Assembly (NCBI GenBank): GCA_017522185.1
Contig: JAFWZZ010000010.1
Location: forward strand, 50,149 to 114,148
Origin: Bacillota bacterium
Lineage (GTDB): Bacteria; Bacillota; Clostridia; Peptostreptococcales; Anaerovoracaceae
Reading direction: 5' to 3'
DNA length: 64,000 nt
The notes beneath the pieces were generated by a model. The model saw only the letters and a program-made list of their open reading frames with translations, did not search any database and was not told where the DNA came from. Shown in pieces: positions 1-64,000 of this stretch. The position numbers and the translations under genes were made by a program. How positions within the stretch are numbered: the first letter of the stretch is position 1; each line of letters begins with the position of its first letter.

Positions 1-588
1 CTTCACGGTACCTGCCGCTGTACGGATGGTTTCGTTGGAAAGGGCCAGTTTGGTAATCAGCATCATATCATAGGCTGTGGAATAATGATCCTTTTCATCC
101 ATACCGTTTGGATTGGAAAAATGTGTATTCTCGCAGCCGATGTTTTTTGCTGTTTTGTTCATCAGTTTCACGAACTTGTTTACATTGCCGGATACGGCTT
201 CAGCCAGCGCCCATGCTGCATCATTGCCGGAAAGAATCAGCGTGCCGTAAACCAGGTCCTTGACAGTAACGACTTCTCCTGCCTGCAGTTCCATGGTCGC
301 TTCGCCTTCCTGCACCGCTCTTTCGGAAACGGTTACTTCCTGATCCAAAGGCAGATTCTGCACTGCCAGCAGAGCCGTCATCATCTTGGTCGTGCTGTAA
401 GGCGCAAACCTCTTATTCTTATTCTTTGCGTAAATGATTTCTCCTGTGTTCTGACAGTATGTTACCGCACCGCCTGCTGTAATCGCAGGACGTTTCACGG
501 TTGCCGCCCAGGATGGCGCCACTGAAGCGAACAGGAAAATGCACATCAGGCAAAGAGCTAATACTTGTCTTCTCGTTTTTCTTAACAT
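1..588 (-). CDS. D-alanyl-D-alanine carboxypeptidase (PBP5/DacF family), C-terminus beyond left edge
   Basis: A penicillin-binding serine peptidase that trims the terminal D-Ala of peptidoglycan stem peptides outside the membrane. The first 196 codons are visible. The N-terminus is MLRKTRRQVLALC followed by a hydrophobic stretch and APSWA-A, which reads as a cleavable signal peptide. The catalytic SxxK motif appears as STTK and the second motif as SGN within LILSGNDAA. The KTG box and the C-terminal anchor lie past position 1. The ATG at 586-588 starts four bases after the apgM stop, so the gene is probably the last of the serC-apgM-dac transcript. The family call is secure; the exact paralogue (DacA, DacF or DacB) cannot be settled from the fragment. 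Confidence 0.9.
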   Translation of the reverse strand, partial: MLRKTRRQVLALCLMCIFLFASVAPSWAATVKRPAITAGGAVTYCQNTGEIIYAKNKNKRFAPYSTTKMMTALLAVQNLPLDQEVTVSERAVQEGEATMELQAGEVVTVKDLVYGTLILSGNDAAWALAEAVSGNVNKFVKLMNKTAKNIGCENTHFSNPNGMDEKDHYSTAYDMMLITKLALSNETIRTAAGTVK

Positions 589-592
589 CAGT

Positions 593-1804
593 CTACGCAC
601 CAAAGAAATAGTCTGCCAACGCATAGCCGTCGTCAAAATATTTTCCTTTCTGTCCGGATGTTTCGTTAAATTTTCTTGTATCATCTGCTTCCTTCTCGTC
701 TCTGCTGTCATAGATGACATACGGAACCGGTGTGGAAGAATGAGTTCTGATACAAAGCGGTGTTCTATGGTCAGGCACAATCAAAGCCCTGAATTCTTCG
801 CCATCCGCACGGAGCGCTTCTACGATTGGCTTTACGATCTTCTGGTCGATATCTCCCAGGCAGACGATTTTGCCTTCCATGTCGCCCTGATGCGCACATT
901 CATCCGGTCCTTCCAGATGCACATATACAAAGTCCTTGCCGTCTCTGAATTCACGGATTGCGGCTTCGGCCTTACCTTCGAAGTTAGTATGGAGTGTGCC
1001 TGTCGCACCTTCCACATCTACAGACTTGAGTCCGGCACAAATAGCGATACCCTTGATCAGGTCTACCGCACTGATAGCAGTGCCTTTCAGACCGTATTTG
1101 TCATAGAACGGAGACAACTGCGGTTTCTTGCCCTGACCCCAGATCCATAAGGTGTTGGCAGGTCTCAGACCCTTTTCTCTTCTCGCCACGTTAACAGGAT
1201 GGTTGTTCAGAATCTCATAGCTTGCCTTCATCATGTCGATGATTGGCTGTGCATGAGGACCCTTTGGCAGATGGTCGCCAACTCTCTGGTCTAACACATC
1301 GTGTGGCGGTGTGAATTCATATTCCGTTTCACCATTATGTACGATGAGGCAGTGACGGTAACTTACACCGGTATGGAATGTCCGTGTTTCGTCTGCAAAA
1401 GCCTCATTGACTGCTTTGATCAGTTCTGCAGCTTCTTCGGTGGAGATATCGCCTGCGCTGTGGTCTTTGATAATCAGGTCTTCGTAAGCGCCTTCCCCTT
1501 CTAATGTGATGATGTTGGTTCTGAAAGCCACATCTGAATCGGACATTTCGATGCCGATGCTGGCTGCTTCCAGTGGGGAACGTCCTGTCAGATAGATGGT
1601 TGGATCGTAACCCATTACGGACAGGTTAGCCGCGTCACTTCCCGGTGCGATGCCAGGCGGAACGGTTCTCACCATGCCGATTTCACCTTTTGCTGCTAAT
1701 CCATTGATAAACGGCATTTCTGCCACTTCCAGCGGTGTTTTTCCCTCCAGTCGTTCAACCGGGTCGTCACCTGCACCGTCCGGAACTACTACTAAATATT
1801 TCAT
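593..1804 (-). CDS. apgM: Archaeal-type cofactor-independent phosphoglycerate mutase (ApgM-like; proposed homoserine kinase subfamily)
   Basis: A 403-residue member of the alkaline-phosphatase superfamily (COG3635). The metal-binding start VVPDGAGDDP and the candidate nucleophile Ser56 in APGSDAAN are present, and VPDHRTPL near residue 345 carries late metal ligands. The family interconverts 3- and 2-phosphoglycerate, but one bacterial subfamily has been proposed to act as a homoserine kinase instead. Two context clues pull in different directions. It is translationally coupled to serC through a TAATG overlap, which favours phosphoglycerate chemistry feeding serine synthesis. Elsewhere in the window a MetA-aspartokinase fusion shows homoserine metabolism is active. 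No other mutase or thrB is visible here. The fold is certain; the substrate is inferred. Confidence 0.85.
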   Translation of the reverse strand: MKYLVVVPDGAGDDPVERLEGKTPLEVAEMPFINGLAAKGEIGMVRTVPPGIAPGSDAANLSVMGYDPTIYLTGRSPLEAASIGIEMSDSDVAFRTNIITLEGEGAYEDLIIKDHSAGDISTEEAAELIKAVNEAFADETRTFHTGVSYRHCLIVHNGETEYEFTPPHDVLDQRVGDHLPKGPHAQPIIDMMKASYEILNNHPVNVARREKGLRPANTLWIWGQGKKPQLSPFYDKYGLKGTAISAVDLIKGIAICAGLKSVDVEGATGTLHTNFEGKAEAAIREFRDGKDFVYVHLEGPDECAHQGDMEGKIVCLGDIDQKIVKPIVEALRADGEEFRALIVPDHRTPLCIRTHSSTPVPYVIYDSRDEKEADDTRKFNETSGQKGKYFDDGYALADYFFGA

Positions 1805-2895
1805 TACAGATTCTCCTCTTCAAATTTCTTCATGAAAGCAATCAGTTTTTCTACGCCTTCCTTCGGCATAGCGTTGTAGATGCTCGCTCTCATACCGCCT
1901 ACACTGCGGTGTCCATTTAAGTTAATCATACCCTCTGCCTTCGCATCGGAAACAAATTTCTTGTCTAAATCCGTGTCGCCTGTTACGAATACTACGTTCA
2001 TCAGGGATCTGTCTTCCTTCGCTACAGGGCTCTTAAACAGTTTACTCTGGTCGATATAACTGTACAGCAACTCTGCCTTTTCTACGTCAGCCGCGTGCAT
2101 TGCTGCCAGGCCGCCCATTTCTTTGATTCTCTTGAACACCAGCCCTGCGATGTAAATCGCGAAGCATGGCGGTGTATTGTACATGGAATCGTTCTTTGCG
2201 TGTACCTTGTAATCCAGGTAAGTCGGTACGGTCGCATCTGCGTGGCCGATCAGGTCTTCTCTGATGATGACGATGGTCATGCCGGCAGGGCCCACATTCT
2301 TCTGTGCGCCTGCAAAGATGACGCCGAACTTTGTCACGTCGATTTCTTCACTCAGGATGCAGCTGGACATGTCAGCAACCAGCGGAATGTCTCCGGTGTC
2401 AGGCAGTTCGTTCATGTGCGTACCGTAAATGGTGTTGTTATAGCATACATATACGTAGTCCGCATCCGGTCTGATATCTTCCTTTGTGAACTTCGGAATG
2501 TATGTAAAGGTATCTTCTTCGGAGCTTGCAATCAGGCGGATATCGCCGAATTTACATGCTTCCTGGTATGCCTTCTTGCCCCAGGAACCGGCAACTACGT
2601 AGTCAGCCTTTTTAGAGGCTCTCAGCAGGTTTAATGGCACCATTGCAAATTGAAGAGTTCCTCCGCCTTGTAAAAACAGGACTTTGTAGTTTTCCGGGAT
2701 GTTCATCAAATCGCGCAGATCTGCTTCTGCTTCTTCGATGATCTTACCAAACTCTTTTGAACGGTGACTCATTTCCATGACAGACTGTCCGCATCCATTG
2801 TAGTCAGCAAGGTTTGCAGCTGCATCTTCGATTACGTCAAGCGGCAGCATGGATGGTCCTGCGGAAAAGTTAAATACTCTGTTTGTGTTTGTCAT
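1804..2895 (-). CDS. serC: Phosphoserine aminotransferase
   Basis: A PLP enzyme of fold type I that converts 3-phosphohydroxypyruvate and glutamate to phosphoserine and 2-oxoglutarate. At 363 residues it has normal length. Visible signatures are FSAGPSMLP at the start, HRSKEF near residue 45, LQGGGTLQFAMVP, the ADMSSCILSE segment, and the PLP-lysine region IFAGAQKNVGPAGM near residue 200. The C-terminal half has GHRSVGGMRASIYN. It is the first gene of the serC-apgM-dac run and is transcribed away from the serA-like gene at 3033, so the first two steps of serine synthesis form a divergent pair. No serB is seen in the window. Confidence 0.96.
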   Translation of the reverse strand: MTNTNRVFNFSAGPSMLPLDVIEDAAANLADYNGCGQSVMEMSHRSKEFGKIIEEAEADLRDLMNIPENYKVLFLQGGGTLQFAMVPLNLLRASKKADYVVAGSWGKKAYQEACKFGDIRLIASSEEDTFTYIPKFTKEDIRPDADYVYVCYNNTIYGTHMNELPDTGDIPLVADMSSCILSEEIDVTKFGVIFAGAQKNVGPAGMTIVIIREDLIGHADATVPTYLDYKVHAKNDSMYNTPPCFAIYIAGLVFKRIKEMGGLAAMHAADVEKAELLYSYIDQSKLFKSPVAKEDRSLMNVVFVTGDTDLDKKFVSDAKAEGMINLNGHRSVGGMRASIYNAMPKEGVEKLIAFMKKFEEENL

Positions 2896-2949
2896 TTTTG
2901 TCCCCCTCCATTGTGTTTCAAAATATTACCTAAAATTCATATGCTAAAT

Positions 2950-2978
2950 ATTATAGCACTTTAGTCCTTGAAAGTAAA
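2950..2978 (-). promoter_or_regulatory. serC promoter (-35 TTTACT, 17 bp, -10 TATAAT)
   Basis: On the minus strand TTTACT (2978-2973) is followed by a 17-bp spacer and TATAAT (2955-2950), about 55 bp before the serC start. The -35 box touches the -35 box of the divergent serA promoter at base 2973. Two RNA polymerases probably cannot occupy both promoters at once. Confidence 0.75.
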
Positions 2979-2996
2979 GGAATTCGGTGTTATAAT
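2968..2996 (+). promoter_or_regulatory. serA promoter (-35 TTGAAA, 17 bp, -10 TATAAT)
   Basis: TTGAAA (2968-2973), a 17-bp spacer and a perfect TATAAT (2991-2996) form a strong sigma-A promoter. A consensus-like GAGGAGG ribosome site lies at 3018-3026, just before the ATG at 3033. Confidence 0.82.
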
Positions 2997-3032
2997 TCAT
3001 TCAAATTACTAATTTATAGAGGAGGTACAACC

Positions 3033-4181
3033 ATGTACAACATTGCAACATTAAACAAGATTTCACCGGTCGGCCTGGCCCATTTTTCAGACAGATATAC
3101 GATTACGGATGAAGTCTCTGGTTCCTCTGCTATTTTAGTAAGAAGTCAGGATATGCATGAAATGGAATTCGGCCGCGAGCTCTTATCCATCGCAAGAGCC
3201 GGTGCGGGCGTCAACAATATTCCGCTGGAAAGATGCGCAGAAGAAGGTATCGTTGTATTCAACACCCCTGGTGCCAATGCCAACGCAGTAAAGGAACTGA
3301 CCCTTGCAGGGCTGTTCTTAGCTGCCAGAAATATTCCAGCCGGCATTGCATGGGCTTCTTCACTGACAGAGAACGTGAGCAAAGCCGTAGAAAAAGGCAA
3401 GAGTCAGTTCGCAGGCACAGAAATCAAGGGTAAGACTCTGGGCGTTATCGGTCTGGGTGCCATCGGCGGTATGGTTGCCAACGCGGCAGTCGATTTAGGC
3501 ATGAATGTCATCGGCTACGATCCTTACTTCAGCGTCAAGGCTGCCCACCAGCTCTACAGCTGCGTGGACATTAAGGCAGAGCTGAAGGATCTGCTGCCGG
3601 AATGTGACTACGTTTCCATCCACATCCCTGCTACCGATACAACAAAGGGCATGTTCAACGCTGAAATCTTTGCACAGATGAAAGACGGCGCGATTCTGCT
3701 CAACTTCTCCAGAGACAAGCTGGTCAACGAAGCAGATCTGCTGGCAGCCGTAGAATCCGGCAAGCTGGCAAAATACGTGTGTGACTTCGCCACAGACGGC
3801 ACACTGAACAAAGAAAACATCATCGTTCTGCCACACCTGGGCGCCTCCACCGCAGAAGCAGAAGACAATTGCGCAACCATGGCAGTATGGCAGACACGTG
3901 ACTACATCGAAAACGGCAACATCGTAAACTCCGTCAACTTCCCTGCCGTAGACCTGGGACCGATGAAGGGCGACAACCGTATCTGCATCATGACAAAGGG
4001 TGAACCGTACCCTGTAAAGCTGGCTGCAGCCATGTTCGCCAACATCAACATCAAGGCCATCGCAGGCGGCGTACGCGGTGCTTACGGCTACGCGCTGATT
4101 TCCACAGATGACATGATTACATCCGTTCCGGCAGTGGACGGTGTCATCCGTGTGAGAGTCATCCAGCCGGACGAACTGTAA
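3033..4181 (+). CDS. serA: 3-phosphoglycerate dehydrogenase family protein with C-terminal ACT-like domain
   Basis: An NAD-dependent D-2-hydroxyacid dehydrogenase of 382 residues, probably oxidising 3-phosphoglycerate to 3-phosphohydroxypyruvate as the entry to serine synthesis. The Rossmann motif is GLGAIGGMVANAA near residue 135, followed by VIGYDPYF. The substrate arginine is in LLNFSRDKLVNEADL and the catalytic histidine in VLPHLGAS. The usual acidic partner in a DVFEEEP-like motif is not evident: the equivalent stretch reads CDFATDGTLN. The last 80 residues (from about DNRICIMTKGEPYP) look like a short ACT regulatory domain. Divergence from serC supports the serine role. The function is well supported; the altered acid motif is noted as an oddity. 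Confidence 0.9.
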   Translation: MYNIATLNKISPVGLAHFSDRYTITDEVSGSSAILVRSQDMHEMEFGRELLSIARAGAGVNNIPLERCAEEGIVVFNTPGANANAVKELTLAGLFLAARNIPAGIAWASSLTENVSKAVEKGKSQFAGTEIKGKTLGVIGLGAIGGMVANAAVDLGMNVIGYDPYFSVKAAHQLYSCVDIKAELKDLLPECDYVSIHIPATDTTKGMFNAEIFAQMKDGAILLNFSRDKLVNEADLLAAVESGKLAKYVCDFATDGTLNKENIIVLPHLGASTAEAEDNCATMAVWQTRDYIENGNIVNSVNFPAVDLGPMKGDNRICIMTKGEPYPVKLAAAMFANINIKAIAGGVRGAYGYALISTDDMITSVPAVDGVIRVRVIQPDEL

Positions 4182-4211
4182 AAGCTTACGATTACAACAT
4201 CAAAAACGTCA

Positions 4212-4237
4212 AAAGAGACCTTTTCCAAGGTCTCTTT
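4212..4237. terminator. Bidirectional intrinsic terminator between serA and nlpC genes
   Basis: A perfect 11-bp inverted repeat, AAAGAGACCTT (4212-4222) and AAGGTCTCTTT (4227-4237), has a 4-nt loop, T-rich sequence on the right and A-rich sequence on the left. It lies between the converging serA-like and NlpC/P60 genes and can serve both. Confidence 0.85.
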
Positions 4238-4261
4238 CTTTGTATGTATCAAACTGTACGA

Positions 4262-5374
4262 TTATTCAAAAATTCTTCTGACATCCACAACAGGATTTCC
4301 GGAATAGTTCAGACCGGTTACCCCGATGCCGTAGCCGTAGTCGATGGCGTGCACGATCTGTCCGCCGCCGATGTAGATGGCAACATGGGCCGGATAACAG
4401 ATCAGGTCTCCCGGCTGCGCTTCTGACAGGGATACCCCTCTTCCATAGCTCTGCATGGTTACTGCGCCGTGAGGCAGGGATACGCCGAAGTGGTCGTAAA
4501 CAGCCATAACGAAGCCGGAGCAGTCCGCACCGTCAGTCAGGGATGTACCACCGTATTCATATGGATTGCCGACATACTGCAGCGCAAAATCCGCAACAGC
4601 CTGTCCGCTTCCATTATAGGTTGCACCATCGGAATTCTTCTTCGCGTCACCGGTTCCCACCAGGATGATTTCCTTCTTCGGCTTCTTCAGGACCTTGGAT
4701 TTCTTTACCTCTGTCTTCGTCGTCTTGCCGTTGACGGAAGTAATCAGTTCTGTAACACGCTTCTTTCCGTTTTTGCCCTTCTGTTTCACCTTCTGGGTGC
4801 CGGTCGTCAGTTTAGAGGTCTTACGCTCCACCTTCTCATACTTGATTTTCTTCGTGGATGTCACCAGCTGTACAACCTGCACATCTACAATCGGATCCAG
4901 CTCTGAGAAAACCAGCTTGTCTCCCGGATAGATGGACTCCATGTCCACATCCGGATTGATTTTCTCGATTTCTGAGATGGTCATGTCGTGCTTATACGCG
5001 ATATCCCAGATGGTATCGCCTTCTTTTACCGTGTATGTCACCTCCGCCTTTTCGCCCTTCAGCAGGTAATCCGCTGTTTTCTTCGGTTTTTCCTCCGGCT
5101 TTGGTGCTTCTTTCTTCTTGTAAGTTGTTTTCACAACGGTTAGCGCCGGTGTCACTTCCAGTGATTTCACCTCTGCGTCTTTTTTCACGTAGCGGCCTTC
5201 CACTTCCGCGATGACAGCCTCAGCCTCCTCTTCCGTGGAAAAGACAGCAACGGTCTTGTCTCCCGCTTTCAGGTCCCAGTAATCGACTTTCGATACGCTG
5301 TTCACTACAAGGACGATGATGGCAATGGCGGCAATGGCAGCCACGGCGATGATAATTGCTTTTTTCTTTGTCAT
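4262..5374 (-). CDS. Membrane-anchored LysM/G5-like/NlpC-P60 peptidoglycan hydrolase
   Basis: A 370-residue extracytoplasmic cell-wall hydrolase. A hydrophobic N-terminal segment (residues 6-25, AIIIAVAAIAAIAII) anchors it or acts as a signal. A LysM domain follows at about 112-158 (YTVKEGDTIWDIAYKHDM ... YPGDKLVF), then a Lys/Thr-rich G5-like region at about 165-235. A C-terminal NlpC/P60 domain runs from about 255 to 370, with Cys in GADCSGFVMAVYDH, His in YPAHVAIYIGGG and a third polar position in HAIDYG. Such enzymes cut D-Glu-to-mDAP bonds, consistent with the mDAP-type MurE in this window. It is the last gene of the rph-rdgB-yihY-dgk operon, 21 bp behind dgk. Confidence 0.9.
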   Translation of the reverse strand: MTKKKAIIIAVAAIAAIAIIVLVVNSVSKVDYWDLKAGDKTVAVFSTEEEAEAVIAEVEGRYVKKDAEVKSLEVTPALTVVKTTYKKKEAPKPEEKPKKTADYLLKGEKAEVTYTVKEGDTIWDIAYKHDMTISEIEKINPDVDMESIYPGDKLVFSELDPIVDVQVVQLVTSTKKIKYEKVERKTSKLTTGTQKVKQKGKNGKKRVTELITSVNGKTTKTEVKKSKVLKKPKKEIILVGTGDAKKNSDGATYNGSGQAVADFALQYVGNPYEYGGTSLTDGADCSGFVMAVYDHFGVSLPHGAVTMQSYGRGVSLSEAQPGDLICYPAHVAIYIGGGQIVHAIDYGYGIGVTGLNYSGNPVVDVRRIFE

Positions 5375-5395
5375 ATCCTAACCTGTATCTTTCTT

Positions 5396-6364
5396 CTACG
5401 CTCTGTAACCCTCGATTAATCTGTATAACATTTCGTCAAACTTTTCATCTCTTGTCAAGGTTTTTACCCTTGTTTCCTCATTGAGACAGACCTTGATGGC
5501 ACCGTGGTGGTTCTGGATTCTGATATTCTCACAGCCTTCCTGATATTCTCCATCCAGTGTCCACGGCATATCCGGTTCCGCCGTAATTTCCACGCTTGCA
5601 GCCGAGAAAAAAGTAATCATCGGCGAGTTGGTCAGGTTCTGTGTTGCCAGTGCCGCTACCATCTGATTCAGCTCAATGACGTTATTCGGCTTCTTGATGA
5701 GCAGCACCTCGAACTTGCCGTCTGTCATGTCCACAACTTTTTCCGATAACGTGAGAATACCCGCCACAGATGTGGAATTACAGATTGCACCAAACAGGTA
5801 CTCTCCCTCGTAGGTCTCGTGTTCGCTGTGCACAGTCAGCTTCAGCGGCTTGATAGACGGAATGTCTTTGATGCCTTCCAGCACATAAGCCAGATGTCCC
5901 AGCGTATTCTTCAGGTTCTGCGGTGCATTGTAAGAGGTCTGGGTAAAGGCCCCAAAGGATGCAACGTAAGAGAAGTATCTGCCGTTAAAAGATCCTACAT
6001 CCAGATGATGGATACTTCCGTCTACAATGCTGTGGGCAGATGCCACGACATCTTTTGTCAGGCCCAGACTGCTGCCAAAATCGTTGGTGCTTCCTGCAGG
6101 AATATAGCCGATTTTCACGTCAAGCCTGCTGCGGAGTACGCCGTCCATGACTTCGTTGAAAGTGCCGTCGCCACCGATAGCGACAATCAGTTCGTAGCCA
6201 TTTCCCCTATCCATGACAATCTCCGTGCCATCACCCTGCTTCTGTGTTACTGCAACTGTTGTTTCGTAACCAGCCTGGTTAAACACCTGCAGAATTTCCA
6301 CGAAATACTTATTTGCCTGTTTCGTTCCTGCCTGTGGATTCAAAATAACAAGTGCTTTCTTCAT
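5396..6364 (-). CDS. Diacylglycerol kinase family lipid kinase (DgkB/YegS-like)
   Basis: A 322-residue soluble lipid kinase of the DAGK catalytic family. The nucleotide-binding start LVILNPQAGTKQANK and the signature AIGGDGTFNEVMDGVL are clear, as is GYIPAGSTNDFGSSLGL. The C-terminal beta-sandwich domain (from about residue 150) has the DGEYQEG motif typical of YegS/DgkB. It probably phosphorylates diacylglycerol or a related lipid at the inner membrane face, recycling lipid from envelope synthesis. The start overlaps the stop of the upstream YihY gene by four bases (ATGA), so the two are co-translated. The exact lipid substrate is not readable. Confidence 0.92.
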   Translation of the reverse strand: MKKALVILNPQAGTKQANKYFVEILQVFNQAGYETTVAVTQKQGDGTEIVMDRGNGYELIVAIGGDGTFNEVMDGVLRSRLDVKIGYIPAGSTNDFGSSLGLTKDVVASAHSIVDGSIHHLDVGSFNGRYFSYVASFGAFTQTSYNAPQNLKNTLGHLAYVLEGIKDIPSIKPLKLTVHSEHETYEGEYLFGAICNSTSVAGILTLSEKVVDMTDGKFEVLLIKKPNNVIELNQMVAALATQNLTNSPMITFFSAASVEITAEPDMPWTLDGEYQEGCENIRIQNHHGAIKVCLNEETRVKTLTRDEKFDEMLYRLIEGYRA

Positions 6365-7203
6365 TTCCTCTCTTCCTTTCTAAAATTCCCTTTTGTATCT
6401 CTCCAAACTTTGTTAAACACGATTCCCACGCCAAGTGCCCATGACAGGAAATAAAACCAGAACATCAGGGCCACGATACTGGCCAGAGAACCGTAAATAA
6501 TATCGTAATTCACCGCATAGTTTGCATAAGCGGAATAGCAGATGGTTACAACCAGCATGCCCACTGCCCCGAAGCAGCTGCCTGGCAGGATTTCTTTATA
6601 TCCAAGTTTTTCGTAGGGCAGCACATAATACACGTAGGACACCAGCAGGAAGTACAAAACGCCTGCAAGTGGCCAACGCATCCAGGTCCAAAGGGTATTG
6701 ATGATACTGTCCTCCACCAGTGGGCCCATAACCAGCATCAGAATCACCTTCCCGTATACCAGGATGATTACGACAAAGGCGATGGTAAACAGCGTCAGTG
6801 CCATGGTCTTGATGGAACGGAAACGCTCACGGAAAAAGCCACCGGTTGTCTGCCCGCTGGAATAGGTGTAGTTCGCGATACGCATCAAAGAAAACTGCGC
6901 CCTGGAAGACGCCCAAAGGGCCATCAGAACCATGATGATGTTGGATGTCGCCGCCCCCATCGGTCTGTCTTCAATCACGCCCAGCAGGGTGTCTGCCATC
7001 TTCGGTGCAACATACAGGTCAATCCATTCCACCAGAATATCCAGGGATATCTCTAAAAGCCCCAGAATCTGCGTCAATACGATCAGCGTAGGCACCAGAG
7101 ACAACACGATGTAGAAGGACATCTGTGCGGCAAACCCCTGATAATACGGGTCGCGAAACTGTTTAATTCCGAGTAAAATCATCTGCAGCAGTCTGCTCTT
7201 CAT
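6361..7203 (-). CDS. YihY/BrkB-family inner membrane protein
   Basis: A 280-residue polytopic membrane protein with about six hydrophobic segments. The family motif QMSFYIVLSLVPTLIVL is near residue 28 and a central SNIIMVLMALWASSRAQFSLMRI stretch follows. Other conserved features are LPYEKLGYKEILPGSCFGAVGM and YGSLASIVALMFWFYFLSW. The family was once annotated as ribonuclease BN in error, and its molecular role is still uncertain. It sits 6 bp after rdgB and overlaps dgk, inside the rph operon. The family is certain and the function unknown. Confidence 0.9.
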   Translation of the reverse strand: MKSRLLQMILLGIKQFRDPYYQGFAAQMSFYIVLSLVPTLIVLTQILGLLEISLDILVEWIDLYVAPKMADTLLGVIEDRPMGAATSNIIMVLMALWASSRAQFSLMRIANYTYSSGQTTGGFFRERFRSIKTMALTLFTIAFVVIILVYGKVILMLVMGPLVEDSIINTLWTWMRWPLAGVLYFLLVSYVYYVLPYEKLGYKEILPGSCFGAVGMLVVTICYSAYANYAVNYDIIYGSLASIVALMFWFYFLSWALGVGIVFNKVWRDTKGNFRKEERK

Positions 7204-7209
7204 GCCTGC

Positions 7210-7806
7210 TTATTTCCTTTCTTTCAGCAGTCTTTCCAATGTGGCCAGCGCGTTAGCTCTGTGGCTGATCTCGTTCTTCTCTTCCGGAGAAAGCTGTGAA
7301 AAGGTTCTCTGGAAGCCGTCCGGTACAAATAGCGGATCGTAGCCGAAACCGTTTTCACCCACAGGCGTATCGATGATATGGCCGTGGCACTCGCCTCTCG
7401 CAGTGATGGCTTCACCATCCGGGAATACCATGGTAATGACAGAGACGAACTTTGCTCTTCTTTCTTTGTATGGTACATCCGCGAGAAGTGTCAGCAGTTT
7501 CTCATTGTTCTTCTGGTCGTTACCGTCTTCTCCGGCAAATCTTGCGGAATACACGCCAGGTGCACCGCCCAGGTAATCCACCATCAGACCGGAATCATCG
7601 GAAATGGTAGTCTTACCGCAAAGCTTCATGATTTCATAAGCCTTCTTATAGGAGTTTTCCTCAAAGGTTTCTCCGTCTTCTTCGATTTCAATCTTCGGCA
7701 CGCCGGCATCATCTCTGGAGATAATCTCCATACCGAACTTCTGTAAAATGGCCTGCATCTCGTCAATCTTATGCTGATTTCTGGATGCTGCTACAATCGT
7801 TTCCAT
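7210..7806 (-). CDS. rdgB: XTP/dITP diphosphatase (RdgB/HAM1)
   Basis: A 198-residue nucleotide house-cleaning pyrophosphatase that removes dITP and XTP from the pool. The substrate loop SRNQHKIDEM, the metal-site segments GETFEENSYKKA and DDSGLMVDYLGGAPGVYSARFAG, and the C-terminal SHRANAL are all present. I place the start at METIVAAS (ATG 7804-7806) because a GGAAAGGAAG ribosome site precedes it and homologues begin there. The reading frame stays open 20 codons further upstream, where it encodes a basic, non-homologous peptide. It lies between rph and yihY; the rph-rdgB pair is a common bacterial arrangement. Confidence 0.95.
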   Translation of the reverse strand: METIVAASRNQHKIDEMQAILQKFGMEIISRDDAGVPKIEIEEDGETFEENSYKKAYEIMKLCGKTTISDDSGLMVDYLGGAPGVYSARFAGEDGNDQKNNEKLLTLLADVPYKERRAKFVSVITMVFPDGEAITARGECHGHIIDTPVGENGFGYDPLFVPDGFQRTFSQLSPEEKNEISHRANALATLERLLKERK

Positions 7807-7840
7807 GTCTGTAACTTCCTTTCCTTTTGTCGTACTACGC

Positions 7841-8542
7841 CTATAACATCGCCTTCTGCATTTCATGCAGCTCTCTGCAGCCTTTTTCGGCCAGATCCAG
7901 CAGTTCCATCAGGTCCGCCTTGGAAAACGGTGCTTCTTCGCCGGTTCCCTGCACTTCGATAAACTCGCCTTTGTCTGTCATGATGACATTCATGTCGACT
8001 TTGGCGTTGCAGTCTTCCGCGTAACGAAGATCCAGCAGTTTCTCGCCGTCCACGATGCCGACACTGATGGCGGATACGCAGGCTGTTACCGGGATTTCTT
8101 CGATCATGCCCTGTTCTTTCATCCACTGCATCGCCTGTACCATGGCAACATAGGCCCCTGTAATGGATGCCGTTCTGGTACCGCCGTCGGCCTGAATAAC
8201 ATCGCAGTCAATCCAGATCGTACGCTCACCCAGCTTTTCCATATCTACCACAGAGCGCAAGGATCTGCCGATCAACCTCTGGATTTCCACGGATCTGCCA
8301 TCCTGCTTGCCCTTGTCTCTCTTCTTTCTCGTACCTGTAGAACCCGGCAGCATACCGTATTCCGCAGTGACCCAGCCTTTGCCGGTTCCAACCAGGTGTC
8401 TTGCCGTGCTGTCTTCCACCGACGCCGTGCAGATTACCTTGGTATTGCCCATTTCAATCAAAACAGACCCCTGGGGGCTCATCAGGTAATGGTCTGTCAT
8501 CTTCACATTTCTCAGTGCATCAAAGCTTCTATCTGTTCTCAT
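7841..8542 (-). CDS. rph: Ribonuclease PH
   Basis: A 3'-to-5' phosphorolytic exoribonuclease that trims the 3' ends of tRNA precursors, working as a hexameric ring. At 233 residues it is slightly shorter than the usual 240 or so. Signatures include the N-terminus [34 protein letters not shown]-like [15 protein letters not shown], the arginine-rich [18 protein letters not shown], and the phosphate-site [13 protein letters not shown]. The C-terminus ends at LHEMQKAML. It is the first gene of a five-gene operon (rph, rdgB, yihY, dgk, nlpC). Confidence 0.96.
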
Positions 8543-8574
8543 AACGATTACCTCTTTTAATATTCTAACAATAA

Positions 8575-8583
8575 ATTATACCA
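8575..8583 (-). promoter_or_regulatory. Extended -10 promoter of the rph operon
   Basis: The minus strand reads TGGTATAAT (8583-8575), a TGn-extended consensus -10, about 33 bp before the rph start. No good -35 lies 17 bp upstream, which fits an extended -10 promoter. Confidence 0.55.
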
Positions 8584-8653
8584 TATATTACAAAGTTGTG
8601 CTATACTTGTACTGCAATAAATTAGTATACCGAAACAGAGGAGTGAACATACA

Positions 8654-9565
8654 ATGAAGGTAATCGTTTTAGATGCATATTCTATCAATCCGGGAGACCT
8701 GACATGGGAGCCTGTAGAGCAGCTTTGTGAGCTCACAACTTACAACCGTACTTCTAACGACCAGGTTGCAGAACGCATGCAGGACTGCGATGGCATCTTT
8801 GTCAGCAAAGTCTCTATCACCCGGGAAATCATGGAGAAATGTCCGAAACTGAAGTTCATCGGTGCTACAGCGACAGGTTACGATAACATCGATGTGACAG
8901 CGGCAAAAGAGCTTGGCATCGCCGTTTGCAACGTACCGGCCTATTCTACAGAAGCCGTGGCACAGCACGCCTTTGCACTGATTCTGGAACTGGCAAATCA
9001 GGTCGGCAGCTATAACGCCGCCGTACAGGATGGAGCATGGTATCGCAGCAAGGACTTTACTTTCATCAACGAGTCCCTGACCCTGCTGGACGGCAAGTCC
9101 TTAGGTATCATCGGCTACGGTAACATTGGCAAACGTGTAGCCCGCATCGGCGAAGCCTTCGGCATGAAAATCAACGTATACAGCCAGGATCCGGTTGCGG
9201 CACAGAAGTCCGATTATCTGACCCTGCACTGCCCTGCTACCGCTGAGAACCGGGGCTTCATCAACAAAGAATTCATCGCCGGCATGAAAGACGGTGCCAT
9301 TCTGATCAATACTGCCAGAGGGGCTTTGGTCAACGAGGAAGACCTGGCAGAAGCCCTGAAGTCCGGCAAACTGGCAGCCGCAGGAGTAGACGTTCTGTCC
9401 TGTGAACCGCCAAAAGATCCACATCCGCTCATCGGTCTCGCAAACTGCATCCTGACACCGCACAACGCCTGGATGCCAAGAGAAACCAGAGCCAAGGTCG
9501 TAGACATCTGTGCACAGAACCTGGCCAGCTTCTTAGACGGCGGCCGTCACAACCGTATCGTATAA
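8654..9565 (+). CDS. D-2-hydroxyacid dehydrogenase (glycerate dehydrogenase/hydroxypyruvate reductase-like)
   Basis: A 303-residue NAD(P)-dependent dehydrogenase. The catalytic triad residues are visible: Arg in INTARGALVNEEDL, Glu in GVDVLSCEPP and His in LTPHNAWMP. The Rossmann motif is GIIGYGNIGKRVARI. Between that motif and SDYLTLHCPA the usual linker (a helix plus LDELLAQSD-like segment) is about 14 residues shorter than in the serA-like protein at 3033, a local deletion in the cofactor domain. No ACT domain is present. An AGAGGAG ribosome site precedes the ATG. It is a single-gene unit with its own terminator. The class is secure; the substrate (hydroxypyruvate or glycerate) is inferred. 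Confidence 0.88.
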   Translation: MKVIVLDAYSINPGDLTWEPVEQLCELTTYNRTSNDQVAERMQDCDGIFVSKVSITREIMEKCPKLKFIGATATGYDNIDVTAAKELGIAVCNVPAYSTEAVAQHAFALILELANQVGSYNAAVQDGAWYRSKDFTFINESLTLLDGKSLGIIGYGNIGKRVARIGEAFGMKINVYSQDPVAAQKSDYLTLHCPATAENRGFINKEFIAGMKDGAILINTARGALVNEEDLAEALKSGKLAAAGVDVLSCEPPKDPHPLIGLANCILTPHNAWMPRETRAKVVDICAQNLASFLDGGRHNRIV

Positions 9566-9578
9566 ACGCAATAAAACA

Positions 9579-9610
9579 GGGAGCCTTTCCATTTGGAAAA
9601 GGCTCCCTTT
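9579..9610. terminator. Intrinsic terminator after the hydroxyacid dehydrogenase
   Basis: GGGAGCCTTTCC (9579-9590) pairs with GGAAAAGGCTCCC (9595-9607) with one bulged A, then TTT. It lies between converging genes and could work for both, with an A-rich left flank. Confidence 0.8.
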
Positions 9611-9623
9611 GTCGTCTGTGAAA

Positions 9624-10595
9624 TTATATAAATAAGAACGCAGCATACGCCATCACAATGCACGCCGGGCAAATGAACTGGGTCTTTTTGTTTCTGAATC
9701 TGAGCATGATGTAGAAAGCAATGGCTGCCACAATACCGCATCCCAGCAGTTTCACCACTTCTGCGCCTGGAGTCATATAAATCTGTCTGTTAATCGCAAC
9801 AAAGTCTGCAGCAACCAGAATCAGGAAGTTGAACAGGTTGCTTCCCACGATATTACCTACCGCGATGTTGTAGTTCTTCAGTTTGAACAGTCTCAGGGAC
9901 GTGGTCAGTTCCGGAACGGATGTTGCAACGCCCAGAAGGATTGCCCCTGCCCAGGTTTTGGTCAGTTCAATTTTAACGGAAATTTCGTTTGTCAGTACCG
10001 TTAACAGAATACTCGCAATCACCAGTGCAATGGCGGTAATTGCAAATTTAGGGAGAATCTTGTCCGGACGATGCTTCCCTTCTGCCATTTTCCGTGCCTG
10101 ATACTGGATCATTTCATCATCTGCCTCCACATCTTCGGCAACAGCCAGATACTTGGCTCCCAGCAGATATACGATAACCATAAGAACAGACGTGATGTTG
10201 ATATGCAGAATGTTGAAATTAATGATATTCGCATAGTTCAGCACCAGCAGCAGATACATCGTGAATACGATTAGCACCACGTGTCTGTAACTCTTGGAAA
10301 TCCTGCCCTTCGTAAAGCGCTTGAAGTAAGCCAGAATGATGACCGCCAACGCAGTAAAATTAAACAGGTCGCTTCCAAGAACATTACCTACACAAAGTTC
10401 CGGATGACCTAACAACATGGTTGCAGATACGCTGGTAAACAGTTCCGGCAGGGAGGTAACCCCGGATAACAGGATCCCGCCGAGGAATGCGCCGGACAGC
10501 TTGGTGTTTCTGTCTAAGCTGTCTACGTAGTCAGATATTTTAATGGATAATACGACAACGATGGCTGCCATAATCAAGTAAGCTAAATAAATCAC
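9624..10595 (-). CDS. CaCA-family sodium/calcium exchanger-like antiporter
   Basis: A 323-residue integral membrane antiporter with the duplicated architecture of the CaCA family. Each half carries one alpha repeat: the first has LLSGVTSLPELFTSVSAT and GNVLGSDLFN, the second has LLGVATSVPELTTSLRLF and GNIVGSNLFN. A cytoplasmic loop lies between the halves (about residues 165-190, including DVEADDEMIQYQARKMAEG). It should exchange Ca2+ or another divalent cation against Na+ or H+. It is divergent from a DtxR-type regulator at 10744, and an inverted repeat overlaps its promoter, so a metal-linked role is likely. The actual ion is not established. Confidence 0.9.
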   Translation of the reverse strand: MIYLAYLIMAAIVVVLSIKISDYVDSLDRNTKLSGAFLGGILLSGVTSLPELFTSVSATMLLGHPELCVGNVLGSDLFNFTALAVIILAYFKRFTKGRISKSYRHVVLIVFTMYLLLVLNYANIINFNILHINITSVLMVIVYLLGAKYLAVAEDVEADDEMIQYQARKMAEGKHRPDKILPKFAITAIALVIASILLTVLTNEISVKIELTKTWAGAILLGVATSVPELTTSLRLFKLKNYNIAVGNIVGSNLFNFLILVAADFVAINRQIYMTPGAEVVKLLGCGIVAAIAFYIMLRFRNKKTQFICPACIVMAYAAFLFI

Positions 10596-10621
10596 AATTG
10601 TAATCTCCCGTCGAATTCAAA

Positions 10622-10664
10622 TTTACCCAACATAATTCTATCATATGTCGGGTAAAGCTGTCAA
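10622..10664 (-). promoter_or_regulatory. Promoter of the cation exchanger with overlapping inverted-repeat operator
   Basis: Minus-strand -35 TTGACA (10664-10659), 18-bp spacer and -10 TAGAAT (10640-10635). An inverted repeat, TTTACCCAACAT (10622-10633) and ATGTCGGGTAAA (10645-10656), matches at 11 of 12 positions. One arm sits in the spacer and the other just downstream of the -10. Its position suits repression, plausibly by the DtxR-type protein encoded divergently. Confidence 0.7.
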
Positions 10665-10676
10665 CGAAGGGCATAC

Positions 10677-10705
10677 TTGTCAACCGGCTTTTTCTATGTT
10701 AGAAT
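10677..10705 (+). promoter_or_regulatory. Promoter of the DtxR-type regulator gene
   Basis: TTGTCA (10677-10682), a 17-bp spacer and TAGAAT (10700-10705) lie about 40 bp before the ATG. It starts 12 bp from the exchanger promoter, back to back. Confidence 0.72.
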
Positions 10706-10743
10706 GGGCGTGTTAATCTATTGTACAAAAGGGAGACAAAGAC

Positions 10744-11124
10744 ATGTTAATCAGACAATCCGCCGAAGATTATTTCGAAACCATATATATGTTGAAACAG
10801 AAAAACGGTTCCGTCCGCGCCATCGACGTGGTAAACGAACTGGGTTTTTCCAAGCCTACGGTCAGCGTAGCCATGAAGAAGTTCCGCGAAAACGGTTTTG
10901 TTACCGTTGACGAAGACGGCCACATCGAACTGACCGCTGCCGGTCTCGCCATCGCAAAGAAGACCTTTGAGAAACACAGCGTCATTTCTGAAATGCTGAT
11001 GATGCTGGGCGTACCGGAAGAAATCGCCCTGGAGGATGCCTGCCGCATGGAACATGGCCTTAGCGACGAAAGTTTCGAGGCTATGAAAAAGCATCTGGAG
11101 ATGGCTAAAAGCATGGAAAAATAG
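10744..11124 (+). CDS. DtxR/MntR-family metal-dependent transcriptional regulator (short form)
   Basis: A 126-residue DNA-binding protein. The N-terminus RQSAEDYFETIYML and the winged helix with ELGFSKPTVSVAMKKFRENGF are typical of the DtxR/MntR family. The C-terminal dimer and metal region carries ALEDACRMEHGLSDESF, where Glu, Cys and His sit at usual ligand positions. There is no SH3-like third domain, so it resembles the shorter MntR branch. The start ATG at 10744 has GGGAGAC upstream. It is divergent from the CaCA exchanger and probably regulates it in response to Mn2+, Fe2+ or another divalent ion. The metal is inferred. Confidence 0.9.
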   Translation: MLIRQSAEDYFETIYMLKQKNGSVRAIDVVNELGFSKPTVSVAMKKFRENGFVTVDEDGHIELTAAGLAIAKKTFEKHSVISEMLMMLGVPEEIALEDACRMEHGLSDESFEAMKKHLEMAKSMEK

Positions 11125-11158
11125 GATAGCATTGCCGGGTTTTACAAAAACAAAAAAT

Positions 11159-11220
11159 AAAGCCGATAACAGGGAATCTTTTATGAAAAAAAATCCCTAT
11201 TGTCGGCTTTTTCTATTTTT
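11159..11220 (+). terminator. Intrinsic terminator after the DtxR-type regulator gene
   Basis: A long stem pairs AAAGCCGATAACAGGGA (11159-11175) with TCCCTATTGTCGGCTTT (11194-11210) at 15 of 17 positions. TTTTCTATTTTT follows. Confidence 0.85.
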
Positions 11221-11248
11221 CTGTAAAGATTATGTATACTTCTAATCG

Positions 11249-11371
11249 TTATATCGATGTAGTCTTCTCGTACTGGCTGCCATAATGGTAAACGACAGCA
11301 CCCAGTCCGAAGCTGATGAGCAGAACGCCCGCCAGAAGCCCGGCCATCCATTTATGTTCCAATAAATTCAT
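11249..11371 (-). CDS. 40-residue single-span membrane peptide at the end of the ABC operon
   Basis: A small gene of 40 codons. A very strong ribosome site (GGGGGAGGAG) lies 5 bp before the ATG at 11369-11371. The peptide starts MNLLEHKWM and has one hydrophobic span, AGLLAGVLLISFGLGAVVY, then a short polar tail ending EKTTSI. It follows the ABC-2-type permease by 30 bp and is likely co-transcribed with it. Small one-span peptides often accompany transporters as accessory or assembly factors; that role here is inference. I know of no named family for it. Translation is supported by the SD, the reading frame and the typical membrane-peptide composition. Confidence 0.7.
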   Translation of the reverse strand: MNLLEHKWMAGLLAGVLLISFGLGAVVYHYGSQYEKTTSI

Positions 11372-11401
11372 CAAATCTCCTCCCCCATAAAAGCATTGCT
11401 T

Positions 11402-12205
11402 TTAGGCCGCAATATCGTAATGTCCGTTCAGGTTCTTTGATGCAACTCTCACAAGCTGACAGACGATTACACCGAAAAGTGCAAAGAGCAGCAATTCTCC
11501 CGTGAAGAGGCCTACATACTTCATCGAAATGAGTAGATAAGTCACAAACAGGATACCGCCCGCAAGCAGTGTCGCAAGGACCATTCCCAGAAATGTAACA
11601 ACTACCGTAGGCAGTTTTTTCAGAAGCGGATGCAGATAGAGCTGTGTCATCAGCACTATGACCGCAAAGAAGCATCCAATCAGAAACAGCATGGCAGGTA
11701 TCAGCATTGCCATCACAGAAGCCTGTGCAATCCCTGTGCCGTCATCGATCAGGTCACTGACCGCAGTATCCATGACACTGGGACAGGTATCGATGGCATA
11801 ACGGTAATGAGGCAGTCCCCGGTAAAACAGGCTCATGCCGGACAGGCCGCCTTCCATGCCCATCACTTCGCTATCAATATATTGTCCCCCGTTTCGCATC
11901 ATAAGAAAGGCTGGAATACTGCATATCACACTGACCCAGAATCCCGTCAGCAGAACCTTTGTGATGACCTGTGTCTTCGCGGATAACGGCAACAGATGCA
12001 TCATGACAGCATCATCACCTACCAGACTCTTCCCCATCAGTTTGTCTGCCGCCCATAGAAAGCAGAGCCATCCACCGATTGCGGCATAAGGAAGTCCTTC
12101 CAGTCCTAAGACCATCAGCAGCGCGAACCCTGCAAAAGAGACAAGTAGCGGCATCCGTATCAGCCTGTATTGCAACATGACATAATCTCTATTCATCCTT
12201 TTCAC
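11402..12205 (-). CDS. ABC-2-like permease membrane protein
   Basis: A 267-residue integral membrane protein with about six hydrophobic segments (for example LLVSFAGFALLMVLGLEGL, AMLIPAMLFLIGCFFAVIVLM, and VVVTFLGMVLATLLAGGILF). A cytoplasmic loop has VGDDAVMMHLLPLSAKTQVITK, a layout common to YtrC/D-like and ABC-2 permeases in which PLS(A/R) precedes the coupling helix. It overlaps the 3' end of the WG-repeat gene by 17 bp and belongs to the GntR-ATPase-WG-permease operon. The transported substrate is unknown; export of a drug, peptide or lipid-linked compound would fit the family. Confidence 0.8.
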   Translation of the reverse strand: MKRMNRDYVMLQYRLIRMPLLVSFAGFALLMVLGLEGLPYAAIGGWLCFLWAADKLMGKSLVGDDAVMMHLLPLSAKTQVITKVLLTGFWVSVICSIPAFLMMRNGGQYIDSEVMGMEGGLSGMSLFYRGLPHYRYAIDTCPSVMDTAVSDLIDDGTGIAQASVMAMLIPAMLFLIGCFFAVIVLMTQLYLHPLLKKLPTVVVTFLGMVLATLLAGGILFVTYLLISMKYVGLFTGELLLFALFGVIVCQLVRVASKNLNGHYDIAA

Positions 12206-13430
12206 CCCCTGTCTCTGCCTTCATCTGTCCGATGCGGAATTCCTGTTCATAGCAAACTGCGACGTGTCTGTTTTTCATAACCGTCAGGGTGTCGATTCCC
12301 TTGAAAACCGGTTCTATCAGGACATTGCCCTCTTTGTCGAGCACACCGTAATGGCAGCCATCCAGTGTAAATACGGCCAGGCCGTCGTTGAACCCTTCCG
12401 TGTTGATTCCACGAACCAGCGAATTCTTATCATAGTGGGAATCGTCCGCATACAGTTTCGGAATGTGAGCCTTTTTCTCGAAAACTATGTTAAGATTTTC
12501 GTCGATGCAGACCAGCTTGTTCCTGTAGTACAGCAGGCACAACCCCTCGTGAAACTCCGTGAACTCCAGTAGCTCGTCGTCGTATTCTGCCTTCACCTGC
12601 AGGTTTGCATCGAGGAGCTTGATTTGCCCGTTCTCTTCAGTCTGCCAGTAACGATTCTGCTTTTCAGATTCCATCCAGATTGTACCGTTTTTTACTTTTG
12701 TCAGTTTCTTAAAATCTCTGTCAAAGTACACGGTCTCGCTATCGTCCTGATCATCATATACCGCTTCATATCCGATGGCATTGGTGCTGACAAGCCAGTC
12801 TCCTTCCAGCTTCAGCAATTTTTCTCCCGTAACGATATCAAATACAACCGTGTCATTGCTTCTCTCGTAATACGGGCGTTTATAGCAAACGTCCCCCCAG
12901 AGATGTTGAAAGGTATAGTCCTCTGACTCCATCAAAATTTTGCCGTTGTAATCCATAATACCATGGATTCTGCCCCCGATTTCTCCACAGACATATTGAT
13001 CGGACCAACTGTGAATTTGTTTCATCTGGACGGTTCCCACTCTTTCTCCATAAGCGTCTACCATGATTTCTTGTCCGTCTCTCGTTGGCTCTGGACTAAG
13101 TGCAATCTTCTCAAACCAGTACTTTTGATTGTCCCATCGTTCGTCCTGTAGTCTTTGGTCAACTTCCTCAGCAGATAATGCTATTGGATTGGAAGAAAAG
13201 TAATTCTTTCCGCCGCTGGTAAAAGCCTCAAGAAGATCATATTGATGTTCATAATACGCGCGATGACCAGGCAGTATCTCCATTGAACCTGTCTTCCAGT
13301 CCAGCTTTTCCAGTTCCGCATTTCTCTGCTGCGCGTTCATCGCCGACCCTGCGGCCAGCACCCCGAAGGCAATGGTCGTCATCACCATCAAAACCGGTAG
13401 AACATATATCCAAAAATATCGTTTTTTCAT
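12189..13430 (-). CDS. Membrane-anchored WG-repeat-like extracytoplasmic protein
   Basis: A 413-residue protein with an N-terminal hydrophobic anchor (IYVLPVLMVMTTIAFGVLAAG, residues 9-29) and a long outside region. The last third carries WG-like beta repeats, clearest in FTLDGCHYGVLDKEGNVLIE near residue 375. Similar but weaker repeats occur earlier (VGTVQMKQIHSWSDQY, YNGKILMESEDYTFQHLWG). It lies between the ABC ATPase gene (11 bp gap) and the permease gene (17-bp overlap), so it is probably an accessory or sensory part of that transporter. WG-repeat proteins have no single known activity. The fold call is moderate and the function unknown. Confidence 0.72.
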   Translation of the reverse strand: MKKRYFWIYVLPVLMVMTTIAFGVLAAGSAMNAQQRNAELEKLDWKTGSMEILPGHRAYYEHQYDLLEAFTSGGKNYFSSNPIALSAEEVDQRLQDERWDNQKYWFEKIALSPEPTRDGQEIMVDAYGERVGTVQMKQIHSWSDQYVCGEIGGRIHGIMDYNGKILMESEDYTFQHLWGDVCYKRPYYERSNDTVVFDIVTGEKLLKLEGDWLVSTNAIGYEAVYDDQDDSETVYFDRDFKKLTKVKNGTIWMESEKQNRYWQTEENGQIKLLDANLQVKAEYDDELLEFTEFHEGLCLLYYRNKLVCIDENLNIVFEKKAHIPKLYADDSHYDKNSLVRGINTEGFNDGLAVFTLDGCHYGVLDKEGNVLIEPVFKGIDTLTVMKNRHVAVCYEQEFRIGQMKAETGGEKDE

Positions 13431-13441
13431 TTGTCTTCCCC

Positions 13442-14164
13442 CTAGAATACTGCCTTCATGGCCTCTTCCAGCGTCGCATCGTATTCCATGCGGATGTCAT
13501 CGCAGGAACAGTCCATAATCAGCTGTCCTTTCTTCAGTACCATCACCGAGTCAAACAATCTCTCAATCTCCGAAATCAGGTGGGTCGCCACCACGATTGT
13601 CCCTCTTGAATCAAAGTTTTCCAAAATCGCATCCAGCACGTGTTCCCTTGCCAGTGCGTCCACGCCCCCCAGTGGCTCGTCAAGCAGATAGAGTCTGGCA
13701 TCTCTCGCCATGGTAAAACTGATCTGTACCTTGTCTATCATCCCCTTTGACATTTCCGTAAACGGTGTTTTCAGGTCCAGCTCAAATTTCTCCATCAGAT
13801 GCATGAACTTCTCTTTGTTAAAATCATCAAAGAAAGTCTCGTAGATGTCCAGGATTTCCGCCGGTGTCTGCTTCAGCGAAAACGCCGGACGGTCCGGCAG
13901 ATAGGAAACCCTGGCCTTGGTCTCGGCACCCGGTCTGTACCCGTCGATCTCCACCTTGCCTTCGTAATCAGTGTAAAGGCCTGCCAAAACCTTCAGAAGG
14001 GTCGTCTTGCCGCTGCCGTTGGGGCCCAAAAGACCGATGATTCTGCCCTCCGGAATCTCCAGACTCACATGATCCAGTGCCGTCACCAGCTCAAAACGCT
14101 TTGTCAGATTGTCTATCTTTGCGATGGGCGGGTTCTCTACCAGCTCCAGTTTTCTTTCAAACAT
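13442..14164 (-). CDS. ABC transporter ATP-binding protein (YtrB-like)
   Basis: A 240-residue ATPase. Walker A is GLLGPNGSGKTTLLKVLAG, the Q-loop region is RVSYLPDRPAFSL, the signature is the degenerate MSKGMIDKVQ (as in GntR-linked YtrB-type ATPases rather than LSGGQ), Walker B is YLLDEPLGGVD and the switch histidine is in VVATHLISEIERLFD. It powers the permease encoded downstream. It begins 13 bp after the GntR regulator gene. Such operons respond to cell-wall antibiotics in Bacillus, but no inducer can be read from this sequence. Confidence 0.93.
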   Translation of the reverse strand: MFERKLELVENPPIAKIDNLTKRFELVTALDHVSLEIPEGRIIGLLGPNGSGKTTLLKVLAGLYTDYEGKVEIDGYRPGAETKARVSYLPDRPAFSLKQTPAEILDIYETFFDDFNKEKFMHLMEKFELDLKTPFTEMSKGMIDKVQISFTMARDARLYLLDEPLGGVDALAREHVLDAILENFDSRGTIVVATHLISEIERLFDSVMVLKKGQLIMDCSCDDIRMEYDATLEEAMKAVF

Positions 14165-14177
14165 GATATAGCCCCCT

Positions 14178-14564
14178 TTATACGATCTCTAAAAATCCCT
14201 CTTCTTCTGTATCCATCTGGCGAAAAAAGTCTTCCACCTGACCCTTCGTAAAGCCTAACGCTTTCATCTGATAGAAGAATTCCTTCACAACCGCTTCACC
14301 GGCTTCCTTTCTCGCCTGTTCGATCAGACCGGTATCCTTTGTTACGAATCTTCCGCTGGTCCGCTCTGTATTCAGCAGGCCTTCCCGTTCCAGCTCAGCA
14401 AGGGCCCGCTGCATGGTGTTGGGATTTACCCCGAATTCTTCAGCCAGTTCTCTCACCGGTGCCATTTTCTGACCCGGCTGCAGCTCTCCGGAAACGATGG
14501 CCGCGCGGATCTTGTCCATGATCTGCATATAGATCGGCTGGTTTTGGTTTAATGTCTTGTCCAT
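14178..14564 (-). CDS. GntR-family regulator, YtrA subfamily
   Basis: A 128-residue repressor with an N-terminal winged helix-turn-helix (QPIYMQIMDKIRAAIVSGEL, then the recognition region FGVNPNTMQRALAELEREGL) and a short helical C-terminal dimer tail of about 50 residues, as in YtrA. It is the first gene of the operon that also holds the ABC ATPase, WG protein, permease and small peptide. A perfect inverted repeat overlaps its own promoter, so autorepression is likely. The ligand is unknown. Confidence 0.93.
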   Translation of the reverse strand: MDKTLNQNQPIYMQIMDKIRAAIVSGELQPGQKMAPVRELAEEFGVNPNTMQRALAELEREGLLNTERTSGRFVTKDTGLIEQARKEAGEAVVKEFFYQMKALGFTKGQVEDFFRQMDTEEEGFLEIV

Positions 14565-14583
14565 TGTACTTCCCCCTTTGTTC

Positions 14584-14631
14584 GTGTTATTGTATTAACC
14601 AAATAATACAATAACACATTTCATTTGTCAA
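14584..14631 (-). promoter_or_regulatory. ytrA-like operon promoter with perfect 14-bp palindromic operator
   Basis: Minus-strand -35 TTGACA (14631-14626), 17-bp spacer and -10 TATTAT (14608-14603). A perfect inverted repeat, GTGTTATTGTATTA (14584-14597) and TAATACAATAACAC (14604-14617) around ACCAAA, covers the -10 and the start region. This is the expected site for the GntR protein encoded next. Confidence 0.85.
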
Positions 14632-14632
14632 C

Positions 14633-14673
14633 AGAAAAAAAGAGAGCCGTGAAACGTTACTTTCACAACTCTC
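14633..14673 (-). terminator. Intrinsic terminator of the ferredoxin-mrp operon
   Basis: GAGAG..GTGAAA (14642-14653) pairs with TTTCAC..CTCTC (14661-14673), followed on the minus strand by a T-run opposite 14634-14640. It abuts the -35 of the next promoter. Confidence 0.8.
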
Positions 14674-14688
14674 CCATATTCTCAAATC

Positions 14689-15525
14689 TTATGCCTGCAG
14701 CAGATCTTCCAGATAACCTACCATCTGAGCCATTTCTGCACATGGCAGTGTTTCTACTGCACCCTTGTCGCATGCACTTGCTACGGCGCTGTCCATTGGT
14801 AACTTATTTACGCTCATGATGCCGTATCTTGCTGCGATTTCGTCGATGTGACTTTCGCCAAAGATTTTGTGTTCTTCTTCGCAGTGTGGACACTTGAAGT
14901 AGGACATGTTTTCAACAATACCCAGTACAGGTACGTCCATTAAATCTGCCATCTTCACAGCCTTTTCCACGATCATGGAAACCAGTTCCTGTGGAGATGT
15001 TACGATGATGATGCCGTCTACAGGCAGGCTCTGGTATACAGTCAGGGCCACGTCTCCTGTTCCAGGAGGCATGTCTACGAACATCACGTCGATGTCGCCC
15101 CAGCATACATCGCTCCAGAACTGTTCTACAACGCCGCCGACAACAGGACCTCTCCATACAACAGGGTCTGTGTCGTTTTCTAATAACAGGTTGATGGACA
15201 TCACCTTGATACCCAGCATGGTTTCAACCGGCATGATCATTTCGCCGTTACCCATTGCCTTTTCAGTGATACCGAAAGCCTTTGGGATGGATGGACCGGT
15301 GATATCCGCGTCCAGAATCGCTACTTTCTTGCCCTGTCTTGCTGCCGCAACTGCCAGCATGGAAGTCACAGAGGACTTACCTACGCCGCCCTTACCGCTG
15401 ACAACACCGATAACTTTCTTTACATCGGAAAACTGATTCATAGGCGCCTTCTGGATGCCTGGGTTTTCCTGTCTTTCACTGCAGTTTGCGCTGCAGGATC
15501 CGCAATCATGATTACAATCTGCCAT
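14689..15525 (-). CDS. Mrp/NBP35-family iron-sulfur cluster carrier ATPase
   Basis: A 278-residue P-loop ATPase that carries and delivers [4Fe-4S] clusters to target enzymes. The deviant Walker A is GVVSGKGGVGKSSVTSMLA, with the Mrp motif VDMPPGTGDVALTV further on. A pair of cysteines in FKCPHCEEEH can hold the bridging cluster. The N-terminus has an extra Cys cluster (CNHDCGSCSANC), seen in NBP35-like versions and able to bind a second cluster. It follows a two-cluster ferredoxin gene by 37 bp, which fits a small Fe-S module. Confidence 0.93.
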   Translation of the reverse strand: MADCNHDCGSCSANCSERQENPGIQKAPMNQFSDVKKVIGVVSGKGGVGKSSVTSMLAVAAARQGKKVAILDADITGPSIPKAFGITEKAMGNGEMIMPVETMLGIKVMSINLLLENDTDPVVWRGPVVGGVVEQFWSDVCWGDIDVMFVDMPPGTGDVALTVYQSLPVDGIIIVTSPQELVSMIVEKAVKMADLMDVPVLGIVENMSYFKCPHCEEEHKIFGESHIDEIAARYGIMSVNKLPMDSAVASACDKGAVETLPCAEMAQMVGYLEDLLQA

Positions 15526-15562
15526 AATTCTCTTCTCCTTCTATTCTTAGCTTTTGCTTATT

Positions 15563-16024
15563 TTACATTGATTCCGCGTCTGCATAGTACTGGCAGGACA
15601 CACATTCCGGTCTCTTCGGTTTTTCCGGATCACAGTGCAGCGGATAGATCTGCAGCCTGTCACTCAGACGGTCTCCCATCAAAGACTTCAGCGCCGCAAT
15701 CTGGCACAAAGTTCCCACGAAAGGTGTCACCTCGCCGGCCTTTACCTTACGCTTCACAGCCCTGTAAACTGCCGCCATATCGCGCTGTCCATATTCATCC
15801 TGATATTCATAATACTGCTCGAATTCCGGCAGAGATACCGGATTAAACTGCGGGCAATACAGCAGACAGCTGTTACATTTGCTGCAGCCGTCCTCGTTGA
15901 CAACCGGATATTTGATACCGTTTGCGTCTGCTTCCATCTTGACACAGACATATTTACAGCCTACAACGCAGGCCTCACAACCATTACAATTCTTGACTCT
16001 TTCTGTTAACTGCATGAGTTTCAC
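15563..16024 (-). CDS. Small 4Fe-4S ferredoxin-like protein (FrhB/coenzyme F420 hydrogenase beta-like)
   Basis: A 153-residue protein that starts with a 2x[4Fe-4S] domain: CNGCEACVVGCKYVC (residues 13-27) and CSKCNSCLLYCP (47-58). The remainder has TPFVGTLCQIAALKSLMG and a C-terminal CDPEKPKRPECVSCQYY. The phrase FVGTLCQIAAL resembles the FrhB/FdhB-type segment FxGTPCQIxAL, so it may be a shortened relative of those flavoprotein subunits. It is the first gene of the operon with Mrp. It probably transfers electrons or supplies clusters; the partner is unknown. Confidence 0.8.
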   Translation of the reverse strand: MKLMQLTERVKNCNGCEACVVGCKYVCVKMEADANGIKYPVVNEDGCSKCNSCLLYCPQFNPVSLPEFEQYYEYQDEYGQRDMAAVYRAVKRKVKAGEVTPFVGTLCQIAALKSLMGDRLSDRLQIYPLHCDPEKPKRPECVSCQYYADAESM

Positions 16025-16048
16025 TCCTTTTCTTCATACGAAGAATAT

Positions 16049-16057
16049 TATATCAAA
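16049..16057 (-). promoter_or_regulatory. Extended -10 promoter of the ferredoxin-mrp operon
   Basis: The minus strand reads TGATATAAT (16057-16049), a TGn-extended perfect -10, 25 bp before the ATG. A poor -35 fits the extended type. Confidence 0.55.
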
Positions 16058-16230
16058 TCTATACCCAAAAAGGAAGATGATAAAAACGCCATCAAAAATT
16101 TTCAGAAAATTCAAAAAAGGTGTTGCTTTTTGCAGACTTGTGTATTATTATTAACGTACAAAAATCAATTGGACAATAACAGAAGAAGATTCGATTTTTA
16201 TTTGAAATTCAGAGGAAAGGAGCGAGGGTC

Positions 16231-16296
16231 ATGTTAAGACGTTGTATCAGTCCAGGCGACATCTTACCGGCAGGACCTTTTGCTTACGAAAAGTAA
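16231..16296 (+). CDS. 21-codon ORF in the orphan transcript (leader-peptide-like)
   Basis: ATG at 16231 follows AGAGGAAAGGAGCGAGG, a strong ribosome site. The product starts MLRRCISPGD, contains DILPAGPFAY and stops at TAA 16294-16296. Its length, the SD and the structured RNA just behind it resemble an attenuator leader peptide, but no controlled gene follows on this strand. The frame could also be fortuitous. Confidence 0.45.
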   Translation: MLRRCISPGDILPAGPFAYEK

Positions 16297-16493
16297 TTCA
16301 CTTCATTAGAAATTCAAAGGATTGACTTATAGGCTCAGGGAAAGACCTACCTATTCTAACAACTAATGAGAAAGTGAATGCAGATTGTTAGCAAAGGATT
16401 CCCGCCAGAGCCGTTATTTCAGAAAGAGAAGAGACATTATTTATTATAGATGTTCGTTATTTCTCAAAACTGAATAAACATGCGAATAGATGT

Positions 16494-16520
16494 GAGGCTG
16501 CCCGGGGGGCAGCCTCTTTT
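16494..16520 (+). terminator. Intrinsic terminator of the orphan transcript
   Basis: GAGGCTGCCC (16494-16503) pairs perfectly with GGGCAGCCTC (16507-16516), followed by TTTT. Confidence 0.85.
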
Positions 16521-16544
16521 GGTTTGTATCCATACAACGAAACA

Positions 16545-16566
16545 GAGCTGCCCTTCCGGGCAGCTC
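16545..16566 (-). terminator. Hairpin downstream of the secreted protein gene
   Basis: GAGCTGCCC (16545-16553) and GGGCAGCTC (16558-16566) form a 9-bp stem. On the minus strand TGTTTCGTT follows, a modest U-tract. Confidence 0.6.
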
Positions 16567-16593
16567 CTTCTGTACAATACTAACTTGAATTTC

Positions 16594-18294
16594 TTATCTC
16601 TTGAGATACTTCACAGAATAAGTGATTGTTCTCAAATCTGCACCAGCTTTGCTCTTATCCAATGTCACTGTCATGTTCTTGATGGTGCTTGCTGCCATGG
16701 TACCGCTGCTGATTGTCTTTGTACCAACAACCTTGCTGCCTTCCTTGAAGGTAACTTTTACCTTGCAGCTGGAGTCAATCCATCTCCAGGCATTGTAGAA
16801 TTTGCAGTTCAGCTTAATCTTGTTGCCGCTGTAATAAACTTTTACAGGTTCCCAATAAGTATCTCTTCCATACAGATTACGGTAGTACTGCAGGCTGTGT
16901 GCTGTATACTTGAACTCATTCTTTTGTGGTTTCATCTTCTTCCATGGAGAATAATAAGTCTTACCGGCATCTTTCAGATATGCTCTGACTCTGTACTGGG
17001 TGCTTCCAGCCTTGTTCTTTGACCATGTCTTCTTATATACCTTTGCAGTACCTTTGTTTGTAACCACTTTCCACTTGTTTCCAACCTTCTGCTGAATCTG
17101 TACACCTAATTCTGCAGGATCTCTGTAAGTTGTAATCTTCACTTTACTGTTACTGATCTTGGTTACATTGATGGAAGGCGCCTTCATTTTTGCAGATTTT
17201 ACCGGAACAGCCTTTGCTTCACCCCAGAACGTGTTGTTATCATAATTATAGAAAGGTGTTACTGTAATCTGTGATTCTCCTTCATATGGGATTGTCAGAG
17301 TTGTTCCAACACGGCCGTCCGCCGCATATACCGGCTTGCCAACCTGCTTGCCTTTGCTGTTATATACTCTCAGCTCATAACTGGACACATGACCCGGCTG
17401 TCCGTCTGCTTTCCACCACCATTCTACGGTTGCAACCTTAATGCCTTTGGATTTTACTTTTAAGTCAGAAACCTGCTGCACTTTTGGATCCGGCATTTCT
17501 ACATCTGTATATACGGCTTTGTTTGTCAGTTCTTCCTTTGCAGCTGCGCTGATCGCTTTTTCTGTGTATGCGGTCGGCATCTCACCGGCGTAGTCCAGCA
17601 ATGCCTTGTTCACTACATAATATCTATAGTCTGCACCTTCGGCAACTGCATCATCCCAGACAACGTCACTGGTATCGGTTGCATAGAACAACCCTGTCTT
17701 CAGATTTTCTCTGTAAATTGCCTGTTCAAAAAGACCTGTTCCGTTGTATTTCCCGACATTTAATTTCACATAGTACTTCGCATACTCATAAACACTGCCT
17801 TCTGTGTAGTTCCCTACTTCTGCTGTAATAGACTCATGTTTGTTCGTAGCAACCTGAATATCTGTCAAATTAAAACAAATCTCATATACAGAATGTCCCA
17901 TGTGATTCTGTCCGGAGTATAGAATCATCTTATATGTATCTGCCTTCGGAAACTGCGCAATAGACAGTTCCGCCAGACCGCTTCCTGTTGATTCTAAAGA
18001 CCCAATCACAACCCCTGCACTGTCTACAATATCAGCTTTGAACTTCAGGCCGCTTGTGCTGCCGCTGTAATAATCATTCTCTACCTTTAAGTCCAGTTTG
18101 TTTGTCTCATCTGCAGCAAAGGTATAGCTGTACGATTCGCTACCATTTGCATTCGTAATTTGCTGCGTCTTTTCAACAAACTGAATCGCATCTGCGCCAT
18201 ATGCCGATGACACTCCGCAAAGACCCGGAATCATAACCAATACCATCATGCAGACGGTGAGCAGACCGATTGCCGATTTCATTTTGCATCTCAT
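16594..18294 (-). CDS. Secreted protein with fibronectin-III-like domains, function unknown
   Basis: A 566-residue exported protein. A signal peptide (KSAIGLLTVCMMVLVMIPGLCGVSSAYG read in the N-terminal 35 residues, cleavage near AYG-AD) precedes a beta-rich region of about 120 residues resembling a pre-peptidase-like domain (SYSYTFAADETNKLDLKVEN). From about residue 280 on there are beta-sandwich repeats with the SYELRVYNSKGK and TQYRVRAYLKDAGKTYYSPWK phrases common in clostridial Fn3-type surface proteins. No catalytic motif or sorting signal is seen. GGAGGG lies 7 bp before the ATG. It is probably a wall-associated or released surface protein. Confidence 0.75.
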   Translation of the reverse strand: MRCKMKSAIGLLTVCMMVLVMIPGLCGVSSAYGADAIQFVEKTQQITNANGSESYSYTFAADETNKLDLKVENDYYSGSTSGLKFKADIVDSAGVVIGSLESTGSGLAELSIAQFPKADTYKMILYSGQNHMGHSVYEICFNLTDIQVATNKHESITAEVGNYTEGSVYEYAKYYVKLNVGKYNGTGLFEQAIYRENLKTGLFYATDTSDVVWDDAVAEGADYRYYVVNKALLDYAGEMPTAYTEKAISAAAKEELTNKAVYTDVEMPDPKVQQVSDLKVKSKGIKVATVEWWWKADGQPGHVSSYELRVYNSKGKQVGKPVYAADGRVGTTLTIPYEGESQITVTPFYNYDNNTFWGEAKAVPVKSAKMKAPSINVTKISNSKVKITTYRDPAELGVQIQQKVGNKWKVVTNKGTAKVYKKTWSKNKAGSTQYRVRAYLKDAGKTYYSPWKKMKPQKNEFKYTAHSLQYYRNLYGRDTYWEPVKVYYSGNKIKLNCKFYNAWRWIDSSCKVKVTFKEGSKVVGTKTISSGTMAASTIKNMTVTLDKSKAGADLRTITYSVKYLKR

Positions 18295-18342
18295 TTCATA
18301 ACCCTCCTCGACTTTAAGATAGTAACATTTTACTAAACAAAA

Positions 18343-18381
18343 GAAAAAAATACCCCACCCCTAATCGTCAATTGGGGTGGG
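18343..18381 (-). terminator. Intrinsic terminator after the DUF1848 gene
   Basis: CCCACCCC (18354-18361) pairs with GGGGTGGG (18374-18381), followed on the minus strand by TATTTTTTT opposite 18343-18352. Confidence 0.85.
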
Positions 18382-18412
18382 AAAAGAGAAATTTTCTATT
18401 ATATTATCCTGT

Positions 18413-19348
18413 TTACAAAATGTCATCGAAGGAAATCTGCTCCCTGATCCAGCTCTTCTGCTCTGCGGATTTGATGATATCACCATCCATGAATCCCCCG
18501 ATTAAGAAGGGAGCTTCCGGATCGTGCTTCGCCATATTCTCTTCCACAGTCTTGCGGTCATGATTGGCATAGCAGTACAGGCAGCCGTGGCCGCAGGAAT
18601 GGTAAGTGCCGATATCACATCCGAGAACGCACTGGCATTCTTCTCTCGTCATGGCGGATTTTGGTACTTCCAGAGGCAGGCCGATTGCCTTCTCTAAAAC
18701 CTGACGGCTCTGACAGCCTGTGGTATTCATACCGAATTGCGCCAGCTCATCCCCTTCTGCACAGGTAAAAATCTCAATACCATATCGTTTCCCGATTTCT
18801 GCGAAAGCCTGGCCAATTGCAAGTCGTTCTTCCCTGGTCACCGCCCTGCCCTCCGGGAAATTTCTCTTTGTCTTCTCATATAAGTCCAGAAAACTGATGA
18901 CACAGCTGTCCGTATGGGCAGACAGGTCCGCTGCCATTTGAGAAAATGCTTCGATGTGGTAGTCTACCGTGTACTTCTCCGTAATCAGGATCGGGTCATA
19001 CCGCCAGCAGACGGACTTCTTCCCCAGCTTCTCCGACAAGGTGCAGAAGCTGCCCATCACCTCTTCTTTCGGTGGAACATAAGGCTCGATATCATCTCCG
19101 TAAGGCGTAATGGTCACCGCCCAGAACTGCCTGAACCGATACAGCCTGTCCAGATCCGCCAGCATGGGCTTTGGATTTTTTGTGCAAAAGGTAATGCAGT
19201 CGATGGTCTCCGGCTCCAGCAGATAACGTGTGACCTGCTGCGGATTGTAAGGATTTCGCGCGAACACAAATCCGTCTTCGATCCTGTTATAGAACCATTC
19301 ACTGTAAAACGCCGGAATATCGGTCCTGTTTCCTGTGTTTAAAATCAT
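18413..19348 (-). CDS. DUF1848 protein (SPL-like radical-SAM-type Cys cluster)
   Basis: A 311-residue protein of the DUF1848 family. The start MILNTGNRTDIPAFYSEWF is preferred because GGGGAG lies just before the ATG at 19346-19348; the frame extends six codons further upstream without support. Typical phrases are GFVFARNPYNPQQVTRY, FCTKNPKPM and VCWRYDPILI. The C-terminus has a cysteine array, CQCVLGCDIGTYHSCGHGC and YCYAN, which resembles a C-x3-C-x2-C Fe-S site. The biochemical function is not established. It follows the metA-lysC fusion gene by about 60 bp on the same strand. Confidence 0.85.
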   Translation of the reverse strand: MILNTGNRTDIPAFYSEWFYNRIEDGFVFARNPYNPQQVTRYLLEPETIDCITFCTKNPKPMLADLDRLYRFRQFWAVTITPYGDDIEPYVPPKEEVMGSFCTLSEKLGKKSVCWRYDPILITEKYTVDYHIEAFSQMAADLSAHTDSCVISFLDLYEKTKRNFPEGRAVTREERLAIGQAFAEIGKRYGIEIFTCAEGDELAQFGMNTTGCQSRQVLEKAIGLPLEVPKSAMTREECQCVLGCDIGTYHSCGHGCLYCYANHDRKTVEENMAKHDPEAPFLIGGFMDGDIIKSAEQKSWIREQISFDDIL

Positions 19349-19407
19349 ATTCTCTCTCCCCAACAAAGAACAGAGCTGCCTCCTGACAGCCCTGCCTGTT
19401 CATACTT

Positions 19408-21675
19408 TTATAATCTTGTAAACTCTGTATACAGCGCCTCAATGGAAGAAACGTAGTCTGCTTCGTCCACGCCCAGCATCATGCTGATCTTTTCGGAGCC
19501 GTGGTCGATAAGTTTTATGTTGATTTTTCTGTTTGCCAGTGCGCCCAGAACCTTCACCGCGATGGCCGGAGAAGTTGATAATTCTCTGCCAACGATGGCG
19601 ATCATCGCCAGGTCGTGGGTAATGGAAACAGATGTCGGTGCAATCTTTTCTTCGATTTCCGCTACCAGCTGTTCTTCGATATCCTGGAAGAACTCGTCTC
19701 TTACAACTACCGTAACAGAGTCGATGCCGGAAAGAATGTTCTTGATAGTCACACCGTTATATGCGAAGATGTCCAGCAGGTCAGCACGCAGCTGCGGCTG
19801 CTCGTTGAACCTTGGCTTTTCGATGGCAATGGTAGAATAGCCCTTCTTGCCGGAAATACCGGAAACGGAGAATCCGCTCTGGAAATAATCTGCATTCTTT
19901 ACGATCAGGGTGCCGTTATCTTCCGGACGGTTGGTGTTTCTGATGTTGATTGGAATCTCTACCTTAACAACCGGGAAGATGGTGTCCTCGTGGAGCACGG
20001 AAGCACCCATGTAGGACAATTCTCTCAGTTCCTTGTATGTAATAACCGGAACGGACAGCGGGTTCGCTACCACGCGAGGGTCTACCATGTAGAAGCCGGA
20101 AACGTCTGTCCAGTTTTCGTAGATGTCCGCACCTGCAACCGCTGCCACGATGGCACCGGTGATATCAGAACCTCCTCTGGAGAAGGTCTTGATAGAACCA
20201 TCCGGCATCGTGCCGTAGAAGCCCGGAATCACGGCTCTTTCGTGTTCCTTCAGAACCTTGCCCAGAACCGCCTTGGTCTTCTCCTCGTCATAGATACCGT
20301 TTTCGTCTAAGAAAATCGTGCCTTCCGCATCGACAAAATCCATGCCGGTCAGCGCGGACATAATCTTCGCGTTGAGGTATTCCCCACGGCTGATAATGTA
20401 ATCACGTTTCGCAGGTTTTCCAAGTGCTTCTGTAATCTTCTCGAATTCTTTGTCGATATCAACATCCACGCCCAGTCCTCGAACCAGAACCTTGTAGCGG
20501 GACATCAGCTTCGGCAGGACTTCTTCCGCCTCGGCTTTGTTCTTGTCTGCACATTCGATGAGAAGGTCTGTGACTTTCACGTCGTTTTCCCTTCTCTTTC
20601 CCGGTGCGCTGACAACCACATAACGTCTTTCTTTTTCCGCTTCGATGATGGCCGCACACTTCTTAAACTGCTCTGCATCGGCCAGGGATGTACCGCCGAA
20701 CTTGGCAACTTTCAAATCGATATCGTTGTTATCATGAATCATGGCATCTAAAGATGCGTCCTCGATCTGCGTGATATCGTACTGGGTGGTCTGGTAAACG
20801 AAATAGTTGAGCCAGTTGGAGTACAGCAGGTTCGCGCAGGAACGCCACTTGACAGTCGGTTCCTTGGTATCGTCATCATCCGGGAAGTAGTTACATGGAA
20901 TCTCCGGATTGATACCTGCATTCTTGTCACGAATGTATTCCTTCATCAACGTATCGGCGTCGTATTCGGAGTGGCCGGTGATGAAAATCTGACGGTCATT
21001 CTCCGACTTGATGGCATAAACGCCGGCCTCTTCAGAAGATGCGATGATCTTCAGACCAGGCACCGCCTCGATGTCTTCTCTGTTGACGGTGGTGTTTCTG
21101 GAATGAGGCACGTAAAACTCGTCATCAAAACCTCTGAACAGCATGCCGTTCTTGTAGTCCAGGTTGTGCTTGTAAACGCCGGACAGCTTCTTCGGCAGGA
21201 TGTGCTTTTTGATGCCGTAATGGTAGTAAAGGCCTGCCTGTGCCCCCCAGCAGATGTGGAAGGTGCTGTGGACATGGCGCTTGGACCATTCCATGATTTC
21301 GCAAAGCTCATCCCAGTAGTCAACCTCTTCAAAGTCCATCAGCTCTACCGGCGCGCCTGTGATGATCATGCCGTCGTAGTTCTTATGCTTGATCTGTGAA
21401 AAGGTCTTGTAGAAGGCAATCATGTGCTCTTCGGATATATTAGTTGCCTTGTGGGTGCTGGTCTGCAGCAGTTCCAGTTCTACCTGCAGCGGCGTATTCC
21501 CCAAAAGTCTTGTCAGCTGTGTTTCTGTTTCCACCTTTGTCGGCATCAGATTCAGAATCAGAATCTGTAGTGGACGGATGTCCTGCGTCATGGCACGGGT
21601 GTCCGTCATCACGAATACGTTCTCTTTGGTCAACGTCTCAATTGCCGGCAAATTGTTAGGTACTTTAATAGGCAT
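19408..21675 (-). CDS. Fusion of homoserine O-acyltransferase (MetA) and aspartate kinase (LysC)
   Basis: A single 755-residue ORF joining two enzymes of the aspartate pathway. Residues 1-about 300 are a full MetA: catalytic Cys142 in [10 protein letters not shown], His235 and Glu237 in FITGHSEYD, and the family ending [10 protein letters not shown]-like [15 protein letters not shown]. Position 111 is Glu (GAPVELMDF), the residue linked to acetyl-CoA rather than succinyl-CoA use. A linker of about 20 residues leads to aspartokinase from about 321: KFGGTS (325-330), [21 protein letters not shown] and two C-terminal ACT domains for feedback control. It would make aspartyl phosphate and acylate homoserine in one polypeptide. 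MetA and LysC normally are separate proteins. No frameshift or internal stop is seen. Confidence 0.93.
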
Positions 21676-21713
21676 CGTTTCTAGTCTCCTGTTCCTATAT
21701 GCTTAATACATCT

Positions 21714-21742
21714 ATTATGCGTCAAAACGGCGGTGGTTTCAA
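21714..21742 (-). promoter_or_regulatory. Promoter of the metA-lysC fusion gene
   Basis: Minus-strand TTGAAA (21742-21737), 17-bp spacer and CATAAT (21719-21714), about 38 bp before the ATG and directly after the stop of the MBL gene. No SAM riboswitch or T-box is visible in the short leader. Confidence 0.68.
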
Positions 21743-21749
21743 GTCTAAT

Positions 21750-22637
21750 TTATACCGCCTGGTAGTACAGATAATTGTTTTCAATACGGATTTCCATCCT
21801 GCCCTGCTGTTCCAGGTAAGTCAGGTAAGAACGGATCGTGCTGCCGATCAGCTCATGCTGGGCAAAATTCATCTTCAGACCGTAATGCTCAAAGGCCTCA
21901 GCCAGCAGCTGTTCCAGGGTCTTCGGCTCAGTGCAGGCGGCCGCCAGGAACTCTGCAATTTCCAGGATTTTCTCTTTGTTATATGCGGTCAGCTCGGTCA
22001 CGTCCGTCGCAACCGGGCAGTGTGCCAGGATAAATATGGCTCCTTCCGGCACCGTCATCTGTGCCACACGGTCCAGACTTTCCAGGTGGGCCGCCACATC
22101 GTACAGGTAGACGATGGCGTACTTGTCCAGGGTCTCCTTTGTGCAGAGGACATCGGCCAGGAATATGCTTCCATCCGGCATCTTATACCCGACCTGACCC
22201 GGTGCATGGCCGCTCAGGTCGATGACTTCGACTTCCTTTGGGAAGTCCCCATCATCAAAGTCGGAGGCATCGCATGGTTTTGCAATCATATCCTTGTGGC
22301 GAATTTCCTTGTGAGGGTTGCCGCCATACAGGGATATCGGCATGAACACGGGATGTTCCGCATAAGCCTTTTCCATAGGGCTTGCAAAGACCTTGCATCC
22401 GGTCTGGGTCTGCAGGTAGTTACAGCCGCCGATATGGTCCGCATGGCTGTGGGTAGTCAGGATGCCTTTCAGCGTCCAGCCTTCCCCCTCGATGATGCGC
22501 TTGGCCTTCTTTCCGGCGTCTTTGTCGTTGCCGCTGTCGATGAGATACGCCTCCCCGTTTTCTCTCACAAAGATGCCCATTCTGGCAGGGCAGTCAATAT
22601 AATATGTACAGTCACTGACTTTGATTAATTCATACAT
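21750..22637 (-). CDS. MBL-fold metallo-hydrolase
   Basis: A 295-residue metallo-beta-lactamase-fold protein. The metal motif is THSHADHIGG, with further ligands in DLSGHAPGQVGY and the Asp of FLADVLC. The C-terminal 90 residues include a helical, winged-helix-like tail (LTYLEQQGRMEIRIENNYLYY), as in MBL proteins with a DNA- or protein-binding end. The start is directly after the stop of the HD-domain gene (TAAATG), so the two are coupled. The substrate is unknown; glyoxalase-II-like thioester hydrolysis is one option. Confidence 0.88.
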   Translation of the reverse strand: MYELIKVSDCTYYIDCPARMGIFVRENGEAYLIDSGNDKDAGKKAKRIIEGEGWTLKGILTTHSHADHIGGCNYLQTQTGCKVFASPMEKAYAEHPVFMPISLYGGNPHKEIRHKDMIAKPCDASDFDDGDFPKEVEVIDLSGHAPGQVGYKMPDGSIFLADVLCTKETLDKYAIVYLYDVAAHLESLDRVAQMTVPEGAIFILAHCPVATDVTELTAYNKEKILEIAEFLAAACTEPKTLEQLLAEAFEHYGLKMNFAQHELIGSTIRSYLTYLEQQGRMEIRIENNYLYYQAV

Positions 22638-23222
22638 TTACAGATCCTCTCTTTCCAATAGTGACCGTATGCTCTGCAGCTGGCTGGTTATCTGGTATTC
22701 TAACAGGAAATACTGCTGCGCTTGTTCCGGCCATTTATCCTTTGCCTCCATCAAAAGGGGCAGTATATAGTTTTCCGTTTCGTCGATATATTTCCAAAGT
22801 TTTTCCCGGGAAAAGGCAAGGGCCATCTGAGAAACATTGTGACAGCGGTCAATCAGCTTGACCAGAGTCGCAATGCGGTTTTCCCTGATTTGGTCGTAGT
22901 ATTTCTCCTTGGTTTCACCGTCAATGCGGGTTACCAGGCGCACGACCTCCTGTACTTCTGCCTCCACCGGCAGTTCCTGTGGTGCCACGCCGCAGTCCTC
23001 ACAAACATCATGAAGCAGCATTGCCGCCAGCAGGCTGTCTTCCGTCAGACCCATGGAAATGGCATGGCGCGCCATGGTCAGCGGATGGGTGATGTATGGC
23101 TGTCGATTTCCCTTTGCCACTTTACGCTTCTGCCCCTTGTGTTTTTCTTTGGCAAAAGGCAGTGCCTGCAGGGTTTGTTGCAGCTTGTATGCAGTTGCGT
23201 AAGTTTCGATATATTCGTACAT
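22638..23222 (-). CDS. HD-domain protein resembling a stand-alone (p)ppGpp hydrolase
   Basis: A 194-residue protein with the SpoT/RelA-type HD hydrolase domain only. Metal and substrate motifs are present: KGQKRKVAKGNRQPYITHPL, AAMLLHDVCEDCG and LVKLIDRCHNVSQMA (compare HTP, HD and KLADRLHNM). There is no synthetase, TGS or ACT domain, so it looks like a small alarmone hydrolase. It forms an operon with the MBL gene behind it. An extended -10 lies 25 bp upstream. Activity on ppGpp is a family-based inference. Confidence 0.85.
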   Translation of the reverse strand: MYEYIETYATAYKLQQTLQALPFAKEKHKGQKRKVAKGNRQPYITHPLTMARHAISMGLTEDSLLAAMLLHDVCEDCGVAPQELPVEAEVQEVVRLVTRIDGETKEKYYDQIRENRIATLVKLIDRCHNVSQMALAFSREKLWKYIDETENYILPLLMEAKDKWPEQAQQYFLLEYQITSQLQSIRSLLEREDL

Positions 23223-23246
23223 CCGTTATTCTCCTCTTTTCCCTTT

Positions 23247-23255
23247 AGTATACCA
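23247..23255 (-). promoter_or_regulatory. Extended -10 promoter of the HD-MBL operon
   Basis: The minus strand reads TGGTATACT (23255-23247), a TGn-extended -10, 25 bp before the ATG. The -35 region is weak. Confidence 0.5.
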
Positions 23256-23278
23256 CGATTTCAGGTATGCGTGTTCGA

Positions 23279-23308
23279 CAAAAAAAAGGAGCACCTTTGC
23301 AGTGCTCC
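23279..23308 (-). terminator. Intrinsic terminator of the PurF-like gene
   Basis: GGAGCAC (23288-23294) pairs with GTGCTCC (23302-23308), with a run of T on the minus strand opposite 23280-23287. Confidence 0.85.
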
Positions 23309-23320
23309 CAAAATATCAAC

Positions 23321-24730
23321 TTATTCCTTGCCGTTCCAGCAGTATGTACACAGCTTGTCGTGTGGCAGACCTGTTGCGTCTAACATGTCATCCAGTCTGT
23401 TGAAACGCAGTGTGTCGAATCCCATTTCCTTGCAGATTTCCAGTTCCATCTGCTTATACTTTTCAGATTCCGGATTGGAGTATTCGTCCAGCATTTCTCT
23501 GGTAATATCCATCGTCTTTTCCAGTCTTGCGATGGTTCTTCTTGTAATCAGATCCATATCGGACTGGTTTCTGGAGAAGTTCAGATACTTACAGCCGAAC
23601 AGCAGTGGCGGACATGCCGGTCTTACGTGCACCGCCTTTGCGCCTGCCTCGTACAGATACTCTACTGTCTCCTTCAGCTGGGTGCCTCTCACGATGGAGT
23701 CATCGATTAAGACCATGCTGTTGCCTTTGATCAGATCTTCTACAGAAAGCATCTTCATCTTCGCAATATGCTTTCTCTTGCTCTGGATTGTCGGCATGAA
23801 AGATCTTGCCCAGGTTGGCGTATACTTGATGAACGGTCTCGCAAATGGAATACCGGATCTGTTAGAATATCCAACCGCATTGGCAATACCGGAATCCGGT
23901 ACGCCGGCAACGATGTCTGCTTCCACGTCATCACGCTCTGCCATCTTTTCACCGCAGATGACACGCATCTTTTCTACGCTCAGGCCTTCGTAAGAAGAAG
24001 CCGGATATCCGAAATATACCCACAGGAACGTGCAGATCTTCATGTTTTCGCCAGGATTCATCAGTGTCACGCAGTCTCTGTCTGTGATGGCCACGATTTC
24101 ACCAGGGCCCAATTCCTTGTAATCCTCGTAACCCAGGTTATGGTATGCGAAGCTTTCGAAAGAAACGCACATGGAGTCGTCCTTCTTGCCTACTACGACC
24201 GGAGTTCTGCCGTACTTGTCTCTTGCCGCATAGATGCCGGACTTGTTCATCAGCAGGATGGACAGGGATCCGTCTACCACTTCCTGTGCATAGTGAATCC
24301 CTTCAATCAGGTTTTCCTTCTGGTTAATCAGAGATGCTACCAGCTCGGTCGCATTGATTTCGCCGCCGCTCATTTCCATAAAATGTGTGTGACCGGTATC
24401 AAAGAGTCTCTGTACCAGCGCGTCAGAGTTGTTGATTTTGCTTACTGTCGTAATACAGTAAGTGCCGTGATGGGAACGAATGGTCAGCGGCTGCGGTTCG
24501 TAGTCAGAAATACAGCCGATGCCGAAATTCCCGTGCATCTTGTTTACATCCTTGTCGAACTTGGTTCTGAAAGGTGTGTTCTCAATATTATGAATGGCCC
24601 TGTCAAACTTGCCATTTCCGTAAACGGCCATACCACCACGTCTCGTTCCGAGATGGGAATGATAGTCTACACCGAAAAACAAATCAAATACACAATCATT
24701 CTGTGATGCTACGCCAAAAAAACCGCCCAT
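23321..24730 (-). CDS. Amidophosphoribosyltransferase homologue lacking the catalytic Cys
   Basis: A 469-residue PurF-family protein. The N-terminus is MGGFFGVASQND, where active enzymes have the processed Cys of MCGI. The Ntn glutaminase nucleophile is therefore replaced by Gly, and glutamine use is unlikely. The rest of the glutaminase fold is kept (YHSHLGTRRGGMAVY, GNFGIGC). The PRPP-binding loop MVLIDDSIVRGTQLKE is intact. Likely [4Fe-4S] ligands remain: Cys in KICTFLWVYFGYP, CPPLLFGC, and CTYCWNGKE at the end. It may use free ammonia, work with another amidotransferase, or act in regulation. It is a single-gene unit with no pur neighbours. Confidence 0.88.
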   Translation of the reverse strand: MGGFFGVASQNDCVFDLFFGVDYHSHLGTRRGGMAVYGNGKFDRAIHNIENTPFRTKFDKDVNKMHGNFGIGCISDYEPQPLTIRSHHGTYCITTVSKINNSDALVQRLFDTGHTHFMEMSGGEINATELVASLINQKENLIEGIHYAQEVVDGSLSILLMNKSGIYAARDKYGRTPVVVGKKDDSMCVSFESFAYHNLGYEDYKELGPGEIVAITDRDCVTLMNPGENMKICTFLWVYFGYPASSYEGLSVEKMRVICGEKMAERDDVEADIVAGVPDSGIANAVGYSNRSGIPFARPFIKYTPTWARSFMPTIQSKRKHIAKMKMLSVEDLIKGNSMVLIDDSIVRGTQLKETVEYLYEAGAKAVHVRPACPPLLFGCKYLNFSRNQSDMDLITRRTIARLEKTMDITREMLDEYSNPESEKYKQMELEICKEMGFDTLRFNRLDDMLDATGLPHDKLCTYCWNGKE

Positions 24731-24784
24731 ACTAATCTCCTTTACTATTCTGTCTTATTGCTATCATGAAACATTTACAGAGAA

Positions 24785-24813
24785 ATTTTACCACAACTGC
24801 GAAAATTCGTCTA
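24785..24813 (-). promoter_or_regulatory. Promoter of the PurF-like gene
   Basis: Minus-strand TAGACG (24813-24808), 17-bp spacer and TAAAAT (24790-24785) with a TGG extension. It lies immediately downstream of the beta-lactamase-like gene, about 55 bp before the ATG. No purine riboswitch is visible. Confidence 0.6.
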
Positions 24814-24828
24814 TGGAAACCTCCGTAT

Positions 24829-25602
24829 TTATTCTATCCCGCCACAGCCCTGTGCCAGTTCCAGTGCCGTTTCCCGAATGAATCTCTCCGTCTCCGGAAC
24901 ATCTGTGCCGTTGGAACAGATGACCAGAACGAAAGGTTCCTTTGCAAACACGATTGCACCGTCATGGGTCGTGTTTCCATCTTCCCCGGTCTTGTTGGCA
25001 ATCTTTTTCTTGCGGCCAACATAGCCTGGAATCTTATGACGGATCTGCTGCTGCAGCAGAACCTCTTCAATTTCTTCAGAAATCTCCGGGCTGATGTAAG
25101 TTCTGTTATAGACGGACTCCAGCAGCATGCCGATTTCTTCAGGGCACACGTAATTGGTCTTGCCTTCGGCCGCAGCTTTGCTGTCATAGAATTCACGTGC
25201 GATAACGGTCTTTTCCAGTCCCATTTCCTTGAATGCCTCACTCAATGCCGGAATGCCAGCTACACGAATCAGCATATTGGATGCGGTATTGTCAGAAATG
25301 GTAATCATCAGCTTATATAAACTCTGGATATCCACCTCTACATCGCCGGGAAGATGCTGCAGTGCACCGCAGCTCGGCTTCTTGTCTTCCTCCTTGACCA
25401 AAACCTTTGTTTCTCTGGTAATTTCACCGTCTGCAATCATTCTCATGATATGCATGAAAACCGGCAGTTTCACAAGACTGGCCGCCTCATACTGCTCATC
25501 CGCATGGTAAGCAAAGGTCTCACCTGTCACCAGGTTCTTATAGTACATGCCGACTCTGCCTTTCAGGCCGGCAAGTTTCTTTTCAATGTTTGTCATATTC
25601 AT
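24829..25602 (-). CDS. Class A beta-lactamase-fold serine hydrolase without signal peptide
   Basis: About 257 residues with the class A beta-lactamase layout: SxxK as SLVK near residue 44 (EAASLVKLPVF), SDN in ITISDNTASNML, and KTG in IANKTGEDGNTTHDGAIV. The omega-loop Glu166 region is not clearly conserved. There is no signal peptide: the N-terminus is NMTNIEKKLAGLKG, so the protein may be cytoplasmic and a peptidase or esterase rather than a drug-resistance enzyme. The start at the second ATG (25602) has AGGGG at a proper distance; the ORF opens two codons earlier. It is the last gene of the SulP-HMGR-TctA operon, about 16 bp after tctA. Confidence 0.82.
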   Translation of the reverse strand: MNMTNIEKKLAGLKGRVGMYYKNLVTGETFAYHADEQYEAASLVKLPVFMHIMRMIADGEITRETKVLVKEEDKKPSCGALQHLPGDVEVDIQSLYKLMITISDNTASNMLIRVAGIPALSEAFKEMGLEKTVIAREFYDSKAAAEGKTNYVCPEEIGMLLESVYNRTYISPEISEEIEEVLLQQQIRHKIPGYVGRKKKIANKTGEDGNTTHDGAIVFAKEPFVLVICSNGTDVPETERFIRETALELAQGCGGIE

Positions 25603-25618
25603 TGTCATTCCCCTAAAG

Positions 25619-26962
25619 TTAGATTAATGTGCCGCAGACACCGATGATAGTTGGAACGATCCAGCTGGATGCGTAGTATGCCATGAACTGTACGCCAGTG
25701 TGAATACCGAAATAGTTGTTCAGGAATCCGCCGAAGATACCGATAATCAGTGTAACCAGGATGCCGAACAGGCCGGCTTCGTGGAATGCCAGCATAAAGA
25801 TCAGGCCCATGAATGCGCCGATTAGTGCTTCATGGCTCACGTGTCTGAACATCATTTCAGACCATGCTCTTGCCTTCTTCATAGCGATTGGATATGCAAA
25901 TACTGCCCCGCCGATGATACCGATAATACCATATAAGATATAGTCGCCCATGGTCAAGTAGTCATGCAGGTTGATGTCATTAAACAGTGGCGCCGCAGGT
26001 CCCAGTGCAACCGGGGACAATGGCAGTCCGAATGCAATCATCGGAATGATTAATTCGCCCAGGTAAGTCGCGTTGGAAACTGCGTCCTGTACGCCGACAG
26101 CAGCCGTAATCTTATCATAAAGTTCTTTCTTCTTAGATCCTACCAATTCACCCAGCATAACGGTCATGCCCACAGGGGAGAAGGTGAAGGTGCAGGCAGC
26201 CACTGCAGAAGTAGGAATTACATACTTTACAGTGCTCTTATGTACAACCTTCAAAGGATTTGGGAACAGTGGCAGCTTATCCTTTGCTTCCGGTGCCAGC
26301 CAGATTTCCTTGAATCCGTCTTTTCTATTCTTTTCTCTGTTTGCAGGAACCAGTGCGTTGAACAGTTCGCAAATCATCGGTCCGATGGTGATACCCATAA
26401 AAATGGATGTAAACAGTGTACCGCCTACTGCTTCTACAGACAGTCTCTGCAGACCCTGAATCAGGAACGCAAACGGAACCAGAACCACAACAGCTCCCCA
26501 GCGCGACTTGGACATATACGCGATGATACATGCCGCGATGGTAAAGATCAGGCCGCTGTACTGGCTGATGACATCACTGAGCGGTGCCAGCAGCTGTGCG
26601 AAACAAACTGCAACCGGCAGACCGATGACGGAACCAACGATAGAACCTGCTGCCATTTTTCTCATGGTAATGTGCGGGATACCCAGCATCTTGCCGACGT
26701 TACAGTTTTCCACCATTGGAACTGCCATGGTGGAGCCAGGAAGCGCCGCCATCGCCGTCGGGATGGTATGGGTAATCTGCATCGCCACGATGATAGCGAT
26801 GAACCACGCGAACAATACGACAGGCTCAAAACCCATCAAAACTAAAATCAAAGTAATTGGCGCCATGGTAGCCGTTTCATCTGTACCAGGAACAACCCCG
26901 ATAATCGCGAAGAGGATACCACCAATCAGTGCAACGATGATCGCCTGTAATACTAATGACAT
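25619..26962 (-). CDS. TctA-family permease (tripartite tricarboxylate transporter large subunit)
   Basis: A 447-residue, highly hydrophobic permease of the TctA family, shorter than the usual 500 or so. The family-type start GGILFAIIGVVPGTDETATMAP matches the conserved GxxxGxxPG region, and the related ITHTIPTAMAALPGSTMA follows near residue 70. Roughly eleven membrane segments are present. No periplasmic TctC-type binding protein gene lies nearby. It overlaps the small membrane protein gene by ten bases. In an operon with HMG-CoA reductase, a carboxylate such as mevalonate is a possible substrate, but this is inference. Confidence 0.85.
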   Translation of the reverse strand: MSLVLQAIIVALIGGILFAIIGVVPGTDETATMAPITLILVLMGFEPVVLFAWFIAIIVAMQITHTIPTAMAALPGSTMAVPMVENCNVGKMLGIPHITMRKMAAGSIVGSVIGLPVAVCFAQLLAPLSDVISQYSGLIFTIAACIIAYMSKSRWGAVVVLVPFAFLIQGLQRLSVEAVGGTLFTSIFMGITIGPMICELFNALVPANREKNRKDGFKEIWLAPEAKDKLPLFPNPLKVVHKSTVKYVIPTSAVAACTFTFSPVGMTVMLGELVGSKKKELYDKITAAVGVQDAVSNATYLGELIIPMIAFGLPLSPVALGPAAPLFNDINLHDYLTMGDYILYGIIGIIGGAVFAYPIAMKKARAWSEMMFRHVSHEALIGAFMGLIFMLAFHEAGLFGILVTLIIGIFGGFLNNYFGIHTGVQFMAYYASSWIVPTIIGVCGTLI

Positions 26963-27459
26963 GGTTCCACCTCCTCATCTTTCACGTCTTCTACCTTGCC
27001 GCCTTCAGCCAGAATCTTATACTCCGGCTTGTAGTTTGGCGCGCCTTCCGGAATCAAAGCCAGCAAAGCGTACAGAGAGAAATTCTCCATTTCTTTGATG
27101 ATTTCCGGATCCAGTTTGATTAAAGCATCGATTTCGTCTTCGACAGTCATACCGGCATGAGCCAGGACTTCTTCGATATCGTGCTGTTCATTCATTTCAC
27201 TGATGATTCTCTTTGGCTTGAACATCTTCGCTGAAATCACAGAGGAAATCAGGCATCCTGCAATACCTACAAACAGTGCATAGCCTTTGGCTAAGCTGTC
27301 TTCGATGCTGTCAATCTGCAAGAAGAAGTGCCGTGCAACCAAATAGAATCCCATGGTAAACACGATGCCCAGCAGAACCGCAACCAGCAGCTCACGCAGA
27401 CTAACCGTGTCACCCCAAACCTCGGTGAGAGGTTTCTGTCTTTTCTTTTCTTCTACCAT
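26953..27459 (-). CDS. Small membrane protein, probable TctB-like partner
   Basis: A 168-residue protein with two or three hydrophobic segments (LLVAVLLGIVFTMGFYLVA near 23-41, GYALFVGIAGCLISSVISA near 64-82, and a weaker NFSLYALLALIPEG). The rest is an acidic cytoplasmic tail rich in Glu, Asp and Lys. Its position directly before tctA with a ten-base overlap suggests it replaces TctB, the small subunit of tripartite carboxylate transporters, although it is not a typical four-span TctB. I do not recognise a firm family. Confidence 0.62.
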   Translation of the reverse strand: MVEEKKRQKPLTEVWGDTVSLRELLVAVLLGIVFTMGFYLVARHFFLQIDSIEDSLAKGYALFVGIAGCLISSVISAKMFKPKRIISEMNEQHDIEEVLAHAGMTVEDEIDALIKLDPEIIKEMENFSLYALLALIPEGAPNYKPEYKILAEGGKVEDVKDEEVEPCH

Positions 27460-27474
27460 TTTCCTACACCTTCT

Positions 27475-28746
27475 CTATTTTTCTTCAGCCTGGAACTTTT
27501 CGAACAGTTCCTGGGCATATTCTAAACGAACCTTCTTGTCCGCTACCATCTGTTTTACGATCTTTTCCAGAACTTCGCCCTTTGCACCGACGGTATTTGC
27601 CAGGTTTCTCGCATGTAAGGACATGTGACCTCTCTGGATACCTTCTGTTGCCAGAGCCTTCATTGCCGCCAGGTTATTTGCCAGGCCGGCACATGCGATA
27701 ATCTGTCCCAGCTCAGCCGCAGTTTCCACGCCTAAGATCTTCACTGCAACCTTTGCTGCAGGGTGAATCTTGGTTGCGCCGCCTACCAGACCGACTGCCA
27801 TTGGCAGTTCAATCACGCCGACTAAATCGCCGTTTTCGTCCTTTTCCCATGTGGTCAGGGATGTATATTTTCCGTTTCTTGCCGCATAGGAGTGTGCGCC
27901 GGATTCAATGGCTCTGGTATCGTTGCCTGTCGCCAGTACAACCGGTGTGATACCGTTCATGATGCCTTTGTTGCTGGTAGCTGCTCTGTATGGATCAGCC
28001 GCAGCAAAGGCGTAAGCGCTGATGATTTTGTCTACGACTTCCTCTCCGCCCAGGGCCTCCTTTGTCCAGGTTGCTCTGGCGCGTACTACTCTGTGCACAG
28101 CCAGGTTGGACAAAATTCTCAGCTCCGCTGTACCGCCGGTGATTTCTTCGATGTATGGGGAAACCGCTTCCGCCATAGTGTTTACCGCGTTGGCACCCAT
28201 AGCATCCAGTGTGTCAACCAGCAGGTGAACGATGACCATCGGGCCGACGATGGAGTCGATAACGCGTACTTCCACGTCTTTGACGCCGCCGCCAAAGCCT
28301 ACCAGAACAGGGTCCTTTTCATTACAGATGCGGATGATTTCGTCTTTCTTTTCTAAAACTTTGCTCTTCGCCGCAAACGGTGCCGCGATGTTCAGCATCT
28401 GAATCTGACCGATCATGATGTTGCCGGAGGAGCTTGCCGTAAAGCCGCCGCCCGCTCTTGCCATCTTTGCCGCGTTGGTACATGCCGCGATGACAGACGG
28501 TTCTTCGCTGACCATTGGAATGACAACTTCTTTGCCGTTGATGATGAAGTTCAGACCTACACCCATCGGCAGGGAGAAACGTCCGATTACGTTTTCTACC
28601 ATGTGGTCTGCCTTCTCCATGTCCAGAGAATCGGCGCTGAAGATGGTCGCCTTTTCTTCTTCTGTCAGTCCCGCAAATTCTGCAACTTCGTTTAATCTGT
28701 CTTCTACAGGTAACTTGAAAAAACCTGAATAGCTGCTCGTTTTCAT
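27475..28746 (-). CDS. mvaA: Class II (degradative-type) hydroxymethylglutaryl-CoA reductase
   Basis: A 423-residue class II HMG-CoA reductase that interconverts mevalonate and HMG-CoA with NAD(P)(H). Motifs seen are ENVIGRFSLPMGVG (residues 51-64), the catalytic Glu in VSEEPSVIAACT (about 82), the Lys in TSNKGIMNGITPV, the Asp in GNDTRAIESGAHSYA and the C-terminal His in QRGHMSLHARNLA. Class II enzymes occur both in mevalonate breakdown and in bacterial isoprenoid synthesis. No mevalonate kinase, HMG-CoA synthase or lyase is in this window. It lies between a SulP transporter and a TctA system in one operon, so uptake and oxidation of mevalonate is a plausible role. Confidence 0.93.
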   Translation of the reverse strand: MKTSSYSGFFKLPVEDRLNEVAEFAGLTEEEKATIFSADSLDMEKADHMVENVIGRFSLPMGVGLNFIINGKEVVIPMVSEEPSVIAACTNAAKMARAGGGFTASSSGNIMIGQIQMLNIAAPFAAKSKVLEKKDEIIRICNEKDPVLVGFGGGVKDVEVRVIDSIVGPMVIVHLLVDTLDAMGANAVNTMAEAVSPYIEEITGGTAELRILSNLAVHRVVRARATWTKEALGGEEVVDKIISAYAFAAADPYRAATSNKGIMNGITPVVLATGNDTRAIESGAHSYAARNGKYTSLTTWEKDENGDLVGVIELPMAVGLVGGATKIHPAAKVAVKILGVETAAELGQIIACAGLANNLAAMKALATEGIQRGHMSLHARNLANTVGAKGEVLEKIVKQMVADKKVRLEYAQELFEKFQAEEK

Positions 28747-28782
28747 AGTCTTTCTCCTTTTTGTTCTATACTGTATCAGCCT

Positions 28783-30429
28783 TTAGCCGTTGATTTCAGT
28801 ATGTGCATGCACGATGGCGTATTCCGCACTTTCGAAGACATGGTCTTCGCCAACGGCGTCGATAAATCCGCCTCTTCTTAAATCTTCCAATACCTTAGGC
28901 TGTACACTGGTCAGCATCACTGTTGTGCCCTCTCTTTCCAGCTCTTCTCTCAGTTCCAGCAATGCCTGAATTCCGGAAAGGTCGATGCTTGGTACGCCTC
29001 TCATGGACAGGATCAGCACTTCCGTGTTGCCCAGCGTATGCAGCTGTGCCTTCAGCTTATCGGTTACCGCAAAGAAGATAGAGCCTGTCAGGTAAGCCAT
29101 ACGAATGGTCTTGGAAACCTGTGGCAGGTGGATGCCGATTTCTTCCAGTCTGTCGTTTTCGATATCCGCGATGGTGATTTCGATATCGGTCAGTTTTACG
29201 ATGACCATAAAAGAAGCAAACGCCACACCGATCAGGATGGCCTGGGTCAGGTCTAAGATAACGGTTGCACCCATGGTAATCAGGAACTTGGCCATACCAG
29301 TCTTGAATTTATGTTGGAAGATGAATTTGATATCGTCCCAGTCGTTCATTCTCCATGCCGTTACAATCAGGATACCTGCCAGTGCAGACAGAGGTACGCC
29401 GCTCATAATCGGTGCCAGAACGAACATGGACAGTAACAGGATTAACGCGTGGATAATACCTGTCATTCTTGTTTCACAGCCTGCCTTGATTGCCACGCTG
29501 GTACGCGCAATCGCTGCAGTTGCAGGAATACCACCAAAGATTGGGATCAGTATGTTACCGATACCCTGTGCAATCAGTTCTCTGTCGCCGTTCATCACTT
29601 CGTTCTTCATCTTACCTGCAGATGCACCGCAAAGCAGGGACTCGATCATCGCCAGTGCCGCAATGGATAAGGCAGGAACCAGCAGTTCTCTCATTTCAGA
29701 GATGTTCAGTGCCCCGAAAGATAAACGTTCATCCAGGAACAGAGACTTTGGAATATCTCCAACTACAGCCACATCCAGCTGGAAGAAGGAGTTCATAACC
29801 AGTACGATAATCAGTGCCGCCAGGGAGGACGGAACCTTTGCATTCAGCTTGGCTGGCCACAGGACCATAATCAGAATAACCATGATACCGATACCCATCG
29901 CTGCGAAGTTCGGATCAAATCCATGGGTGAAGTAGGAAACTACTTTTTCGATAGCCAGTTCCCCGTGGGAAGTAACACCAAAGAAGTTATCCAGCTGTCC
30001 CAATGCGATGGTAATGGCAATACCGGATGTAAAGCCGGTGATAACGGAAGACGGGATATAGTAGATGACTCTGCCAACCTTCAGAATACCCGCTGCCAGA
30101 AGCAGAAGACCCGCCATGAAGCAGGCCATCAGGATACCCTGCATACCGTATTTTGCCGCCAGTGTAACCAGAATCGCACTCATCGCCCCGGTCGGACCGG
30201 AAATCTGGAAAGATGCACCGGAGAATAAACTGATAATCACACCGCCGATGATGGCAGTTACCAGACCTGCTGCCGCCGTCGCGCCGGAGCTGACCCCGAA
30301 GGCCAGTGCCAGAGGTAAGGCAACCGCAGCTACCGTGATGCCGGCCATCACATCGCTTCCGAAACGCTTACCGTTGTACCCTTTGAACTCATTTTTCAAG
30401 TCAAGTACGTAATCTTTTACTAAATTCAT
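28783..30429 (-). CDS. SulP/SLC26-family anion transporter with STAS domain
   Basis: A 548-residue membrane protein. The transmembrane part starts with GSDVMAGITVAAVALPLALAF and SGPTGAMSAILVTLAA, the classic SulP signature. About 12-14 spans end near residue 430. A cytoplasmic STAS domain closes the protein (VLILSMRGVPSIDLSGIQALLE). Members carry sulfate, bicarbonate or dicarboxylates. It is the first gene of the operon with mvaA (36 bp gap), the TctB-like gene, tctA and the beta-lactamase-like gene. The substrate is open. Confidence 0.92.
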   Translation of the reverse strand: MNLVKDYVLDLKNEFKGYNGKRFGSDVMAGITVAAVALPLALAFGVSSGATAAAGLVTAIIGGVIISLFSGASFQISGPTGAMSAILVTLAAKYGMQGILMACFMAGLLLLAAGILKVGRVIYYIPSSVITGFTSGIAITIALGQLDNFFGVTSHGELAIEKVVSYFTHGFDPNFAAMGIGIMVILIMVLWPAKLNAKVPSSLAALIIVLVMNSFFQLDVAVVGDIPKSLFLDERLSFGALNISEMRELLVPALSIAALAMIESLLCGASAGKMKNEVMNGDRELIAQGIGNILIPIFGGIPATAAIARTSVAIKAGCETRMTGIIHALILLLSMFVLAPIMSGVPLSALAGILIVTAWRMNDWDDIKFIFQHKFKTGMAKFLITMGATVILDLTQAILIGVAFASFMVIVKLTDIEITIADIENDRLEEIGIHLPQVSKTIRMAYLTGSIFFAVTDKLKAQLHTLGNTEVLILSMRGVPSIDLSGIQALLELREELEREGTTVMLTSVQPKVLEDLRRGGFIDAVGEDHVFESAEYAIVHAHTEING

Positions 30430-30491
30430 CGTTTTTCCTTTCTCTTCTCTATATGAAACAACATTCTCAACAAAGTCTTTTCCAATAGAAT

Positions 30492-30520
30492 ATTATAGCA
30501 AAAAATGTATGGAGTTTCAA
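30492..30520 (-). promoter_or_regulatory. Promoter of the sulP-mvaA-tctA operon
   Basis: Minus-strand TTGAAA (30520-30515), 17-bp spacer and TATAAT (30497-30492), about 63 bp before the sulP start. Confidence 0.8.
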
Positions 30521-30653
30521 TGTTCCCAGAGAAACAATATGCAGAAATTGTCATGTATATAAGGGGGCGTGCCGATGGTTTAGGCGTTTGGGGGTACACA
30601 TTGCTAATATGGTGCGTATTTATCAAAAACTGTGCACGTCAAAGGCCGGGGCG

Positions 30654-30752
30654 TATACACTTCTAACAAAAAAACTGCTCCTAAGTTAAGAAACGGTCGA
30701 AACGTGATGGTTTTTATATACACTTTTTGCTGTTATTTTGCTCCGTAGTAAT
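30654..30752 (+). repeat. Phased intergenic array, copy A (TATACAC.. / GTTAAG.. motifs, 63-bp period)
   Basis: TATACACTTCT begins at 30654 and TATACACTTTTTG at 30717, exactly 63 bp apart. GTTAAGAAA begins at 30685 (offset 32 of the first unit) and AGTAAT at 30747 (offset 31 of the second). The same spacing occurs in copies B (58601) and C (63741). The segment 30540-30770 holds no gene. It lies between the sulP promoter and tRNA-derived debris. Confidence 0.6.
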
Positions 30753-30769
30753 TAGAGGTCGTGCCTCCC

Positions 30770-31056
30770 GGTTCGAGCCCTCCCAACGGAATCTATGCAT
30801 TAAAAAAGTCGCCCGAATGGACGACTTGTTTCATGCATGGTTGCGGGGACAACGTTCGGCGCGTTGCGCCTCTCTCCTCCGCTCGCCTGTCTACAACCGA
30901 CAGGCTCTCTGCGCTGTCGCATTTTCCTTGCAAATCGCCCTTTGTGCTCTTTGGGAAAATGCGCAGGACTTTTTCACCTGCTCGCAGGTTCAAGTCCTCC
31001 CAACGGAATCTATGGAAATAAAAAATGCTGTCCGACTGGACAGCATTGTTATTTCC
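30770..31056. repeat. Duplicated tRNA-derived debris next to the tRNA-fMet gene
   Basis: Two copies of a module, 217 bp apart, each contain on the plus strand a T-arm-like GGTTCRAGYCCTCCCAACGG element, then a hairpin, then a minus-strand tRNA 3' end TGGTTGCGGGGACA. The shared CAACGGAATCTATG starts at 30784 and 31001. In the second copy the tRNA end is that of the intact initiator tRNA gene. In the first (30837-30850) only 14 bases survive before the match ends. The T-arm piece at 30981-30997 is identical to the T-arm of tRNA-fMet. The 130 bases between the modules hold no gene and include an inverted repeat, GCATTTTCC/GGAAAATGC. This looks like a relic of recombination or integration at a tRNA end. 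Confidence 0.55.
31018..31047 (-). terminator. Terminator of tRNA cluster 1
   Basis: AATGCTGTCC (31024-31033) pairs with GGACAGCATT (31038-31047), followed on the minus strand by a T-rich run. GGAAATAA/TTATTTCC extend the hairpin outward. Confidence 0.8.
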
Positions 31057-31057
31057 A

Positions 31058-31133
<76 letters not shown>

Positions 31134-31229
31134 ACGTTTGGTTGCCGCTGTACGGCAACAATCTATATGATACCTTACCATAGTATATGGTGTATGGTGC
31201 AAAATATACCATTTCTCTTTTGATAAAAT

Positions 31230-31318
31230 TGGTGCCGGAGACCGGGGTCGAACCGGTACGATCGGTAAGGATCGCAGGATTTTAAGTCCTGTGCGTCTGC
31301 CAATTCCGCCACTCCGGC
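31230..31318 (-). tRNA. tRNA-Leu (TAA), copy 1
   Basis: An 89-nt class II tRNA with acceptor GCCGGAG/CTCCGGC, discriminator A and encoded CCA. The anticodon loop CTTAAAA gives TAA. A long variable arm is present (GATCC..GATC region). It lies between tRNA-fMet and tRNA-Asn. Confidence 0.95.
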
Positions 31319-31339
31319 ACATCAATCTATCGAAATAAA

Positions 31340-31414
31340 TGGCTCCGAGGGTGGGGCTCGAACCCACAGCCTACCGGTTAACAGCCGGTTGCTCCACCAT
31401 TGAGCTACCTCGGA
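31340..31414 (-). tRNA. tRNA-Asn (GTT), copy 1
   Basis: A 75-nt gene with acceptor TCCGAGG/CCTCGGA, discriminator G and encoded CCA. The loop CTGTTAA gives GTT. It is the first tRNA of the cluster on the minus strand. Confidence 0.95.
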
Positions 31415-31456
31415 ATAAGTTGTAATTCACAACCCGTGTCAATCACAACGAATAAT

Positions 31457-31485
31457 AGTATACACATATACCATTCTCATGTCAA
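31457..31485 (-). promoter_or_regulatory. Promoter of tRNA cluster 1
   Basis: Minus-strand TTGACA (31485-31480), 17-bp spacer and TATACT (31462-31457), about 43 bp before tRNA-Asn. Confidence 0.82.
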
Positions 31486-31513
31486 GAACTTTTTATTCTT
31501 TTTTTAGAAAAAA

Positions 31514-32122
31514 TTATAGTTTTTTTACATAGATATCGTTCTGGTTCTCGAATCCCATCTTTTCCAAATATGCCGCATGGGTTTCTGTCTGTACTTCGCT
31601 GGTTACCAGGAAACTAATACCCGTTTCGCCAATTGCAGGATACAGATACTTCCCTACAGAGCAGTCACGGTAGGCCGGTGTAGAATAGTCCAGTACGATA
31701 TCCAGGAAACCGTTTTCACCTTTGTTTCCCAAAAGAATGCTCGCAGGTGTTCCGTTACAGCAGACCATGTATGCCGTATCTGCCTGCTGACCACCATCAA
31801 ATCCCGGGAAAAACTTTTTGATATCTTCGTCGTAGCGCGCCAGGAAATACTGTACAAAACCATCATCCATTCCGGATTCAATTAAATCGTATTCCTGTTT
31901 GGATTTGAACATTTTGATCAGATAATAGCCGTTGATGAAAATCAGCGCCCCGTTCATCAGGCACAGCGGCAGGGAACCGATAATCAGCGCGTAGGATCCG
32001 GAAATCACACAGCCGATTGTATTAAAGATTCTCAGCTTAACAACCGATGCCATCAGCAGAGAAATGACAACCATAACGGAGCCAATATAACCATATAATT
32101 CAAGCATAAATTCTGTACTCAT
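31514..32122 (-). CDS. YgjV-like membrane protein with GNAT-like C-terminal domain
   Basis: A 202-residue protein. The N-terminal 75 residues hold three membrane spans of the YgjV type (LYGYIGSVMVVISLLMASVVKL, FNTIGCVISGSYALIIG, LCLMNGALIFINGYYLI). The C-terminal half is soluble and resembles an acetyltransferase-like fold (DIVLDYSTPAYRDCSVGKYLYP, AAYLEKMGF). I use ATG 32120-32122, 7 bp after AAGGTG; a GTG two codons earlier is also possible. It lies just upstream (in minus-strand terms) of the tRNA cluster 1 promoter. The function is unknown. Confidence 0.78.
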   Translation of the reverse strand: MSTEFMLELYGYIGSVMVVISLLMASVVKLRIFNTIGCVISGSYALIIGSLPLCLMNGALIFINGYYLIKMFKSKQEYDLIESGMDDGFVQYFLARYDEDIKKFFPGFDGGQQADTAYMVCCNGTPASILLGNKGENGFLDIVLDYSTPAYRDCSVGKYLYPAIGETGISFLVTSEVQTETHAAYLEKMGFENQNDIYVKKL

Positions 32123-32188
32123 TGTCACTCACCTTTCTTCATTACCCTAGACATTATATGGGTTTGGCGAAATCATGTCAAGGCATGT

Positions 32189-32746
32189 TTATTTGATCAA
32201 AAGCGTATACACCAGGTCACACGCGAAGATGAGAGCCAGCGCGCCGCTGACAGCGTTCAGGGTTTTCTTTGACATTGCGTGTGTCATCTTCTCGAACAAA
32301 GGCTGCAGCACATAGAGGAAAACCATGCCGCCAAGTCCAAAACGAATGCTTGGATTCAAGGCGATTCTGCCCTGAAAATGAATGTCATATTTCGTGTAAT
32401 CCCACATCCAGCTTCCGGTCATGAATTCCATGATGTAGCTGCCGATCAGCTCGATGACCGTCGTGATAATCACAATCGCTACGAACACAAGAACCGGTGT
32501 AATAGATATTCTGCCGATTTTGATTTTCTTCTCCTGCAGTGTGTGAAGGGTCAGGATTAGTACCAGCGCGCCAAAACCGTAGATAATACAGTACGGCCCG
32601 AACAGGAATCCCCGGTTGGAGAATCCCCACTGGTATACTACTACTTCCAGGAAAACTTCATAAAGCCATCCGATGCAGGAATAGAGTACAAAATAGATAA
32701 ATAATTTCTGTAAGAGTTCTAACTTCTTCTGTTCTATCGTTTTCAT
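32189..32746 (-). CDS. CmpB-type putative ABC transporter permease (PF06541-like)
   Basis: A 185-residue membrane protein with about five spans. The start FIYFVLYSCIGWLYEVFLE and the phrase NRGFLFGPYCIIYGFGAL are hallmarks of the family often annotated as a putative ABC transporter permease (CmpB), very common in Clostridia. SWMWDYTKYDIHFQGRIA also matches. No ATPase or other transporter part is adjacent, so the transport label is doubtful. It stands with other small membrane protein genes between the two tRNA clusters. Confidence 0.85.
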   Translation of the reverse strand: MKTIEQKKLELLQKLFIYFVLYSCIGWLYEVFLEVVVYQWGFSNRGFLFGPYCIIYGFGALVLILTLHTLQEKKIKIGRISITPVLVFVAIVIITTVIELIGSYIMEFMTGSWMWDYTKYDIHFQGRIALNPSIRFGLGGMVFLYVLQPLFEKMTHAMSKKTLNAVSGALALIFACDLVYTLLIK

Positions 32747-32784
32747 AATCTTGTCTCGTTCTTTCTTACAATATGTATTCTGTT

Positions 32785-33504
32785 TTAGTCGTCGTCTTTT
32801 TCTTCGTTAAACTCTGCCAGGTAGCCTGCCGTAATGACCCCCGACGGCAGTGCGATAATCGCCACACCAAAGATGGAGGACAACATAGTAATAACCCTTC
32901 CGACGGTCGTCACGGGATAAATATCACCGTATCCCACCGTCGTCAAAGAGACTGTCGCCCAATATACCGCATCAAAAAAAGAACCAAAGGATTGGGGCTC
33001 CGCATTAAAAACAATCAGGGCCGAAACCAGAACATATGCGACAGCCATGGTTGCGACTGCACCCAGCACTCTCTTCTGCTTTTTGAAAACATTAATGATT
33101 ACATAATAGCTCCTGGAATAGCGCAAAAACCTCAGTGCACGTAATACCTTCAACGTCCGCAGCAGACGGAACAGCCTTAGCAGCCTGAAACCATCATTCA
33201 ATTCCAGCAGGGATGGCAGGATGGAAATCAAGTCGATGACAGCCATCGGTGTAACCGGATACAGCACAAAGGACTTTGCGCCTTTTTCCATCTTCAGATC
33301 TGCCGTTCCAATCCGCAGCACATAATCCATGATAAAAATTCCGGTGCTAATGTAGTCTATCCATAAAAAAAGAGTATTCGTTCCTTTGAATGCCAGCGGA
33401 ATCAGGCTGACAACGATAGTAATCATCATGCAAACGTCATATACCTTGCTCAGCTTGTCCCCACCATCTGACGGTTCGATAATCTGATATATCCGCTCTC
33501 GCAT
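32785..33504 (-). CDS. Voltage-gated-type potassium channel
   Basis: A 239-residue six-span cation channel. The S4-like helix is strongly charged (FRLLRLFRLLRTLKVLRALR). The pore carries the K+ filter TVGYGD in VSLTTVGYGDIYPVTTVGR, followed by S6 (ITMLSSIFGVAIIALPSGVI). The acidic C-terminus EEKDDD is short and has no RCK domain. I place the start at ATG 33502-33504, 8 bp after GGAGG; the frame opens five codons earlier. It should conduct K+ across the cytoplasmic membrane. Confidence 0.92.
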   Translation of the reverse strand: MRERIYQIIEPSDGGDKLSKVYDVCMMITIVVSLIPLAFKGTNTLFLWIDYISTGIFIMDYVLRIGTADLKMEKGAKSFVLYPVTPMAVIDLISILPSLLELNDGFRLLRLFRLLRTLKVLRALRFLRYSRSYYVIINVFKKQKRVLGAVATMAVAYVLVSALIVFNAEPQSFGSFFDAVYWATVSLTTVGYGDIYPVTTVGRVITMLSSIFGVAIIALPSGVITAGYLAEFNEEKDDD

Positions 33505-33538
33505 ACATACTACCTCCATCCATCAAAAAAATCAGTTT

Positions 33539-33979
33539 CTATTTGTTTACAGCACCCGCACAGAAGCAGGCAATGACTAATACAAAGTCAACAAAGTTCA
33601 GCTGCTGTGGTTCTTTCGGAGACATCACAGCCTTAAACGCACCGTTGATGCCGTTTCTCTTATCTCTCACCATGCGGAAGATGGTCTGGTCCGCATCATC
33701 AAAGAAGCCCCGCAGCGCCTTTTCCGCCTCCATATACGCAGGTGTCTGGTTTCTGGACATAAAGATATTAAAGAAATTGCTGGACATCACACTGGTACCG
33801 TCGTCCAGTCTGAACCTGTAGTTGTGGTAAAAACGGGAATTGTCAAAACGTTTCGTCTGTGCGTAGTTCTGTCCCATTTCGTAAGCCTGTTCCGCAATGC
33901 GTCTGGCTTCCTGTGATTCCACGGCTAGTTCACCTTTGATCTGTTTTAGCAATCCGTCTATAATAAGGTTCTTTTCCAT
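33539..33979 (-). CDS. Hypothetical 146-residue protein
   Basis: I do not recognise a family. The N-terminal 60 residues are helical and charged (LLKQIKGELAVESQEARRIAEQ). A polar middle follows with FRLDDGTSVMSSNFFNIFMSRNQ. The last 17 residues are hydrophobic (FVDFVLVIACFCAGAV) and may be a tail anchor. GGAGAACG precedes the ATG region. It lies 34 bp upstream of the K+ channel gene on the same strand and may be co-transcribed with it. Confidence 0.65.
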   Translation of the reverse strand: MEKNLIIDGLLKQIKGELAVESQEARRIAEQAYEMGQNYAQTKRFDNSRFYHNYRFRLDDGTSVMSSNFFNIFMSRNQTPAYMEAEKALRGFFDDADQTIFRMVRDKRNGINGAFKAVMSPKEPQQLNFVDFVLVIACFCAGAVNK

Positions 33980-34145
33980 GTTTGTCGTTCTCCTTTTTTC
34001 CTATTACTTCCTTATTCTACACTTCTTTGGCAAATCGTGCAAGTAGCGTTCCAGTACGCATGAAAATGGTCAGACGAAACCGAGACGATAAGCCTGCCTT
34101 TTTCAATGATAAAGCGCGCGTCCACACCTGCCCGTAATCCGGACA

Positions 34146-34172
34146 TAAAAAAAACAGATGCCTTGCATCTGT
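34146..34172 (-). terminator. Terminator of tRNA cluster 2
   Basis: ACAGATGC (34154-34161) pairs with GCATCTGT (34165-34172), with eight T on the minus strand. The rest of 33980-34145 shows no gene. Confidence 0.85.
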
Positions 34173-34182
34173 ATCAATGTCA

Positions 34183-34258
<76 letters not shown>

Positions 34259-34280
34259 ATATTATGAAGTTTGATAAAAT

Positions 34281-34369
34281 TGGTGCCGGAGACCGGGGTC
34301 GAACCGGTACGATCGGTAAGGATCGCAGGATTTTAAGTCCTGTGCGTCTGCCAATTCCGCCACTCCGGC
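34281..34369 (-). tRNA. tRNA-Leu (TAA), copy 2
   Basis: An 89-nt gene, as far as I can see identical to copy 1, including the encoded CCA and the preceding TTTGATAAAAT spacer. Confidence 0.95.
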
Positions 34370-34392
34370 ACATCAATCATATCGAAAATAAA

Positions 34393-34467
34393 TGGCTCCG
34401 AGGGTGGGGCTCGAACCCACAGCCTACCGGTTAACAGCCGGTTGCTCCACCATTGAGCTACCTCGGA
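34393..34467 (-). tRNA. tRNA-Asn (GTT), copy 2
   Basis: A 75-nt gene identical to copy 1. It is the first of cluster 2. A small hairpin, TTTGTCGCC/GGCGACAAA (about 34471-34494), lies between it and the promoter. Confidence 0.95.
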
Positions 34468-34499
34468 ACATTTGTCGCCATCTCTTGGCGACAAAAATA

Positions 34500-34528
34500 A
34501 TTATATCTCAAGCTCTATAATATGTCAA
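34500..34528 (-). promoter_or_regulatory. Consensus promoter of tRNA cluster 2
   Basis: Minus-strand TTGACA (34528-34523), 17-bp spacer and TATAAT (34505-34500): a perfect sigma-A consensus, as expected for stable RNA genes. Confidence 0.9.
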
Positions 34529-34568
34529 CAACTTTTTTCAATTTATTAAAAAAGTTTTTTGCAAAGCT

Positions 34569-35588
34569 CTAGCTCAGACCCCCTGCCTTTTCTGCCTGAT
34601 CCAGCTCCATGTTATGCTTTACTACTTCCATCTTCTTTTCGTACTTTTCTGCCTTTACAGCATCGCCCTTTTCCTTGTAGATCTTCACAAGTTCGTCCAT
34701 GGCTTCCAGATTGCTTGGAGACAGCTGCAGTACCTGCAGGAAGTCGGATTCCGCACGGTCCACATCGCCCATAGCCAGATGTGCACTGCCCAGATAGAAC
34801 CATAACGGCCACCATGTATTAAAACGTTCATCCTCCGCATAAGGTTCCAGCACAGCCAGGCCTTCCGCGAAACGGCCGCTCATCACGTGGTTGTAGCCTT
34901 CTTCGATTTTCACAGGCTCTTCCAGCTTTGTCAGCCAGCCCTGCACTTCTTCTTTCTGTTCTTCGTTCTGGGACAGTTCCATGAAAGTATCCCATGTCAG
35001 CTTTGCCTTCACATAGAGACCCAGGTTCAGATAGCCGTAACCCAGGAAGTAGTAACCCATGTCGAAATCAGGCTTCTTCAGCGTTACCTTCTCGAAAGCT
35101 TCCAGAGATTCTGCCTTGAAACGTCCGATGAACTCTTCCCCTTCGCCCACTTCGTAAGCATCTTTGCAGGCTCTGCCGTAGCAGTACATTGCATCCACGT
35201 TGTCAGGGTCGATGAGCAGCGCTGCTCTGAAGCAGATACATGCATAGTCGTAGTCACGTTTTTCCGCGCCGTCTACACCATCGCTTACCAGGAACTTTGC
35301 AAAATCCTTTGTGAAGGTTCTCTGGATGTAAGCCACGTAGTTGTCTCTGTACTTGAAGTTCAGGTCACAGCCGATGATAAAGGCCATGTTCTGCGCGATT
35401 ACCAGCGTAGACAGGTTGTTCATGGCTGTCTTTCTGATTGGCACCGGAACGTCCGTTAAGATGTCCGCAATGCCGGCTTTCTTTAAATAGTTTTCGGATA
35501 ATTCGTCGAAGAGGAACTGCTCCGCATGTGGCAGCAGGTATTCTCCGATTCTATCCGGAATATATTGCATTTCCATTAGATTTCCCAT
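34569..35588 (-). CDS. Tetratricopeptide repeat protein
   Basis: A 339-residue soluble helical protein. TPR-like repeats are visible near residues 145-300, for example AALLIDPDNVDAMYCYGRAC, PDFDMGYYFLGYGYLNLGLY, LWFYLGSAHLAMGDVDRAES and LSPSNLEAMDELVKIYKEKG. The N-terminal 120 residues are helical without a clear family. It probably scaffolds other proteins. The gene overlaps the 3' end of the DUF4080 radical SAM gene by 13 bp, so it forms an operon with the two radical SAM genes upstream. The partner is unknown. Confidence 0.8.
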   Translation of the reverse strand: MGNLMEMQYIPDRIGEYLLPHAEQFLFDELSENYLKKAGIADILTDVPVPIRKTAMNNLSTLVIAQNMAFIIGCDLNFKYRDNYVAYIQRTFTKDFAKFLVSDGVDGAEKRDYDYACICFRAALLIDPDNVDAMYCYGRACKDAYEVGEGEEFIGRFKAESLEAFEKVTLKKPDFDMGYYFLGYGYLNLGLYVKAKLTWDTFMELSQNEEQKEEVQGWLTKLEEPVKIEEGYNHVMSGRFAEGLAVLEPYAEDERFNTWWPLWFYLGSAHLAMGDVDRAESDFLQVLQLSPSNLEAMDELVKIYKEKGDAVKAEKYEKKMEVVKHNMELDQAEKAGGLS

Positions 35589-37087
35589 CCTTTTTTATGA
35601 AATTTCTTAACTGTGTCTTCGTTCATGGCAGCCGCAAGGTCCTCGGTCAAAAGCACCCTGGCTTCTTCCACCATCTTATTGCTTAAATTCGTCCGCGTTT
35701 CCACGAACTTCATCAGGATACGGTAAAGCGCGTCCTTTTTGTGGGACCGGTGCTGATAGCCGCCTGCATAATAGAAGTCGGCAATCTGCTCGAACAGATC
35801 AAAAGGTCCTGCCGCTACGTTCTTTTCCAGGAACGACAGGGTCCTTGCAAAACCGCCCCGGTTGCTGTACAGGTCCAGCACCTCTTCCACCATCTTCAGC
35901 TGAATCAGTTCGATTGCCGACAGATATGTATTGGAGATGATCTCGTAAGGGGCCTTGTCCCGGTACACGAAATCGTGTGCCGACGCTTCCTGACGTATTT
36001 TCGTCCCCTTCAGCAGCTTCAAAAATCCCAGCTGCAGATTGTCCGCCCGCAGGGCATAAACCCGGTTAAAGGACTTTCCGAAGGATTCGTAGTCCTCATA
36101 AGGCAGGCCTGCGATCAGGTCCACATGAATATGTATGTTTTCCATGGCAACCAGCCGCTTCACGTTGTACCAGATGGCATTGACGTTGTCACGGCGGTCC
36201 ACAGCCTCCAGCGCCTTTCCGTTGGTACTCTGTATGCCGATCTCGAACTGGAGCAGCCCTTTTCTCGCCCTCTTCAGGAGAGCAAAGAGCATATCGTCCA
36301 GGATCTCACCACAGATTTCAAAGTGAAAATTTGTCACCCCATTGTCGTTGTCGATCAAAAACTTCCAAATCTCATAGGTTCGTTTCTTATCGTAGTTGAA
36401 GGTCCGGTCGATGAACTTGACCTGCTTGACGTTTTCGTCCAGGAAGAACTGCAGGTCCCGTTTCACCCGGTCCATCGGCAGTGGCCGCATCACCTTGTCC
36501 AGAGAGGACAGGCAGTAACTGCACCGGTAAGGGCAGCCACGGGATGCTTCGTAATAGACCACTTTGTCCGGTGCCATGGGCAGTTTTTCATAAGGAAACG
36601 GCAGCAGCTCCATGTCCAAAAGCGGTGCGTCTTCCGTCTCGATGATTTCCCCGTTTCTTCTGTAACTGAGGCTTTCCACATAGTTGAAAGCGAAGCGGCC
36701 GGAGATCAGTTCCTTACAGAACTGGGAGAAAGGATATTCCCCTTCCCCGCGGATGACAAAGTCGATCCACGGATTCTCCTCCATCAACCCTTTGGTCTCA
36801 TGACTCACTTCCGGTCCGCCCAGCAAAATCTTCAGCTTGGGGCTGGCCTTCTTCAGGTTGGCTCCCAGCTCTTTAATCTGCTCAATGTTCCAGATATAGC
36901 AGGAGAAGCAGACCAGGTCGTAGCCGCCGCGCAGAATCTCCGTGTAGACATAGGACTTGTCGTTGTTAATGGTAAACTCAGACAGCTCCACGTCCAGATC
37001 GGTCATAGCGGCCACGTGGTAGAGATACTTCAGCGCCAGGTTGGAGTGTACATATTTTGAATTTAACGTGGTTAATAAAACTCTCAT
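35576..37087 (-). CDS. B12-binding-domain radical SAM protein (DUF4080)
   Basis: A 503-residue radical SAM enzyme. A cobalamin-binding-type domain fills residues 1-140 (RVLLTTLNSKYVHSNLALKY, VCFSCYIWNIEQI, ILLGGPEVSHET). The cluster motif is CPYRCSYC in YEASRGCPYRCSYCLSS. The SPASM-less C-terminus carries the DUF4080 region (ADFYYAGGYQHRSHKKDALY). Its start overlaps the stop of the other radical SAM gene (TAATG). The substrate is unknown; B12-dependent radical SAM enzymes often methylate unactivated carbons or rearrange skeletons. Confidence 0.9.
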   Translation of the reverse strand: MRVLLTTLNSKYVHSNLALKYLYHVAAMTDLDVELSEFTINNDKSYVYTEILRGGYDLVCFSCYIWNIEQIKELGANLKKASPKLKILLGGPEVSHETKGLMEENPWIDFVIRGEGEYPFSQFCKELISGRFAFNYVESLSYRRNGEIIETEDAPLLDMELLPFPYEKLPMAPDKVVYYEASRGCPYRCSYCLSSLDKVMRPLPMDRVKRDLQFFLDENVKQVKFIDRTFNYDKKRTYEIWKFLIDNDNGVTNFHFEICGEILDDMLFALLKRARKGLLQFEIGIQSTNGKALEAVDRRDNVNAIWYNVKRLVAMENIHIHVDLIAGLPYEDYESFGKSFNRVYALRADNLQLGFLKLLKGTKIRQEASAHDFVYRDKAPYEIISNTYLSAIELIQLKMVEEVLDLYSNRGGFARTLSFLEKNVAAGPFDLFEQIADFYYAGGYQHRSHKKDALYRILMKFVETRTNLSNKMVEEARVLLTEDLAAAMNEDTVKKFHKKGWEI

Positions 37088-37959
37088 TATAATGCCCTGA
37101 ATCTTTCGTCTTTCAGAAGGCCGGTGTCTTCCATGGCCCTCTGCAGCTGCGCCATCATGCGGTCTTTGTCAGCCGGCAGGTCGCCACGCAAGGACACGTA
37201 GTTGGAAGCGTGGTTGCTACGGAACACGCAAGGCTTGGCCGGGTTGGCATGTTTCATCAGCAGATAAGTCTCTGCCACCACTTCTTCTCCGGTCAGAACG
37301 GTAAACTCGCCGTCACGGATCTGCTGTGCCAGCGGCACGTATGGATCCAGCATCAAAGTCAGCAGGCTGACATAAGACGCGTTCATTTCCGTGATCATCT
37401 TACCGGTTTCGATGGCGTGTTCTTCCCAGTTTTCCTTTCCTCCCATACCGGAGATAAAGGTTACGGAAGCCTTGATACCGGAGGCTTCGATCTTATGAAC
37501 CGCTTCGATGAGCTGGTCCGTCGTCACACCTTTGTGAATATAGTCCAGCACTTTCTGGCTGCCGGATTCGGCACCCAGATAAATCATACCGATGCCGGCT
37601 TCATGCAGTTCTTTTAACTCTTCCGGTGTCTTACGCAGCACGTCCTTGGCAGAACCATAGACGCTGACACGCTGACATTCCGGGAATAATTCTCTAATCT
37701 TTTCCAAAATTACAAGCAGCTTGTGGTTGGCAAGACACAGTGCGTCCCCGTCACAGAGGAAGATTTTGCCCACGTTGCCGTAGTAGCGTCTCGCCATTTC
37801 CAGATCTTCGATGACCTCTTTTACGTCTCTCACACGGAAGCGCTTATCCTTGAACATGCTGCAGAAGGTGCACTTGTTGTGAGAACAGCCGATGGTCACC
37901 TGAATGAGCAGGCTGTAGGCCTCACTGGGAGGTCTGTAAATATTACCCTCATATCTCAT
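37087..37959 (-). CDS. Radical SAM protein (Elp3-like/B12-independent)
   Basis: A 290-residue radical SAM protein. The Fe-S motif is CSHNKCTFC (GCSHNKCTFCSMFKDKRF), followed by FLCDGDALCL, MIYLGAESGSQKVLDYI and VTFISGMGG, typical of the YgiQ-like/ELP3-like subgroup. I place the start at MRYEGNIYRPPSE (ATG 37957-37959), with AAAGGAAA upstream. The frame stays open 49 codons further into the palindromic intergenic region, which looks non-coding. It is coupled to the DUF4080 gene. The reaction is unknown. Confidence 0.85.
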   Translation of the reverse strand: MRYEGNIYRPPSEAYSLLIQVTIGCSHNKCTFCSMFKDKRFRVRDVKEVIEDLEMARRYYGNVGKIFLCDGDALCLANHKLLVILEKIRELFPECQRVSVYGSAKDVLRKTPEELKELHEAGIGMIYLGAESGSQKVLDYIHKGVTTDQLIEAVHKIEASGIKASVTFISGMGGKENWEEHAIETGKMITEMNASYVSLLTLMLDPYVPLAQQIRDGEFTVLTGEEVVAETYLLMKHANPAKPCVFRSNHASNYVSLRGDLPADKDRMMAQLQRAMEDTGLLKDERFRAL

Positions 37960-38007
37960 AAATAAATTTCCTTTCAATCGCGTCCGAAGGACGCCTTTTC
38001 TATTTTC

Positions 38008-38204
38008 GTAGGCGAAAGATTCGATTGACGTGCTTTCGAGGAAACCTGTCATGTTTTCCCGATGTTTCGTCGAGATTTTCTCAAAGCGAATCGACTGTTT
38101 GAGCAAAGCGAGTTTCGATTCGTTTTGTTAGAAAATCAGAGGGAACATCGGCTGAAAACAGCAGTTTTCCGAGAGCAGAGGAAAGCGAATCTTTTGCCGA
38201 CTAC
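38008..38204. repeat. Long imperfect palindrome between argS and the radical SAM gene
   Basis: The two arms are each about 85-90 nt. Paired blocks from outside in are GTAG/CTAC, GCGAAAGATTCG/CGAATCTTTTGC, TGTTTTC/GAAAACA, CCGATGTT/AACATCGG (38059-38066 and 38144-38151), GATTTTCT/AGAAAATC (38074-38081 and 38130-38137) and CGAATCG/CGATTCG (38087-38093 and 38116-38122). The right edge includes the argS stop codon. A small hairpin, GCGTCC-GAA-GGACGC, sits beyond the left edge (37980-37994). There is no poly-T of terminator type. It could be a MITE-like element or a long RNA hairpin. Confidence 0.7.
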
Positions 38205-39925
38205 ATTCTTTCTGGTGCACCCATACCTAACAGCGCCAGACCGTTTTTGATTGCTTCCTTGGCTGCTAATACCAGTGCAACCTTTGCAACCTTTTCGTCT
38301 TCGTTGTCTGTCAGGATGTGTTCATCGTGGTAGAATCTGTTGAAGCCCTGTGCCATGTCAACGATGTGTCTTGTCACGATGGATGGTTCGTACTTTTCGC
38401 CTGCGTCTAATACGACTGCAGGGAACTTATACAGCATCTTTGCCAGGTCGTATGCGCTTTCGCTTGTCAGGTGCTTGTAGTCGATGTTTTCCAGCGCCTT
38501 TGCCTTTGCAACGACATCGTCGCCTGCCTTACGCAGAACGGAAGCACATCTAGCGTGTGTGTACTGTACGTAAGGACCTGTTTCACCGTCGAAGTTCAGA
38601 ACCTTATCCCAGTTGAATACGTAGTCCTTGATTCTGTTGTTGGACAGTTCCTGGAAGATTACAGCGCCGATGCCGACAGTTTTTGCAACTTCGTCAACAT
38701 ATTCTTCTGTTGCATCCGGGTTCTTTTCGCGGATGATTTCCTTTGTCTTTTCTACAGCTTTGTTCAGTACGTCTTCTAAGAATACCACTCTGCCGTGTCT
38801 TGTAGACATGGTGCCTTCTGCCAGGGAAACCAGACCGAATGGGATGTGTACGCAGTCCTTGGACCATTCGTAGCCCATCAGTTCCAGAATCTTGAACCAC
38901 TGCTGGAAGTGCAGGTTCTGCTGGGAAGCTACCACGTAGATATTCTTTTCGAAGTTATAAGTTTCTTTTCTATATACAGCTGCCGCGATGTCTCTTGTGA
39001 TGTACAGTGTGGAACCGTCAGACTTTGTAATCAGGGCTGCGCCCAGGCCGTAAGGTTCCAGGTCTACAATCTGTGCACCTCTGGATTCTTCTAACAGGCC
39101 CTTTTCCTTCAGTTCGTTTACGAAACGAGGCATCTTGTCGGAGTAGAAGCTTTCGCCGGCATAGGAGTCGAAGGAAATACCCAGCATGTCATATACTCTG
39201 GAGAATTCCTTCAGGGATTCGTCTCTGAACCACTGCCATAATTCCACTTCTTCCGGTTCGCCCTTTTCCAGTTTCGCGAAGATTTCTCTCGCTTCATCGT
39301 CCAGTTCAGGATGTTCTTCTACTTCCACGTGGAACTTTGTGTAGTATTCTAACAGGGTCTTGATTGGCTCGTTGATAACGTCTTCTTTGTTACCCCAGTG
39401 TCTGTATGCGCAGATCATCTTACCGAACTGGGTACCGTAGTCACCCAGGTGGTTGATTCTGATTACATCGTAACCCATTGCATCGTAAATCTTGTACAGG
39501 GAGTTACCGATTACAGTACTTCTGATGTGTCCGATATGGAACGGTTTTGCGATGTTTGGAGAAGAGTATTCTACGATAACAGGCTTGTTTTCGCCGATGT
39601 TGGTCTTTCCGAAATCGTCACCCTTTGTCATCACTTCTTCCATGGTTACCTTTACAAAAGCTTCCTTGGAGATGAACATATTCACGTATGCGTTTACCTG
39701 TTCCACCTTTTCGAACATTTCTGCTTCTGCGATTGCTTCTGCGATGCCCTTTGCAATCAGTGGTGGAGCTTTTCTTAAAGTCTTCGCCAGCTTAAAGCAT
39801 GGGAACGCGTAGTCACCCATCTTGCTGTCCTGTGGAATTTCAATCATTTCCTGAATTTCTGCAAGTTCTAAACCTTCTACCTGCTGTGCAATCAGTTTTG
39901 CAATTTCTTCCTTAAAATTTAACAT
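38201..39925 (-). CDS. argS: Arginyl-tRNA synthetase
   Basis: A 574-residue class I synthetase that charges tRNA-Arg. The Add-1 N-terminal domain (KEEIAKLIAQQVEGLELAEI) leads to the HIGH motif in KPFHIGHIRSTVIGNSLY. The KMSKS equivalent is MSTRHG in AEGTMSTRHGRVVFLED, as commonly altered in ArgRS. The DALR anticodon-binding C-terminus includes VDMAQGFNRFYHDEHIL and ends with the typical LLGMGAPERM. The start overlaps the DUF523 gene by 14 bp, and no T-box leader is visible. Confidence 0.97.
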   Translation of the reverse strand: MLNFKEEIAKLIAQQVEGLELAEIQEMIEIPQDSKMGDYAFPCFKLAKTLRKAPPLIAKGIAEAIAEAEMFEKVEQVNAYVNMFISKEAFVKVTMEEVMTKGDDFGKTNIGENKPVIVEYSSPNIAKPFHIGHIRSTVIGNSLYKIYDAMGYDVIRINHLGDYGTQFGKMICAYRHWGNKEDVINEPIKTLLEYYTKFHVEVEEHPELDDEAREIFAKLEKGEPEEVELWQWFRDESLKEFSRVYDMLGISFDSYAGESFYSDKMPRFVNELKEKGLLEESRGAQIVDLEPYGLGAALITKSDGSTLYITRDIAAAVYRKETYNFEKNIYVVASQQNLHFQQWFKILELMGYEWSKDCVHIPFGLVSLAEGTMSTRHGRVVFLEDVLNKAVEKTKEIIREKNPDATEEYVDEVAKTVGIGAVIFQELSNNRIKDYVFNWDKVLNFDGETGPYVQYTHARCASVLRKAGDDVVAKAKALENIDYKHLTSESAYDLAKMLYKFPAVVLDAGEKYEPSIVTRHIVDMAQGFNRFYHDEHILTDNEDEKVAKVALVLAAKEAIKNGLALLGMGAPERM

Positions 39926-40358
39926 TTTCTATCTCCTTTTCTGAAATCACTTTGATGTCTTGATCTAATAACAGTTTCGTAAAACAGCCGTTGCCGCGGA
40001 TTAACGTGCCGGAAAAGGTCCCGTCATAAATCTGTCCACTGCCGCAGGAAGGGCTGTTGGCCTTGAGGATGGCACCTTCGATGGTTTCTCCCCGTTTTTC
40101 AGCCTCTGCAAGGGCCGCTGTCAAAGAGGCTTCCGCTCCGCCCACGAAGTATTCGGTCACGTCTCTGCCTTCTTTGTCGATGACCCTGTCTCCGACGTAT
40201 TCTGCCGGCGGTCTCGGCGTCGGCAGCCCGCTGATTCCTTCCGGGCATACGCTGAAACAGGAGTGGCAGGCCGCAAAGTCGATGACGTCCTGGTTGTAAT
40301 TGTTCCCCCCGTTATATTTGCAGTTGTGGCCCAAAAGGCATCCGCTGATTAAATACAT
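39912..40358 (-). CDS. DUF523 family protein
   Basis: A 148-residue protein with the family start YLISGCLLGHNCKYNGGNN and a series of conserved cysteines (CHSCFSVCPEG). LPTPRPPAEY and LKANSPSCGSGQIYDG are standard family phrases. Cysteine spacing suggests metal or Fe-S binding. The function is unknown. It precedes and overlaps argS and follows mutS2 by 14 bp. Confidence 0.88.
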   Translation of the reverse strand: MYLISGCLLGHNCKYNGGNNYNQDVIDFAACHSCFSVCPEGISGLPTPRPPAEYVGDRVIDKEGRDVTEYFVGGAEASLTAALAEAEKRGETIEGAILKANSPSCGSGQIYDGTFSGTLIRGNGCFTKLLLDQDIKVISEKEIENVKF

Positions 40359-40372
40359 GTTTTACGTCCTTT

Positions 40373-42757
40373 TTATGTTTTCTTCAGTTTCACCACGGTG
40401 ACACCGTCGCCGCCTTCGTTGTAATTTCCCTTTCGGAAAGAGGCAACGTGTTTCTGTTTCTTCATCATCTGTCTGAGACCACTGGACAGGATGCCTTCGC
40501 CTCGGCCATGGATGATGGTCACTTCCTCCAGACCTGCCACATAGGCGTCGTCCAGGTACTTCTCCACGTTCATCATGGCGTCTTCCAGATTCTGTCCCTG
40601 ACAGTTATAGGTGATGGACACGTTCTGTGCCTTGGCCTTATACAGAGAGCCGTAACTCTTTCCCGCAGGCTTTGGCTTTTTCTTCTTTTCCGTGCCGTCT
40701 ACGATCAGCATCAGGTCATCCACGTTCAAGTTGGCCTTCATGATACCGATCTTCACCTGCAGGTTGCCGTCGCTGTCCGGCAGGGAAAGGATTTCCCCGT
40801 TCTGGTCCAGTGACAGGACTTTGACCCTGTCTCCTACCTTCAGCTGGGAAGCCTTCACCGGGTTGGCGTTGACCTGCTTGATGATCTTTTCTGCATAGCG
40901 GCCTTCCTTCTCCTTCAGCTTCTTACGGCTTTCGTCGAAGCGGCGGTTCCGCTCGCCCAGGCTGCCGGCCTTTGCCAGCGCCTTCAGTTCCTTCTGTACT
41001 TCGGTAGCCGTTTCTCTGGCTTCACGAAGCATTTCTCTGGCCTCTTCTCTGGCATCGGCCAGGATTTTTTCCTTCTTTTTCTTCAGGTCAGCCAGTTCTT
41101 TCTCCAGCGTTTCCTGTTTCTTTTTCATGTCAACGCTGATGCGGATGGCCTCGTCGCGTTCCTCCTCGGCCCTCTTTTTGTCTTCTTCGATGGCGCCGAT
41201 GACATCTTCGAACTCGATGTCCTTCCGCTCGATGAGCTGTCCCGCCCTGTCGATGATATCGCCGGACAGACCCAGCTTCTTTGAGATTTCAAAGGCATTG
41301 GATCTGCCGGGAATCCCAATAGATAATTTATAGGTCGGGCTCAGGGTTTCCACATCGAATTCCATGGATGCGTTTTCCACGCCCGCAGTTGACAATGCGT
41401 ATTTCTTGATTTCGTTATAGTGGGTGGTCGCCAGGATGGTGGCACCTTTGTCATAGAGCCTTTCCAGAATGGAAATGGCCAGTGCCGCCCCTTCCGTCGG
41501 GTCAGTACCCGCCCCCAGTTCGTCGATGAGCACCAGAGATTCTCCATCCGCCTCTTCCACAATATGAACGATGTTCTTCATATGGGAGGAGAAGGTAGAC
41601 AGGCTCTGCTCGATGCTCTGCTCGTCGCCGATGTCTGCAAAGACCTTCGTATAAATCGGCAGCTGGCTGGTTCCGGATGCCGGAATATGCAGCCCGCTCT
41701 GTGCCATCAGTGCCAGCAGACCCACGGTTTTCAGGGTTACGGTCTTACCGCCGGTGTTCGGTCCTGTCACCACCAGGCTTCGGTATCTGCCGCCTACGGC
41801 CACGTTAATCGGTACTACTTTCGCAGGGTCGATCAAAGGATGTCTGCCCTGTTTCAGGTCTAAAATGCCCTTGTCGTTGATAGACGGAGCTTCCCCGCGC
41901 ATCTTGCCGGAAAGTTTTCCCTTCGCCATGATAAAGTCCAGCTGGACCAGGATTTCCTGATTGTTCTTCAGATCGTGATAGTGTTCTGCCACGGCAGAAG
42001 AAAGCTCACCTAAGATCTTTGCGATTTCCGCCTGCTCTGCCAGCTCCAGTTCACGCAGCTCGTTGTTTAAGTTTACCACAGCCTGGGGCTCGATAAACAG
42101 AGTGGAACCTGCCTTTGACTGGTCGTGGACGATGCCCGGCACGTTGCCCCTGTACTCCTGTTTAACCGGCACCACGTATCTTCCGTTACGCATGGTAACG
42201 ATGGCATCCTGCAGATAAGTTCTGTTGGCCGATGAGTTGATGATGTGGTTCAGCTTGGTTTTGATAGAGTCGTTAGCCCTGCCGATGGCCCTTCTGATGT
42301 CCCGCAGCTCAGGAGATGCGTTGTCGCTCATCTCGTCTTCGGAGATGATGCTGCGGTCGATGCGGTCATAGAGACGGGGCATGGTAACCAGCAGCTCCGT
42401 CATGGAAGTGATGACCGGCATCGGAGGCACATCGCTCTTGACGAAGCTTACAACTCTCGCCGCGATACCCATGTTGAAGTGGACCTGCAGCAGCTGCTTC
42501 ATGGTCAGCGTGCCGCCTTTCCTTGCAAATTCAACGCTCCCGCCGATATCGTAAATACCGCCTGTCGGCAGCAACCCTTTACGCACAATAAGGTCAACCG
42601 CTTCTGTAGTTGACCTTAGCTCTTCTGAAATGGCCCGGACATCGGTATAGGGGCGCAGTTCAGAGATTACCTGTCTGGTCATATCCGAACCTGCTTCCGC
42701 CTTCAAAAGTTCGATTATTTTATTGTATTCTAAAACATCCAGTGCTTTTTGATTCAT
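40373..42757 (-). CDS. mutS2: MutS2 endonuclease/ribosome-rescue ATPase with Smr domain
   Basis: A 794-residue MutS2. The core and clamp domains occupy residues 1-320. The ABC-type ATPase has Walker A GPNTGGKTVTLKT and Walker B-type LVLIDELGAGTDPTEGA with the ATTHY switch. A long coiled coil (about 515-640, with ERDEAIRISVDMKKKQETLEKE) follows, and the C-terminal Smr nuclease domain has IIHGRGEGILSSGLRQMM. MutS2 lacks the mismatch-recognition domain of MutS and is linked to suppression of recombination or to sensing collided ribosomes. It follows zapA as in many Firmicutes. Confidence 0.97.
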   Translation of the reverse strand: MNQKALDVLEYNKIIELLKAEAGSDMTRQVISELRPYTDVRAISEELRSTTEAVDLIVRKGLLPTGGIYDIGGSVEFARKGGTLTMKQLLQVHFNMGIAARVVSFVKSDVPPMPVITSMTELLVTMPRLYDRIDRSIISEDEMSDNASPELRDIRRAIGRANDSIKTKLNHIINSSANRTYLQDAIVTMRNGRYVVPVKQEYRGNVPGIVHDQSKAGSTLFIEPQAVVNLNNELRELELAEQAEIAKILGELSSAVAEHYHDLKNNQEILVQLDFIMAKGKLSGKMRGEAPSINDKGILDLKQGRHPLIDPAKVVPINVAVGGRYRSLVVTGPNTGGKTVTLKTVGLLALMAQSGLHIPASGTSQLPIYTKVFADIGDEQSIEQSLSTFSSHMKNIVHIVEEADGESLVLIDELGAGTDPTEGAALAISILERLYDKGATILATTHYNEIKKYALSTAGVENASMEFDVETLSPTYKLSIGIPGRSNAFEISKKLGLSGDIIDRAGQLIERKDIEFEDVIGAIEEDKKRAEEERDEAIRISVDMKKKQETLEKELADLKKKKEKILADAREEAREMLREARETATEVQKELKALAKAGSLGERNRRFDESRKKLKEKEGRYAEKIIKQVNANPVKASQLKVGDRVKVLSLDQNGEILSLPDSDGNLQVKIGIMKANLNVDDLMLIVDGTEKKKKPKPAGKSYGSLYKAKAQNVSITYNCQGQNLEDAMMNVEKYLDDAYVAGLEEVTIIHGRGEGILSSGLRQMMKKQKHVASFRKGNYNEGGDGVTVVKLKKT

Positions 42758-42787
42758 TCTCTGTCCTCTTTTTTCGTGTCACTTGCC

Positions 42788-43252
42788 TTACTTGTTTTTC
42801 AGGTATTTCTCCAGTTCGCTCTTCAGACGGATGTTCTCCATCTGCAGGTCGAAGAAGGAGTTTTCGTACTCATTGCACTTGGCAGCCAGTTCTTTCAGAC
42901 GGTCTTCGTACAGTTTTTCCTGTTCCTTCATGCCGGACAGGTTTTCCTTGAACTGGTTGAAGCTCTTCTTCGTGTCTTCCCACATCTTCTGGTAAGCCTT
43001 GCAGTCGTTTTCCACCTGGGCCTTGGCCGTGCGGGCAGCTTCCGCCTGCGCCAGTGCATCAAAATATTCTTCTGTGATATTGATAGCAGACAGAATACCC
43101 AGGGTTCCATTGGAAACCTCACCGGAGAATCTGCTGATCAGGTTCATCTTGTTGTCTACGTATTCCGCAATTCTTACAATCTCTTCCTCAGTCTTTTCCC
43201 CTAAAATTGTATAGTCCTGTCCGTAAATCTTTACTGTTACTTTGCTATCCAT
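42788..43252 (-). CDS. zapA: ZapA-family cell division protein
   Basis: A 154-residue FtsZ-ring stabiliser. The N-terminal globular part reads VKIYGQDYTILGEKTEEEIVRIAEYVD and NMNLI-like KMNLISRF, the usual ZapA dimer region. A long coiled coil follows (residues 65-150). It is longer than typical ZapA (about 85-100 residues). The position between the pheT relic and mutS2 matches the conserved pheT-zapA-mutS2 order. ZapA bundles FtsZ at mid-cell. Confidence 0.9.
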   Translation of the reverse strand: MDSKVTVKIYGQDYTILGEKTEEEIVRIAEYVDNKMNLISRFSGEVSNGTLGILSAINITEEYFDALAQAEAARTAKAQVENDCKAYQKMWEDTKKSFNQFKENLSGMKEQEKLYEDRLKELAAKCNEYENSFFDLQMENIRLKSELEKYLKNK

Positions 43253-43274
43253 GTTTTCACCTGTTCTCTCAAAA

Positions 43275-44045
43275 TTAATTCAAATCGTTGTCAAAAGTTG
43301 TGCCGAATAAAGCTCTGATCTGCTGTTCCAGCTCATCCAGCTGCGCCGCTTCTTCCGCCAGAATTGCCGCATCGATGGATGGTGCTGCAGTTTCATCTTC
43401 CTGCGGTTCCTGATTTGCAGCAGCTACCAGGCCTACTACCAGATCCAGGAACAGTTCTGCGCCGTAGGCATCGCATCCGATGAAGAAGTTATCTACAACC
43501 TCCGGATGGAATTTTCCCATGATGCCCAGTTCCACTTCCTGACCGGAAGGATCTTTCGTAACGATTCTTTCACACTGGTCAGGGGCATAAGTGCCGTATT
43601 CAGATTCCGGTACGAACTCCACTTCCGCCATGCCCATGTTCAGCAGGAAGGCTCTCATGGTACCTCTCATGTTCTCCAGGCTTTCCCCTTCGCCGTAAGC
43701 GCCGAAGGACAGATTCCAGGACTTAAAAGGATCTGCTGTCGGAATCAGGTAGTTCTTCGTGTAGGTATTGCCGATTTCGAAGGCTCTGACCGCCTCGATT
43801 TCGCCGATGCGGCAGCCGCCCAGGGCAACCAGCATAGACGGTGTCAGAATGGTTCTCAGGGCCTTCATACCGTCTCCGGATGCATCAGGTACTTCCGGAA
43901 AATCTCTTTCCCAGGAGTCCATGTCGATTCTTGCAGCGTTCATCAGCTCCTGACTGGCCGTGTCCGCCGGTTCTATTTCTCTCGCCCCCAGGCTTGCCAT
44001 CAGTTCTCTGACAAAGCCCAGGATCTGGTTCATTTTCTCATCCAT
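43275..44045 (-). CDS. Stand-alone PheRS beta-subunit core-domain paralogue (PheT relic)
   Basis: A 256-residue protein that aligns by eye with the middle core region of phenylalanyl-tRNA synthetase beta (roughly E. coli PheT 480-660). Matching landmarks are ILGFVRELMASLGAREI, MKALRTILTPSMLVALGG (compare MSAMRLSLWTGLL), AVRAFEIGNTY (compare RIFESGLRF), LENMRGTMRAFLLNMGMAEVEF (compare YDLKGDLESVLDL), and LGIMGKFHPEVVDNF (compare IGFVGVVHPEL). The tRNA-binding, B5 and FDX-ACB domains are missing. An acidic helical tail of about 45 residues is added. The gene lies exactly where pheS-pheT normally sit, between trmH and zapA. It is intact and has a normal start, so it is likely functional, though not as PheRS. 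Confidence 0.75.
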   Translation of the reverse strand: MDEKMNQILGFVRELMASLGAREIEPADTASQELMNAARIDMDSWERDFPEVPDASGDGMKALRTILTPSMLVALGGCRIGEIEAVRAFEIGNTYTKNYLIPTADPFKSWNLSFGAYGEGESLENMRGTMRAFLLNMGMAEVEFVPESEYGTYAPDQCERIVTKDPSGQEVELGIMGKFHPEVVDNFFIGCDAYGAELFLDLVVGLVAAANQEPQEDETAAPSIDAAILAEEAAQLDELEQQIRALFGTTFDNDLN

Positions 44046-44050
44046 GTATG

Positions 44051-44818
44051 TTAATCTCTCTTTCTCTTGGTTTCGTACATCAGAATCCCAGCCGCCACAG
44101 ACGCGTTGAGGGATTCCAAATGACCATCCATCGGGATTTTCACCGTAATGTCTGCCATTTCCATCAGTTCATCGGACACACCGTTGCCTTCGTTGCCGAT
44201 GACCAGGGCAACCCCGCGGGAGAGGTCCTCGTCATAATAGTATTTGTCCGTATGGAAACCGGTTACCACCAGCTTCTTACCCAGTCTGTCGGTCAAATCA
44301 CGTAGCACCTGGTTATCTTCCACCTGCAGTACCGGCATACGGAAAATGGATCCCGCCGCCGCACGGATTGTCTTCGGTGAAAAGACATCTCCGGTGCCCT
44401 TGACGGTTACAACCGCCTTGTAGCCGGCACCTTCCGCCGTTCTGATAATCGTGCCGATATTACCCGGATCCTGCAGTCTGTCCAGGACCACCACGTTGTC
44501 GGATGGCTGGATCTGCTGCTCCAGGTCGGCTGCTGTCAGCTTCGGTTTTCTGACCACCGCCAGAATGCCCTGGCTGGTTTCCGTCTGAGCCAGCTTGTCA
44601 AAGAGCTGTTCCGCCACGATATACTGGTCCGGCAGATCAAAAATCTGACGCTCTCTGCCTTCCCGGAAGAAGACATAAACCAGGTCTTTCGTCGGTACTT
44701 CCGCGATCAGATTCTCACCTTCGATCAGATACAGGCCTTCCTTGTCTCTGTATTTCTTCTGGGAAAGTTTCTGGCATTCCTTGAATATTCTGTTGTCTTT
44801 GGAGCGTATTTCTCTCAT
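44051..44818 (-). CDS. TrmH/SpoU-family rRNA/tRNA 2'-O-methyltransferase
   Basis: A 255-residue SPOUT methyltransferase. The N-terminal RNA-binding domain has KDNRIFKECQKLSQKKYRDKEG. The three SPOUT motifs are LDRLQDPGNIGTIIRTAEGAG, LVIGNEGNGVSDEL and IPMDGHLESLNASVAAGILMYE. It adds a 2'-O-methyl group to a ribose, probably in 23S rRNA. It precedes the PheT-core gene by 5 bp, the place of the methylase upstream of pheS in Bacillus and Clostridia. Confidence 0.93.
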   Translation of the reverse strand: MREIRSKDNRIFKECQKLSQKKYRDKEGLYLIEGENLIAEVPTKDLVYVFFREGRERQIFDLPDQYIVAEQLFDKLAQTETSQGILAVVRKPKLTAADLEQQIQPSDNVVVLDRLQDPGNIGTIIRTAEGAGYKAVVTVKGTGDVFSPKTIRAAAGSIFRMPVLQVEDNQVLRDLTDRLGKKLVVTGFHTDKYYYDEDLSRGVALVIGNEGNGVSDELMEMADITVKIPMDGHLESLNASVAAGILMYETKRKRD

Positions 44819-44843
44819 TTTGCACCTGCTCGATAAATCACGA

Positions 44844-44872
44844 AAAAGCCGGACAAATTTTCGCCGGCTTTT
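44844..44872 (-). terminator. Terminator after ftsZ (end of dcw cluster)
   Basis: AAAAGCCGG (44844-44852) pairs with CCGGCTTTT (44864-44872), followed by a T-run on the minus strand. It separates the dcw cluster from the trmH operon. Confidence 0.85.
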
Positions 44873-44886
44873 CCGAAGGAATTCAA

Positions 44887-46011
44887 TTATTTCTGTAAGA
44901 AGTCTGGCATGATGAATTTGGAATCTCTTGGATCTTCGTCTCTTGTTTCATCGAAGATCTGACCCAGAGTCACGCTTCTTCCTGTCAGTCCGTTTTCTGT
45001 TACCACATCCTGTACCTGCGGTTTTTCGATTGGCTTGTAAACAACGCTGTCTTCTAAGCCTTCGCCAAAGCCAGTTGCAATTACAGTGATACCGATTTCT
45101 TCGTTCATTTCTTCGCTGACAGCTGCACCGAAGATTAAGATCGCTTCAGGATCAGCCTGTTCCTGCACTAAGCTTGCGATTTCGTTTACTTCTAACATAC
45201 CCAGGTCGTATCCGCCGGATACATATAACAGAATCGCTCTTGCGCCTGCGATGGTAGTTTCCAGTAATGGGCTTTCGATAGCGGACTTCACTGCATTCTT
45301 CGCTCTGTCTTCGCCAGCCGCCTTGCCTGTACCCATGTGGGCAATGCCTCTGTCCGTCATAACGGACTTTACGTCTGCGAAGTCCACGTTGATCAGTGCG
45401 TAGTCGGAGATTAAATCGGAAATACCCTGTACACCCTGTCTCAGTACGTCGTCTGCCATGTTGAACGCCTGCATCATGGAAGTGTTCTTTTCACATGTTT
45501 CTAATAACTTATCATTTGGAACTACAACCAGAGAGTCCACATATTTCTTCAGGAACTTCAGTCCCAGTTCCGCCTGGTCTTTTCTCTTCTTGCCTTCAAA
45601 GGAGAATGGCTTGGTTACAACACCAACGGTTAAGATCCCCATGTCCTTGGAGGCCTTCGCGATAATCGGTGCAGCACCTGTGCCTGTACCGCCGCCCATG
45701 CCGGCAGTGATGAAGACCATGTCTGCGCCTTCTAATAAATCTGTAATTTCATCCAGAGTTTCTTCTGCAGATCTCTGTCCAACTTCCGGATTGCCGCCTG
45801 CACCCAGTCCTCTGGTTAATTTCTCACCAATCTGAATTTTTGTTTCTGCCTTACATCTGTTCAGAGCCTGTTTATCCGTGTTTACAGCGATGAACTGTAC
45901 ACCCTTTAAATCAGCTTCCATCATACGGTTTACCGCGTTGCATCCGCCGCCGCCGACACCGATAACTTTGATTACAGCTGAATTGTCAATACTTGTCTCA
46001 AATTGCAGCAT
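44887..46011 (-). CDS. ftsZ: Cell division GTPase FtsZ
   Basis: A 374-residue tubulin-like GTPase that forms the division ring. The GTP loop is [16 protein letters not shown], with [17 protein letters not shown] at the N-terminus and the T7 catalytic loop [11 protein letters not shown] near residue 208. The C-terminal conserved peptide is FIMPDFLQK, which binds ZapA-independent partners such as SepF or FtsA. No ftsA gene is adjacent, as in several Clostridia. It is the last gene of the dcw cluster, 74 bp after ftsQ. Confidence 0.98.
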
Positions 46012-46085
46012 ATTTGATTGCCTCCTTGCATCCCATAATATATTTCATTCTACCACAAAACCATAGGTTTTGCATTATTTTTTTC

Positions 46086-46898
46086 TTAAAACTCCGGCGA
46101 GAATGACATGTAATTCTGGTTGCCCAGACTGATGGTTCCTCTCGTAGTGTCATTCTTCAGCAGGTTGTTTACCACCTTCTGCAAATCGCCGCTTTTGATG
46201 GCCTTGGTCATCTGTTTCGGTGTGCCTTTGACAATCAAAGTGTCGTATATGTAGGCTTTGATGATTACCCTGGAAACATCGATTTTCTTGAAATAGATAT
46301 CTCCGTCCTCCATGGTATCCAGCATGTTCAGGGTGGTTTCCAGCGTCACGTCCTCTTCCGCCTCGATGCGGGATCCGGTAGACAGTTTGCTGACCGTCAG
46401 TCCGGTCAGAAGGGTTACCTTCGGATCCAGGTCCGACTTACGGAGAATCGTCCCTTCTTTGTCAATGACGATGTATTCCTCCCCATAGACTACCGCCGCA
46501 ATCTGGTGGCGTTCCGTAATCTCAAAATGCAGGGTTTTCGGCAGCTTTCTTCTGACTTTAACCTCCGCAAAATACGGACTCTCAAGGAGCGCATCTGTCA
46601 ATTCCGACTTGTCAACGTCCCAGATCAGGTTGACGCCTTTGTCGGCGCCTGCCATGTGCATGACTTCTTCGTCGGTATAATACTGGTTTCCGTCCGCAGT
46701 CACGTTCTCAATGAGAAAGAAACTGGAGAAGGAAAACGCAAAAGCACCGCCGATGACCAGCACCGTGATCAGAAAACGCAGCAGATAGTTTTTCTTTTTT
46801 CTTTTTTTCTTCGGTCTGTCAACTTTCCGGTAGACGCCTTCGTCGTAAGCGTTTTCTTCGTATGTGTTTTCAGAGCCGTAATCCTCGTAGTTATACAT
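46086..46898 (-). CDS. FtsQ/DivIB-type division protein
   Basis: A 270-residue bitopic protein. An acidic and then basic cytoplasmic tail (RKVDRPKKKRKKKNY) precedes one span (LLRFLITVLVIGGAFAFSF). The extracellular POTRA domain (FFLIENVTADGNQYYTDEEVMH, YFAEVKVRRKLPKTLHFEI) and the FtsQ/DivIB domain follow. It links FtsL and FtsB-like proteins in the divisome. It overlaps murG by 8 bp at its start. Confidence 0.92.
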   Translation of the reverse strand: MYNYEDYGSENTYEENAYDEGVYRKVDRPKKKRKKKNYLLRFLITVLVIGGAFAFSFSSFFLIENVTADGNQYYTDEEVMHMAGADKGVNLIWDVDKSELTDALLESPYFAEVKVRRKLPKTLHFEITERHQIAAVVYGEEYIVIDKEGTILRKSDLDPKVTLLTGLTVSKLSTGSRIEAEEDVTLETTLNMLDTMEDGDIYFKKIDVSRVIIKAYIYDTLIVKGTPKQMTKAIKSGDLQKVVNNLLKNDTTRGTISLGNQNYMSFSPEF

Positions 46899-47991
46899 CT
46901 TTTCTGATCTCCGTATAAATCATTTCACAGGCATCCAGAGGCGCACAGGCCTTGCTGGCTCTGCCCATTTCTTCCAGCAGCTCCGGCTGGTTTTTCAGCC
47001 GCATCACTTCCGCGATGAGTCTTTCGGAAGTCAGGTCTTTTTCTTCCATGAGAATCGCACCGCCATGGTCCGCCACGGACTTTGCATTGTAATACTGATG
47101 GTTTCCCGTCACGTTAGGAGACGGAATCAGCAGCAATGCCCTGCCGCATACGGTAGATTCTGCCACAGACAGCGCGCCCGCCCTGCTGATGATCAGATCC
47201 GCCGCACCCAGATAATACTGGATATCGTTGATATAGGATTTCACCATGATGTTAGGCTGAATCTCTATCTTTTTGTTCTTCGCTTTTTCTAAAATCTCGT
47301 CATAGTACTGGCTGCCGGTGCCGAAAACGTAGGTCACGTCCTTATGACCGTTGACTGCATCCATCAGATCAAAACCAACTTCGTTGATTTTCTCTGCCCC
47401 CTGGCTGCCGCCGAAGGAAAAGATGACAAAATTGTCTTTCGGAATGCCCAAACGTTCTCTTGCCGCAGCTTTGTCCACGTTGTAGAAACGCTCTCTTACC
47501 GGATTGCCGGCGTTGATATGCTTCTTCGGCTCCTTGAAAAATTCTGCCGCATCCGGAAAGCCTAAAAACACCTTATCAACGAATTTTTCCAAAACTCTGT
47601 TGGCAACACCCGGATACGCGTTCTGCTCATGCAGATAGCATTTTGCGCCGTAGAGATGGCCTGCAAAAACCACTGGCACGCATACGAAACCACCTGTACC
47701 GATGACCACATCCGGCTTGAACTTACGCATAATCTTCAGCGCCTGCAGAACGCCGCGGGCCGTTACCATACCGGTCAGCGCCAGTTCCAGCACGCTCTTT
47801 CTGTCCAGCCATCTGGCCGTCACCAGTTCCAGTGGATAGCCTGTTCCCGGTACGATATCTTTTTCCAGACCCAGATCATTCCCCATATAGAGAATCTCCG
47901 CGTCCGATTCTTTTTCCTTTATCTTATCCGCGATGGCAATGGCCGGATAAATATGTCCGCCGGAGCCGCCGCCGGTTACAATCACTCTCAT
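46891..47991 (-). CDS. murG: Lipid II synthase MurG (UDP-GlcNAc transferase)
   Basis: A 366-residue peripheral membrane GT-B glycosyltransferase that adds GlcNAc to lipid I. The N-terminal loop is TGGGSGGHIYPAIAIADKI, the acceptor loop HEQNAYPGVANRVL, the C-terminal loop SFGGSQGAEKINEV and the UDP-GlcNAc site SRAGALSVAE. It overlaps ftsW by four bases (ATGA). Confidence 0.97.
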   Translation of the reverse strand: MRVIVTGGGSGGHIYPAIAIADKIKEKESDAEILYMGNDLGLEKDIVPGTGYPLELVTARWLDRKSVLELALTGMVTARGVLQALKIMRKFKPDVVIGTGGFVCVPVVFAGHLYGAKCYLHEQNAYPGVANRVLEKFVDKVFLGFPDAAEFFKEPKKHINAGNPVRERFYNVDKAAARERLGIPKDNFVIFSFGGSQGAEKINEVGFDLMDAVNGHKDVTYVFGTGSQYYDEILEKAKNKKIEIQPNIMVKSYINDIQYYLGAADLIISRAGALSVAESTVCGRALLLIPSPNVTGNHQYYNAKSVADHGGAILMEEKDLTSERLIAEVMRLKNQPELLEEMGRASKACAPLDACEMIYTEIRKDV

Positions 47992-49190
47992 ACTCTTCTA
48001 CCTCCACTGCGGAATGCGTCCGCTCCGCTTTCGCTCTGTCTGGATACGTTAAGCAGTATACCGATGGCCGACATACAGATCCAGAGCGCATTACCGCCGT
48101 AACTGATGAACGGCAGCGCAATCCCTGTCGCAGGCATCGAAGATGTTACGACAGCAATATTCATCACAACCTGCAGACCGATCATAATAGTCACGCCGCC
48201 TGCCAGCAACATGCCGAACAGATCTGGTGCGTTGAGCGCCACATGAAATCCTCTCCAGATCAAAGCCGCATAGATGGCAATCAGAAGCAGCAGACCGATG
48301 AGGCCCAGTTCCTCGCCGATAATCGCCAGAATAAAGTCATTCTGCGGTTCCGGCAGATACAGGTTCTTCTGAATACTCTTGCCCAGGCCCATACCGAAGA
48401 GACCTCCCGATCCCAGAGCCAGTAGAGACTGCACCACCTGGAAGCCGTCGCCCACCGCATCAGCAAAGGGATCGCGGAAGCTGACCAGTCTGGCCTTCCA
48501 GTGATCCATGCCGATCTTGTCGCCGAACCAGGCTATCGGAAGGATGACACTGCCACCCAGCAGCACAACGCCGAATACATATTTCCATTCCATGCCCGCC
48601 AGGATCATAATACCGCCGATGATACCACAGATCGTCAGCGCCGTGGACAGGTTCGGCTGCATCATAATCAGGACGGCCAGAAAACCACCCAGTGCCAGCA
48701 TCGGCAGAACGCCTTTCTTCAGGTCCAGAATCAGTTTTGGAGATCTGGACAGGTACGCTGCCACAAAGATGATAACTGCAAGCTTGGCGATTTCGCCAGG
48801 CATGATGGTAATCCCGAAGTACAGTGCTCTTGTCGCACCACCGGCACCGACGCCCAGAGGTGTCAGAACCAGGAGCAGCAGAAGCACGCTGAATCCCATA
48901 ATCAGATTGCAGAACTTCTTGTACTGGTGATAGTCAATGACAGAGCACAGACCCATCAGGAAGAAGCCGCCCATGGCGTTGACCGCCTGTCTGATCAGGT
49001 AATCATAAGGGGACCCGTTGTCGTTGATGGACTTATAGTAGCTGGCACTGAAAACCATCACCAGTCCAAAAATCACCAGGATGGTAGTCAGTGCAATTAC
49101 TACGAAGTCGCACTGCCCCAGATTAAGCTGGTCAAACAGGTTCCGTACCCTGCCTGCAGGATTCAGTTTTTTTCTGGTTTTTTTACGCAT
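47988..49190 (-). CDS. ftsW: SEDS-family division glycosyltransferase FtsW/SpoVE
   Basis: A 400-residue polytopic SEDS protein that polymerises lipid II together with its PBP. The start MRKKTRKKLNPAGRV at ATG 49190-49188 overlaps the murD stop as TAATG; the ORF is open eight codons earlier. Conserved parts are FGLVMVFSAS, GAGGATRALYFG-like, MMQPNLSTALTICGII (catalytic Asp replaced region should be checked), LALGSGGLFGMGLGKSIQKNLYLPEPQNDFIL and IGLQVVMNIAVVTSSMPATGIALPFISYGG. Confidence 0.95.
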   Translation of the reverse strand: MRKKTRKKLNPAGRVRNLFDQLNLGQCDFVVIALTTILVIFGLVMVFSASYYKSINDNGSPYDYLIRQAVNAMGGFFLMGLCSVIDYHQYKKFCNLIMGFSVLLLLLVLTPLGVGAGGATRALYFGITIMPGEIAKLAVIIFVAAYLSRSPKLILDLKKGVLPMLALGGFLAVLIMMQPNLSTALTICGIIGGIMILAGMEWKYVFGVVLLGGSVILPIAWFGDKIGMDHWKARLVSFRDPFADAVGDGFQVVQSLLALGSGGLFGMGLGKSIQKNLYLPEPQNDFILAIIGEELGLIGLLLLIAIYAALIWRGFHVALNAPDLFGMLLAGGVTIMIGLQVVMNIAVVTSSMPATGIALPFISYGGNALWICMSAIGILLNVSRQSESGADAFRSGGRRV

Positions 49191-50563
49191 TATTTCTGTA
49201 ACCTTTCGACACATTCTTTGAAATGGTCGCCTCTTTGTTCATAATTCTGATACATATCCCAGCTTGCACATGCAGGAGAGAGCAGAACCGTGTCGCCTTC
49301 TTCCGCCATGTCATAAGCCTTACGCACAGCATCTTCCATGTCCTTTACTAACGTGTAGTCAGTAAAACCGACTTTGTCTGCGGATGCCTGCAGAAGCGGT
49401 GCATCCTTACCCAGAAGAAGCATATGCTTTACGCTGCCATCAAAACCGGCAAGGAACGGATCAAAGTCCTGACCCTTTCCGTCGCCGCCGGCAACGAGAA
49501 TGATATTCTTCCCAATGGCACGCAGGGCGGTCACTGCCGCATCCACATTGGTGCCTTTGGAGTCGTTATAATATTTTACGCCGTCAACCATGCCGCAATA
49601 CTCGATTCTGTGTTCTACGCCGCCAAAGGTACGCAGAACCTCAGCGATGACTGACGGTTCAATGCCGGCAAAGTAGCAGATTGCTGCTGCCGCCAGCGCA
49701 TTTTCCAGGTTGTGGCTGCCAATGATCTTCAGTTCGTCCGCCATGCAGAAAGACACCAGTTCGCCAGCTTCGTTTCTGATGACAATCTGACCTTCTTCCA
49801 CAAAAGCGCCAAAGTCCAGCTTCTTCGTTCTGGAGAACGGAACCACCTTCGCTTTGCATCCTTTTGCTGCCAGTCTGTAGCAGGCAGGATCATCCGCGTT
49901 GAGAACCGTATAACCGTCAGCCTGCTGGTTGGCAAAGATCATAGCCTTTGCACCGCCGTAAGCTTCCATGGTATGATGACGGTCCAGATGGTCCGGCGTC
50001 AGATTCAGAATGGCAGAAACAACCGGCTTAAAGTATCTGGTTGTTTCCAGCTGGAAGCTGCTGGTCTCTGTTACCAGCCATGCATCTTCCGGTGCATCGA
50101 TGGATGCGGAGATTACCGCAACCCCGATGTTGCCTACCACGTAGGTCTTTCTTTCTGCCGCCTTGAAGATTTCACCGACCAATGTGGTTGTCGTCGTCTT
50201 TCCGTTGGTTCCTGTGATGGCAACGTAATTGCCGGAACCGATGCGGTAGGCGATTTCCAGTTCCCCGATGATTTCCGCACCCTTCTCCTTTGCTTCCTGT
50301 ACGAAAGCCAGTTCCGGGCTCACACCGGGACTTAAGATCAGCATATCAAAATATCCCATATCAGCCGGCATGCGGTTGAAGTAACAGGTTGCACCCTTTT
50401 CCTTCAGGAACGCACGCAGCTGCGGATCTACGTTTTCTTCTTTCTTTGCATCCTGGATGTGGACTTCCGCTTCCAGACGAAGCATGGCCTGCGCCGCCGC
50501 AATCCCGGATTTTCCAAGCCCTACGATAAGGACTTTCTTGTCTTTCATATTCTTTACGTTCAT
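49190..50563 (-). CDS. murD: UDP-N-acetylmuramoylalanine-D-glutamate ligase
   Basis: A 457-residue Mur ligase adding D-Glu to UDP-MurNAc-L-Ala in the cytoplasm. The N-terminal Rossmann part is KKVLIVGLGKSGIAAAQAM. The ATP loop is VAITGTNGKTTTTTLVGEI, followed by NLTPDHLDRHHTMEAYG and YNDSKGTNVDAAVTAL. GAGGGGAAG precedes the ATG. It is 24 bp after mraY and overlaps ftsW. Confidence 0.97.
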   Translation of the reverse strand: MNVKNMKDKKVLIVGLGKSGIAAAQAMLRLEAEVHIQDAKKEENVDPQLRAFLKEKGATCYFNRMPADMGYFDMLILSPGVSPELAFVQEAKEKGAEIIGELEIAYRIGSGNYVAITGTNGKTTTTTLVGEIFKAAERKTYVVGNIGVAVISASIDAPEDAWLVTETSSFQLETTRYFKPVVSAILNLTPDHLDRHHTMEAYGGAKAMIFANQQADGYTVLNADDPACYRLAAKGCKAKVVPFSRTKKLDFGAFVEEGQIVIRNEAGELVSFCMADELKIIGSHNLENALAAAAICYFAGIEPSVIAEVLRTFGGVEHRIEYCGMVDGVKYYNDSKGTNVDAAVTALRAIGKNIILVAGGDGKGQDFDPFLAGFDGSVKHMLLLGKDAPLLQASADKVGFTDYTLVKDMEDAVRKAYDMAEEGDTVLLSPACASWDMYQNYEQRGDHFKECVERLQK

Positions 50564-50587
50564 AGTCTTCCCCTCAGTTTCTCCTGT

Positions 50588-51547
50588 TTACAGACCTACA
50601 ATCAGTGCTGCAATGGTACAGCAGATCAATGCAACAATCCAGAACATGATGACAACATGCTGTTCCTTCATGCCGCATTCTTCGAAGTGATGGTGAATTG
50701 GTGCCATCTTGAAGATTCTCTTGCCGCCTGTCAGTTTGAAATAGCCCACCTGAATGATAACAGACAGCGCTTCCATTACATATACCAGACCTGCAATCGG
50801 CAGCAGGAATTCCACCTTCATGATGATAGCCGCAGCCGCCAGAGCACCACCCAGTGCCATGGAACCGGTATCTCCCATGAACAGCTTTGCAGGGAACTTA
50901 TTGAAGAATAAGAAGCCCAGACAAGCGCCGCACAGTGCTGCACAGAAGTTCATGCCGGATGCATGACCAAAGCTGACAGCAACCAGACCGAAGAAGAATG
51001 CCACCTGCAGCGTTACGCCGGAGGACAGACCGTCCAGACCGTCTGTCAGGTTTACCGCATTGGCCATTGCTACCACGACAAAGATGACAAATGGGAAGTA
51101 CAGTGCACCAAAGTCAACATACTTATCAATAAATGGGATCCACACTTCTGTGCCGTATTCGCTGAACATAGCCATATATACTGCCAGGGCACCTGCAAAC
51201 AGAATCTGCAGAACCAGCTTCTGCCATGCTCTCAGGCCCAGATTGTGCTTCTTCGCTACTTTGATATAGTCATCAAAGAAACCAATGGCAGCAAACAGAA
51301 GTGTCACTACCAGCATCGCGATGGTATCTGTTGTAATGCTTCCGGATGCCAGTGTAATGAAAACCAAAGTCCCAACGATGGCAATACCACCCATAGTCGG
51401 TGTTCCCGCCTTGGACAGATGAGACTGTGGTCCCTCTTCACGAATAAACTGCTGGAACTGCTTGTTCTGTAAAATCGGAATTTCCACAGAGGTCAGTACC
51501 GCTGATGCTGCTGTTGCAATCGCTACTAAAAAAATCAAATCAAACAT
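50588..51547 (-). CDS. mraY: Phospho-MurNAc-pentapeptide translocase
   Basis: A 319-residue integral membrane enzyme making lipid I from UDP-MurNAc-pentapeptide and undecaprenyl phosphate. Key motifs are GPQSHLSKAGTPTMGG, FFDDYIKVAKKHNLGLRAWQK, NAVNLTDGLDGLSSG, FMGDTGSMALGG and MAPIHHHFE. Ten hydrophobic spans fit the family. It lies between murF and murD. Confidence 0.97.
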   Translation of the reverse strand: MFDLIFLVAIATAASAVLTSVEIPILQNKQFQQFIREEGPQSHLSKAGTPTMGGIAIVGTLVFITLASGSITTDTIAMLVVTLLFAAIGFFDDYIKVAKKHNLGLRAWQKLVLQILFAGALAVYMAMFSEYGTEVWIPFIDKYVDFGALYFPFVIFVVVAMANAVNLTDGLDGLSSGVTLQVAFFFGLVAVSFGHASGMNFCAALCGACLGFLFFNKFPAKLFMGDTGSMALGGALAAAAIIMKVEFLLPIAGLVYVMEALSVIIQVGYFKLTGGKRIFKMAPIHHHFEECGMKEQHVVIMFWIVALICCTIAALIVGL

Positions 51548-51564
51548 AATTACTTACTCCTGTT

Positions 51565-52938
51565 CTACCATAATTTCTCTATAATTTGCTCGAATTCCAT
51601 ACCTCTTGAAGCCTTGACCAGAACCACATCGCCCTCGCGGAAGAGTCCCTCTGCTGCAGCGTAGAGGTCTTCTTTTTCCGCAAAGTGGAGGATCCGTTCC
51701 TCTCCCAGGCCTTCTCTCGCGCCGGCGACGTAATCAAAAGCCTTTTCTCCAACGGTAATCAGTAAATCTATCTCTTTTTCTGCCGCATACGCACCGACTT
51801 CTCTGTGGTATCTGGCAGATTCGCCGCCCAGCTCGTTCATACCGCCCAGCAGCGCAATTTTTCTCTTTCCTTCCATGCTCATCAAAGTGTTCAACGCAGA
51901 CTTCACCGAATCCGGTGCCGCGTTGTAGGCATCGTCGATGATTTTGATGCCGTCTTTTTCCCTGATGGTCAGGCGGCTTCCGGTCAGTGCCACCTTACGC
52001 AGTCCCGGAATACCGTCTTCCGTTTCTACGCCATGAAGTCTGCAGCCGGCCAGTGCCATGGCAGAGTTCAGTGCGTTGTGGGCCCCCGGAATATCCAGAT
52101 GAACCGGATAGGTCCTGCCTTCCGCCTTTACAGTCAGCTGATAATCCACGCCTTTGTCCCCGTGGTCGCAGATGTCGTGGACGTAATAGTCGTCTGACGG
52201 TTCCAGTCCCACACGGATGATACGGTAAACATCGCTTTCTACTGTAGAGAGCATGTCGTTGGACTGGTTGATGACCAGCGTATTCTCTTCACCGAAGAAA
52301 TCAACCGTCTCCATCTTCGCCTGCAGGATGCCCTCCCGGCTTCCCAGGTTTTCCACGTGTGAGATACCCACATTGGTGATCAGTCCCACTTCCGGCCTGA
52401 TGATATCCACCAGCCGGTGGATTTCTCCGAAACGGTCCATGCCGATTTCCAGCACCGCCGCCTCCATGGAATCATCGAAGGAGAAGATGGTCAGGGGTAC
52501 ACCCCAGTCACTGTTTAAGTTTCCCACCGTGGTCCCCGTCTTATACTTTTCACTGAGGATGCTGTAAACCATATCTCTGGTGCTGGTCTTCCCAACACTG
52601 CCTGTTACGGTAATCTTCTTCAGATTCAGTTTTTCCAGATAGTATTTCGCCAGCAGCTGCATACCCTTTGTGGTATCCTCTACCAGAACCACGTTGCAGT
52701 CGCCGTAAGGTTCCGCCGCCTTCCGGTCAGATACCAGGAAGGTTCTGCATCCCGCCTCGTAAACCTGAGGCAGGAACTTATGGGCATCATGGACTGCACC
52801 GATAATCGGCACAAAGAGCTGGCCCGGTTTAATCTTGCGGGAGTCAATGGCAACGCCGTCGATGGTATCCGTCTCATCGCCGGAAAGCAGCTGTCCGCAG
52901 CACGCCTTACGAATTTCTTCGATTGTAATCTTGTTCAT
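51565..52938 (-). CDS. murF: UDP-MurNAc-tripeptide-D-Ala-D-Ala ligase
   Basis: A 457-residue Mur ligase that adds D-Ala-D-Ala. The ATP loop is TVTGSVGKTSTRDMVYSIL, with NLNSDWGVPLTIF and GISHVENLGSREGILQAKME. The C-terminal domain has IIDDAYNAAPDSVKSAL and ALLGGMNELGGESARYH. It starts inside the end of murE (32-bp overlap). ATG 52938 has AAAAGGTG upstream. Confidence 0.97.
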   Translation of the reverse strand: MNKITIEEIRKACCGQLLSGDETDTIDGVAIDSRKIKPGQLFVPIIGAVHDAHKFLPQVYEAGCRTFLVSDRKAAEPYGDCNVVLVEDTTKGMQLLAKYYLEKLNLKKITVTGSVGKTSTRDMVYSILSEKYKTGTTVGNLNSDWGVPLTIFSFDDSMEAAVLEIGMDRFGEIHRLVDIIRPEVGLITNVGISHVENLGSREGILQAKMETVDFFGEENTLVINQSNDMLSTVESDVYRIIRVGLEPSDDYYVHDICDHGDKGVDYQLTVKAEGRTYPVHLDIPGAHNALNSAMALAGCRLHGVETEDGIPGLRKVALTGSRLTIREKDGIKIIDDAYNAAPDSVKSALNTLMSMEGKRKIALLGGMNELGGESARYHREVGAYAAEKEIDLLITVGEKAFDYVAGAREGLGEERILHFAEKEDLYAAAEGLFREGDVVLVKASRGMEFEQIIEKLW

Positions 52939-54406
52939 GTTTCACCTTTTCTATAAACGTCCGGACAACTTCCCGGTCGTCAAAATGTATTGCCCCTTCT
53001 GCGAGGAGCTGCATGGTTTCGTGGCCCTTTCCTGCAATCACGACGATTTCACCCGGCTGGCAGTTTCTGATGCCAGTCTCGATGGCCTGCTTCCGGTCCG
53101 GAATCACCGTGTAGTCTGCACAAAAGGTCCCCATCCCTTTTATTATATCACGTATGATGGAATCCAGGGATTCCTTTCTTGGATTATCCGCTGTAATGAT
53201 GGAAAAATCCGCATATTTTGCAGCCGCTTTCCCCATGCCGTACCGTCTGGCGGGATCTCGTTCCCCGCCGCATCCGAAGATGCAGGTAATCCGGCTCGGA
53301 TGATAAGCCCGCAAAGCCTGCAGCAGCGCCCCTAAAGACGCGCCGTTATGGGCATAATCCACCATAATCAGTCTGGAATAGTCTGGTGCGAAGAGTTCAT
53401 GCCTGCCCGGCACCGCCGTTTCCATCAAAGCCTTCCTGATGGATTCCTCCGGCAGTTCCATGGCCTTTGCCGCCAGGATGACAGCCAGACCGTTATACAG
53501 GGAAAACCTTCCCGGTGCACCTATGACCAACTTAATATTATACCTTCCTTTTGTCTGAAATTCCACTCCTAATTTCCCCGGAATCCTGACAAATTCAAAG
53601 TCTTTTACCCCTAAACCGGCAGATTTCTCCAGCCCATAAGTCAGGAGGTTCTCCTGCCCTCCCGCAAATCCCTGCAAAAGTGTCTTAAGATGGGGTGTAT
53701 CTGCATTGACAACTGCCTTTTTGCACTGGCAGAAGAGTCTGCTCTTCCAGCAGAGATATTCCTGAAAGTCCGCGTGTTCTCTCGGGCCGATGTGGTCCCT
53801 GCTGATGCCCGTCAGGACGGCCAGATCAAAAACAAGACCGTAGACTCTGCCCTGCTTCAGCGCCTGGGAGGATACCTCGATGACGGCAGCCCTGCATCCG
53901 CTGTCTGCCATTTCCCGCAGCATCCGCTGCAGATCGAGAGATTCCGGTGTCGTCTGTCCGCTGGCCTCTTTGGTTCTGCCCGTGTCGTTTTCTATGGTCC
54001 CGATCAGTCCGCAGGCTATGCCTGCATGCCGGAAAGCTTCCCGCAAAAGCCAGGAAACCGTGGTCTTCCCCTTGGTTCCCGTGATGCCGATAAGCATAAG
54101 CTCTTTGGACGGATGTCCGTAGAAAACTGCCGCGATTTCCGCCAGAGCCCTCCTGCAGTCCGGCACCAGAATTACCGTAATCTCCTCCGTGAAAGAAAGG
54201 GGTTTGCTGCATAACAGTACAGCAGACCCCTTATCCACGGCTTCTTTTGCAAATGTATGGCCGTCAAAGTCGACACCGTCGATGCAGACGAACATGGTGC
54301 CCGGCCCTGTGTTTTCCGAATGGTATGCGATGGCGGTAATATCTTTGTCCATCGCGCCCTGCAAAAGGGTAAATTCCATACCCTGCAGCAAATCAGTCAG
54401 TTTCGT
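52907..54406 (-). CDS. murE: UDP-MurNAc-L-Ala-D-Glu-meso-DAP ligase, probable ACG start
   Basis: A Mur ligase adding meso-diaminopimelate. The ATP loop is IGITGTKGKTTVSWLL, and the amino-acid selectivity motif is DNPR (ITADNPRKESLDSI), the mDAP type. The usual start is missing. Homologues begin MKLxDLLKG, and here the frame reads ACG-Lys-Leu-Thr-Asp-Leu-Leu-Gln-Gly with GAGAGG six bases before the ACG (54406-54404). The first standard start codons in frame are TTG at 54391 and ATG at 54379, both too far from the SD. I therefore extend the gene to the ACG, with the TTG as the alternative. It overlaps murF. Confidence 0.88.
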   Translation of the reverse strand, partial: TKLTDLLQGMEFTLLQGAMDKDITAIAYHSENTGPGTMFVCIDGVDFDGHTFAKEAVDKGSAVLLCSKPLSFTEEITVILVPDCRRALAEIAAVFYGHPSKELMLIGITGTKGKTTVSWLLREAFRHAGIACGLIGTIENDTGRTKEASGQTTPESLDLQRMLREMADSGCRAAVIEVSSQALKQGRVYGLVFDLAVLTGISRDHIGPREHADFQEYLCWKSRLFCQCKKAVVNADTPHLKTLLQGFAGGQENLLTYGLEKSAGLGVKDFEFVRIPGKLGVEFQTKGRYNIKLVIGAPGRFSLYNGLAVILAAKAMELPEESIRKALMETAVPGRHELFAPDYSRLIMVDYAHNGASLGALLQALRAYHPSRITCIFGCGGERDPARRYGMGKAAAKYADFSIITADNPRKESLDSIIRDIIKGMGTFCADYTVIPDRKQAIETGIRNCQPGEIVVIAGKGHETMQLLAEGAIHFDDREVVRTFIEKVKHEQDYNRRNS

Positions 54407-54434
54407 AACAATCCTCTCGATTCTGATTTTCCGT

Positions 54435-56432
54435 CTATTCTCTGTACAGGTATACCTTCGTTCCCTTTTTCACTTTTTCGCCGGCCTTCGGATACTGGTC
54501 TACAACCTTGAAGTTTGTGCCTCCATCGGAAGGAACGGCCTTGTATTTCAGTCCTTTTTCCTGCAGAACGCCCTTCGCCTTTTCGTATTTATAACCGGTG
54601 ATATCCGGCACGTATACGAAGGTGCCCTTCAGTTCTTTTTCTTCTTCCTTAGTATAATCCGGTGCGATGCCTAAATACGGCAGCGCGTTCTCAAAGAATT
54701 CCTTTGCTACCGGCGCAGCAGTTGTACTTCCGTACTGCACACCTTTCGGGCTATCGACGATGACCAGAACGGTCAGCTGCGGATCATCCATCGGCGCCAT
54801 GCCGATAAAGGATGAGTACGTATCATCGGAATATCCGCCGTCTGCGCTCGGTTTTTCTGCAGTACCGGTCTTACCGCCAATACGGTAACCTGCGACTTTA
54901 GCATTGCTGCCGCCGCCTTCCGCTACTACAAATTCCATGATTTTGCGGACTTCTTTTGCTGTCTTGGAAGAAATAACCTTTCTAACTTTCTTTGTTCCAA
55001 ATTCCTTGACGGTGTTTCCGTCGTCGTCGGTCAGCTCTTTGACCACTCTCGGCTGCATCAGCACACCGTTGTTACCTATGGCGCTGACCGCACAGGCCAG
55101 CTGAATCGGTGTGACCGCAATCCCCTGACCGTAGGAAATGGTAGCAAGTTCCACGTTACCGATGTTCTCTTCTAACTGAATCTGCGCCATGGCTTCAGCT
55201 GGCAGGTCCACATAGGTCAGACTGTTTGCTGTAATACCGAACATTTCCAGATAATCGTAGAACGATGTAATCCCCATCTGCATCGCCAACTGCATCATAA
55301 CAGGGTTACAGGAGTTCCCTACAGCCTGTGTCAGAGACTGGTCTCTGTGAGGCACGTCACTCCAGCAGTGCAGGGTCCATCCGGTTCCCGGTACCTCGTA
55401 GCCCACATTACAGTAGTAGTGGTTATCCGGCGTGGTAATGCCTTCTTCCAGTGCTGCTGACACGGTCAGAAGCTTAAATGTGGAACCCGGCTCATAGGTA
55501 TCGCTGACCAATGGATTTCTCCACATGGCACTCAGATACTCGGTCTGTGCATCCCCATCCATCTTCTCATATTTGGCTCTTGCTGCCTTTGTTGGAGGTT
55601 CTGTCGCATCATTTGGGTCAAAGCCCGGATTGGTTGCCATGGCCAGAATATCTCCTGTCTTCGGGTCCATAACCAGGCACATGATGCGGTCTGCGTTGGT
55701 CTCCTTCAGACCGTTGGCAATGGCGTTTTCGGCGAAATGCTGCAACACTTCATCCAGGGTCATCACCACATTCAGGCCGTTTTCTGCCTGATAGTACTGG
55801 TCTTTTCCGTATGCCAGAGCGTTACCGTTGATATCCGTGTTCTTAATCCATCTGCCTGCAACACCGCTTAAGTATTCGTTGTATTCCTGTTCTACGCCGC
55901 TTCGGCCTACGTTGTCATCGTTAACGCTGCCCAGAAGCTGGGATGCGAAGTTGCCTAGTGGATAGTAACGTTTGGTGTCTTCCGCGATTTCAATACCATA
56001 GATTTCCAGATCACGAATCTTGTCGCAGGTTTCTCTATCCAGGTACTTATCGATTCTGATGAGCGCCTGGTCTTTCTTCAGTTTTTTCTTTACATCTGCC
56101 GCCTTCATATCCAGTACCACGGCCAGTTTGCTGCTGACTTCGTCCAGCTTCTCCTCTGTGGTATAGGTGTCTGCAATCTGTGCAGGACGCGCCCATACAG
56201 AATAGCATGTGGCACTGGTTGCCAGTTCTTTTCCGTTTCTGTCGTAAATCGCACCGCGCTTCGCATCAATCGGGATGTCGCTGGTCTGCTGTGCGATGGC
56301 TTTGTCTGTATATTCTTCGCCTTTTACGATCTGGATCCATGCCAGCTTGAGGCTGAGCAGAACCAGCAGCAGGCCCAGAACGAAGAAGACGACCAGTATT
56401 CTCTTTTTGTGGTTTCCGTAAATTCTTGCCAT
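54435..56432 (-). CDS. Division/spore-type class B penicillin-binding protein with PASTA domain (FtsI/SpoVD)
   Basis: A 665-residue transpeptidase. One N-terminal span (ILVVFFVLGLLLVLLSLKLAW) is followed by the dimer domain and the catalytic domain with SxxK GSTFKLLTVS, SxN GNSCNPVMM and KTGT GGKTGTAEKP. A single C-terminal PASTA domain (residues about 605-664, YVPDITGYKYEKAKGVLQEK) is present as in SpoVD and Pbp2X-like enzymes. It cross-links septal peptidoglycan with FtsW. An intrinsic terminator lies directly in front of it. Confidence 0.95.
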   Translation of the reverse strand: MARIYGNHKKRILVVFFVLGLLLVLLSLKLAWIQIVKGEEYTDKAIAQQTSDIPIDAKRGAIYDRNGKELATSATCYSVWARPAQIADTYTTEEKLDEVSSKLAVVLDMKAADVKKKLKKDQALIRIDKYLDRETCDKIRDLEIYGIEIAEDTKRYYPLGNFASQLLGSVNDDNVGRSGVEQEYNEYLSGVAGRWIKNTDINGNALAYGKDQYYQAENGLNVVMTLDEVLQHFAENAIANGLKETNADRIMCLVMDPKTGDILAMATNPGFDPNDATEPPTKAARAKYEKMDGDAQTEYLSAMWRNPLVSDTYEPGSTFKLLTVSAALEEGITTPDNHYYCNVGYEVPGTGWTLHCWSDVPHRDQSLTQAVGNSCNPVMMQLAMQMGITSFYDYLEMFGITANSLTYVDLPAEAMAQIQLEENIGNVELATISYGQGIAVTPIQLACAVSAIGNNGVLMQPRVVKELTDDDGNTVKEFGTKKVRKVISSKTAKEVRKIMEFVVAEGGGSNAKVAGYRIGGKTGTAEKPSADGGYSDDTYSSFIGMAPMDDPQLTVLVIVDSPKGVQYGSTTAAPVAKEFFENALPYLGIAPDYTKEEEKELKGTFVYVPDITGYKYEKAKGVLQEKGLKYKAVPSDGGTNFKVVDQYPKAGEKVKKGTKVYLYRE

Positions 56433-56453
56433 GTTTTTGTTTCTCCAACCTGT

Positions 56454-56493
56454 GAAAAAAGCCAGACCCCGTAATTCTATGAAGTTGTCTGGC
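56454..56493 (-). terminator. Intrinsic terminator/attenuator between ftsL and the PBP gene
   Basis: GCCAGAC (56461-56467) pairs with GTCTGGC (56487-56493), followed on the minus strand by six T opposite 56455-56460. It stands 22 bp before the PBP start, inside the dcw operon. Confidence 0.75.
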
Positions 56494-56531
56494 TGTTTTT
56501 TATGAAATTATAGTATTTTACGATTCAACGC

Positions 56532-56858
56532 TTAGTGATATGCCTGTTCTTTGATGACCATCGCAAAATTGCCTTCCGGTGCGTCTTCGTTGGAAACGTA
56601 TACGCACTGTCCTTCGCCAGGATAAATCATGCCCAGCTTGCCGGTGGCAACGCTTTCGATATGGTCAATGTTGTTGGCACTCTTGATCTTCACGTTCAGC
56701 GTATCGATTTCGCCCTGCAGTGCTTCGTTTGCACTCATCAGTTCGTTATTCTCACATCTCAGTTCTGCACTGTAGGCTGTGAAAACAACCATCAGAATGC
56801 AGATGATACCAATCATAATTGCGCTTGTCAGGATTCTTTTCTTATCCATGCTCTTCAT
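56532..56858 (-). CDS. FtsL-like septum formation initiator protein
   Basis: A 108-residue bitopic protein with a basic start (MKSMDKKR), one span (ILTSAIMIGIICILMVVFTAY) and an extracellular coiled coil (ELRCENNELMSANEALQGEIDTLNVKI). The end carries IESVATGKLGMIYPGEGQCVYV, as in FtsL. It would hold FtsQ and FtsW-PBP together. ATG 56856-56858 follows GAGGAAGAG. Its place between rsmH and the PBP gene is the ftsL position. Confidence 0.85.
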   Translation of the reverse strand: MKSMDKKRILTSAIMIGIICILMVVFTAYSAELRCENNELMSANEALQGEIDTLNVKIKSANNIDHIESVATGKLGMIYPGEGQCVYVSNEDAPEGNFAMVIKEQAYH

Positions 56859-56899
56859 TGTCACTCTTCCTCACATCTATTACACAAAAAGTCTTTCGT

Positions 56900-57835
56900 C
56901 TAAAGTTTCTCGCAAACCCGCAGCTTCGCACTTCTGGAACGCGGATTCACTTCCAATTCCTCTGCAGACGGCAGAATCGGTTTTCTGGTAATCTTCCGGA
57001 TGTCTGCTGTCTTGCCGCATACACACACCGGAAATTCCTTCGGGCAAGTACACGGGTTCACACGCTCTGCGATAATCTCCTTGACGATGCGGTCTTCCAG
57101 CGAGTGGAAGGAAATCACACAAAGTCTTCCCCCCGGATGCAGTACATCGCAGAATTCGTGGATGGCACGTTCCAGCTGGCCCAGTTCATCGTTTACCTCG
57201 ATACGAATGGCTTGGAACGTTCTTTTGGCCGGATGCGGGCCTTCTCTTCTTGCCTTGGCAGGTATCGCAGCTTTGATCAGCTCAACCAGCTGACCGGTCG
57301 TTTCAATGTCCCCTTCTTTTCTTCCATTGACGATGAAAGATGCGATGCGGGATGCCCACTTCTCTTCTCCATATTTAGAAATAATTCTCGTCAGTTCTTT
57401 CTGGTCGTAACCATTGACTACGTCATAAGCGGTAAAAGGATCGTCCTGATTCATACGCATGTCCAGCGGTGCGTCGTTCATGTAGGAGAACCCTCTGTCT
57501 GCGTTGTCCAGCTGGAAGGAAGAAACCCCCAAATCCAGCAAAGCACCATCGATGCCGTCCACTTCCAGTTCCGCAAGGACATTACGGATGTCAGAATAAT
57601 TGCTCTGCACAAAAATCTTCTGACAGTCGTATGGTTCCAGGCGTTTGCTTGCCGCCTGCAATGCATCCTGGTCCCGGTCAATGCCGATCAGTGTGCCCTT
57701 TGGAGACAGGTGCTGGCAGATATAAGATGAATGTCCGCCGCCGCCCAAAGTGCCGTCTACATAAATTCCATCAGGATCAATATTTAAGTTTTCAATACAT
57801 TCTTCCAGTAAAACGGAAACGTGTTTGAATTCCAT
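56900..57835 (-). CDS. rsmH: 16S rRNA m4C1402 methyltransferase
   Basis: A 311-residue SAM-dependent methyltransferase (MraW) that methylates N4 of C1402 in 16S rRNA. Motifs are [45 protein letters not shown] and [14 protein letters not shown]. The C-terminus has the usual [15 protein letters not shown]. It follows mraZ by 24 bp. Confidence 0.97.
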
Positions 57836-57859
57836 AAAAACCTCTTATTATCGTACCGC

Positions 57860-58291
57860 TTAGAAGCCGTACTTTGTTAACTGGGAAATGAAGTCGTTTT
57901 CCTCTTCGCATGGATAGCTGTCAGGATCCTCCCAGACTTCCTTACTCCAGATTTCAATTCTGCTCATGGCACCCATGGTTACCAGTTCTTTATCAATGAA
58001 TACCCTTTTCTTCAGTTCTGCAGGAATTAAGATACGTCCCTGCTTGTCGATTTCGCATTCTTCGGCATTGGCAAATACGTCACGGATGTACTTTCTGACA
58101 TTGACGTCGGTCTGGGGCAGTGCGGAAACTTTCTCCACCACTTTCTCCCATTCACCGAGCGGATAGATGTACAGACAGTTGTCCATACCCTTCGTCAGGA
58201 TACATCGTCCCCCCAGCTGATCACGGTGCTTGGATGGCACGATCATTCTGTTTTTGGCATCTATTGAGTTGTTATATTTGCCCATAAACAT
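57860..58291 (-). CDS. mraZ: Transcriptional regulator MraZ
   Basis: A 143-residue DNA-binding ring protein that controls the dcw operon. Two SpoVT-AbrB-type repeats are visible: FMGKYNNSIDAKNRMIVPSKHR and CEIDKQGRILIPAELKKR. The start at ATG 58289-58291 (FMGKYNNS follows) has GGAGG 8 bp upstream; a GTG five codons earlier is less likely. Five MraZ boxes lie in and next to its promoter, so autoregulation is expected. Confidence 0.96.
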   Translation of the reverse strand: MFMGKYNNSIDAKNRMIVPSKHRDQLGGRCILTKGMDNCLYIYPLGEWEKVVEKVSALPQTDVNVRKYIRDVFANAEECEIDKQGRILIPAELKKRVFIDKELVTMGAMSRIEIWSKEVWEDPDSYPCEEENDFISQLTKYGF

Positions 58292-58370
58292 GTGCCTGTC
58301 CTCCACTTTACCGTTCTCTTAGATCTGAAAATGCCGACACTTAGACCTATTCTAAGTATAGCGTACCTAC

Positions 58371-58453
58371 ATTGTACACCACTTTCCCCCACTTTTCAAG
58401 GAAAAACAGGCATTTTTTGAAGTTTTTCCGCCACCATCCTCCACTTACCACCA
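58371..58453 (-). promoter_or_regulatory. mraZ promoter with two groups of MraZ boxes
   Basis: Minus-strand TTGAAA (58399-58394), 17-bp spacer and TACAAT (58376-58371). Within the spacer lie two TGGNG boxes with 5-bp spacing (58391-58387 and 58381-58377). Upstream are three more at the same 10-bp period (58453-58449, 58443-58439 and 58433-58429). Repeated TGGG-like boxes with 5-nt gaps are the known MraZ site. An inverted repeat, ACTTAGA/TCTAAGT (58339-58357), follows near the start of transcription. Confidence 0.82.
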
Positions 58454-58459
58454 TTTTTT

Positions 58460-58498
58460 CATTAAAAACAAAAGAAAGCACAAGATGTTGTGCTTTCT
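58460..58498 (-). terminator. Minus-strand terminator upstream of mraZ without a gene to terminate
   Basis: AGAAAGCACAA (58473-58483) pairs perfectly with TTGTGCTTTCT (58488-58498) around GATG. On the minus strand TTTTGTTTTTAAT follows. Nothing on this strand is annotated between here and 59925, so it either stops antisense transcription or an undetected transcript. Confidence 0.65.
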
Positions 58499-58573
58499 GA
58501 TTACAAGTTAGTCTATATGGGGTTTATCGGGTGGTGAAGTGGTGAAGATTCCTGAAAACCAGGGGTATTGCCT

Positions 58574-58700
58574 AAAAGTGTTGATTATTTTCTTGAAAAA
58601 TCAACACTTTTTCAAAGAAACTGGTTTCGGGGTTAAGAAATGCTTGCGGGCGTCTGAAATCCGTATACACTTTTTGCGAAAAAATCGCACTTTAGTTACG
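58574..58700 (+). repeat. Phased intergenic array, copy B
   Basis: A perfect 13-bp hairpin, AAAAGTGTTGATT (58574-58586) and AATCAACACTTTT (58599-58611), contains TCAACACTTTTT at 58601. TATACACTTTTTG follows at 58664, exactly 63 bp on. GTTAAGAAA begins at 58632 (offset 32) and GTTACG at 58695 (offset 32 of the second unit). GTTAAGAAA is identical in sequence and offset to copy A. Confidence 0.6.
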
Positions 58701-58705
58701 CGCCT

Positions 58706-58765
58706 TATACTGAAACACAATGGAACCGGGTGGCATATACTGAAATGTAAGGGCACCGGGAAGGA
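58706..58765 (+). repeat. Two tandem 30-bp imperfect repeats before the Cys-rich protein gene
   Basis: Units at 58706-58735 and 58736-58765 share TATACTGAAA, then AA.GG.ACCGGG. They lie 48-107 bp before the ATG at 58813 and directly after array copy B. They are likely binding sites for a regulator or promoter elements; no consensus -10 is obvious. Confidence 0.6.
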
Positions 58766-58812
58766 GGGCCTTACATAGCCCTGGGCTATGAATAAAAAGC
58801 GAGGTATTGAAT

Positions 58813-59871
58813 ATGAATTGTGAATCAATGGTCTATCTCAATAAGATTTTCTCGAATATCGATGCGCTGTCCTGCCCACTCCTGGGCGAGCTGACAGCCA
58901 GTGCCGAAACTTTTGACCAGCAGCTGTCTTTCTACGAGCCGGATGACGGCGGCTGTGGATGCGGTTGCAGTTGCAGCTCCTGTCTGGATTTCGACGGGGA
59001 TCTGAACTTCGTTGTCGACACCACCCAGGTGTTTATCAGCGATTTCACCCTGGCGAATCCTGACAGCCTGACCGCTGCAGATGTCACCGTCAACGGCATC
59101 CCTGTGGATTCACTGGAATTCTTCAATGAAAGATTCCTGGCGTCCACCAACACCCTGATGAGTCAGATTTCCAACTGCGCATGCATGGAAAACGGTGCGT
59201 CCACAAAGGCGATGCTGCTGATCCGCAATGCCGGTCCATGGCTGGCAAGGCTGACCATCGTGGTACATGGAAGCGTCTTCGGATGCGGCGGCTGCAAACG
59301 GTTCAAGCTGGTCATGACAACACAGGACGGCGTTTCCATCGACATTCCTGGTTCCAGCACCTTTGCGGTAACTTCCATCTGTCTGCCTTGCACCACAGGC
59401 GGCATTGCACCGGTTATAAATTTCTCCTTCAAAGGCAAGGCTTCTCTGCTGAATCCAACCATTACGGTTGATACCTGCGGCGGTGCCTGCAACGTAATCG
59501 TAACAGGTGCCCTGGTTGCAGAACCAATTGCCACAATCCAGGTAACTAGGCAGACACTTTTCAGTATCGATGCACAGATGGTGGAACAGCCTTGCGACGA
59601 TATGCGCAGATGCAACCAGTTCCCGGGAAGCTGCACATGCGATTCCGAGCCGTTGTCAATCAGCAACCCTTGCTGTGATGATGGCAGCTGCGGTTGCTGC
59701 GGTGACGGACGCGGCGACGACAGAGACGGATGTGGCTGCGGTTGTGGACACGGAACCAGCGATGAACGCAACAGCGATTGCAATGACGCTTGCGGCCGGC
59801 CGGCTCCGGAACGCAACAAACCAAGACAGATCTGCTGCCAGTTCAACGGCATCAACGGATGTTGCATGTAG
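58813..59871 (+). CDS. Cysteine/glycine-rich protein of unknown function
   Basis: A 352-residue protein. An N-terminal Cys patch (CGCGCSCSSCLDF, about residues 50-62) is followed by two beta-rich segments (VVDTTQVFISDFTLANPDSL near 70 and VINFSFKGKASLLNPTITVD near 205), each flanked by Cys pairs. The C-terminal 90 residues are loaded with Cys, Gly and Asp (CGCCGDGRGDDRDGCGCGCG). It has no signal peptide or membrane span. GAGG lies 8 bp before the ATG; a TTG two codons earlier is possible. Cys-rich proteins of this kind form cross-linked surface or coat layers or bind metals; which applies is unknown. The upstream region carries array copy B and tandem repeats, so regulation may be elaborate. 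Confidence 0.7.
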   Translation: MNCESMVYLNKIFSNIDALSCPLLGELTASAETFDQQLSFYEPDDGGCGCGCSCSSCLDFDGDLNFVVDTTQVFISDFTLANPDSLTAADVTVNGIPVDSLEFFNERFLASTNTLMSQISNCACMENGASTKAMLLIRNAGPWLARLTIVVHGSVFGCGGCKRFKLVMTTQDGVSIDIPGSSTFAVTSICLPCTTGGIAPVINFSFKGKASLLNPTITVDTCGGACNVIVTGALVAEPIATIQVTRQTLFSIDAQMVEQPCDDMRRCNQFPGSCTCDSEPLSISNPCCDDGSCGCCGDGRGDDRDGCGCGCGHGTSDERNSDCNDACGRPAPERNKPRQICCQFNGINGCCM

Positions 59872-59875
59872 GGTA

Positions 59876-59911
59876 AAAAAAGGAGACTTCCGTCCGAAGT
59901 CTCCTTTTTTT
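59876..59911. terminator. Bidirectional terminator after the Cys-rich protein gene
   Basis: AGGAGACTTC (59881-59890) pairs with GAAGTCTCCT (59896-59905), flanked by A-run and T-run. It sits between converging genes. Confidence 0.88.
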
Positions 59912-59924
59912 CTAAAACTGTATC

Positions 59925-60374
59925 CTATTTTGGGTTCGTAACCAGCCACATCTTTTCCACGTGGACTTTCCCTTTTTCCTTCCATTTCACTCGGACAGAC
60001 AGGGACGCAGGCCGTTCCTTACTGCCTTTCATGAATATGTAAAACTCTTTTTCTCCGCCGGCATCGGATTTCTTCACGCCCAGTGTTCCGGCTTCCTTCA
60101 GCTGTCGTTTGGTATATTTATACTTCATCCCATTGATGCAGACCTGCGTCCGCACGTTCTGGATTTTCTCTGGATTTTCGCCTTTATAGACCACAACACC
60201 TCGCCACGCGGTTTCACCGCCTTCTTTGGTTTCCATGGCATAGGCTTCCCACCGGCCGTCTTCACTGACCGCCCGCGTCGGACCGTCTGCCCTGCCGCAT
60301 TGTGAAAAGACAAATACCACTGCGGCCAGTACGACAACAATTGCAATAACCCATTTCAACGTTTCTTTCTTCAT
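59925..60374 (-). CDS. Membrane-anchored hypothetical protein
   Basis: A 149-residue protein. One N-terminal span (LKWVIAIVVVLAAVVFVF) ends in SQCGRADG, which is close to but not a clean lipobox. The outside domain contains VSEDGRWEAYAMETKEGGETAWRG and VRTQVCINGMKYKYTKRQL. No family is recognised. GGGGGAAC precedes the ATG. It is followed by the bidirectional terminator and preceded by the 5'-nucleotidase gene on the same strand. Confidence 0.65.
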   Translation of the reverse strand: MKKETLKWVIAIVVVLAAVVFVFSQCGRADGPTRAVSEDGRWEAYAMETKEGGETAWRGVVVYKGENPEKIQNVRTQVCINGMKYKYTKRQLKEAGTLGVKKSDAGGEKEFYIFMKGSKERPASLSVRVKWKEKGKVHVEKMWLVTNPK

Positions 60375-60455
60375 CGCAAGTTCCCCCTCTTTGCCTCTCT
60401 TTTTATTGTATGTGCTACACCCTGACGTTTAGGCAGGCACCGCATTTCCCAAAAT

Positions 60456-62384
60456 TTATCTTCTAAAAATCATATCCTTTCTGCGGATACCGTATTTACC
60501 GTACCGCATTCTGCGAACCAGCTTCACAATCAGTACCACGATCAGCGCGATTACCGCAAGAACCAGAACAACTGCCGCCAGAACCATCCAGAAGAACTTG
60601 TTGGTCTGCTTCAGAAGCTTGAACGGATTCCAGCTGTTTTCCTGCATCTTTCTGCCGTCCACATCGCCATACTTCTTCACCGGCACTTTGTTGTTATCAA
60701 AGCTGTCGATATAGGATGCCAGCGCGTACCATTCCTTCAGCTCGCTGCCGTCACCCCGGTGGATGATGTGTGCCTCGTAGTCGGTGATGACATTGCCGTC
60801 TGCATCCTTTGGAACCAGAGACAGCAGGCCATAGGACATGGAGTTTACCATACCCAGCATCTGTGCGGAATACAGGCCTGCAACCACACGATACAGCTGA
60901 TCGTCTTCGATTTCCTTCACCTTGCCGGCAGGCGTTACCAGCTGCACGTCATAGGTTTTGTTCAGAATCATACGATGTTCGTTATATTTGTACTGCAGGC
61001 CGCTCATGTAGAGTCTCGCCGGACTCATCAGCGGAGACACAGAAATGTCGACTTCTGCCGCCAGTTTCAGTTCTTCGCCGGTCAGGTATACGCTTACCAG
61101 TGGATAGCCTGCAACGCCGTCAACGCCTGTACCCAGAGACAGCACATTGAAAGCTTCTTCTACCGTGATCGGGCCTTTGTCAAAGGACTCTCTGATGACA
61201 CCGGCGGGCGCAACTGCCACATCAACCGGCACATAATCCTTGCCTTCTGCCTTCTTTACGCCGTAAATATAGGAGTCGGCAATGATGTTGCCCAGTGTAT
61301 CTTCACCCTGTTCCAGGGCAAAATCTTCGATCTTTGTAAAATCAACGGAATTCTTCGCCAGCACTTCGTCCCACTCGTAACCGTAGTCGGAGAAGTATTT
61401 TTCGTTTACAGCGTCTTTGAAGGAATCAACTTTTTCCTCAGTGGAGAGACTCTTCTTCACCTTTCCGTCGATGGCCTTCAGCTCGTAGGAATCCATCTGG
61501 AAACCGTCGCCCTTCTTCACGAAGGAAATCAGTCCCAGGTTATCGTTATACTGCCCAACAGAAGCAATTACCGTATCATTCACTATAATCGGTGCTTCCA
61601 GGTATGTATGGGTGTGGCCGCTGACAATCAGGTCGATGCCGTCCACTTCTGCTGCCAGGATTTCATCCTCAGAAGTTTCCGGATCGTCCGTCGTACCGCT
61701 ATGGGACACACAGACAATCATATCTACTTTCTCGTGGGCTTTGATCTCTTCTACTACATCTCTGGCCGCCTGCACGGGATCCAGAAATTTCGTTCCGCTT
61801 TCCGGCGCAAAACTGTCAGCTTCCTTGCCGAAAATGCCAAATACCGCGATACGCGCCTCGCCGCGTTTCACAACCGTATATCTGGACGCACCGTACTTTT
61901 CCAGCGCATCTTTCAGTCTTTCGCCGTCTTCCTTCAGGCTCTCATCAGCCAGGGTTGCATCCCAGTCGATATTGGCAATGACCAGCTCCGGCAGCTTATC
62001 CTTTGATTTAACTGCCGCGTTCAGCATGTCAGACAGGCCGCGGGAACGGTAGTCAAACTCGTGGTTCCCCAGGGTCGTTACATCAAAACCGACCTTGCCC
62101 ATCATGCGCAGTTCAGATGCCTCACTGCGATACACCGTCTGATACGGCGTACCCATGGAGAAGTCCCCGCCATCCAGGACAAAAGTTTCCTCGTGGGCCT
62201 TCTTCTCGTTTCTGATGACTGTCGCCACCTTCGGGAAGGTTTCTAAATGAGAATGCATGTCATGGGATACGATGAAGTTAATGCGCTCTTCGCTGCTCTT
62301 TGTCGTTTTCGCCATTGTCGCTGACGGCATCAAAGCGGTCAGCACCATGCATAGGATTAAAATCTTCGCAAATACTTTTTTCAA
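60456..62384 (-). CDS. Membrane-anchored 5'-nucleotidase/2',3'-cyclic phosphodiesterase-type metallophosphatase
   Basis: A 642-residue ecto-enzyme. The start codon is TTG with GAGAGGG eight bases before it. A signal peptide (KILILCMVLTALMPSATMA) leads to a calcineurin-type domain with metal motifs SHDMHSHLE, VLDGGDFSMG, TLGNHEFDYR, CVSHSGTTDD and VSGHTHTYLE. The 5'-nucleotidase C-terminal domain (ADSYIYGVKKAEG, YPLVSVYLTGEELKL) follows. A C-terminal span (MVLAAVVLVLAVIALIVVLIVKLV) plus basic tail anchors it. It probably releases nucleosides or phosphate from extracellular nucleotides. Confidence 0.92.
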   Translation of the reverse strand: MKKVFAKILILCMVLTALMPSATMAKTTKSSEERINFIVSHDMHSHLETFPKVATVIRNEKKAHEETFVLDGGDFSMGTPYQTVYRSEASELRMMGKVGFDVTTLGNHEFDYRSRGLSDMLNAAVKSKDKLPELVIANIDWDATLADESLKEDGERLKDALEKYGASRYTVVKRGEARIAVFGIFGKEADSFAPESGTKFLDPVQAARDVVEEIKAHEKVDMIVCVSHSGTTDDPETSEDEILAAEVDGIDLIVSGHTHTYLEAPIIVNDTVIASVGQYNDNLGLISFVKKGDGFQMDSYELKAIDGKVKKSLSTEEKVDSFKDAVNEKYFSDYGYEWDEVLAKNSVDFTKIEDFALEQGEDTLGNIIADSYIYGVKKAEGKDYVPVDVAVAPAGVIRESFDKGPITVEEAFNVLSLGTGVDGVAGYPLVSVYLTGEELKLAAEVDISVSPLMSPARLYMSGLQYKYNEHRMILNKTYDVQLVTPAGKVKEIEDDQLYRVVAGLYSAQMLGMVNSMSYGLLSLVPKDADGNVITDYEAHIIHRGDGSELKEWYALASYIDSFDNNKVPVKKYGDVDGRKMQENSWNPFKLLKQTNKFFWMVLAAVVLVLAVIALIVVLIVKLVRRMRYGKYGIRRKDMIFRR

Positions 62385-62440
62385 GGCTTTTTCCCTCTCT
62401 TCTTTATTTGGTGTCTGAATTTATGTTAACTTATATTTTA

Positions 62441-62692
62441 TCATATTTTTCGCCATTGCGCTACCAGCAGTTCTTTTCTTTCCTTTGAAAGTTTCTTGAT
62501 AGCCGCCTCTCTGCGCATGGCTTCTTCCTTTGTCTCGAAAGTCTCATAATAGACCAGCTCCACCGGCAGTCGTGGACGTGTGTATTTGGCGCCCTTTCCA
62601 GCGTTGTGGCAGGTTACCCTCCGCTCCACGTCGGTAGTCCAGCCCGTATAAAGCGTCCCGTCGGCGCACCGGACCATATATGTATAATTCAT
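62441..62692 (-). CDS. GIY-YIG nuclease family protein (UPF0213-like)
   Basis: An 83-residue protein of the YhbQ/UPF0213 type. The GIY-YIG core reads [24 protein letters not shown] and the helical end [22 protein letters not shown]. These short proteins are probable structure-specific endonucleases of unknown target. ATG 62690-62692 has AGAGGTG seven bases before it; a TTG one codon upstream exists. It lies upstream of the 5'-nucleotidase gene. Confidence 0.93.
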
Positions 62693-62813
62693 CAAAGTTC
62701 ACCTCTCGCTTCTGCCAACAGTATACCACAAATAACCAGACTGGTCGCGGCATATTTTCTTTCGGTTTCCTTAAGAATATTCCTATATCAAAGTATCCAT
62801 CCGGGAGGTTCTT

Positions 62814-63644
62814 ATGCTGCAGTTTTTACTTACCATCATGCTTTTCACCATGCCGTTTCTGATTTTACAAAAGGAAACGGTCCGTCCGGGCCTCTTTGCC
62901 GGGCTCTGGATTTCCCTGTTCTTCTGGGGACGAATCCATCCCCTGTTTTCCATCCTGACCTTCGGAGCCGGTCTGATCTATTACATGGTGACTGCCCATG
63001 ACACAGAGGCGGATGCAGACGGAGAGCATCCGGACGGTGCGGGCGGCCTGCTGACTGACGCCGCCCTCTGGATCCCCCGGTCAGGGGCACGGCCCCTGAC
63101 CGGGTTCCTTGCCGTGCTAATGGTCTTCTGCGCCTTTGGAAACGCCTGCCAGGATTATGGCACACTGCTCCAGCTACCGCAGATTCTGCAGGAAACCGCC
63201 CTGTTTCTTGGATTTACCGGTTCTCTGGCAGGCCCTCTTCTGTTCGGTGCGCTGAGCGACAGGACAGGACCATTTACCGCCTTTATGCTCCTGCTGGGAC
63301 TGAGTTTCGGTTCTGTGATTTTCAGCGCCATGTCCCCGGATTTTCCCTATCTTTTCCCTTTTAGCGTCCTGCTGATACAGACCGTTATCAGTGGTATCTT
63401 TACCCTGATGCCGCTGCTGCTCCTTCGGTTCTACGGCAGGCCGCAGCTGACCTGCGTCCTGCCGTTCCTGCTGGTTTTCCTGGCGGGACTCTGGGTCGGG
63501 GCACTGAAATTTTATGAAGGGACAGGGGGAGCCGGCGCCGCCGCGGCCGGACCCCAGGATTACCTGCTCTGCATGGTGTTTCTTCTGCTGATGGCGGCGC
63601 CGCTGGCCGTCAGGGCCTGGCGCCGCCGCCTGACCGTGCTGTAA
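62814..63644 (+). CDS. Membrane protein of MFS-like type, truncated or divergent
   Basis: A 276-residue hydrophobic protein with about eight spans. LFGALSDRTGPFTAFMLLLG resembles the MFS loop-2 motif GxxxDRxGRR. With 276 residues it is far shorter than a normal 400-residue MFS carrier, and the first two spans are separated from the rest by a polar loop rich in Asp, Glu and Gly (DTEADADGEHPDGAGG). GGGAGG lies 7 bp before the ATG. Its base composition is richer in G and C than its neighbours, with GCC/GCG clusters near the end, which may hint at different origin. No partner genes are evident. Confidence 0.7.
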   Translation: MLQFLLTIMLFTMPFLILQKETVRPGLFAGLWISLFFWGRIHPLFSILTFGAGLIYYMVTAHDTEADADGEHPDGAGGLLTDAALWIPRSGARPLTGFLAVLMVFCAFGNACQDYGTLLQLPQILQETALFLGFTGSLAGPLLFGALSDRTGPFTAFMLLLGLSFGSVIFSAMSPDFPYLFPFSVLLIQTVISGIFTLMPLLLLRFYGRPQLTCVLPFLLVFLAGLWVGALKFYEGTGGAGAAAAGPQDYLLCMVFLLLMAAPLAVRAWRRRLTVL

Positions 63645-63709
63645 GGAGCCGGCACTGTCGGCCGGTAGACCTCTTGATACTGCCTAGATTGCTACACCAC
63701 CTTGTTTGT

Positions 63710-63838
63710 TTGAAAAGTGTCCACGCATCAGCCGCAAATATATACACTTTTCAAGAGGCTTTACAGGCAGAAGTTACAATCCCGTCTGTCTTAGTAAATT
63801 TCGTATACACTTTTGAAGTTTTTTCTGTAATTTAGTAA
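63710..63838 (+). repeat. Phased intergenic array, copy C
   Basis: A perfect 11-bp inverted repeat, TTGAAAAGTGT (63710-63720) and ACACTTTTCAA (63744-63754), contains TATACACTTTT at 63741. TATACACTTTT recurs at 63804, again 63 bp on. GTTAC begins at 63773 (offset 33) and AGTAA at 63834 (offset 31). This lies in the 335-bp gap between the MFS-like gene and the last ORF. Confidence 0.6.
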
Positions 63839-63898
63839 AAATACACGATTCTACACAATCTAAACTACTACCTATGAGTGAGACACGCAATTTTTAAT

Positions 63899-63941
63899 TT
63901 AGGTAAATGGTCATACCTAATATGGGCCACACTTTGTGTGG
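63899..63941 (+). promoter_or_regulatory. Two inverted repeats before the truncated right-edge gene
   Basis: TTAGGTA (63899-63905) and TACCTAA (63914-63920), then CCACAC (63927-63932) and GTGTGG (63936-63941). TATAAA (about 63951) follows and an AAAGGA ribosome site lies at 63966-63971. These are candidate operators for the gene that starts at 63980. Confidence 0.5.
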
Positions 63942-63979
63942 AAACTGTGGTATAAATAAACTATGAAAGGATCACAGTT

Positions 63980-64000
63980 ATGACCAGAAAAAGAACTCTA
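63980..64000 (+). CDS. Start of a gene cut by the right edge
   Basis: ATG at 63980 follows AAAGGA by eight bases. Seven codons are visible (MTRKRTL). The basic start could fit a transposase, a regulator or a signal peptide; no family can be named. The dense inverted repeats upstream suggest a regulated gene. Confidence 0.5.

Follow-up and report, generated by a model that had tools for sequence, protein, structure and literature searches.

The window, the whole 64,000-nucleotide stretch of DNA analysed here, belongs to a genome of 2.12 Mb (G000; 99.1% complete) and contains a short gene, X, that we describe as an orphan gene for the catalytic-like module (CLM) of PheT. The locus comprises the following features, listed with the evidence for each:

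40373..42757, reverse strand: mutS2, beyond zapA (Pfam MutS_V and Smr)
42788..43252, reverse strand: zapA, downstream of X (PF05164)
43275..44045, reverse strand: X, orphan PheT CLM gene, 256 aa (open reading frame, PF17759, gapless alignment to native PheT, codon tests)
43275..43448, reverse strand: acidic tail of X, residues 200-256 plus the stop (alignment, composition, AlphaFold2 model)
43449..44027, reverse strand: CLM domain of X, residues 7-199 (PF17759, AlphaFold2 model, Foldseek matches)
44051..44818, reverse strand: trmH (SpoU methylase), upstream of X (PF00588)
44055..44063, reverse strand: AAAGAGAGA, putative ribosome binding site inside the 3' end of trmH (read from the sequence)
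44887..46011, reverse strand: open reading frame upstream of trmH, used as a locus anchor, position conserved in relatives by tblastn; we take it to be ftsZ

X begins with ATG and runs for 256 codons with zero internal stops, 5 bp from trmH and 22 bp from zapA; reading of the open reading frames thus confirmed the coordinates, intact frame and tight spacing given in the initial annotation. The order trmH-X-zapA-mutS2 that it had proposed is likewise borne out by Pfam, which places the neighbours in the SpoU/TrmH, ZapA and MutS2/Smr families. In a quick tree, the ZapA of the window (42788-43252) has a terminal branch of 0.41, compared with 0.07-0.11 in five congeners and 0.13 in G077, a genome of a second genus.

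Profile searches agree that X is the core-like domain of PheT, as had been suggested from its sequence. The PheT CLM family PF17759 matches residues 7-199 (E = 5.1e-18, 65.8 bits, gathering cut-off 22.4), and NCBIfam pheT_bact matches residues 60-245 with 35.2 bits against a full-length cut-off of 402.65. Pfam found no other PheT domain in X, with the related class II core PF01409 falling just under its cut-off; X lacks the tRNA_bind, B3/4, B5 and FDX-ACB domains of a functional PheT and has PF17759 alone. No pheS adjoins X, and a pheS above the PF01409 cut-off is found only on contig C21. Over 233 codons X can be aligned gap-free with residues 515-747 of native PheT from a relative, G072, with 85/187 identical residues over X13-199 and 12/46 over X200-245. 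Because this gapless alignment extends to X residue 245, the acidic tail (13 D+E and 1 K+R in residues 201-256), initially described as new, is better read as an eroded remnant of the first part of the native FDX-ACB domain than as a clearly new sequence.

In line with the expectation that true PheRS must be encoded elsewhere, a whole-genome search recovered pheS (350 aa) and a full pheT (813 aa) on C21, the only complete pair in the genome. The C21 PheT carries all five PheT Pfam domains, its own CLM included. Compared with the native pair of G072, the C21 pair is about 30% identical in PheT and 37% in PheS. Within the class, 11 of the 391 genomes, spread over nine families and including G000, have this rare form of PheRS at E <= 1e-150. 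Within its own genome, X gave no match to the rare-form PheT at E <= 10. Across the family (Anaerovoracaceae), 126 of 148 genomes contain a match to X at E <= 0.001, mostly within frames of 700-880 aa; among the exceptions are the orphans and frames that a contig end interrupts. Apart from the locus in G077, the 34 others in a first comparison hold native PheT or cut native PheT. Each of the other 12 congeners has a native-type match (11 with the whole domain, one cut at a contig end), and native pheST lies between trmH and zapA in all nine congeners read with both anchors. Relatives that carry names include Emergencia, Hornefia and Aminicella, and the species of the window is probably itself an Emergencia. 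The loss of pheS and most of pheT from a conserved place, which had been proposed from gene order, is therefore supported by relatives that show trmH-pheST-zapA. Since the nearest relatives have full-length native PheT while G000 has its PheRS elsewhere in the rare form, native pheST appears to have been displaced and the CLM alone to have stayed. Sequence comparison thus makes X almost certainly a residue of native pheT left after takeover by the rare form, and not a paralogue that replaced pheST, as first suggested. A chimeric contig or mis-joined deletion could produce a similar picture in what is a 35-contig draft; however, none of the 20 native CLMs compared exceeds 47% identity to X, the frame of X is intact, a complete PheRS is present elsewhere in the genome, and the same arrangement recurs in G077, so that we give an assembly artefact almost no credence.

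The orphan of G077 is a CLM of 251 aa that starts 2 bp after trmH (PF17759, 105.7 bits), with tight junctions similar to those of X. This genome, too, has a full rare-form pheST on another contig, and the rare-form PheT is 63% identical between G000 and G077. Both orphans start at the CLM start, and that of G077 also ends at the CLM end. The siblings of G077 in its genus, G132, G242 and G243, have full native pheT and share with G077 an insertion of about 40 residues that is absent in X. In a tree of the CLM, the G077 orphan and G243 form a group (support 89), and X joins, weakly, native PheT of the neighbouring genus (support 68). An AU test on the CLM left a single origin unrejected (two orphans as sisters, p = 0.13), and in plain identity the G077 orphan is 49% identical to G153 versus 39-43% to its siblings. 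On the strength of synteny and the insertion common to G077 and its siblings, two independent truncation events seem the better reading, and a single origin is disfavoured.

We compared 47 stretches spanning this locus. The order trmH-pheS-pheT-zapA is found in 19 of them; trmH and zapA are 29-81 bp apart in 20 (from 19 genomes); a fragment is kept in three (G000, G077 and G054); and one or both anchors are absent in four (G132, G122, G058 and G309). In the one remaining stretch, from G169, the 318-bp gap between trmH and zapA held no detectable remnant of PheT or PheS. Five genomes were left out of the 47: G015, G075 and G146 have no trmH match, and in G037 and G026 a native PheT end adjoins zapA at a contig end. 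No fragment is left in 20 of the 23 displaced genomes read, so the CLM is dispensable in general; the clean-loss genomes are non-independent of each other.

A wider survey with PF17759 covered 349 family genomes (330 matched) and 158 order genomes (154 matched), with 37 family genomes followed in full, and among the matches listed there was no third CLM orphan; G177 and G178, each with a second PF17759 match, fall outside the fully followed family genomes. Short frames in G404, G037 and G026 were rejected as orphans because each ends at a contig end. A short PF17759 match in a congener was also rejected: L051 passes PylS_Cterm and sits between PylC and PylD. The other short matches in congeners, candidates of the same kind, are similar to it in size and score weakly. 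In named genome contigs, where a first scan with X as the sole query gave zero matches, 80 of 276 confirmed loci were kept (76 in frames of at least 700 aa, 4 cut by a contig end), and a plasmid search gave four weak matches, two annotated as pheT and two unannotated. No T-box was found at the Rfam gathering threshold in the five stretches L038, L128, L058, L057 and L132.

At 70 alignment columns, at least 19 of the 20 native CLMs agree; both orphans keep 36 of these and both lose 11, while 15 are lost in X alone and 8 in G077 alone (Fisher p = 0.05). Among the residues lost in both are the entire NP motif and, from HPGRCA, the H, G, R and A; we read the shared losses as a probable release from a PheRS-specific interface with the fold kept. 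The retained columns also bear on whether X is an operon spacer, with a frame kept for ribosome passage from trmH to zapA-mutS2 (polarity) and a protein that is irrelevant. Such a role would suit the tight gaps around X (5 and 22 bp) and the similar junctions of the G077 orphan, but under a spacer role both orphans would hardly have preserved 36 of the 70 near-invariant native residues. Moreover, trmH lies 29-81 bp from zapA in 19 displaced genomes, which evidently need no spacer. We consider this explanation very unlikely.

Codon models provide moderate evidence for the earlier proposal that X is retained and not decaying. With X placed by the MutS2 tree, and G164 kept outside the fits except as a control, omega was 0.40 on the X branch versus 0.069 elsewhere, and both an omega of 1 (2dlnL = 6.8) and the background omega (2dlnL = 10.5) were rejected. 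Two alternative topologies gave omega values of 0.32 and 0.45 for X (2dlnL versus omega 1 of 13.8 and 5.0, respectively). The G077 orphan yielded an omega of 0.26-0.32, with 2dlnL versus omega 1 of 3.5-5.2 across fits. Six native terminal branches served as controls, with an omega of 0.03-0.08 in five and 0.21 in G164 (2dlnL = 6.7 versus one rate). The native PheT of G164 (L156) is whole, yet its CLM is fast, with a branch of 0.93 alongside this elevated omega.

A recent remnant that is still decaying, functionless and with a frame merely unhit so far, would account for several of these features. The protein branches of the orphan CLMs are long (1.56 and 1.12, versus 0.01-0.55 and one of 0.93 in native CLMs), signature residues are gone in X, and nothing was kept in most displaced genomes. 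However, a constrained-then-neutral model for X is 2.7 lnL worse than one intermediate omega at equal parameter number and needs 0.444 neutral substitutions per site, at which simulation gives a probability of about 0.001 (P = 0.0007-0.0023) that 233 codons stay open. The corresponding mixture for the G077 orphan, whose omega is 0.31-0.32 in this set of fits, is worse by 1.7-1.8 lnL, with an open-frame P of 0.0007-0.0017. The absence of any gap relative to G072 over those 233 codons, together with the same state in G077, speaks further against decay, which we regard as unlikely. With one genome per orphan lineage, part of each orphan branch may predate truncation. Given an omega of 0.40, no stop and a gapless alignment to G072, X does not qualify as a pseudogene. 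It is probably retained by selection that is relaxed but present, for which the evidence is fair in X and weaker in G077. On this moderate evidence X is a separate intact gene kept by selection, in the manner of a HisZ-like pseudo-synthetase.

The AlphaFold2 model of X has a mean pLDDT of 85.8 and a pTM of 0.75 and predicts a class II-like antiparallel core, the fold demanded by the PF17759 family. Confidence is lower in the tail, where pLDDT is mostly 52-78 per block (averaging 52 over residues 211-220 and 55 over residues 251-256) and one helix is predicted (residues 236-250). The top PDB match of the model in Foldseek is chain B of Plasmodium PheRS; the best 50 of 1237 matches contain many PheRS beta chains and also SepRS, PheRS alpha and PylRS, and matches to PheRS chains have a probability of 1.00 with TMq of about 0.6-0.67. 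PDB entries 3ica and 3ig2, whose titles name a PheRS beta subunit or beta-chain domain, are 194-207 aa long, and their existence indicates that a chain of CLM size is able to fold alone.

What such a free domain might do is suggested by its place in the parent enzyme. According to the available text of PMC3275996, the CLM of PheRS has no catalytic activity, and a four-helix-bundle interface is formed by catalytic modules (CAMs) and CLMs; a free CLM would therefore most likely be a protein-binding module. One such possibility is that X still contributes to PheRS in trans, partnering the C21 rare-form PheS in assembly or regulation. The catalytic module of PheS is the known partner of the CLM (PMC3275996, available text), and both orphan genomes have related rare-form PheRS. 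On the other hand, the C21 PheT has its own CLM, G049 has a rare-form PheT 62% identical to that of G000 without an orphan at the locus, and the native NP and HPGR-A residues are gone in both orphans. We judge a role in trans to be improbable.

The account that we favour, with moderate confidence, is that displaced native pheST left a salvaged pseudo-synthetase core, which has been kept and may act as a protein-binding module. In the presumed order of events, acquisition of rare-form pheST elsewhere would have made the native pheS-pheT between trmH and zapA redundant. Next, pheS and N-terminal pheT would have been lost in a deletion that ran from the trmH end to where the CLM coding region begins, and the C-terminal FDX-ACB domain would have disappeared or eroded. 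The class II-like core would remain as a gene of its own in the old row under relaxed but real purifying selection; we infer both that X is translated and that selection acts on the protein instead of a spacer. The free CLM would bind protein, either as a homodimer or through a class II partner such as rare-form PheS, and by analogy with HisZ we tentatively suggest this as its mechanism. X might conceivably inhibit PheRS, given that nematode PheRS beta parts became toxins. In contrast, binding of tRNA by X itself, one of the roles first proposed, is weakened by the acidity of the free CLM (pI 4.3, net -18; 201 residues compared), although native CLMs are acidic too (pI 4.3-4.8). A division-related role is a candidate for which the neighbouring zapA is the sole basis.

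Free-standing relatives of synthetases are usually explained by duplication. The locus described here points to another route, in which an essential enzyme is replaced horizontally and one of its domains is then retained, and the native and clean-loss relatives within one family constitute a natural experiment on the dead core of PheRS beta alone. X resembles native PheT in its gapless match to residues 515-747 and its predicted CLM fold; it differs in that the OB-fold, B3/4, B5 and any recognisable FDX-ACB domain are missing, as are an adjoining pheS and the NP and HPGR-A residues. Like HisZ, PoxA/EpmA and other aaRS paralogues, as covered in the available text of PMC9437257, X would keep a synthetase core without tRNA charging; HisZ itself is a regulatory subunit without adenylation activity (PMC9437257, available text). 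HisZ and PoxA/EpmA, however, come from a duplicated catalytic core, whereas X would come from the already dead CLM of PheT after displacement, and the available text of that review nowhere mentions 'PheRS'. In Caenorhabditis tropicalis, the toxins KLMT-1, PZL-1 and HYDE-1 derive from PheRS beta (FARS-3), with PZL-1 homologous to the C-terminal domain, so that parts of PheRS beta have repeatedly been reused separately (PMC12680543, available text). Those toxins are duplicates of a retained gene and come with antidotes, whereas X, between trmH and zapA, is what remains of a gene that was displaced. In the available portions of open-licence PMC papers, they were the only printed case of reused PheRS-beta parts that we found. 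Horizontal replacement in spirochaetes is similar in that essential PheRS was swapped for a divergent outside form, but the incoming form was archaeal and the available text describes no leftover domain (PMC3191353).

PylSc, the C-terminal fragment of PylS, is similar to X in size and has a related class II core, but it sits with pylC and pylD, while the neighbours of X are trmH, zapA and mutS2 and X is nearest to PheT. X was rejected as a PylSc, as no PylS model matched it up to E 10, in contrast to L051. In that stretch (67-2991, genome G157), genes for PylC, PylS C-terminal and PylD stand in a row, all above NCBIfam cut-offs, which places pyrrolysine genes in a congener.

The third fragment, in G054, comes from the other end of PheT. 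This single draft genome is 89% complete in about 270 contigs and contributes two features:

L112 (G054:C15), 2418-2996, forward strand: lone native N-terminal OB-fold domain between trmH and zapA, 192 aa from ATG (PF01588, 67.7 bits)
L240 (G054:C97), 7708-9831, forward strand: the other PheT of this genome, 707 aa, adjoining pheS (similarity to query PheT forms)

The lone frame for this tRNA-binding OB-fold is 43-50% identical to native PheT N-termini. PF01588 does not match the 707-aa PheT, which is 25-30% identical to the rare and native forms used as queries. As the leftover is exactly the domain that the other PheT lacks, it could possibly complete a foreign PheRS in trans. With lone domains of an old PheT kept at this locus, the CLM in two genera and the OB-fold in G054, it is possible, if speculative, that displaced synthetases are mined for parts that take on new work. 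In a separate genome, G326, a rare-form PheT runs in frame into an ABC transporter/TOBE part (L141, G326:C18, 4207-7401, forward strand; 1064 aa), possibly through an assembly error, and a native-type PheT match lies at a contig end of the same draft. Elsewhere in the window, a tRNA trio (Met-Leu-Asn) occurs twice, at 31058-31414 and 34183-34467, about 3.1 kb apart and in blocks that are 97-100% identical.
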